The translations under genes were made by a program, and so were the position numbers. A DNA stretch of 34,322 nucleotides from Candidatus Peribacteraceae bacterium (GTDB lineage Bacteria > Patescibacteriota > Gracilibacteria > Peribacterales > Peribacteraceae), in NCBI GenBank assembly GCA_028711445.1, contig JAQTSD010000015.1:1-34322 (forward strand), in the 5' to 3' direction. Positions 1 through 34,322 of the stretch are shown piece by piece. Under the pieces are notes generated by a model. It had not been told where the DNA came from. It did not search any database and saw only the letters and a list, made by a program, of their open reading frames with translations. The first letter of the stretch is position 1; each line of letters starts with the position of its first letter.

Positions 1-1587
1 CAGGTAGGCATCCTCGGGTGTGTCTGCGTAGAAGTCGCGCAGGACGGAAACGGCGCGGAAGCCACTTTCTCTGAAGAAAAGCTGTGCGGGGATGTTGCTC
101 TCGCGCACTTCCAAGGTGAGACGGGCGCGGCGCTGACCTGAGAGCTTGCCGATGAGCTTCGCGATCATCTGGGTGCCCACACCTTTGCGTCGCTGGCCTG
201 CCGCGACGGCGAAATTCAAGACATGGAGGCGTGTCTTATGGAGCTCGTAGATCATGAAGCCCACGATGCGGTCATCGTGCTCCGCCACCATGCCGATGCA
301 GTTGCGCTGTCTCAAACAGTTGATGAAGTCCTCCTCAAGCCAGGGAAACTCGAAGCTGTCCGCTTCGATGCCGAGCACTTCGGGCATGTCCCTGCGGATC
401 ATCCAGCGGATGTGCACGCGGATCTCCTCCCGCTGCTCGGAGCCTTCGCGGTGCGCCACCGATACGGGAGAGAAGTTCATTTGTGCGAGGAACCGTTCCA
501 CTTCCCGGAGTGACTCGCCGATGGCTCCGATGGACATTTTCTTCCGGAGCGGCAGGAGGAGGTTTGCCAGATCTCGCTCCTGCGGTCGATCGGGATCATT
601 ACGATCGCTGAGTAGACGGGTGTTCAATAGCGCTTGCAGGCGACGGCGCAGTTTCACTTGTGCAGGAAAAATGCCCTTGTGTTGAATCTCCATGCGCCGG
701 GAGAGGTCGTGCCACTCCACCTCCGCGTTCTGAAGGGCTTGGTGTGCTTGTTCGCGGGGATCATCCTCATCCTTCTCTTCCTTATAGTCTGTGATAGGTG
801 CGTCCCTCAGTGCTTCCGCCGCCCCCCTCGCACGATCCATCGCAGCTTCCCTCCAGGCAGACAAGTTGGACAGGAGAGCGATTCCCGTACGCACGGCGGC
901 AATGCCTTCCTTGATCCATGCTTTCGCTGCTGTTGGATCCTGCGGAGATGTAAGTGGCTGTTCCTCCTGTTTTGGATCTTCATCTGTTTCATCCTCGGTC
1001 GGTGCCGCCACTCCTTCTTGCCGTGAGGAGCTCATAGGAGACCTCTGAAGCGGCGTATCCGCCAAGGATGGAGCGAGATTCCCCCAGTCGGTGAGAACGA
1101 TGGAGGTAGGGAGGCAGCATTCGAGGATCTGCGTCGCCTCCTCAATCGTTTCCTTCAGGATGGCGAGTGAGAGGGGATGGGAGAGCCGCATGATGCATGC
1201 ATGCAAGCGCTCGCCCTCCGGCCCGTTCAGCTTCGGCAGGATGGCACGGAAAGTATCGTAGAGTCGGCGTTGTGCCTTTTTCAGCTCGTCAATCAGGTTC
1301 TGAAGCCGCGGTGAGAGACTGCGGTAGTATGCCTCAGCGTTTTGCAGATCTTCATAGAGGCCAAAACGTTCCTCATGCCGGTCCAGTGGCAGAGCGGCGA
1401 GCTGGTCGGCGTTCCGCTCCATCTCTTCTGCAGCGAAGCCACGAAGGCCGATGATCGATTCGCATCGCTGAACGAGTTCATACGCGTGGTGGATGGCGGA
1501 CCGGATGCCGGTCTCTTCCGACAGATCGAGCGCATGGCCGATGGTGGCGAGCTCCTCCCGAGCATCGGTGCCTGACCCGGTTTCCAT
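1..1587 (-). CDS. Fusion protein: uncharacterised, probably helical N-terminal region (~350 aa) plus C-terminal GNAT acetyltransferase domain (RimI-like); 3' end beyond the left edge
   Basis: Hand-translated minus strand from ATG at 1587 (METGSGTDAREELATIGHALDLSEETG...). In-frame Mets at 1035 and 480 and no stop to base 1. C-terminal part ...IRVHIRWMIRRDMPEVLGIEADSFEFPWLEEDF...VGFMIYELHKTRLHVLNFAVAAGQRRKGVGTQMIAKL...ARLTLEVRESNIPAQLFFRESGFRAVSVLRDFYADTPEDAYL matches the RimI/GNAT pattern (RRKGVG acetyl-CoA loop). Missing from the ORF track because it is open at the edge. Confidence 0.85.
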   Translation of the reverse strand, partial: METGSGTDAREELATIGHALDLSEETGIRSAIHHAYELVQRCESIIGLRGFAAEEMERNADQLAALPLDRHEERFGLYEDLQNAEAYYRSLSPRLQNLIDELKKAQRRLYDTFRAILPKLNGPEGERLHACIMRLSHPLSLAILKETIEEATQILECCLPTSIVLTDWGNLAPSLADTPLQRSPMSSSRQEGVAAPTEDETDEDPKQEEQPLTSPQDPTAAKAWIKEGIAAVRTGIALLSNLSAWREAAMDRARGAAEALRDAPITDYKEEKDEDDPREQAHQALQNAEVEWHDLSRRMEIQHKGIFPAQVKLRRRLQALLNTRLLSDRNDPDRPQERDLANLLLPLRKKMSIGAIGESLREVERFLAQMNFSPVSVAHREGSEQREEIRVHIRWMIRRDMPEVLGIEADSFEFPWLEEDFINCLRQRNCIGMVAEHDDRIVGFMIYELHKTRLHVLNFAVAAGQRRKGVGTQMIAKLIGKLSGQRRARLTLEVRESNIPAQLFFRESGFRAVSVLRDFYADTPEDAYL

Positions 1588-1683
1588 TGCAGATGTTCTA
1601 TACCTGAATAGAAGATTTGCAACTAAGTTCATTCGTGACTTCTCCGCTTGTGATCGCGGCCTTTTGCAGGCTATAGTTGAGCC

Positions 1684-4155
1684 GTGAAAGACCAGTACAA
1701 CCCCACGAAAGTCGAGGACAAATGGCAGAAGCGATGGGAGGAGGCGAAGGCCTTCGAGGTGGATCTGAAGGCGGCCAAGGATCCGTACTACGCGCTCGTG
1801 ATGTTTCCGTATCCCAGCGGGGATAAATTGCACGTGGGACACTGGTACAACTTCGCGCCTGCGGACAGTTACGCGCGCTTCATGCGCATGCACGGGAAAG
1901 ATGTCCTCGAGCCCATGGGGTTCGACGCCTTCGGCTTGCCGGCGGAGAACTACGCCATCAAGAGCGGCATTCACCCCGATACTTCCACGCGCAGTAACGT
2001 CCAGACGATGGTGAAGCAGCTTCGGCGCATGGGGTGCATGTACGACTGGAGCAAGATGGTGAATACGTCCTCACCGGAGTATTATCGGTGGACACAGTGG
2101 CTGTTTCTGCAGATGTACAAGCACGAGCTTGCATACAAAAAGGAAGCCTCTGTGAATTTTTGCCCCAAATGTCAGACGGTACTCGCCAATGAGCAGGCAC
2201 AGGATGGCAAATGCGAACGGTGCGGGACGCCAATCACTCAAAAGTCCCTGGCTCAGTGGTTCTGGAAAATCACAGAGTATTCGCAGAGGCTCCTCGATGG
2301 ACTCGAGGATCTGGACTGGCCGGATAAAACGAAGCTCATGCAGAAGAACTGGATCGGACGGAGCGAGGGCATCAATTTCCGCGAGCGGGTAAAGGACCTT
2401 GATATCGCGTTTGAAGTATATGATTCCATTCCGCAGACATTCCTCGCGCAGACATTCACGGTGATTGCCCCAGAGCATCCTCTTGTCCCAAAGCTTGTTG
2501 CGGGAACATCCTATGAAAAACCCGTCATGGAATTTGTGGAGAGGATTCGCAGGAAGAAGCTCGCAGACAAGTTTAAAATCGAGGAAGAAGCAGAGGGTAT
2601 CTTCACGGGACGGTACGTGGACAATCCATTCGGAACCGGAGATCTCCCCATTTGGGTGTGCTCCTATGTTCTTGCAGACTATGGAACGGGCATCGTGAAC
2701 TGCAGTGCCCATGACGAGCGGGACTTCGCATTCGCCAAGAAATACAAAATTCCTCTTAAAGTGGTCTTGTTGCCCAAGGATCATGCGTTGGCAGAAAAGG
2801 TGAAGAACCTCGAAGTGTTTTATCGTGAGCCGGATGGCATCATCCAGACTCCGGGGGCGGCGTTCGGTATGACGTGGGAACAATCCCGTAAAAGAGTTAT
2901 CGACTACATCGAGATGAAGGGATTTGGAACGACGCGCGTGCACTACCGTCTTCGTGACTGGCTCATTTCGCGTCAGCGCTACTGGGGTGCCCCCATTCCC
3001 ATCGTCTACGATCCCGAAGGCAATCCGCATCCTGTTCCTGAGAAACACTTACCATGGCTCTTGTCGGAAGATGTGGAATTCAAGCCCACAGGAAAATCTC
3101 CGCTCACGTATTCCAAAGAATTCGTCAAGCGCACCGAGAATCTCTTCGGCAAAGGCTGGACACCAGAATTCGATACCATGGATACTTTCGTCTGTTCAAG
3201 CTTCTACTATCTGATGTATCTCTCGTCGGAAGGCTTCGGTATGCAGGCTCCACACTTCAGTGAAACGGGAGAGGGAAAGGGCGAGAGGAACCATCTCATC
3301 GACCCGCACGTCGAACGGACGTGGATGCCAGTGTCCATGTACATCGGCGGACCGGAACATGCGTGCATGCATCTGATCTACGCCCGTTTCGTGATGATGG
3401 CGCTCAAGGATGCAGGAATCGTCTCGCACGAAGAGCCGTTCCAGAGACTTGTGCATCAGGGGTTGATCACGAACAAGGGGGCGAAGATGAGTAAGAGCAA
3501 GGGCAATGTGGTGAGTCCGGACGCACTCGTCGAGCGCCACGGGTCCGATGCCTTTCGCATGTACCTCATGTTCATGGGCCCCTTCACCGACGGGGGCGAC
3601 TGGAGCGACACGGGAATCAAGGGGATCGACCGGTTCGTGCAGCGTATCTTCCGGATCCTTCCGGAGAAAATGAGTAAAAAATGTGAACAGAGTTTAGCTC
3701 TTCGTTCAGGGCTCCATCGCACGATCAAGAAGGTGACGGAAGACATCGGGGCGCTGCGGTTCAATACGGCCATCTCTTCGCTCATGGAGCTCCTCAATAC
3801 CATAGAAGGAGAAGCGACGATCCCCGTCGACGTTGCACAGACCTACGTGAAGCTCCTTGCTCCGCTCGCACCACATTTGGCCGAAGAGCTCTGGGAGATG
3901 CTTGGAGGGAAGGGATTCGTCATCGATCAGAAGTGGCCGGCTTTCGATCCGGCATTCATCAAGTCCGATACCCTCACAATCGTTGTGCAGGTGAATGGCA
4001 AAGTGCGCGGAGAGATCGAAGTTGCTGCAGACGCGCCGAAGGAGGAAATACTCAAAGTGGCCAAGAAGCAGCCCAATGTGCAAAAATTTCTGGAGGGAAA
4101 GAGCATCAAAAAGGAGATTCTCGTCCCTCAGAAACTGGTGAGTTTTGTTGTTTGA
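1684..4155 (+). CDS. leuS: Leucyl-tRNA synthetase
   Basis: HVGH (HIGH) and KMSKS motifs, zinc-binding CPKC...CERC, C-terminal VQVNGKVRGEIEV; GTG start. Confidence 0.97.
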   Translation: MKDQYNPTKVEDKWQKRWEEAKAFEVDLKAAKDPYYALVMFPYPSGDKLHVGHWYNFAPADSYARFMRMHGKDVLEPMGFDAFGLPAENYAIKSGIHPDTSTRSNVQTMVKQLRRMGCMYDWSKMVNTSSPEYYRWTQWLFLQMYKHELAYKKEASVNFCPKCQTVLANEQAQDGKCERCGTPITQKSLAQWFWKITEYSQRLLDGLEDLDWPDKTKLMQKNWIGRSEGINFRERVKDLDIAFEVYDSIPQTFLAQTFTVIAPEHPLVPKLVAGTSYEKPVMEFVERIRRKKLADKFKIEEEAEGIFTGRYVDNPFGTGDLPIWVCSYVLADYGTGIVNCSAHDERDFAFAKKYKIPLKVVLLPKDHALAEKVKNLEVFYREPDGIIQTPGAAFGMTWEQSRKRVIDYIEMKGFGTTRVHYRLRDWLISRQRYWGAPIPIVYDPEGNPHPVPEKHLPWLLSEDVEFKPTGKSPLTYSKEFVKRTENLFGKGWTPEFDTMDTFVCSSFYYLMYLSSEGFGMQAPHFSETGEGKGERNHLIDPHVERTWMPVSMYIGGPEHACMHLIYARFVMMALKDAGIVSHEEPFQRLVHQGLITNKGAKMSKSKGNVVSPDALVERHGSDAFRMYLMFMGPFTDGGDWSDTGIKGIDRFVQRIFRILPEKMSKKCEQSLALRSGLHRTIKKVTEDIGALRFNTAISSLMELLNTIEGEATIPVDVAQTYVKLLAPLAPHLAEELWEMLGGKGFVIDQKWPAFDPAFIKSDTLTIVVQVNGKVRGEIEVAADAPKEEILKVAKKQPNVQKFLEGKSIKKEILVPQKLVSFVV

Positions 4156-4208
4156 AGAAGGAGATCGGAGCCTGTCTAAGGAGACCATTGAATCTGATCC
4201 CCTCATCC

Positions 4209-4227
4209 TCTCCCGTCGGGAGAGGGA
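4209..4227. terminator. Hairpin between convergent genes (CCTCTCCC-GTC-GGGAGAGG)
   Basis: Perfect 8-bp stem with 3-nt loop between the leuS stop and the minus-strand methyltransferase stop; no clear T-run. Confidence 0.45.
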
Positions 4228-4263
4228 AGGAAGTATCAGCATTGCACGAGAGATTGGAATTAC

Positions 4264-4914
4264 TTACGCAGACGGTCGTGCCAGGATGGCGCAGCGGATG
4301 GTCTCTTGATCGAGCGGAGCCGCGTGGCCCATGACATCATAACCGGCATCGCGCACGAATGCCTCGAGTGATGCAGGTGTGAATCGCCTGCGTGTCTCGG
4401 CGAAAGAATCTTCTCCCATGCCCTTCTTCCATCTCTGCTCTTCGTGCGAGTTTAAGAGTTGCAGCACTTCCATGTTCGATCTTTCCTGAAGCGTGTAATC
4501 AATGATGACGGTGATTGCTTGTGGTTGGGAGAAACGGAGCTTGCGAAGCAGGGGACGTGCCTGCTCAGTTTCCATGCAGCACAGGACGTACGACAGACTT
4601 ACAACATCGAAAGGGATGCGATTGTCCCCGTGTACGTCTTGGGCCGATGCGATGCGGACATTTGGTTGCGGGGATGGCATGATATTTGCGTAGGGATCGA
4701 AGAGATGCAGACGATCTCTACTGTTGGAGATTTCCTCAAGGATGACTCTGGAAACACCTCGCACACCACAGCCGAAGTCCAGAAGGTCCAACTCTTTTTT
4801 ATGCCGGTGGCGATGACGGAGGATGGCGGCATAGATGCCTTCTTGCTTCAGGTATGCTTCATAGTGGCGGCCATTGTAGTTCTGAGGGACAACGCTGATT
4901 GTTTCGGGCTCCAT
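4264..4914 (-). CDS. Class I SAM-dependent methyltransferase
   Basis: LDFGCGVRGVSRVIL motif I-like, FDVVSLSYVLCCME motif IV-like. Confidence 0.7.
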   Translation of the reverse strand: MEPETISVVPQNYNGRHYEAYLKQEGIYAAILRHRHRHKKELDLLDFGCGVRGVSRVILEEISNSRDRLHLFDPYANIMPSPQPNVRIASAQDVHGDNRIPFDVVSLSYVLCCMETEQARPLLRKLRFSQPQAITVIIDYTLQERSNMEVLQLLNSHEEQRWKKGMGEDSFAETRRRFTPASLEAFVRDAGYDVMGHAAPLDQETIRCAILARPSA

Positions 4915-4991
4915 AAGCGCGAGACTCTACGATTCACTTCAAAGCATGTCAATTTTCTGCACGAGTTCCAGATTATCCCTAGAATGGCGCG

Positions 4992-6425
4992 GTGCCGCAC
5001 CCCCTTGACCGTTACGCGCCCTATACGGATATCGAAGCGCTGAAAACTTCCATGGGCAAGCCCCTGCGTAAGTGCGTGCGCGTGAATACGCTCAAGTGTT
5101 TCGTGGAGCAATTCGCATCGTGGGCGAAGGGGAGGGGATGGGCGCTCACGCAGGTTCCGTGGTGTCGCGAGGGATTCTTCTTGGAGCGGGAGGACCACTC
5201 CCGTGCACTCGGGAAGGATCTTCGGCATCTGCTCGGGCACTTCTACATGCAGGAAGCTGCGAGCATGCTGCCGCCGAGCCTGCTGGATCCCCGGCCCGGC
5301 GAAACGATTCTCGATCTCTGCGCGGCGCCCGGGAGCAAGACGACACAGATGGTGGCGGCGATGGATGGAAGGGGAACGGTGATCGCCAATGATGTGCAGG
5401 AGAATCGACTCTGGACACTCAAGAACGCTCTGTACCGTTCGGGGGTGACGAATTGCATCGTCCTCAAGAAAGTCGGTCAGTGGTACGGCAAGAACATGAC
5501 GGAGCGGTTCGATCGCGTGCTTTGCGATGCCCCGTGTACCGCGCAGGGCACGGCGCGCAAAGGTTCCGATGCGCTCGCGTACTGTTCCGACCGTTCCATC
5601 GCCGCGTGTGCGAGGCTGCAAATGGAGCTCCTCGAGGCGGCGGTGCACGCTTGTAAAGTGGGTGGTCGGATCGTGTACTCCACGTGTACGATGACGGTGG
5701 AAGAGAACGAGAAATTGGTCCTAGACACACTGAACAAATTTAGTGATCAGATAGAAGTCGTCCATCCGAAAGATGCTCTTCCCTCAGGGCTCCAATGGGA
5801 TATGAGTATGGCAATTTCTGATGCGAAAAAAGTCCAAAAATTCCTCAATCCTTCGCTCGAAGTTTTCCACCCTTTTCTTCGCCTCTGGCCCCAGACATAC
5901 GATACGGAAGGATTCTTCGCAGCCGTCTTACAGAAGACCGCTTCGACTCGCGATCCTCTCTCCGTCCCCCCTGTTCCCAAAGAGGAGCAGACGCTGCGGA
6001 ATCATGAGATGACGCATATTATGGAATGGCTGAAGGAAACGTATGGCACGACATTCACGGGAGAGGGCGACACGCTCGTGCGCCGAGGTGAGGCCATTCT
6101 CCTCGTGACGGCCGATACGTGGAATCTGCCGCTCCCCGTCCGCGATTACTCTCTGGGACTACCTTTCTGCAAGGATCTCGGTGACGGGCGTTACCGCTTG
6201 CACTCGGAGCTCGTGACCGCGCGGGGCAATTTTGCGACGAAGAATGTTTGGAGAATCGATGATGACACGTTGCAATCGCTTGAGCGGGGGAGGGACGTCC
6301 CGTGTCCGGCGGAGCTTCTTGGCGATGTGATCCTTGTCTGGAATGATCTGCCGCTCGGCATGGGGCTGGCGCGTGAGGGCACACTGAAGAATCGCCTGTC
6401 ACGCTGGCTGGTGCAGCATGCGTGA
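4992..6425 (+). CDS. NOL1/NOP2/sun-family rRNA (cytosine-C5) methyltransferase (RsmB/RsmF-like) with C-terminal extension
   Basis: LDLCAAPGSKTTQMVA, DAPCTAQGTARKG and YSTCTMTVEENE catalytic motifs; GTG start. Confidence 0.9.
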   Translation: MPHPLDRYAPYTDIEALKTSMGKPLRKCVRVNTLKCFVEQFASWAKGRGWALTQVPWCREGFFLEREDHSRALGKDLRHLLGHFYMQEAASMLPPSLLDPRPGETILDLCAAPGSKTTQMVAAMDGRGTVIANDVQENRLWTLKNALYRSGVTNCIVLKKVGQWYGKNMTERFDRVLCDAPCTAQGTARKGSDALAYCSDRSIAACARLQMELLEAAVHACKVGGRIVYSTCTMTVEENEKLVLDTLNKFSDQIEVVHPKDALPSGLQWDMSMAISDAKKVQKFLNPSLEVFHPFLRLWPQTYDTEGFFAAVLQKTASTRDPLSVPPVPKEEQTLRNHEMTHIMEWLKETYGTTFTGEGDTLVRRGEAILLVTADTWNLPLPVRDYSLGLPFCKDLGDGRYRLHSELVTARGNFATKNVWRIDDDTLQSLERGRDVPCPAELLGDVILVWNDLPLGMGLAREGTLKNRLSRWLVQHA

Positions 6426-6439
6426 GGTGAGATGTGGTT

Positions 6440-6467
6440 GTAGGGGCACGGCATGCCGTGCCCCTAC
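6440..6467. repeat. 28-bp perfect palindrome GTAGGGGCACGGCATGCCGTGCCCCTAC
   Basis: Sequence equals its own reverse complement; lies in the convergent intergenic region. Confidence 0.9.
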
Positions 6468-6502
6468 TATCCGTAGTAGTGCAGAGATACGCGCATGACG
6501 AA

Positions 6503-6543
6503 GGAGCCGTCTCCATCCCGCAGGTGCGGGACGGGACGGCTCC
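6503..6543. repeat. Two-tier hairpin (GGAGCCGTC...TCCCGC AGGT GCGGGA...GACGGCTCC)
   Basis: Outer 9-bp and inner 6-bp perfect stems. Confidence 0.6.
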
Positions 6544-6571
6544 GGGCCGGAGGAAAGGGGAACGGTCACGT

Positions 6572-7081
6572 TCAGAACGAGCGTTCCATGTTATCTCCCG
6601 CGGCGCGGAAGCTCCGGTCGTTCAAGATCGTCCGGATTTCCGGCTGGAACGCGCACTGGCAGACGACGCGCCGGTAGTTCGCTTTGCGGGCGTAGTCGAG
6701 GATTGCATCGATGAGGATCCCGACGATGGTGCGGCTGTCGAAGCAGCTCTCGTTCGAGGGGATCACGATTGCGAGGATGCGGATGACGCCCTCCGAAGCG
6801 TACATGAGGGCGATCCCTCGGGGCTTCTTCTCCTGCAGTTTTGCGATCCCCAAAGAATAATCCGTGTCGCGCGCCTCTAGTCTTGGCTGCCACCGGGAGC
6901 CGCGCTGCTTCCACACTTCATGGGCGGCATCCTGCTTCTCACGTTGTGAGAAGGCCGTCGGCAGCGGAAGCGCCGCGAACAGACGGTAACCCCAACGGGA
7001 GTAATCGAGGCTCCGTCCAAGGAACTCGAGTAATCCTGCGTTGTGGCCATCAATAATGCGGCCGGTCAGTTCGAGAGACAT
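6572..7081 (-). CDS. Hypothetical protein
   Basis: ORF with internal ATG at 7081 (MSLELTGRIIDGHNAG...) preceded on the minus strand by AAGGAG at SD spacing; no family recognised. Confidence 0.6.
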   Translation of the reverse strand: MSLELTGRIIDGHNAGLLEFLGRSLDYSRWGYRLFAALPLPTAFSQREKQDAAHEVWKQRGSRWQPRLEARDTDYSLGIAKLQEKKPRGIALMYASEGVIRILAIVIPSNESCFDSRTIVGILIDAILDYARKANYRRVVCQCAFQPEIRTILNDRSFRAAGDNMERSF

Positions 7082-7177
7082 GGTCAGACTCCTTTCCCCC
7101 ACGGCATCCTCTTTCTTCACGCGCTCTGTGCGTGTTTAGGTGAAGATTGCCATGGAAAAACAACACAGAACGCGTAC

Positions 7178-7200
7178 GTGACAGAGAACGCCTCTGTCAC
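7178..7200. promoter_or_regulatory. Hairpin GTGACAGAG-AACGC-CTCTGTCAC upstream of dnaG
   Basis: Perfect 9-bp stem with 5-nt loop in the divergent intergenic region. Confidence 0.45.
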
Positions 7201-7325
7201 AACAAAAAAAAGAGGGTGGATGGGGGATAGAAAATGTTGTGAAGGAACGAAGGGGTCATTGTTCTCCGCGAAGTGGAAAATGCAAGGAGAATCAGGATTT
7301 CCGTCCGTGCTATACTCCCTCTCCC

Positions 7326-9074
7326 ATGGACGAAGTTTCCGAAATCAGAGCGCGTCTCCCCATCGAGGAGCTCGTCGGCCAGTACTGTCAGCTCAAGAAG
7401 AAGGGGCGCACGTTCGTCACACTCTGTCCGTTCCACAACGACACGCATCCGAGCCTCACCGTATCGCCCGACAAGGGCATCGCCTACTGCTTCGCCTGCC
7501 GCACCGGCGGGGATATCTTCAGCTTCTATCAGGCGATCGAGAAGGTGGACTTTCCGCAGGCGCTCAAGGATCTCGCGGAGCGTACGGGAGTTTCCCTGCA
7601 GGAGCGCGGCCCCAAGGCAACGGTGGAAAAAGACGAGAAGGCCCGTCTGCGTGCGTGTCTCACCGAGGCGCACCGCTTCTTCCAAGGACAATTGCACTCG
7701 TCACAGCAGGCGCAGGACTACTTAAAAAAGCGTCAGATAACCTCCGGACTCATCGAAACGTTCGCCTTGGGGTACGCCCCTGATTCTTTTTCGGATACGT
7801 ACCAGCACCTGCTCAAGCAGGGGTTCAGCCGATCGGAGATCCTCGCGGCCGGTCTCGGCGTGCAGAAGGAGATCCGTGAAGAACGTATTTACGACCGCTT
7901 CCGTAACCGGCTCATGTTCCCGATCTTCGACCAGCGCGGCGACCTCGTCGCGTTTGGCGGCCGCACAATCGGAGAGGATGATGCCAAGTATATCAATTCT
8001 TCGGATGGACCGCTCTATAGCAAGTCCCTCGTGCTCTTCAATCTCCAGCGCGCGAAGGAAGCTGCGCGCGAGGGGAAACGGCTCATCCTTGTGGAAGGGT
8101 ACTTCGATGTATTGGCATGCCATCGCGTCGGTGCGGCGAATGTCGTAGCGGTGAGCGGCACGGCGCTCACGGAACAACATGTGAAGCTTCTCAAGCGCTA
8201 TGCGGAGACGGTCGTGCTCTGCCTCGATCAGGATCGCGCGGGACGCGATGCTGCCGAACGTGCATTCCTCCTCTGCGCGAAAGAGGGCGTGCAAGTATCT
8301 TGCGTGACCATCGAAGAAAAAGACCCCGACGAAGCGATGAAGAGCGATCCGGAGAAACTGAAGAAGGCGCTCACATCCGGCGATGTACCCTACCTAGATC
8401 TTGTCTTACGAGAGGTCGGTGCCACCGATCTCGCCTCCGCGCCGGCCAAACATGATGCTCTCAAGCGTCTCCTGCCACTCCTCGACGCGCTTCCCACCGC
8501 AGTCGAACGCCAGCATTACGTCGCGCGTGCGGCGGCGGTCTTTGCGACCACCGAGGCGGCGCTCGCACAGGATCTCGATCACTTCACGCGTCAGAGTATT
8601 ATGCCGATTACCGATCGGGAAGCGACTGTTCGTCCGAAGAGCGGCGATGCCTTCACGAGTATGGAGCTTACGCTCGGACTCTTCCTGCTGTATCCCAAGC
8701 TGCGTTCTCTCTTGAAAGAGCTCATCCCGCCAGAGGAAGAATTCGCCGCAGAGCTTCACAACGCTCTCAAGGAAGCGCCAGAAGATGCCGCAGTGACTAT
8801 GGAATCGCTCACAATCGATCCGAAGTGGAAAGAGCGCGTGGCGATTCTGCAGCTCTACTGCGAACATCACGGGTTTGGGGAATGGGCAGAGACACTTGCG
8901 GTTCGTGAGATCAGAAAGAACTGCTTTCAGGCCAACAAGGAGATGCTCACTTTGAAACAGAAGGAACTCTCGGCGAAAATCCTCGAAGCGCACCGTGCAG
9001 GAAAGATGCTCGACGAGGCACAGTTGACGACACAGTATCAGCAGGTCCTCAAATTGGCGAGGATGGCGATGTAG
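7326..9074 (+). CDS. dnaG: DNA primase
   Basis: MDEVSEIRARLPIEELVGQYCQLKKKGRTFVTLCPFHNDTHPSLTVSP...YCFACRTGGD (CHC2 zinc finger), TOPRIM (LILVEGYFDVLACH...LCLDQDRAGRDAAERA). Start placed at ATG 7326 rather than the track start 7239. Confidence 0.95.
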   Translation: MDEVSEIRARLPIEELVGQYCQLKKKGRTFVTLCPFHNDTHPSLTVSPDKGIAYCFACRTGGDIFSFYQAIEKVDFPQALKDLAERTGVSLQERGPKATVEKDEKARLRACLTEAHRFFQGQLHSSQQAQDYLKKRQITSGLIETFALGYAPDSFSDTYQHLLKQGFSRSEILAAGLGVQKEIREERIYDRFRNRLMFPIFDQRGDLVAFGGRTIGEDDAKYINSSDGPLYSKSLVLFNLQRAKEAAREGKRLILVEGYFDVLACHRVGAANVVAVSGTALTEQHVKLLKRYAETVVLCLDQDRAGRDAAERAFLLCAKEGVQVSCVTIEEKDPDEAMKSDPEKLKKALTSGDVPYLDLVLREVGATDLASAPAKHDALKRLLPLLDALPTAVERQHYVARAAAVFATTEAALAQDLDHFTRQSIMPITDREATVRPKSGDAFTSMELTLGLFLLYPKLRSLLKELIPPEEEFAAELHNALKEAPEDAAVTMESLTIDPKWKERVAILQLYCEHHGFGEWAETLAVREIRKNCFQANKEMLTLKQKELSAKILEAHRAGKMLDEAQLTTQYQQVLKLARMAM

Positions 9075-9229
9075 AGAGGAAATAGAAGAAATAAAGGAAA
9101 TAGAGGATTGAGAGGATAAGGAAGGGCGTCAACGAACTCAAAGGCCTTCTATCCATTTCTTCTATTTCCTCTAATTCTCCTATTTCTTTTATTTCTTCTT
9201 TTCCCCTTCCCCTCGCCTTCTTTTTGCCT
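9075..9229. repeat. Purine-rich then pyrimidine-rich tracts with ~9-nt periodicity, forming a long inverted repeat
   Basis: AGAGGAAATAGAAGAAAT (9075-9092) is the exact reverse complement of 9155-9172; units GAAATAGAA|GAAATAAAG|GAAATAGAG|GATTGAGAG|GATAAGGAA. Confidence 0.75.
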
Positions 9230-9243
9230 ATACTGCTCCCGCA

Positions 9244-10737
9244 GTGGCCTCGCATCCGCGTAAGTTCATCGCGCAACCGACCGAGGAGGACTTGAAAAAG
9301 TTCCCCGAAGCGGTGAAACATCTCATTAAGAAAGGGCGAGAACAACGTTACGTCACGCATCAGGAAATCATGGCTGCGGTGCCGACGGTGGAGGAGAACG
9401 TCGATTTGCTCGATGAGATCTACACGCTACTCACGGATCTGGGTATTCAGGTTATCGATGTGAAGGACACGCTGATTTGGGAGAAAAAAGGCAAAGCCGA
9501 GCTTGGAATGCCCGAGGCCACACAGGATCTTACGGAAGTTGCGACATTCGAAGAGTCAGAGGAGGAGGCATCGGCGGAAGGGGAGTCTGAGGATGAAGAT
9601 GAAGCCGTTTCGACTGCAGAGAAGATTGACATCGATGACGACGATGCGGCTCTCGACGTCATCGCGACAGCCGGCATTGTCATGGATGAGAAAGAAATTA
9701 CCGAAGAGGAGAAGACGAAACGGCGGCGCGAACGCGAAGTGGATCTCCTTGAGATCAGCAATGACTCGGTGCGCATGTATCTCTCGGAGATCGGCCGCGT
9801 TCCGCTCATCGATGCGCGCAAGGAAGTGGAGCTTGCACGGCGTATTCGCAAGGGCGATGCCGCGGCTAAGCAGCAGCTTGCAGAAGCAAATCTTCGCCTC
9901 GTCGTTTCCATCGCAAAGAAGTATATCGGTCGCGGACTTTCCTTCTTGGATCTTATCCAAGAGGGGAATATCGGTCTCTTTCGCGCTGTCGAGAAATTTG
10001 ATCCCGAGCGCGGATTCAAGTTCTCCACGTATGCGACATGGTGGATCCGCCAGGCAATCACGCGGGCGATCGCCGATCAGGCACGCACCATCCGCATCCC
10101 TGTGCATATGGTCGAGACCATCAATAAGCTCACACACACGCAGCGCCGTCTCGTGCAGGAGCTCGGCCGCGAACCGACGGTGGAAGAGCTCGCCGTCGAG
10201 ATGGAGATGGACATCAAGAAAGTGCGTCATATTCAGAAAATCAGTCAGGACATCATCTCCCTCGAGTCGCCGGTAGGGTCCGAGGAGGACAGCAAACTTG
10301 GAGATTTCATCGAGGATGAGGATGCGGTGAATCCATTCGAGGCGACGAATCGCCAACTGCGCAAGGAAAATGTGCATGCAATGCTGGAGTTTCTCACACC
10401 CCGCGAGCGCAAGATCATTGAGATGCGTTTCGGGCTCAGAGACGGAATCGGTCACACGCTCGAGGAGGTGGGCAAGGAATTCGGTGTCACACGCGAGCGC
10501 ATTCGCCAGATCGAAGCCAAGGTCTTACAGAAGATGCGCGATCATCCGCGTTCTATGACCATCCGCGAACACGGTGGGTCTCCAAAGCGTGTCGGGTTCT
10601 CCGCCATGCAAGCATTCAGCCAGGGCAAGCTCTGTCCGGAGTGTTTGCGTGGGAGCTTGGTGCAAGTGGTCAAAAAAGGAGAGAAGCTCTTCAAGTGTGA
10701 CCATTGTGCGTATGAGGTGACGAAGACAGCAGTATGA
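9244..10737 (+). CDS. rpoD: Primary sigma factor (sigma70 family) with acidic N-terminal linker and C-terminal zinc ribbon
   Basis: Region 1.2 ([15 protein letters not shown]), 2.x ([50 protein letters not shown]), 4.2 ([23 protein letters not shown]), then CPEC-X17-CDHC; GTG start. Confidence 0.95.
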
Positions 10738-10754
10738 GCGATTGAGTAGCAGAA

Positions 10755-10781
10755 AAAGCGGGCAATGGATTTGCCCGCTTT
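10755..10781. terminator. Bidirectional intrinsic terminator
   Basis: AAAGCGGGCAA-TGGAT-TTGCCCGCTTT, 11-bp stem with A/T flanks, between convergent rpoD and the DUF378-like gene. Confidence 0.75.
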
Positions 10782-10797
10782 CCTTCGAATCATTGAA

Positions 10798-11010
10798 TCA
10801 GTCGCATGAACACTTGCTCCCTTTCCAGGCAACCACGAGGCCGGAAAGACCGACAAGGATGTAGACGATGTTCTCGAGTTGCGCGGAAGAGCCGATGATC
10901 AGATTCACCACATTCAGATTGCGGCCGAGAAAAGCTCCGACGCCGACGAGGCCCCAGTTGAGTGCGCCGATGATGACGAGAATCTTGGCGATGACGTAGA
11001 CCAACTTCAT
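10798..11010 (-). CDS. DUF378-family small membrane protein
   Basis: MKLVYVIAKILVIIGALNWGLVGVGAFLGRNLNVVNLIIG...ENIVYILVGLSGLVV matches the DUF378 pattern (ALNWGLVG). Confidence 0.75.
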   Translation of the reverse strand: MKLVYVIAKILVIIGALNWGLVGVGAFLGRNLNVVNLIIGSSAQLENIVYILVGLSGLVVAWKGSKCSCD

Positions 11011-11264
11011 AGGATGAGGGGGGAAGGAAGTAGTCAATTCGTTACGGTAGCACAACTCTTGTTGGGAGGAAGTTGCTGTATATATTCATTGATAGCATGG
11101 TTGCATTTGCTCTGTGAGAGTTTAATTCCCTCTTTTTTGTCAGAAACGCTTCATCATCAGAGCCCCTTCTCCCGGCCTCGTGCTTTCTTGCCGACCCCTC
11201 TAAAATGCAGGTTCGCTTCATCGGTTCTACTGACCGCGGCAGCATGACCTTCCCCTTCACCTCC

Positions 11265-11290
11265 GGTACGTCGCCCGCGGGCGACGTACC
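11265..11290. repeat. 26-bp perfect palindrome GGTACGTCGCCCGCGGGCGACGTACC
   Basis: Equals its own reverse complement; flanked by CCTCC...GGAGG extending the hairpin. Confidence 0.9.
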
Positions 11291-11343
11291 TCTGTGGAGG
11301 CGGAACCTACATTCGGCTGTTTATTGTCTGCTATGCTTCCGTC

Positions 11344-14334
11344 ATGCCGAAAAAGAAAACGACGGAAGGGGGAGGGCAGCGTGCGATAGTTCCTTCTTTT
11401 GAGACGGCCTATAAACGCTTAAATGAAGCCCAGCGTGCGGCGGTGGATACCATCGAGGGGCCGGTCATGTGCGTGGCGGGGCCGGGAACGGGAAAGACCG
11501 AAGCGGTAGCACTGCGCGTCGCCAATATCCTGCGCAAAACGCACGCGCGTCCCGGGAACATCCTCTGCCTGACGTTCTCCGTTTCCGCGGCAACGGCCAT
11601 GCGCGAGCGGCTTCGCGCTCTCATCGGGTCGGATGCCTATGGCGTGACGGTGCGCAACTTTCATGGATTTTGCAGCGATCTCATCGGCGATTATCCGTTG
11701 GTTTTCGATGCGTGGTCCGCGCTCGAGCAGATCAGCGATGTGGAGAGGTATCGGCAAGTGAACAAAATAATAGATCAACTTTTACCTGATCTGATACTGG
11801 TGAATCGAAAACAACCGTACTCACGTACGAAGGAGATCATTGCGTGCATTTCTTCTCTCAAGCGCGAGGGGAAGACGGATCGGAAGGACTTGCTGCGCAT
11901 CGCCGATACGTACGAGGCGGATCTTACGGGTAGGAGCAAGGAGGGGACGAAAGCAGCGGAGAAGAATCTTCTCGCCGCGCGCAAGTTCCGCGAATTCCTG
12001 GAGGTTTTCTTCCGATACCAGCAGATGCTGGTATCCACGCAGCGCTACGACTATGACGACATGATTCTCTACTGCATCCGTGCGCTGACGGAGGAAGATT
12101 GGCTGCTCGCGGGGCTGCAGGAGCGTTACCAGTATATCCTCGTCGATGAGTTTCAGGATACGAACGGCGCGCAGGCACAGCTTGTTTCTCTCCTCACGAC
12201 TCCACGCATGCCGGAAGACAAGCCCAATCTCTTCGTAGTGGGTGATGATGATCAGGCGATCTACCGGTTTCAGGGGGCGAATCTCCTCAATATCCTCAAG
12301 TTTCGCGATCGCTTTCCGTCCGCACCTGTCATCGTCCTGACGAAGAGTTACCGTTGCACGCAAGGCATCCTCGATGCGGCAGAGTCCCTCATCGCCGTAA
12401 ACACCGAGCGGCTGGTAGGACGTATCGAAGGTCTCGACAAACATCTCACTTCTGCGATATCGGTGGAGGGGCCCTCTCCGCAGCTCCTCTTCGCACCGAG
12501 TGATGCGACGGAAGCGTGGATGGTGGGCGATATCGTCGAGGACACCCTGCGCCGCGGGATTGCTCCGGAGGAGATCGCCATTCTCGTGCAGACGAATGCG
12601 GAGCTCCTCATGCATTACGATGTACTCACGGCGCGCGCCATCCCCGTGGAGACGAAAGGGAAGGCGGATCTCCTGAACCATCCGTACGTCCGGCAGGCGG
12701 TGACTGTGATGCGGGGGGTGGCTCATCCTCAGACAACCGCGGCTCTGAGTGCCGCTATTTCCTGCGAGTGCTTCGGATGCCACCCGGCGGACATCGCACG
12801 TCTCAATGGCTTCGCTCGTGAGCAGGAGATAACGCTGCAGGAACTCCTACTCAAGATGGATGCTCCAATCGAAGGATTGCCGAAGCTGACAGACAGCTCC
12901 TCTGTCATCGCTGCCCGTGATTGCATCTTGGATCTCCATAACAAATTGGCGACCCGTACGGTCATAGATACGCTCGAACATCTCCTGAAAGAGTCTCATT
13001 TGCTGGAGCGAGCGAAAGGGGAGGGGAAGGGCGGGAAATTCAACGCTTCGCACTTCGCTGCATTGCAGGAGTTCTTCGATCGGCTCAAATATCGTGCGTA
13101 TGAACAGCCGGAATTTGGTTTCGAGTCGTTCCTGAACGATCTGGAGTTCTACGAAAACCCCGAGTATTCCGATCTGCGCATGAGCTATGTCCTCCCGCAT
13201 CTTGCGGATAAGGGGGTGCAGCTCATGACGGCGCATCAGAGCAAGGGATTGGAGTTCACGACTGTCATTCTCCCGAACTTCCGCGAGGGACACTGGGACA
13301 AGCGGCATCATCCGTCCGGCCTCTCCCTTCCGGAAAATCTTCTCTTCGGCTGGGAAAAGGAACAGAAAACATTTGAGCGCAATCAGGATGAACGGAGAGT
13401 GGCGTACGTCGCCATGACGCGGGCGAAGCGCGAGCTGATCTTCACTTGTCCGAAGGAACTCACCGCCCTCGACAAGATCCGCGCCGTCTCCCCGTCGGGG
13501 TTCTTCGCGGAGGCGGGTAAGCTTCCAGAGGCGTTGCGGGATCTCAAGGATCCGACCGGCGCGTCGCTCCTGCTCCATGCGCCCCTGCGCGACTTCGACA
13601 GCGAGATGAAGGCGTTCCTGTGTTCCCGCCTCAAGGAGTACGCGCTCTCCGTCACGGCGCTGAATCATTTCTTGGAAGACCCAAAAATCTTCCTCGAGAT
13701 CGATCTGCTTTCTACTCCTCAAGCCAAGGAGGCAAGTCTCATTTACGGGAATGCCGTGCATGAGGCTCTCAAGAAGTGGGGGCTGAAGGTGATGGCAGGG
13801 GAGGGAATGGGCGTGGAGGGATTCGTTGCAGCATTCCGTAGCTATCTGGAGACGAGGGAAATCCTCACGGATGCCGAGCGCAGGCGTCTCATGGCACACG
13901 GTGAGGAGAATCTCCCGCGCTACTTTAAGGAGCGTCTCGATGGCCCCCTGCCAATCGTACACAAGGTGGAGCATGTGGTTGTCACGCACTTCGAGGATGT
14001 GCCGATCAAGGGAAAGATCGATCGCATCGATCTCCTCTCTCCCGACTCCGCCCGCGCTGTGATCATCGACTACAAGACCGGTAGACCCAAGACGGAGAAG
14101 CAAATTCGCGATGAGGGGGATTACTTCCGGCAACTTGAGTTCTATGCCCTTCTTCTCGAGGAGAAAAATTCCCCCCTCAAGCCGGAGAGCTATGTATTGG
14201 ATTTCATCGGCGAGGGAACGGATCACCCTGTGAGGCGGGCGTTTCAGATTTCTTCATCGGAGCTTGCCGACTTAAAAAAGATCGTCAAAGCTGTCTGGGC
14301 AAAGATCATGGCACTGGAATTCACGCGGCTGTAG
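11344..14334 (+). CDS. UvrD/Rep-family SF1 helicase with C-terminal PD-(D/E)xK (RecB-like) nuclease domain
   Basis: AGPGTGKT, VDEFQDTN, VGDDDQAIYRFQGA, LMTAHQSKGLEF, VAYVAMTRAKREL; C-terminal IKGKIDRIDLL...AVIIDYKTGRPK. Confidence 0.93.
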   Translation: MPKKKTTEGGGQRAIVPSFETAYKRLNEAQRAAVDTIEGPVMCVAGPGTGKTEAVALRVANILRKTHARPGNILCLTFSVSAATAMRERLRALIGSDAYGVTVRNFHGFCSDLIGDYPLVFDAWSALEQISDVERYRQVNKIIDQLLPDLILVNRKQPYSRTKEIIACISSLKREGKTDRKDLLRIADTYEADLTGRSKEGTKAAEKNLLAARKFREFLEVFFRYQQMLVSTQRYDYDDMILYCIRALTEEDWLLAGLQERYQYILVDEFQDTNGAQAQLVSLLTTPRMPEDKPNLFVVGDDDQAIYRFQGANLLNILKFRDRFPSAPVIVLTKSYRCTQGILDAAESLIAVNTERLVGRIEGLDKHLTSAISVEGPSPQLLFAPSDATEAWMVGDIVEDTLRRGIAPEEIAILVQTNAELLMHYDVLTARAIPVETKGKADLLNHPYVRQAVTVMRGVAHPQTTAALSAAISCECFGCHPADIARLNGFAREQEITLQELLLKMDAPIEGLPKLTDSSSVIAARDCILDLHNKLATRTVIDTLEHLLKESHLLERAKGEGKGGKFNASHFAALQEFFDRLKYRAYEQPEFGFESFLNDLEFYENPEYSDLRMSYVLPHLADKGVQLMTAHQSKGLEFTTVILPNFREGHWDKRHHPSGLSLPENLLFGWEKEQKTFERNQDERRVAYVAMTRAKRELIFTCPKELTALDKIRAVSPSGFFAEAGKLPEALRDLKDPTGASLLLHAPLRDFDSEMKAFLCSRLKEYALSVTALNHFLEDPKIFLEIDLLSTPQAKEASLIYGNAVHEALKKWGLKVMAGEGMGVEGFVAAFRSYLETREILTDAERRRLMAHGEENLPRYFKERLDGPLPIVHKVEHVVVTHFEDVPIKGKIDRIDLLSPDSARAVIIDYKTGRPKTEKQIRDEGDYFRQLEFYALLLEEKNSPLKPESYVLDFIGEGTDHPVRRAFQISSSELADLKKIVKAVWAKIMALEFTRL

Positions 14335-14467
14335 AAGCGTTAGCCGTTTTCTCTAAGCCGAACTTTTCGTTTATGTGGAGCAGTAAAAGTAATCCACAGC
14401 GACTTCAAAAGACGTTCGAAGGATCCGGATCGATGTGAACTTGCGGGTGAGGGGGTATACTTGGCGC

Positions 14468-15373
14468 ATGTCATCTCCGAAAGAAGATCATCAGTCCGAT
14501 GTTTCTTCTTCTCCGCATTTGCACGGAGTCGGAAAGCCCCGGCTACGCATTTCGGCGTCGGGAGAAGTGCAAGGGAGCATGGCCGGAGTACGTCAGCAGC
14601 TCGAACGGGTCATTCCACAACTTGCACAGCTTCCGGATGGGGAGACGCCACTGTCTGTCGATCTTCCTTCCATGACACTTGAAGTGGCTCATCCACAGAT
14701 GTCAGGAGTAATGGATGTTCTCAGGGATGTGGAGCGGGTAAGTCTTCGTGTGACGATGGCGGGGGGTGAGCTCACAGCCTTGCGCATTCTTGCTGCCAGA
14801 CCTTCGGAGGGGGGCATCAGATCTTTTTCTGGTTCAGCACAGCAATCCTCCGAAGCTGCCGGTTCGGTAACAATCGAAGATCTGAAGAAGATGAGCGGTC
14901 AAGCGGCAGGTGCCTTGGCTGCGCGGCGTCAGCGCGGCAAAATCGGGCAGTTTCTTCATCGCATTGGCCGTGTCATTGGTTTGGAGTCCTCATTGCGGGA
15001 GGAAGAAGGAGAACATCAGTTGAGCGGGGAGGTGGAGGGAGGAAAACATATCCCAACCGCAGCGGAGCTTGCCAGGAAGTTTCTTTCCACGGGGACAACG
15101 GGGGGAGGTGAACGGGAGACGTCGCTCGGCTTTCGCACACGTTATTTGAGGCAGTTGATGGAGGTTGTACCGGGAGAAGCTCAGAAATGTGTCCGAGCAG
15201 CCGATGCGAAAGGGTTGGAGACATTGGCAAAATCGCTCGGAGAGGTTGCGGCACACCCGGCATTTTCCACCGTCATGGAGGTGCTGACAAAAGGAGGGGG
15301 AGGAGAGGGTGCCCCACATCGCAGGGGCTTTTCGGGGGAGGGCATGGGGGATCCGAGCATTTGCAACGGATGA
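14468..15373 (+). CDS. Hypothetical protein (possibly truncated by a frameshift near its 3' end)
   Basis: ATG 14468 (MSSPKEDHQSDVSSSPHLHG...) six nt after TATACT; no family recognised. Confidence 0.55.
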   Translation: MSSPKEDHQSDVSSSPHLHGVGKPRLRISASGEVQGSMAGVRQQLERVIPQLAQLPDGETPLSVDLPSMTLEVAHPQMSGVMDVLRDVERVSLRVTMAGGELTALRILAARPSEGGIRSFSGSAQQSSEAAGSVTIEDLKKMSGQAAGALAARRQRGKIGQFLHRIGRVIGLESSLREEEGEHQLSGEVEGGKHIPTAAELARKFLSTGTTGGGERETSLGFRTRYLRQLMEVVPGEAQKCVRAADAKGLETLAKSLGEVAAHPAFSTVMEVLTKGGGGEGAPHRRGFSGEGMGDPSICNG

Positions 15374-15521
15374 AGGCATCCTATGCCCATTTGCAGCAGA
15401 CAACGGCATCCCGTCTTGCCCGTCTTCAGGGAAAGGTAAAGACCTATGGTCCCGCTCGACAATCCACACGGACAAAGGCGAGCGGAACACTCGGAGGATG
15501 GCGGAAGGGTGGGTCGTAGAG

Positions 15522-15575
15522 ATTGTCCGAGCTGTTTGGGCGAAGATCACGGCGCTGGATTTCACGCGTCTCTGA
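15522..15575 (+). pseudogene. Remnant or copy of the UvrD C-terminal tail (IVRAVWAKITALDFTRL*)
   Basis: Aligns with IVKAVWAKIMALEFTRL* at 14281-14334; 14/17 residues and 41/51 nt identical by hand count. Confidence 0.6.
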
Positions 15576-15873
15576 CGCTCTGCGCTCGCAATGCCGTGCG
15601 GATTTCTAATGCTTTGCTATTCACTCGTAGACGTACCGCCGCGGCGATGAAAGACGGGGAGGCGGTAGCGTACTCGGGGAGTGATTGGTAGAAAGCCAAT
15701 CGTGCCTTGGCGGCTTCGGAGAGATCTGTTCGGATCTGTGCGATCTGCTTGGCGCCCAGATCATTGAATCGCTGCATCTGCGCTTCGATTGCGGCTTCCA
15801 CGAGGGGCTCTACTGCCAGCCGTTCGGTCCCTGTGTTCAAGTCTTGATTGAGTCCTTCTTCTCGTTCGGGCAT
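15562..15873 (-). CDS. Hypothetical protein; coding appearance extends upstream (KEKTSKECVDERIPECFDGSPFPDSS), so the start is uncertain
   Basis: MPEREEGLNQDLNTGTERLAVEPLVEAAIEAQMQRFNDLGAKQIAQIRTDLSEAAKARLAFYQSLPEYATASPSFIAAAVRLRVNS... Confidence 0.5.
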   Translation of the reverse strand: MPEREEGLNQDLNTGTERLAVEPLVEAAIEAQMQRFNDLGAKQIAQIRTDLSEAAKARLAFYQSLPEYATASPSFIAAAVRLRVNSKALEIRTALRAQSVRDA

Positions 15874-15949
15874 GGATGAATCGGGGAAAGGAGAGCCATC
15901 AAAGCATTCTGGAATTCGCTCGTCAACGCATTCCTTTGAGGTTTTCTCC

Positions 15950-16447
15950 TTATCGGCAGGGTTCTTTCCAAGGACGCACGCACCTGTTCCTCGGCGCGCA
16001 CCACGTGTAGCCGGCTGATGTGTAACAGCCGTGGGCATCCCTGTCGCAGCCGACGCACTTAACGGAGATCGAAGATGAGGACGAAGACGAGGTGGACGAT
16101 TCGGAGGATGCAAACGATGAAGAGGAGGATGTCAGATTTTTACAGGGGTCGACGGAGTAGTTGAGGGTGAATCCGGCAGCACTGCAGGTGGGAAACACGC
16201 GGCCGTCCGAGCATCTCTTGGGATTGCAGTGGGGGGCAACGAACACAGATAATTTCTTGCATTGAGCAGTTTTTTGGATGCAGCGTCTCTGGAACACACA
16301 CCATCGCTCGGTGGGTTTCGCGCAGCCGTGTGCGTCCAAGTGGATGATCCCCGTTCGTGCCGCCGCCGTGCCGGCAAACGTCATGAATGCGATGGCAGAA
16401 GCTGCGAGCAGCGGGGAAAACAGAGAGAGTACTTTGGAAGTTTTCAT
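15950..16447 (-). CDS. Secreted Cys-rich protein with Ser-rich linker and two copies of a DAxGC...WC...C motif
   Basis: Signal peptide-like MKTSKVLSLFSPLLAASAIAFMTFAGTAAA; DAHGCAKPTERWCVFQRRCIQKTAQC and DAHGCYTSAGYTWCAPRNRCVRPWKEPC. Confidence 0.7.
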   Translation of the reverse strand: MKTSKVLSLFSPLLAASAIAFMTFAGTAAARTGIIHLDAHGCAKPTERWCVFQRRCIQKTAQCKKLSVFVAPHCNPKRCSDGRVFPTCSAAGFTLNYSVDPCKNLTSSSSSFASSESSTSSSSSSSISVKCVGCDRDAHGCYTSAGYTWCAPRNRCVRPWKEPCR

Positions 16448-16625
16448 GAAAGGGGGAGAAGAACAATGAAAGAATGTAGCGAATTGGCGGTAACCTGTCG
16501 AGGTTTGTGCAGAGGGGGGCTTCGCACCGGGCAATGCGCGTTGACAAAAATGTGGCGTTGAGTGTTTTTTAGACGGTTGGAACATTTCTTTCGTGCTTGG
16601 AGGTTGCAGAGCAATTGATGACGTA

Positions 16626-17231
16626 TCACTTGTGATGCCCGAGAGTAATCGTGAGGTGTTCCTTCAAGAGATGGGCCGCTCTTCCCCTGTGACTTGTACT
16701 ATTTTTTTGTTCAATAGATAAGGCGGAGAAGACACGATCGTGGCCTTCGGGCTTGAAACAAGCGGAGATGGGAAGGCCTGGGAGATAGTCGGCTTCGAGT
16801 TTCTCCGTGATGATCCCTTCGCAGCGTCCTTCGAAGACATGGAGAGAACCGCCTGCATCGATGTACGCGAGCGTGCAGAGGAAAGCGGCGCGCTTGTTAC
16901 CTTCCGTACGCATGCGTTTGAGGAAGTACGAGATCCATTCTTCATCGCTTGCTGCGGGCCCCGCGCCCCAACGTCGTGTGTGAATCCCGAGTTCATCTTT
17001 CAGTGCTTCCACGATGATTCCCGAGTCGTCGGCGACGGTAGGCATCTTCGAATGTTTGAAATAGTGCCGGGCTTTCTCAATGGCGTTCTCGAGAAACGTG
17101 TCGGCGGACTCGGGCGGCACTTCCGTGATGTCCAGATGCATGGGTGTGAGGACGGTGACGGGAAGATCCGCGAGTACCTGCGAGATTTCGATGACTTTGC
17201 CGGGATTGGAGGAGCCGAGGAGAAGGTGCAC
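16626..17231 (-). CDS. rdgB: Non-canonical purine NTP pyrophosphatase (RdgB/HAM1 family)
   Basis: LLLGSSNPGKVIEI, FLENAIEKARHY, PTVADDSGIIVEAL; GTG start. Confidence 0.88.
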   Translation of the reverse strand: MHLLLGSSNPGKVIEISQVLADLPVTVLTPMHLDITEVPPESADTFLENAIEKARHYFKHSKMPTVADDSGIIVEALKDELGIHTRRWGAGPAASDEEWISYFLKRMRTEGNKRAAFLCTLAYIDAGGSLHVFEGRCEGIITEKLEADYLPGLPISACFKPEGHDRVFSALSIEQKNSTSHRGRAAHLLKEHLTITLGHHK

Positions 17232-17253
17232 GCGGGCATTCTACCCTCTTTCA

Positions 17254-18093
17254 TCATTCACACTTCTCTTCCCATGCCCGGATGCACTTCTGCTTCGCGG
17301 CACACCAGCTGTAGCCAGCGGAGGTATAGCAGCCATACGCGTCTTTCTGGCCTCCTATTTGTTGGGGCGGGTAGTCCGTCTGTTCCAAGGCGTCGCAATC
17401 CCTCGGGCAGGTGCCACCATGGCAGGAGGTGAGGCAGCCTTCCTGCATATTTCCGACAGGGCAGTTCGTTACACAGGTAGGCGCCTCGCCAATCTCGCAG
17501 ATCTCATTGCCGCAGATTGCAGTACAATCCTCCGGGCAGAGCGTGCAAGGTTTGCAGGTTGCACCAACTGTGCATGTTGGGCAAACCGCCATCTCACTGG
17601 GTTCGCATTTGCCATTACCGCACGCGGACTTGGGGGGAGAGGGAGAGGGAAAAGTGACTTCCGTGAGGCAGGCAGAGCCGCATCCGTCCCCATCTGCCAT
17701 ATTTGCATCATCGCACTGTTCCCCCGTTTGCACGATGCCGTCTCCGCAGTGGCCGAGACCGATATTCTGGCGAATCCTCTCTATCTGCTCGCGCATCGGC
17801 TGCACGACATTTTTGTCATAGCGGTCGATCATGACTGTCACCTGTGCGCGTGTCACAGGATCATCCGGTCCGAATGTTCCATTGTTGTATCCCTGCACCA
17901 CTCCCGTACGTACCATGGTGGCAACGGAGGGAGCGAAAAAGGTGTTCTTCTGCACATCGGGGAACATTTGCATGCTCGCGGTCGGTGTGGCGGTGGATAT
18001 GGCGGATTCTGTGGCGAGCTGTCCGAGCGCCGTCCCTGCGAGCGTGACGGCCACACCGCTTACGAACATGAGCAGAGATCTGAAGGATCGCAT
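17254..18093 (-). CDS. Exported Cys-rich protein: SLH domain, DUF4215-like repeat, Cys-rich modules and C-terminal DAYGC...WC...C motif
   Basis: Signal peptide; FPDVQKNTFFAPSVATMVRTGVVQGYNNGTFGPDDPVTRAQVTVMIDRY (SLH); CGDGIVQTGEQCDDANMADGDGCGSAC (DUF4215); DAYGCYTSAGYSWCAAKQKCIRAWEEKC. Confidence 0.82.
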   Translation of the reverse strand: MRSFRSLLMFVSGVAVTLAGTALGQLATESAISTATPTASMQMFPDVQKNTFFAPSVATMVRTGVVQGYNNGTFGPDDPVTRAQVTVMIDRYDKNVVQPMREQIERIRQNIGLGHCGDGIVQTGEQCDDANMADGDGCGSACLTEVTFPSPSPPKSACGNGKCEPSEMAVCPTCTVGATCKPCTLCPEDCTAICGNEICEIGEAPTCVTNCPVGNMQEGCLTSCHGGTCPRDCDALEQTDYPPQQIGGQKDAYGCYTSAGYSWCAAKQKCIRAWEEKCE

Positions 18094-18273
18094 GGATGAA
18101 TGGGGGAAGAACAGAGAATGCTAGGTACATTCTCATGGGGAATGCAAGAACAATACCGACTTCTGTGAGTCTTTATCGTCTTTGTCCGGTGGCAAAGTTG
18201 GTGCCAAAACACCGGCGTGCCGCTCCATTTTACCAGCTTTTGCAGGAGGCCATGAGCGAAAACTCGAGGGTAT

Positions 18274-20493
18274 CTACGCTGCCATCCTGTCTATGTACAC
18301 CTTCCGCGCCTTCGCGCCTTCGGTGGGACCGATCAGATTCTTCTTCTCCATGATGTCGAGCAGCTTGGCAGCGCGGGCGTAACCGACGCTCAGGCGGCGT
18401 TGCAGGAGGCTGGCGGAAGCCTTACCGGACTCCTGCACCACGCGTACGGCATCGAAGAAGAGATCATCGCCGCCGTTGTCATCCGCCTCCAGATCGATCA
18501 TGCCGGCTGGCACGCCCCCTTCCTCCGACTCGTCCAACTCTTCTCCTTCCTCTCCTTCCTCCGTGAGCCCGATCTGCTCGGTGATCCGACCGCCGCCGGC
18601 GATCTTTACTGCATTGATGACGCGTTCGGTTTCCTTCGTCGAGATGAAGATGCCTTGGATGCGCATGGGTTGCGGAAGAACTGCATTGAGGAGCAGCATG
18701 TCGCCTTTACCGAGCAGGTCCTCCGCGCCGATACAGTCAAGAATGGTGCGCGAATCCACGGCACTCACGACGCGGAAAGCGATGCGTGTAGGAATATTGG
18801 CTTTGATGAGGCCTGTGATGACATCGACGCTCGGACGCTGCGTGGCGATAATGAGGTGCATACCGACAGCACGGGCCATCTGTGCGATGCGTGCGATCAT
18901 CGTCTCCGTGTCGCGACGATGTTGGCGCATCATGAGGTCGGCGAGCTCGTCCACGACGATGACCACGCGCGGAAGAATATTTTCCTCCTCCATTTGCTTC
19001 TCGTTATATTCGTCGATGTTTTTCGCACCTACTTCGGAGAAGCGGTGTAAACGGCGACCCATTTCCGCGACGGTCCAGCGCAGAGCCTGCAGTGCCTTCT
19101 CGGACTCTGTGATGACGGGGGTAAGCAGGTGTGGGATGCCATCGTATGGCATGAGTTCCACGCGCTTCGGATCGATGAGAATAAATTTCAGTTCGTTCGG
19201 TGCGTTTTGGTACAGGAGCGATGTAAGGAACGTATTCATGCAAACGGATTTCCCCGAGCCCGTGGCGCCGGCGATGAGCAAATGCGGCATTTCGTCGAGC
19301 ATCTGCACGACGCCGTTGCCCGAGACGTCGCGTCCGAGTGGTAAGGTGAGCGAAGAGCGGCTTTGCATGAATTCGGGGCTCTCGAGAATTTCCTTCAGGT
19401 GCACCATGGTGCGGACTTTGTTCGGCATCTCGATGCCCACGAGCCCCTTACCTGGAATGGGAGCCTCGATGCGCAGATTGCTCGCCGAAAGTGCGAGCGC
19501 CAGATCATCCTTCAGCGTGGCGATCTTGGAGAGGCGCACACCTTCCGCTGGCTGCAGCGTGAACTGCGTGACGGTCGGTCCGGGATGCGCGTCACGCATG
19601 GTCACGGAGATATCGAACTCCTGCAGTTTCTCTTCGATCAGCTTGGCCTGTTTTTTGAGTTCTTCGTCATCGACGGTGAGTTCGCTGTGCTTGGCGTCGA
19701 GCAAGTAGTAGCTCGGGAACGTCCACTCCTCAAAGCGCGTGTCTTTCATTTCGAGCGCATTCTTCGAGATCTCTTTGATCTTCTTGGCGGTCTTCTCTTT
19801 GACGATCTGCTGGGCGAAGACGGGGCGGACGATGTTGAGTTCCGGTGTTTCCTCGTCTTCCAGGAAGTCTTCGTCCTTCTCTTTTCCTTTCTCCCACTCT
19901 TCCTCGAGGATGTCGGGTTTGGGTCGAGAACGGCGGACAGGCTTCTCTTTGCGGAAGAATCCGATCGTCATGCGAGCGAGGGCGCCAAAGTCCGGCTCGA
20001 AAGCGATGGCGAGACCGATGAGCATCACACACGAGAGCACCGTATAGCCGACGGCGCGACTGGCAAACAGCACGAACGGGATAGAGACGGTGAACCCGAT
20101 TGCTCCCGCGAGCTCATTACGCTTCATGCCGATATCCTCGATGGGGGCACCCATGTGCATGATCCCGAGGAAGGCGAGAAGGCATAGGACGAGGCCGATG
20201 GAGCGCTTCGCCTCAAACCCTGTTTCGATGGAGAAGAGATGCAGCATTCCCGAGGCGATGAGAAATACGGGAAAGACAGCGCCCCATGATCCGAAGAAGA
20301 AAGTGAGCACCTTGTTCAGAGCATCGCCGACGACGCCCGCTTCCTGCTTGATAACCAGGAAGAGGAGGATGCCGGCACAGATCTGCAGGAGGCCGCTGAT
20401 GATCCGTTTGGTTCCCTGACTTAAATCGATGAGCGGCTCGTTCCGTCGTGCTGTGCGCCTGTGAGTCGTCAGCTTTCTTCGCTTGTGAGGCAT
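18274..20493 (-). CDS. ftsK: DNA translocase FtsK/SpoIIIE
   Basis: N-terminal TM segments; GATGSGKSVCMNTFLTSLLYQ Walker A; VVIVVDELADLMM; IATQRPSVDVITGLIKANIPTRIAFRV; C-terminal gamma-like winged helix (ASASLLQRRLSVGYARAAKLLDIMEKKNLIGP). Confidence 0.95.
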   Translation of the reverse strand: MPHKRRKLTTHRRTARRNEPLIDLSQGTKRIISGLLQICAGILLFLVIKQEAGVVGDALNKVLTFFFGSWGAVFPVFLIASGMLHLFSIETGFEAKRSIGLVLCLLAFLGIMHMGAPIEDIGMKRNELAGAIGFTVSIPFVLFASRAVGYTVLSCVMLIGLAIAFEPDFGALARMTIGFFRKEKPVRRSRPKPDILEEEWEKGKEKDEDFLEDEETPELNIVRPVFAQQIVKEKTAKKIKEISKNALEMKDTRFEEWTFPSYYLLDAKHSELTVDDEELKKQAKLIEEKLQEFDISVTMRDAHPGPTVTQFTLQPAEGVRLSKIATLKDDLALALSASNLRIEAPIPGKGLVGIEMPNKVRTMVHLKEILESPEFMQSRSSLTLPLGRDVSGNGVVQMLDEMPHLLIAGATGSGKSVCMNTFLTSLLYQNAPNELKFILIDPKRVELMPYDGIPHLLTPVITESEKALQALRWTVAEMGRRLHRFSEVGAKNIDEYNEKQMEEENILPRVVIVVDELADLMMRQHRRDTETMIARIAQMARAVGMHLIIATQRPSVDVITGLIKANIPTRIAFRVVSAVDSRTILDCIGAEDLLGKGDMLLLNAVLPQPMRIQGIFISTKETERVINAVKIAGGGRITEQIGLTEEGEEGEELDESEEGGVPAGMIDLEADDNGGDDLFFDAVRVVQESGKASASLLQRRLSVGYARAAKLLDIMEKKNLIGPTEGAKARKVYIDRMAA

Positions 20494-20741
20494 CGCACCT
20501 ATCTATACCACACTTCCGGTGATCTGAGAATGTCGATTTCGACAGCGACTTTTCCTTCAGGGTCAGGAAGCCCACGTGTCTCGGTGAGGTGCGGGCTGCG
20601 TGCACGGATTCGCGGTTTTTTGCTTGCGCAAAAAGTTCCTCACCATACGTCGCGAGCCACGAACCGTCACTTGGGCCTCGGAGATCATTATCCATTCCCC
20701 CGGGTGGAGATGTATGCGGTTTGTGTTAGTATACCGCAGCC

Positions 20742-21563
20742 ATGACTGTTCTCATCTTCGGAGCCAAAGGCTATCTCGGGCAGGCATTTCTCACGGTCTA
20801 CCCCGACGCCGTGACGACGAACGCCGATATCGCGGATTCCCAAGCGGTCGCACATGTCTTGGACGAGGTGAAACCGACGGTTGTCATCAATACTGCCGGG
20901 AAGACCGGCCGGCCGAACATCGACTGGTGCGAGGAGCACAAGATGGAGACAGTCCGGAGTAATGTCACGGGGCCGCTGGTATTGCTTGAGGAGTGCGCGA
21001 AGCGCGGCATCTACTGGGTGAACCTCGGCTCGGGGTGTATCTACGAAGGAGATAATGATGGCAGGGGATGTTCTGAGGAGGATCCGCCGAACTTCTCCGG
21101 CAGCTTCTACTCGCGTACGAAACAATGGATCGATCGTATTCTCAAAGAATTTCCAGTGTTGGTGTTGCGCTTGCGCATGCCGTTCGATGGGAGTGCCAAT
21201 CCCCGCAATCTCATCACGAAGATTTCCGGTTACAGTCGTGTGCTCGATGTTCCGAATTCCATCACGTATCTACCTGATTTCCTCACAGCTTCTTCAGAGC
21301 TGATCGAGAAGGGCAAAACCGGTCTCTACAACATTGTGAACCCCGGTGTCATCTCGCCGTATCGGATCATGCAGATCTATAAAGAGATCGTAAATCCTGC
21401 CCACGCGTTCGAGCGGCTCACCATAGAGGAGATGCCGCAGGTTGCGCGCGCCGGACGCAGTAATTGCATCCTCTCAGGGAAGAAGCTTGAAGCGGAGGGG
21501 ATCCGCATGCGGCCTGTCGGGGAGGCAGTGACGGAGGCACTGAAGAGATTGAAGGAAGGTTGA
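20742..21563 (+). CDS. NAD(P)-dependent sugar epimerase/dehydratase or reductase (SDR, RmlD-like)
   Basis: MTVLIFGAKGYLGQAFL Rossmann motif, VVINTAGKTGRPNIDWCE, YSRTKQW. Confidence 0.85.
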   Translation: MTVLIFGAKGYLGQAFLTVYPDAVTTNADIADSQAVAHVLDEVKPTVVINTAGKTGRPNIDWCEEHKMETVRSNVTGPLVLLEECAKRGIYWVNLGSGCIYEGDNDGRGCSEEDPPNFSGSFYSRTKQWIDRILKEFPVLVLRLRMPFDGSANPRNLITKISGYSRVLDVPNSITYLPDFLTASSELIEKGKTGLYNIVNPGVISPYRIMQIYKEIVNPAHAFERLTIEEMPQVARAGRSNCILSGKKLEAEGIRMRPVGEAVTEALKRLKEG

Positions 21564-21661
21564 GGAGAAAGGCTAAGACTAGGGCTACCGTTTATGGTAC
21601 ATAGAGGATTGTCTGATTTATATGTTGTGTTATGGGACATGAGTGTATACTATCTCTTACG

Positions 21662-21910
21662 ATGAGTACCGGTATGACGTCCATCAGGCTCGACGCACGC
21701 ATATTCAATCCATCATGGAAGGTGGAGCAGCTTCTGCGGGACGGAGGGATCGAGAAAGCCTTTGCCAACCGGCCGGAAGAGGATGGGACTTTCGTCATAC
21801 AAGTGTGCGATGCGGAGGCGACAAAAGCACGGGCGATTCTCTGGAAATGCACGCAGGAGATCGTCAGAGGGGGTGCCGATTCAACGTCTGTGATGACACC
21901 GTCCTTGTAG
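21662..21910 (+). CDS. Small hypothetical protein
   Basis: 82-aa ORF MSTGMTSIRLDARIFNPSWKVEQLLRDGG... preceded by TATACT. Confidence 0.4.
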   Translation: MSTGMTSIRLDARIFNPSWKVEQLLRDGGIEKAFANRPEEDGTFVIQVCDAEATKARAILWKCTQEIVRGGADSTSVMTPSL

Positions 21911-22115
21911 AGGATTTTTGCACAGAAGCAAAATGTGCAATGTGTAATCGTCGTGAACAGGATGAGGTGAGATGGCAGATGATTTGCTCGTGGGGTCGAA
22001 TCCTCTTTTTTGTAAGAGTGTTTGGAAATTGAACGCGTCCAGAATGACTTGTGCTTTAGCATTGACTGTACCAAGGAGGAATCATACAAGAACACCAATC
22101 CTTCCCCCTTCTTCT

Positions 22116-22430
22116 ATGATCAGTGATGCAGAGAGTGGCCCATCTTCCGCACGCCTTCCAGATGCAGATTCCCCTAGTCGTAGGCCGATAGCGCTTCCGA
22201 CGGATTATCGCGGCGCACGGCGGGCAATCATGATGCTCACGGCGGCGGATGAGTATGCGATGCAACGTTTGCATTTCGATGCACAGACGAAGATGCAGTT
22301 GGCCGCATGCGAACAGCCGATCATCAGAGCATCACAACCGCTGGAGATGCGAAGTCAGCCGCTCTCAGCGGAGCATCGCAAGATGCTGGAGAAAGTGTTC
22401 GCAATCATGAAGGTCTCAGACTTTGTGTGA
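22116..22430 (+). CDS. Small hypothetical protein
   Basis: MISDAESGPSSARLPDADSPSRRPIALPTDYRGARRAIMMLTAADEYAMQRLHFDAQ...; immediately upstream of the deaminase fusion. Confidence 0.4.
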   Translation: MISDAESGPSSARLPDADSPSRRPIALPTDYRGARRAIMMLTAADEYAMQRLHFDAQTKMQLAACEQPIIRASQPLEMRSQPLSAEHRKMLEKVFAIMKVSDFV

Positions 22431-22488
22431 ATACATCGAACATCGGCTCTTGTCATCGGCTCGAAAGGAGCATTAGATATACCCCTTC

Positions 22489-23517
22489 ATGCCTTACTTC
22501 ATCGGACTCACCGGCTTCATGGGCAGCGGCAAAGGGGAGATCTCAAAGGTCCTCTCTGCTCGTGGATACAAGTACATTTCGCTCTCCGATATCGTCCGTG
22601 AAGAGGCGACAAGGCGTGGCCTCTCGCATGCACGGGAACATCTGCAGAATGTGGGCAATGATCTGCGTCAGCAGTTTGGTGCAGGCGTGCTTGGCATCCG
22701 TGTGCGTGAAGCAATAGAGAGAGCGCCGGCGAGTGATTGGGTAATCGACGGAATTCGTAATCCTGCGGAGTGGGAAGAGCTGCAGGGCTTGCCGGGATTT
22801 CAGATGGTGGCGGTCACTGCGCAGCCAAGCGTGATCGTCGAACGTCTGATGATGCGTGGTCGTGAAGGAGCCGTGCTCACGCGTGAAGAGATTCTTGAGC
22901 GCCTCTTGCGCGAGAGTGGAGTGGGGGAACAGCCAGATGGTCAGCAAGTGCGCAGGTGTGTCGATCGCGCGGATTTTCTCATCATCAATGAAGGGACGCT
23001 TGACGAGCTGCATCGCAAATTTGAGCATTTCCTCCGACTCTTGAGCGGCTCTGATCGGCCGACATTCCACGAGGTTTTCATGGAGATTGCCTACACGTGG
23101 GCCAAGCGCGCCACGTGCCTGCGGCGCAAAGTGGGTGCTGTCATTGCGAAGGACTCTCAGCAGCTCACAGCCGGCTACAACGGCGCGCCGCGTGGCGTGC
23201 CGCACTGTGCGGAGATGGGCGGATGCCTGCGCGAAAAATTAGGGATCCCCTCCGGACAGCGCCATGAGATCTGCCGTGGCACGCATGCGGAACAGAATGC
23301 CATCACGCAGGCGGCCAAGTTGGGGATCCCCATCGAAGGTTCCACTCTGTACTGCAATACGTTCCCCTGCGTGATTTGCACAAAGATGATCCTCAACGCC
23401 GGCATCCAGACGGTGGTTTACGATTCTGACTACGACGATCCACTCAGCAAGGAAATTCTCGGACAGCAAGATGTTTTGAAATTGGTGCGTTACGAGGGAA
23501 AGAAGTTCCGTGTGTGA
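22489..23517 (+). CDS. P-loop nucleotide kinase-like domain fused to dCMP deaminase domain
   Basis: N-terminal GLTGFMGSGKGEISKVL; C-terminal KRATCLRRKVGAVIAKD...GYNGAPRG...THAEQNAI...TFPCVICTKMI (HAE and PCxxC zinc motifs). Confidence 0.9.
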   Translation: MPYFIGLTGFMGSGKGEISKVLSARGYKYISLSDIVREEATRRGLSHAREHLQNVGNDLRQQFGAGVLGIRVREAIERAPASDWVIDGIRNPAEWEELQGLPGFQMVAVTAQPSVIVERLMMRGREGAVLTREEILERLLRESGVGEQPDGQQVRRCVDRADFLIINEGTLDELHRKFEHFLRLLSGSDRPTFHEVFMEIAYTWAKRATCLRRKVGAVIAKDSQQLTAGYNGAPRGVPHCAEMGGCLREKLGIPSGQRHEICRGTHAEQNAITQAAKLGIPIEGSTLYCNTFPCVICTKMILNAGIQTVVYDSDYDDPLSKEILGQQDVLKLVRYEGKKFRV

Positions 23518-23524
23518 ATGTGTG

Positions 23525-25093
23525 TCATGAGGGGATCATCCATGTGAGCAGGCGCAGGGCGATCGTTCGCCGCCTCGATCCGCGCGGCAGGAGGCGTGGG
23601 ATGCGTCGGTCGAAAAAGGATTCAGCGCACTGAGCGAAGAGAGGGACAGCAGTCGGTTGTCTCTGTGCGGAGGGAGAGGTCTGGATGCGCTCTTCCTTCG
23701 ACGTGTTTTGCATGTGCAGAGCGGAGATCATCTCCTCCAACCATGCGGTCTTGCGCCGCTCATCCGCCAGGGCCGCTTCCGCCAGTGCGGATTTCTTCGT
23801 CATCTCTTCCTCCAACCATGCGGTCTTGCGCCGCTCATCCGCCAGGGCCGCTTCCGCCAGTGCGGATTTCTTCGTCATCTCTTCCTCCAACCATGCGTTC
23901 TTTGCACGCTCATTTTCCAACATCTCTTTCAACCATGTTTTCGTGCGTCGCTCGTATGCCAGTGTAACATTCGACCATGTGGTTTTTCTCCTCAACGCTT
24001 CTTCCAACCATGCGATCTTCGAGTGTTCGTTCACGGATTTTTTTTCGAGTTCTCTGATACGGAGCGATTCGAAGGAGGGGGTATTTCCCCCTTCCTCATC
24101 CCGCGCCCAGAAGTAGTGGCGAACCTGTTCGTGCAGGATGGGTTTTTCCGTGGCCCATGCCCAGCATCCGTTGTCGTCGATACGGATGTCCGTGCGTGGA
24201 TCGAAGGGGTGCAGGATGGCTGCGCGCTCGATGTAGTAGCGTTTCTCTTGTCTTCCGTGCCAGAGGTGGTGAATTCGTCCATCCACGAAGGAAACACTGC
24301 CACGTACGATGGATGCCATGTGCTCTGTCCATTCCCGCGCATCCAATAGAAGATGGGCGGGATAATAATCGATGATGAAGTTCTCTTCGATGGGGATGCC
24401 GAGGAATGCGCCCATGATGAGTGCATCACCTCCCCCCAAAATCATTCTGTCATAGAAAGGAACTTCTTCAAGAATGCGTCGCCGCGCGGCGACTGCGTAC
24501 CCCGGATGCCCACAATACGTTAAGCGGAAGTGATGAGGCGAGGTGATGGCCCACTGATGCGCTATGCATGGAAATGCTTTTCCCGTTGTATGGAGTGACC
24601 TGTTTCTCTTGCGAGTGGGATGAGTCCGGGGGAGCTGGATGGCGGCTGCAAATGGTTGGATGACCATGTACTTTTCGAGAAGTGTGCAGGTTTTTGCGAT
24701 CCAATCATCTTCTTGGAACAGGATATCCGTATCAACCCAGACAACCTTGTCACAATCGGGTGGCAAATGGGAGAGGGCAATGGAGAGGAGCCGCTCTTTC
24801 TGCCAGAGAACGTCGGAGGTATGTAATTGAATAATTTGTTCCGCATCATCATTCGCAAGATCGAACGGCCGTTCATCCATGGCCACTTCGACGACGATGA
24901 GTTTCAGTCCCTGTCGCCTGGATGCTGCGCGAAATTTCCGGTAGTTTATGAGACGATTCCGGTAAGAGGCGGGGTTGAAGTACGCGGCGATACCCCAGAG
25001 CGTTCCAGGGAGCCTTTCGGGGAATTGCGGTGGGTGCGTAAGCGGCGGAGCACTCGCCTTCTTCTTTGCCTTCAAAAGAGCCAAAGGGTGCAT
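23525..25093 (-). CDS. Glycosyltransferase with C-terminal coiled-coil repeat region
   Basis: KVVWVDTDILFQEDDW (DxD), CGHPGYAVAARRRILEEVPFYDRMILGGGDALI; start placed at MHPLALLKAKKK (25093); repeats KTAWLEEEMTKKSALAEAALADERR. Confidence 0.75.
   Translation of the reverse strand: MHPLALLKAKKKASAPPLTHPPQFPERLPGTLWGIAAYFNPASYRNRLINYRKFRAASRRQGLKLIVVEVAMDERPFDLANDDAEQIIQLHTSDVLWQKERLLSIALSHLPPDCDKVVWVDTDILFQEDDWIAKTCTLLEKYMVIQPFAAAIQLPRTHPTRKRNRSLHTTGKAFPCIAHQWAITSPHHFRLTYCGHPGYAVAARRRILEEVPFYDRMILGGGDALIMGAFLGIPIEENFIIDYYPAHLLLDAREWTEHMASIVRGSVSFVDGRIHHLWHGRQEKRYYIERAAILHPFDPRTDIRIDDNGCWAWATEKPILHEQVRHYFWARDEEGGNTPSFESLRIRELEKKSVNEHSKIAWLEEALRRKTTWSNVTLAYERRTKTWLKEMLENERAKNAWLEEEMTKKSALAEAALADERRKTAWLEEEMTKKSALAEAALADERRKTAWLEEMISALHMQNTSKEERIQTSPSAQRQPTAVPLFAQCAESFFDRRIPRLLPRGSRRRTIALRLLTWMIPS
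23741..23900. repeat. 75-bp in-frame tandem repeat, two near-identical units plus the start of a third and degenerate flanking units
   Basis: CCATGCGGTC/CCATGCGTTC recurs at 23741, 23816 and 23891 (75-bp spacing); encodes a 25-aa coiled-coil repeat. Confidence 0.9.
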
Positions 25094-25370
25094 GTGCGGG
25101 TACCCATTGTGCAGGGTGGATGTGAGTTTGTCACCGTGGATTCGCGAAAACTTCTCATCCCTCCAGGGTTTCACTTCCCAATTCTGGAGGAGAACCGTTT
25201 TGAATTATATTCTGGTGGTCTGACCTATACTACTTTCGAACCGAGATTGCAGAGACCTATGAGCGGCTGCGCAGTGTCAGTTCTCTGCTTCAGGTAGCGA
25301 CAACTGCCTAGAGTTTCTTACAGCATTGCACTCCAAAAAATGACACGTGAGTGGCATGGTGACTAAGTAT

Positions 25371-27575
25371 CTAAAAACCTGCTCCAAATATTCGATCCAC
25401 TTCTTTGCTTTCCTCTTGAATTCTTTGCCATGGTGATCCGCGATCTAAATATTCATGTTCAATATCATCTGATTCTGAAGGAAATCGCTTCCTTAACTTT
25501 TCCAAATCAGAGATATCAGTCTGTAAACCAAAATAGGAATCAATTTCTCCAATTTCAGCAATACATTTATCTAATTCGCCTAGATCACCGTGGAAGATTT
25601 CATCCTCATCAATATAACCAGTATTCATTCCATCTGAACAAATTTCATTCGCGATTTCCTCGGCTCTGCTAATCAACTCATAAGCCGATGCTTCGTTTTC
25701 TTTCAGAAAAGCTTCCAATGCAGGCAAATCAATGCCTTCCATTACATGTTTGAGTTCATCGTAATCTCTTATTCCATCGGCAAGCTCTTTAATTACATAT
25801 TCGTAATCAACATCAATTTCGGGGCATTCAATAATCAAATTTATTAGTGAAATACTAACATCTCCTTGACCAACTAAATACTCTGCTTTTTCTTGGATGA
25901 AAGCCATAACTCCCTCAACGTCTATGTGCCTAGAAAGCGAAAGTAACTTTTCTGCGTCCTTATTTCTATGCACACTAGGTAAATCAAATTTATCCATTGC
26001 AATCTCTACATATTTATTTTGTCTACTGAGATTCAAAAAATATATTATCTGCTCCCAAAAAATACAATTATTCAGCATATCCTCAATTAGCACTTCATTG
26101 TTTTTAATTCTTGCCAGAAGGAAATCAACAACAGAAGGATTGATGAATCTCACAAGATGAACGTATTTGCCTCCAACATTATGAACATCTAAAACAATAA
26201 AAGATTTTTGCAGTTCCTTAATTGATAAATCGAAATCATTTGCCTGCATCGAGTTGTTATATTTTTTGCATTGATGCGAATGGAATTTCATCCAAGCTTC
26301 TTTAAGCTGATCCAATTTGCATTGTTTTTGTAGGCCATAAAGGACATAGAGCAAATTGCGCGATGACTCTGTTATTTTCAGGTCAAAAGCGCTTTTCCAA
26401 ACGATTTGAGGGTCATTTAAATGCCTTAAACACTCAGCAATAAAAACATCCACATCATCTATTTCATTCAGTCTCGATAAGTCTTCAATGATTCTTGGGC
26501 TGTAATTTCGATGCTCAATAATTTTATGATAATACTTCTTTTTACATATGCTATCTTTTACTTCTTGCGATAAATCAGAATGGTAAAGGTGATTATACAG
26601 GATTTGAGCTTTTTGTACTTTAGTGTAGCTTTCCAAATCAATCACACACTTTGAAAAATCCACATTCGATCTTTCAATTTTCTCATATTTAATTTTCGCC
26701 TGATTGAGAATGTATTCTCTAGTTGTAAAAATCAGTTTTTTGTTTTTAGACTTGGCAATTTTTTCAATAAAAATGCTAATTCTACTGTCTTCATTCTTTT
26801 CGAGAAATTGCTCAAGAAAGTTAGCACCTAAGAAATCGTCATAATAGAAAATTTGTTTCTTGTCTGAATTATCGAATTTCGTGGCAGCTTCTTCAATGTC
26901 TTTTGAAACATAAATCAGCTCATATCCATCGTTTAAATAATTATATATAAGCATATGAGCCAAGGTTGTTTTACCAATTCCTGGTTCACCAGAAATTATG
27001 CAGTATCCATTTATTTCAAGAAGCTCATTTGCCACTTTGAAACTTTCGTTCTGCACATAAAGCGATAAGTCCCTGTTTATTTTGTCTCTGGAGAATTCGG
27101 AAAAGACCTCAATCCCACTATGAAGAATTTTTTGAAGGATCGCGGTATCTGCAAGCCAGAGTTTAAAGTGTTGCTTGAGTATTTCTGGATTGGAGCTAAG
27201 CAAAGACTCGATCTCTGTAATCCCGTAAATATCTGCGGTACATTTGATAAACGGCTTAAAAATTTTCATAATTTCATCTTTATTGTCTGGGGTGAGACCA
27301 GCCGATGTTGCGACGATGTATCTATCGGGTTTCAGCTTTTTCACTTTTTCAGCTTCAAGTTTCAGGTTCTTCATTAAATCGTTCGTTTCCTTATAGTGTT
27401 TGCATTGGATAATTGTTCCATTTTTGTTTTTCGGATGTGAGCAACGCAGGTCAATCCCCTCATCGGGTCCATTAGTAAATATCTCCAAGCTTATTTCCAG
27501 TTCCTTTTCTATTAAATCTTTCATTAGTTTTTCGAAATCAGTCGGGGACAGCCGACCGAAATTATAAGTACTCAT
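25371..27575 (-). CDS. N-terminal PD-(D/E)xK restriction-endonuclease-like (Mrr-like) domain fused to STAND/NACHT-like P-loop NTPase; putative defence effector/sensor
   Basis: FEKLMKDLIEKELEISLEIFTNGPDEGIDLRCSHPKNKNGTIIQCKHYKE (D-EGID-QCK); GEPGIGKTTLAHMLIYNYL Walker A; QIFYYDDFLG; KKLIFTTREYIL. Start at MSTYNFGRLSPTDFE. Confidence 0.83.
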   Translation of the reverse strand: MSTYNFGRLSPTDFEKLMKDLIEKELEISLEIFTNGPDEGIDLRCSHPKNKNGTIIQCKHYKETNDLMKNLKLEAEKVKKLKPDRYIVATSAGLTPDNKDEIMKIFKPFIKCTADIYGITEIESLLSSNPEILKQHFKLWLADTAILQKILHSGIEVFSEFSRDKINRDLSLYVQNESFKVANELLEINGYCIISGEPGIGKTTLAHMLIYNYLNDGYELIYVSKDIEEAATKFDNSDKKQIFYYDDFLGANFLEQFLEKNEDSRISIFIEKIAKSKNKKLIFTTREYILNQAKIKYEKIERSNVDFSKCVIDLESYTKVQKAQILYNHLYHSDLSQEVKDSICKKKYYHKIIEHRNYSPRIIEDLSRLNEIDDVDVFIAECLRHLNDPQIVWKSAFDLKITESSRNLLYVLYGLQKQCKLDQLKEAWMKFHSHQCKKYNNSMQANDFDLSIKELQKSFIVLDVHNVGGKYVHLVRFINPSVVDFLLARIKNNEVLIEDMLNNCIFWEQIIYFLNLSRQNKYVEIAMDKFDLPSVHRNKDAEKLLSLSRHIDVEGVMAFIQEKAEYLVGQGDVSISLINLIIECPEIDVDYEYVIKELADGIRDYDELKHVMEGIDLPALEAFLKENEASAYELISRAEEIANEICSDGMNTGYIDEDEIFHGDLGELDKCIAEIGEIDSYFGLQTDISDLEKLRKRFPSESDDIEHEYLDRGSPWQRIQEESKEVDRIFGAGF

Positions 27576-27577
27576 CT

Positions 27578-29737
27578 TTATGAGAAAATATTTGTAAATA
27601 TGGCTTCTAATTCTGGTTTTGTGGTTGTCCCATCTGCAATAACTGGACAACAAGCGAGAGCTTGCTCCTTGGTTTTTATTTCATCGCAAGCAGCCAGCGC
27701 ATTTGTCACCTTGTCGGCACCATAACCTCCAACTCTAGAAGGATAATATTCCTCAATAGAACCCTTTATTAAAATATTAACTCCTGCCGCCCTTATTGCA
27801 TTCGCAAGTGCTATTTTCTTTGGCATTAATTCAGAGCGACTTCTTAGTGCATTTCTTATCAAAAAATATTCTTCATCACTAAAAAGTGATTCAATAGTGT
27901 CTACTTCCTGAGCCGTAGGTGGAGTGCCAGCGACCATACGTCCTGTAATTGCCTTAACCTCATTGTATCTTTCGAGAAAAGTTCGTGAACTAGAAATACG
28001 CCTAGCTTCATCTGCCGTAATCGAGGTTTCTTGGCTACTGGCAACTAATCTTCTTGCCTCTTGTATAAGGTCACTTTGTTTTGATTGGTGAGCACTCATA
28101 TCGCCAAGTTCTGTGAATTTATCAACTACGCAATCAAGATCCGCAATAATTCTAACCTCTACTCCAAAACATTCAAAAAATGTTCGATAACGTTTGAAAT
28201 TCCCCTTACCCCCTATTTTTACTAATGCAATATTCTTAAAATCGAAGTCCCAGTCCTTGCTCAAAGTTTTTGATATGTGCTTTAGATAAATTAAATCCGA
28301 ATCTCCTTCTACTAATACAACTCTATTACAAAAAAACCCTGCATTATTATTTTCGTAACAAATTGTTTGGAATGCCTCTCTCTTTGATAAATCATTCAAT
28401 AGATCAATTTCCCTTATCGTAGAATATGGCACCTGTGGAGCGGCCACTTCATCTTTATTAATTCTTAGAAAAGTTCCAATTCCATCGGGACACAGGAAAT
28501 AAGGCGAGTGAGTGCTCATTATCACCTGATGCTGTTTGGAAATACTAACCAAAGCATCATATAAAATTCTTTGGCCTCTTGGGTGCAGATACAGCTCTGG
28601 TTCTTCGAATAGGAATAAATATCGCTGAGAAGGGGCAGCTTCTGCTTGATCCTCGCGTTTATTACGAAGTTCTACGTGTGTTCTAAGCAGCGCAAACATT
28701 ACAGCACGTTTTACCCCGTCACCTTTTGACTCTACTTCGCCATCAACTCCGTCGTTCAAAAAAAGTTTCGCGTTTCCGAATATAGTTTTTAATTCTGGTG
28801 GAGGAATTTTAATTTCAAGTTTCATTTGCTGGAACTGCGCTGCTAAATTTTCTGCTAATGCCTTTTCAATCTCCATTATTTCCTCTAAGCGTTCATCAAC
28901 TTTTTCACCTCTTTCATTAACAATGCAGTTCAAATGCTTGTTGAGTTCTGTAAATGATTCTGCGATTGCTGAGATTTTTGGGCTTTTCGAGACTGTTTCA
29001 AGCAAAAATTTTAAAATTTTCCCAAAACTCGTTGCCTCCTTTGTTTTAAGTTCATCAGAAATGTCTTTTACCGCTGGTACATAAATAATTTCTGGAAAGA
29101 CAGCATAAATGCTTTCTGGTATTCCAGTTGTCAGGCCCATTTCCTTTTCGACAAGTTGGCCAGAAGGGAGAGAATTTATATAATTTTCGATCAGTTCTCT
29201 AAACCCTTTTTGAGTAGTGACTCCGTTTGCATTTGCGCTAACCTCAGGATAAGAAGCCAATACTGCAGTTTTAAGTTGGGCACCACTTTTTCCTGACATA
29301 ACTTCATCGATCTTTTCTTGATCAAACCTTAAATCGGAAGGTCTTAAGCCAATATAATTCAATGAGTTTGAGCCATCGACCTTATATCTTCTTACAAGTT
29401 TAAGCTTGTCGTTCACCACAAGCTTGGCAATTTTTTCCCTGTGGCTTTCATCCAATTTACTAAGTTCATTAGAATCTAAACCTTCGAATTGAAGAGTGAT
29501 TGCGATGTCTTTTTCTCTGTCATAGAAATCTTCCTTTTTCAATTTCTCTGGCTTAAAAAATAAATTTAATCCAATTAAAAACGAGGACTTTCCAGCATTG
29601 TTCTCGCCAACAATTGTTACAAGTGAAGATAGGGTAGGAGCAACCTCTTTTAATGACCGAAAATTATCTACTTTTGTACTGGTAATGTGCATTTGAGAGT
29701 GGGAAGCATATTTAGATTCTAGACCAATTTCAGACAT
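27578..29737 (-). CDS. OLD-family ATP-dependent endonuclease (ABC-type ATPase + TOPRIM)
   Basis: VDNFRSLKE...IVGENNAGKSSFLIGLNLFF Walker A; YLFLFEEPELYLHPRGQRILYDAL; HQVIMSTHSPYF; VVLVEGDSDLIYLKHI, KIGGKGNFKRY...VRIIADLDCVVDKF TOPRIM. Confidence 0.9.
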   Translation of the reverse strand: MSEIGLESKYASHSQMHITSTKVDNFRSLKEVAPTLSSLVTIVGENNAGKSSFLIGLNLFFKPEKLKKEDFYDREKDIAITLQFEGLDSNELSKLDESHREKIAKLVVNDKLKLVRRYKVDGSNSLNYIGLRPSDLRFDQEKIDEVMSGKSGAQLKTAVLASYPEVSANANGVTTQKGFRELIENYINSLPSGQLVEKEMGLTTGIPESIYAVFPEIIYVPAVKDISDELKTKEATSFGKILKFLLETVSKSPKISAIAESFTELNKHLNCIVNERGEKVDERLEEIMEIEKALAENLAAQFQQMKLEIKIPPPELKTIFGNAKLFLNDGVDGEVESKGDGVKRAVMFALLRTHVELRNKREDQAEAAPSQRYLFLFEEPELYLHPRGQRILYDALVSISKQHQVIMSTHSPYFLCPDGIGTFLRINKDEVAAPQVPYSTIREIDLLNDLSKREAFQTICYENNNAGFFCNRVVLVEGDSDLIYLKHISKTLSKDWDFDFKNIALVKIGGKGNFKRYRTFFECFGVEVRIIADLDCVVDKFTELGDMSAHQSKQSDLIQEARRLVASSQETSITADEARRISSSRTFLERYNEVKAITGRMVAGTPPTAQEVDTIESLFSDEEYFLIRNALRSRSELMPKKIALANAIRAAGVNILIKGSIEEYYPSRVGGYGADKVTNALAACDEIKTKEQALACCPVIADGTTTKPELEAIFTNIFS

Positions 29738-29751
29738 ACGCTATAATGCGC

Positions 29752-29876
29752 CTGACCCAACTTGCCGTGGGGCTTTCTATGCCCCGCCTACATCATCGCT
29801 CAGTGCAGAAAGGGGCGTCTTGCCTCGGTCAACGCACTGACGATGTAGGGCAACCTTATCGGCAACGTTGGGTCAG
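29752..29876. repeat. ~125-bp imperfect long inverted repeat / structured element
   Basis: Outer arms CTGACCCAACTTGCCG (29752-29767) and CGGCAACGTTGGGTCAG (29860-29876); inner arms CCTACATC..CAGTGC (29787-29806) and GCACTG..GATGTAGG (29834-29849); sub-hairpin GGGGC-TTTCTAT-GCCCC. Confidence 0.8.
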
Positions 29877-29921
29877 CCGAGCAGGGTGCCCCTTCTTGCA
29901 TATTTCTTCTCCCATAAAATT

Positions 29922-30212
29922 ATGGTCAAACAGGAGCAGCCAGCATCTGCGAAAAAAATGCGCGAAGAAATGAAACAAATGGCTCGGGAAGGTCGCGCAA
30001 AGAAGAATGATCCAAAGGCTCAAGCTGCCCTTGCACGCGAGATACGTGCTGCAAAGAACGCAAAGCAGCAAAAGAAAGTTCAAGAACCCCTCACTTGCCC
30101 TCGCTGTGGCTCAGCTCAATTCACTGCACAACGCCGTGGCTTCGAACTACAGCGTACGAGGAAGAAACCTAGTCTGGGAGCTGCGCTCTCCCTTCAAACA
30201 GGCTTCGAATAA
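29922..30212 (+). CDS. Small basic protein with one CxxC zinc-knuckle-like motif
   Basis: MVKQEQPASAKKMREEMKQMAREGRAKKNDPKAQAALAREIRAAKNAKQQKKVQEPLTCPRCGSAQFTAQRRGF... Confidence 0.5.
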   Translation: MVKQEQPASAKKMREEMKQMAREGRAKKNDPKAQAALAREIRAAKNAKQQKKVQEPLTCPRCGSAQFTAQRRGFELQRTRKKPSLGAALSLQTGFE

Positions 30213-30228
30213 AGCCTTTTGTCCTGAA

Positions 30229-30313
30229 TGGTGGGCCGGGAGGGACTCGAACCCCCGAAGCCGTAAGGCACCGCGTTTACAGCGCGGCGGAATTGCCACT
30301 ATCCGACCGACCC
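30229..30313 (-). tRNA. tRNA-Tyr (anticodon GTA), encoded CCA, long variable arm
   Basis: Minus strand GGGTCGG...CCGCG CTGTAAA CGCGG...GGGGG TTCGAGT CCCTC CCGGCCC ACCA; 7-bp acceptor, anticodon at 30278-30280, class II variable arm. Confidence 0.95.
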
Positions 30314-30472
30314 ACGAGCAACAATGGAAAACGAAAGAGCGGAATGCATTCCGGAGGACTCGTCCCGCACCGGAGCCGAAGGCGACTGGTGTTGGGGCCG
30401 ACCCACGAAGCGAAAGAAGCATACCGCAGTCTTCTTCCAGTGCAACGCACAAAGCCGGTCTACCCTTGTGTC

Positions 30473-30745
30473 TTAAGCCACCCCCAGCGCCTTCGCGAGC
30501 TTGGGCGGTTTTCCGCCGAGGATCGGGTAGAGCATCATCCGTATGCCGTAGGCCATCACGCCGATGGCTGCGGCGACACCGAGCGGTTGGGCGATGATAT
30601 CGATCGTCTTGAGCGTGGCGGACCCAGCTGTTTCTTTCGTCACTTTTGCCAAAGCCGAAAGTTTGCTCGCAGTCTGTGCCTTGACGGCCTCCTCTGCGGC
30701 GACAACTGGTATCGTATTGTCGGAGTTGATTGCTTCCAATCCCAT
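30473..30745 (-). CDS. Small hypothetical protein with one hydrophobic segment
   Basis: MGLEAINSDNTIPVVAAEEAVKAQTASKLSALAKVTKETAGSATLKTIDIIAQPLGVAAAIGVMAYGIRMMLYPILGG... Confidence 0.5.
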   Translation of the reverse strand: MGLEAINSDNTIPVVAAEEAVKAQTASKLSALAKVTKETAGSATLKTIDIIAQPLGVAAAIGVMAYGIRMMLYPILGGKPPKLAKALGVA

Positions 30746-31028
30746 CTTAATATTATATAATAAAATAAAAAGAATGTAAAATGGTTGCATCTGCTCTCAG
30801 GAACCAGTAAAAAGTGCATCTCAGATTTTGAAAACAGATGGAATCTGAGTTTCGTTCTTTGTCAGGACAGGCACGGGAAGTTTTTCGCGTGGCGAGCGGC
30901 CGCTGAAGTTCTCGTGTGAGAATTGCAGCGGCTGCTCCCGCGTCGGGAGAGCGCTTGGGCGTGGACGAATATTCAGTCGGCAAAGGCTTGTCGACACACG
31001 CATGAGGCGCGGAGCTGAATGGAGATGA

Positions 31029-31916
31029 ATGACTATGACCAATGGTAGTGGTGTGAGCGGGGATGTGGGTATCCGGTCCGAGGTGATCGCCCTTTATCCG
31101 CTGGTTCGTTGTCTGAAGGCGGCGGAGGCGGAGCTCGGGGGGAATCGGGTCTGGGCCACCACGACTCCGGAACAGGAGATCTTCTACCCATTCTATGTGT
31201 GGGGGGAGAAACAACGGTCGCACGCTTTCCTTCCTGAGGCAGAGTGCATCGCCACACGCAATATGGCGGCGTATCGCCAGTTCGTGCAGCAGCGCAGCTT
31301 CCGCGGTGTCGAGGTTCCGGCAGCGTTCACTCCCGGCGGACTGGGGATCGCAAGCGTGTTTCGGCTCGCTCCCCGCTGCAAGCATGCGGCGACGCCTACA
31401 TGTATCAAGGGCTATCACTGCGGTATGTACTTGGAGGGCGTGCATGTCTTCCGTACGGTGGGCTCTGCGAAGTTCGTTGCGGAACTGGAGACCGAGCAAG
31501 GTGACCGGATCTACCTGTCTCCCTTGCCCGACGCGCTCCCCAAGGAGCTGCCAAATGGGTTTGCGATTGCGGATTTCGTCGACGGAGTGCATCACGGTTT
31601 GAAGGCGTTCGAACCTTCATCCATCATCGTACCAGCGGTGGACTTCGTGGATGTCACCGATTTTCGGTGGATGCAGGGAATGCACACCGTGGACGCCGAG
31701 GAGTTGCCGGCCGTGATCGAAGCCGCAGTGGGCAAGGTGGATTTCCAGATGACGTTCCCCGAGAGAGCGGTATCTCCCGGGCAGAATCTACCCGATCCGG
31801 ACGTTGTCTTCGACGGGCCTTTCGTCCTCTGGGTGGAGCGGAGAGACATACACAATCCACTTCTCATCTCCGTGATTGCACAAGACTCCTGGAGAAAGAG
31901 ACCCTGTGCCGACTGA
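31029..31916 (+). CDS. Hypothetical protein with serpin-like C-terminal pattern
   Basis: ORF preceded by GGAGATGA; C-terminal LPDPDVVFDGPFVLWVERRDIHNPLLISVIAQD resembles the serpin C-terminal pattern (P-x-V-x-F-x(2)-PF-x(n)-PL-x(4)-V). Confidence 0.5.
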   Translation: MTMTNGSGVSGDVGIRSEVIALYPLVRCLKAAEAELGGNRVWATTTPEQEIFYPFYVWGEKQRSHAFLPEAECIATRNMAAYRQFVQQRSFRGVEVPAAFTPGGLGIASVFRLAPRCKHAATPTCIKGYHCGMYLEGVHVFRTVGSAKFVAELETEQGDRIYLSPLPDALPKELPNGFAIADFVDGVHHGLKAFEPSSIIVPAVDFVDVTDFRWMQGMHTVDAEELPAVIEAAVGKVDFQMTFPERAVSPGQNLPDPDVVFDGPFVLWVERRDIHNPLLISVIAQDSWRKRPCAD

Positions 31917-31950
31917 TGGATTACCATCAGTGATCGTCCTGGCTTAGTAA

Positions 31951-31988
31951 GCCCCTGTCCCGCGCGAGTGGGATGGGGGCATCTTTTA
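31951..31988 (+). terminator. Intrinsic terminator
   Basis: GCCCCTGTCCC-GCGCGAGT-GGGATGGGGGC followed by ATCTTTTA. Confidence 0.6.
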
Positions 31989-32036
31989 TCGTGAAATGAT
32001 GTTGTTCTACGTAAAGCTCTTTCGATTCATTGATCT

Positions 32037-34322
32037 TCAACGTGTCACAGAAATCCTTCGCTTGTCACTCACTTCTTCGCTACGTGCTTCGACGTTGAAT
32101 GCGCCCGGAGCAGGATTCCACTCGAGGCGGAACACGGGAGGCTTGCCTATGCCGATCTTCTTTCTATCGACGAACCACTCGACACTCGTAATATCTCTTG
32201 ATGCTTGTGCTTTGAAGATGATCTTCTCCGATGCATTCGGCACGAGCGGGTCGAGTGCGAAAGCATCATTCTCCTTGGGCTCCGTGATGAGAATCCACGA
32301 AGTGTTTTGTGTGTCGGATGAAGGAGCGTTCTTTCCACAGAGGCGAGATGTGGTGCGGGGAGGTGCAGGCCAGCCGTTTTCCTGCGCCCATTGCGCACTG
32401 TCTCTTGGAAAGACGGCAAATGTTTCGAAGCGGACGAACTCTTTCGGACAATCTGCGGACGCGAGCAGGCCGTTTCGGGTGTCGATGGAGACGGACTGGA
32501 AGATGTCGTCAGGTTCCGTTGGTTCTGTTCCTTCGATGAAGTGCTCCGTGACCGTGTGTGGACAGAGGGGCGTGGGGAGCTTACCCGAGAGGGCGCACAC
32601 CGTGAGATCCGCGATGCCTTCCGGACGGACGAAATCTTTCGGGGAATACCTTCCGGCTGCCTTCAGCATCATATCGTGGAAGATCGGCCCGGCACCCGTG
32701 ACGCCCGAGGTATCGCGCATGGGCGAGTTGTCGGCATTGCCCACCCATACGCCCACGATGACATCCGGTGTGAAGCCTACCGTCCAATTGTCGCGGGAGT
32801 TTCTGGTCGTGCCTGTCTTGGCGGCGACAGGAAAGGGGAACGTGAGTGGGCCATCCGCGCCGAATTCTTCCATGCGTGCAATACCGTCGCTTAAGATATC
32901 GGTGACGAGCCACGCGACTTTCGGATCCAGAAGCTGTTCGTCGTTCGCGACCGGGTCATTGAGGAGCAGTCGCGGCTTCAAGGTGCGGCCGCTTCGGGGA
33001 AAAATGCCGTAAGCCGCCGCGAGATCGAGGAGCCGCACTTCGCCGTCTCCCAGCGTGAGTGCGAGACCGTAGTACTCGGGTGTCTCCGTGAGCGTGGTCA
33101 AGCCGGTTGCGCGCAGGAAGGAGAGGAGACGGCTGATGCCGACGTGCTCTGCAACTTTCACTGCTGCGATGTTGTAAGAGTTTGCCAGTGCTTCGCGGTA
33201 ACGCACGAGGCCGTGTGTGCCGAAATCGTAGTTGCGTGGCGTGTAAGGGTTGCCTTCCTGCGTGAAGAATTGTGTTTCCGTATCGGCAACGGTTGTGGCA
33301 GCCGTCGCGCCGTTGGAAAATGCGAGAGCGTACGTGAAGGGCTTGAGTGCGGAACCGGGCTGGCGGGAAGCGAGCACGCTGTTCACCGCGCCGTCGTGGG
33401 TCGCATCGAAGTAATCCGCGGAGCCGACCATGGCGAGCACGTCGCCCGTGCGTGCATCAAGGACGACGACAGCTGCTGACGTTACGTTCTGTTCGGCGAG
33501 TTCCTTGAGATGCACGGAGATGATACGTTCCGCATCCATTTGGAGTGCATGGTCGAGTGTCGTGAAGACGGCATCGGTGTCGAGGGCACTGGGTCTTACT
33601 TGCATCATCCACATCACGAAATGCGGTGCGCGGATCGGCACGGCGTCTTGTGCAAGCGTGATCGGTTCCGTGTTTGCATCACGCTCCTGGTTCGCCGTGA
33701 TCGCTCCTGTCTCGTGCATGGCTGCGAGCACCAGTTTCTGACGCGATTGGGCGGCCGGAAGATCGGAGAAAGGGTCGAGGGTATTGGGCGACTGTGGCAA
33801 TCCGGCCAGCAGCGCGCATTCCGCAGTGGAGAGTTCTCCTACGGATTTCCCGAAGAATGTCTTGGCTGCTGCGGCGATACCGTACGCCTGGTGCCCGAAG
33901 TATGCGCTATTGAGGTAGGCTTCGAGGATTTCATCTTTCGTGAGCTTTTGTTCAAGCTTGAAGGCGAAGAAAGCTTCTTCGATCTTGTAGAGGAACGTGC
34001 GCCGGGCAGGCTGGAAGCGGTTCCGGACCAGCTGCTGCGTGATGGTGGAGCCGCCCGATACGATGCGGCCGGCGCTGAGGTTCTGCCATGCTGCCCGAGC
34101 GATGCTCTTCAGGCTTACGCCTGGATGATTGTAGAAACCGCGGTCCTCGATGGCGAGGACGGCCTCCGTGCAGCGTGCGGGGATGTCGCGGAGCGCGACG
34201 GGCGTGTTCAGTCCGCTCTCCCGCGGGCGCACCTCGTAGAGCAGCGTGCCGTTGCGGTCGACGATGCGCGTCGCTCGGATCGAGGGAGGGGAGGTGAGGT
34301 TCCGCGGCACGGGGGCAATCCA
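32037..34322 (-). CDS. pbpC: Class A penicillin-binding protein (PbpC-like: transglycosylase + transpeptidase + C-terminal BiPBP_C-like domain); 5' end beyond the right edge
   Basis: AVLAIEDRGFYNHPGVSLKSIARAAWQNL...GGSTITQQLVRN (GT51), SRQPGSALKPFTYALA (SxxK), AAKTGTTRNSRDNW (KTGT). Frame stays open to base 34322 (WIAPVPRNLTSPPS), so the GTG at 34310 is probably not the real start. Confidence 0.9.
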   Translation of the reverse strand, partial: WIAPVPRNLTSPPSIRATRIVDRNGTLLYEVRPRESGLNTPVALRDIPARCTEAVLAIEDRGFYNHPGVSLKSIARAAWQNLSAGRIVSGGSTITQQLVRNRFQPARRTFLYKIEEAFFAFKLEQKLTKDEILEAYLNSAYFGHQAYGIAAAAKTFFGKSVGELSTAECALLAGLPQSPNTLDPFSDLPAAQSRQKLVLAAMHETGAITANQERDANTEPITLAQDAVPIRAPHFVMWMMQVRPSALDTDAVFTTLDHALQMDAERIISVHLKELAEQNVTSAAVVVLDARTGDVLAMVGSADYFDATHDGAVNSVLASRQPGSALKPFTYALAFSNGATAATTVADTETQFFTQEGNPYTPRNYDFGTHGLVRYREALANSYNIAAVKVAEHVGISRLLSFLRATGLTTLTETPEYYGLALTLGDGEVRLLDLAAAYGIFPRSGRTLKPRLLLNDPVANDEQLLDPKVAWLVTDILSDGIARMEEFGADGPLTFPFPVAAKTGTTRNSRDNWTVGFTPDVIVGVWVGNADNSPMRDTSGVTGAGPIFHDMMLKAAGRYSPKDFVRPEGIADLTVCALSGKLPTPLCPHTVTEHFIEGTEPTEPDDIFQSVSIDTRNGLLASADCPKEFVRFETFAVFPRDSAQWAQENGWPAPPRTTSRLCGKNAPSSDTQNTSWILITEPKENDAFALDPLVPNASEKIIFKAQASRDITSVEWFVDRKKIGIGKPPVFRLEWNPAPGAFNVEARSEEVSDKRRISVTR

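Follow-up and report, generated by a model that had tools for sequence, protein, structure and literature searches.

The plus strand of the window (the whole 34,322-nt stretch of Candidatus Peribacteraceae DNA analyzed here) probably encodes a structured RNA, about 145-155 nt long and starting near position 29753, that serves as the 5′ leader of the gene at 29922, belongs to an undescribed RNA family carried on integrative mobile elements of Peribacteraceae and controls the expression of the cargo. The probability of this reading was estimated at roughly 0.66. Its fold, pseudoknot, strand, −10 box, ATG spacing and mobile setting were derived by comparison of copies, and from these we infer the control of the cargo.

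Fold of the repeat and its homologues

The outer arms of the repeat, CTGACCCAACTTGCCG (29752-29767) and CGGCAACGTTGGGTCAG (29860-29876) on the plus strand, form 16 base pairs around a single bulged C. Just inside the first arm, fold prediction placed the plus-strand hairpin GGGGC-TTTCTAT-GCCCC (P2, 29769-29785); relatives mostly carry a hairpin there with a differing sequence, and the alignment of P2 was too poor for a covariation count. The predicted folding energy was −70.9 kcal/mol (z −5.9); 200 dinucleotide shuffles averaged −46.1 kcal/mol without reaching so low a value, and on both strands the fold lay approximately 6 standard deviations below shuffled sequence. Pairing and the shuffle test thus confirmed the long inverted repeat of ~125 bp, with arms of 16-17 nt and a GGGGC/GCCCC hairpin, reported in the preliminary description. 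The arms were placed correctly in that description, which missed the conserved 3′ tail at 29877-29899 that pairs with the apical loop. In Rfam 15, no family reached the gathering threshold for the element (the best matches, E 2.6 and 4.5, were far below gathering scores), and the sole Rfam match in the whole window was a tRNA.

The search for copies proposed earlier for this genome and related genomes returned a single full copy in the element's own 1.25-Mb genome and diverged copies in relatives. A 33-base match at C44 had hinted at another copy in that genome and was rejected, as the pattern is absent there. BLAST against 58 relatives recovered four clear relatives. A first covariance model (R1, from five sequences) then matched full-length copies in 21 of 74 genomes across the family at E 0.05. 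A second one (R2), run on 353 genomes of the class, confirmed 18 at E 0.001, every one in the window's own family. The covariance searches gave about 23 copies more, almost all of them in a single family of Patescibacteria, labeled Peribacteraceae; most genomes carry one copy and some carry two or three. The true copies in the named genome collection were in genomes labeled Peribacteria/Peregrinibacteria. Matches of the genome scan in Streptomyces, Polaromonas and others were rejected as chance matches of a short pattern, and no true copy was found in the viral, phage and plasmid collections searched.

Two copies lie outside the family, one on a 4.9-kb contig labeled Paceibacterota (L083) and the other on a 17-kb contig of another order (G437). 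Because both contigs are short, a binning error is as possible as transfer, although G437 and G067 have an element neighbor in common as judged by eye. The G437 locus, from a different order of the phylum, has a full element copy before a 1569-aa PDC-S37 helicase.

Covariation was counted in 20 copies in a plain MAFFT alignment (A4), with pairs scored for a named structure. For the whole structure, 94.6% of 703 cells were paired compared with 29-49% when the partners were slid, and both-side changes were observed at 19 of 36 pairs; none of 500 shuffles reached the paired or both-side values. The core of the closing stem P1, GACCCAAC (29754-29761) with GTTGGGTC (29867-29874), was paired in 99.3% of cells over the 20 sequences, and seven of its eight pairs vary on both sides. 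In the window copy, P1 is extended to 29752-29767 / 29860-29876. The P3 stem (TCAGTGC, 29800-29806, with GCACTGA, 29834-29840), which carries the conserved apical loop, was 91% paired with both-side changes at four of seven pairs. The P4 hairpin AGG-GCAA-CCT (29847-29856) was 98.3% paired with both-side changes at two of three pairs; its loop is a GNRA tetraloop, and a GNRA loop is found in most relatives. All three stems are read on the plus strand. The aligned copies contain many G-U pairs that are possible only with this strand folded, indicating that the plus strand is the folded strand. Absence of covariation in homologues had been named beforehand among the outcomes that would speak against an RNA, and in these relatives covariation was found at a level matched by 0 of 500 shuffles. 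Compensatory changes beyond those of the controls thus identify the element, as far as sequence comparison goes, as a conserved structured RNA. The family has no Rfam match and is undescribed.

Pairing between the P3 loop and the 3′ tail

The most conserved sequence of the element lies in the P3 loop, AAAGGGGCRTCYTGCCTCGGTCA, and in the tail outside P1, CCGAGCAGGGTGYCCYTTCTTG. In the window, the apical loop strand AAGGGGCGTCT (29810-29820, plus strand) is the conserved 5′ half of the pseudoknot core; the pseudoknot 3′ strand GGGTGCCCCTT (29884-29894, plus strand) lies within the conserved 3′ tail CCGAGCAGGGTGCCCCTTCTTGC (29877-29899, plus strand), just outside P1. This 11-bp core was 98.6% paired with both-side changes at five pairs, which was reached in 0 of 500 shuffles, and it exceeded all shuffles and slides in both the paired share and the both-side counts. 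Seven more pairs beyond the core are weaker. Each loop paired with its own tail at a mean of −30.1 kcal/mol versus −25.4 kcal/mol with the tails of other copies (permutation p 5e-5). The loop-tail pairing is also kept in G083c and L083, two copies outside the defining alignment, and, by inspection, in G437. In G083c, the loop has GT in place of AA and the tail, correspondingly, AC in place of TT, at positions that are invariant in A4.

The loop has an alternative pairing, GGGGC (29812-29816) with GCCTC (29822-29826), which was 95.8% paired with no both-side change. Four of the 11 core pseudoknot pairs are invariant in the defining alignment, and therefore some of the conservation could be due to binding by a protein or the ribosome. 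Extended to 18 bp, the pseudoknot may be under steric strain; the 11-bp core is easier to accept.

Promoter box, start codon and mobile cargo

The TATAAT at 29742-29747, noted earlier as standing just before the first arm, was verified, with a 10/12 sigma-70-like match on the plus strand, and is the −10 box of the promoter predicted for the leader. A TAnnnT is present 8-9 nt before the modeled start in most of 23 copies, with a mean match of 4.57/6 versus 3.0-3.4 at control positions. The −35-like TAGACC at 29720 is not conserved, and no conserved −35 was found among the 23 copies. A −10 box so positioned would have transcription begin at the foot of P1. At the other end, the 22 analyzed copies all have an ATG that opens a reading frame 1-40 nt past the tail (22-30 nt in 16 of them), and the window ATG, 24 nt past the tail, is like those of the relatives. 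The frame after the tail is very short in two copies, G082a and G083a. The first codons ATGAGCATGAGCAG are common to several unrelated downstream proteins. A Shine-Dalgarno motif was absent from all 22 tail-to-ATG spacers, with only 10% of control genes having one, and the spacers are rich in pyrimidines (73% versus 55% in control genes, p 1e-6).

Because the −10 box precedes the fold and an ATG follows the tail at a near-constant distance, the element is best read from its sequence as the 5′ leader of the downstream plus-strand gene (ORF 29922-30212 in the window), not of the divergent OLD gene. Its position just upstream of the start codons of different genes is that of a structured 5′ leader. 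The OLD frame opens at 29737, and an internal methionine near 29692 may be its true start as judged by eye. The preliminary description had suggested as one option a TATAAT followed by a structured RNA divergent from OLD, which is well supported by the covarying homologues and the conserved −10 position. It had also placed the repeat directly upstream of a defence operon; this holds for position only, as OLD is divergent and the −10 box and fold face the ORF at 29922. The minus-strand region (25371-29737) encodes an OLD-family nuclease (PADLOC Old, E 2e-93) beside an Mrr/nSTAND3 protein that matches the candidate defence family PDC-S73 (E 7e-155).

The first gene after the leader encodes 96 aa with a CPRCGS zinc-ribbon-like motif (29922-30212, plus strand); a search of 73 further genomes from the family did not recover it, and it has no Pfam match above the cut-off. 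This ORF is probably truncated at its junction with a recombinase remnant, and the window copy may therefore no longer work. In other copies, the downstream genes include type III methyltransferases, PDC-S37 (a candidate defence helicase) and proteins with N6_N4_Mtase or MBOAT (acyltransferase) domains; others encode membrane or secreted proteins as read by eye. Recurrent among the downstream products are multi-span proteins without a Pfam match, glycosyltransferase-like by reading. Related multi-span proteins occur downstream in L098, L101, L102 and L096 (genomes G082, G083 and G032), one G083 copy being split into two frames. The downstream genes are diverse mobile cargo and point to no particular ligand. 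A common regulator encoded beside the element was considered and rejected, as the divergent neighbors are mostly unrelated to each other.

A large serine recombinase is encoded less than 7 kb from 12 of 23 copies, where the arithmetic for 70 recombinase matches spread over the roughly 24 Mb of 19 genomes gives about one by expectation, and in seven loci its C-terminus overlaps or abuts a tRNA gene. A recombinase nearby at a tRNA gene is the setting of cargo of a serine-recombinase element, and the window retains a remnant of it. The large serine recombinase C-terminal remnant (30121-30252, plus strand; 22/44 residues identical to the L103 recombinase C-terminus, E 1e-11) runs into tRNA-Tyr (30229-30313, minus strand; ARAGORN, Rfam RF00005), and the same stretch is conserved in the sister genome G001. 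The tRNA-Tyr is likely the island attachment site; the site is an old integration site and still a hot spot. In G001, the OLD and Mrr/nSTAND3 pair is absent, and genes of 735 and 337 aa occupy the same slot. The suggestion of a recombination scar marking the island edge found no support for the repeat itself, although the window copy does lie in an island, in the remnant of a serine-recombinase element at tRNA-Tyr. No direct repeats of at least 11 bases bounding the window island were found between 30080-30320 and 24800-27000. In G021 (L097), direct repeats of ~51 bp that run into tRNA-Ala flank an island of about 2.5 kb, in which the element lies together with its gene. That island contains a 174-aa gene, a MUG113/T5orf172-domain gene and a 272-aa gene, with no recombinase recognized inside. 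The position of the element relative to mobile-element ends is not fixed. In L100 and L103 (G082 and G080), related proteins resembling the phage terminase small subunit, one of which has a weak Pfam match, end 45-47 nt before the element.

Rival readings and the proposed mode of action

Because loop and tail remain complementary from one element to another, one copy could pair with another in trans; primase or replication genes occur on several of the elements, and some genomes hold two or three copies. These features would suit a free-standing small RNA of the mobile element that acts on other copies through loop and tail, in the manner of the P4 satellite CI RNA, in immunity or copy control, with the downstream gene merely adjacent. 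The tight start-codon spacing is unexpected for such an RNA, no terminator is evident 3′ of the tail in the alignment, and the loops pair best with their own tails, making this reading unlikely. The CI RNA and immunity leader of satellite phage P4 likewise comes from an integrative element and has complementary segments within it; the element here differs in having these segments in the leader of a cargo gene and in each loop pairing best with its own tail. Slightly less likely still is a ribosome-recruiting leader, in which the pseudoknot and the pyrimidine-rich spacer would position the 30S subunit when the mRNA has no Shine-Dalgarno motif. All 22 spacers lack the motif, are pyrimidine-rich and keep a constant ATG distance, and the loop AAAGGGG could, by inspection, pair with the 16S 3′ end; however, control genes are mostly without a Shine-Dalgarno too, and no special element would be needed.

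A DNA site read as a hairpin, such as a transposon or cassette end or an origin of replication or transfer, is very improbable. The long inverted repeat would fit it, as would a place on mobile DNA close to genes for recombinase and primase, but the GNRA loop, the G-U pairs on one strand and the conserved −10 and start-codon spacing would not; the position also varies relative to element ends, and no edge duplications were identified. The MITE-like element suggested earlier was not borne out: the genome has one full copy rather than several near-identical ones, the copies in relatives are diverged, no target-site duplication was identified, and the spacing to the start codon is fixed. An integron attC site was likewise rejected. 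The outer arms in the window fit RYYYAAC...GTTRRRY with a length in range, but the GTT core, invariant in attC, is not kept in relatives (ATTGGGT, CTTGGAT, GATGGAG), and a conserved −10 box and start codon are foreign to attC. A chance fold or meaningless repeat, consistent with the single occurrence of the long stem in this genome, has a negligible probability given a z near −6 and the strong covariation, and the homologues refute it.

In the favored reading, a cargo-gene leader, the −10 box at the 5′ edge would start an RNA near 29753 that folds into the closing stem P1, the variable hairpin P2, P3 with its conserved loop and the GNRA hairpin P4. The P3 loop would pair with the tail just outside P1 in a pseudoknot of 11-18 bp and might toggle between this pairing and its internal GGGGC/GCCTC hairpin in response to some host factor or small molecule. 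Through this, the leader would control cargo gene expression, most likely at translation start. Judged from the sequences, translational or co-transcriptional control by exchange of loop hairpin and pseudoknot appears the most likely mode. A switch in which the freed tail hides the start codon was rejected, as modeling in 22 copies showed no consistent effect (Wilcoxon p 0.97); an expression platform of the riboswitch kind, hiding and freeing the start codon, was thus not found in this model comparison, and control may instead act at termination.

Riboswitches and other structured 5′ leaders resemble the element in having a promoter, a compact multi-stem fold with a GNRA hairpin and pseudoknot, an ATG at a fixed distance and one segment with two exclusive pairings; unlike them, it has no Rfam match, and its cargo is diverse rather than of one pathway. 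The family is of a known general kind, the structured leader, and its tie to mobile cargo in Patescibacteria is unusual. More tentatively, one RNA control device may be common to unrelated Patescibacteria elements and tie the translation of the defence and surface genes that these elements carry to a host signal, or directly to the ribosome, without Shine-Dalgarno motifs. If true, this would be a mobile expression module working with any cargo gene, and a leader common to different elements and cargo would point to one host signal or factor that times their expression of defence and surface genes. The element also offers a handle for finding mobile elements in hard-to-annotate genomes. Regulatory RNA in Patescibacteria appears little studied; a search of the open literature turned up no work that links riboswitches to Peregrinibacteria, nor any that treats structured RNA motifs of the candidate phyla radiation. 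The guide RNAs of TnpB and IscB (reRNA and omegaRNA; e.g. PMC11061315) are structured RNAs on mobile DNA. The element shares this feature with them and differs in that no such nuclease was recognized among the neighbors examined and in that it precedes varied coding genes.
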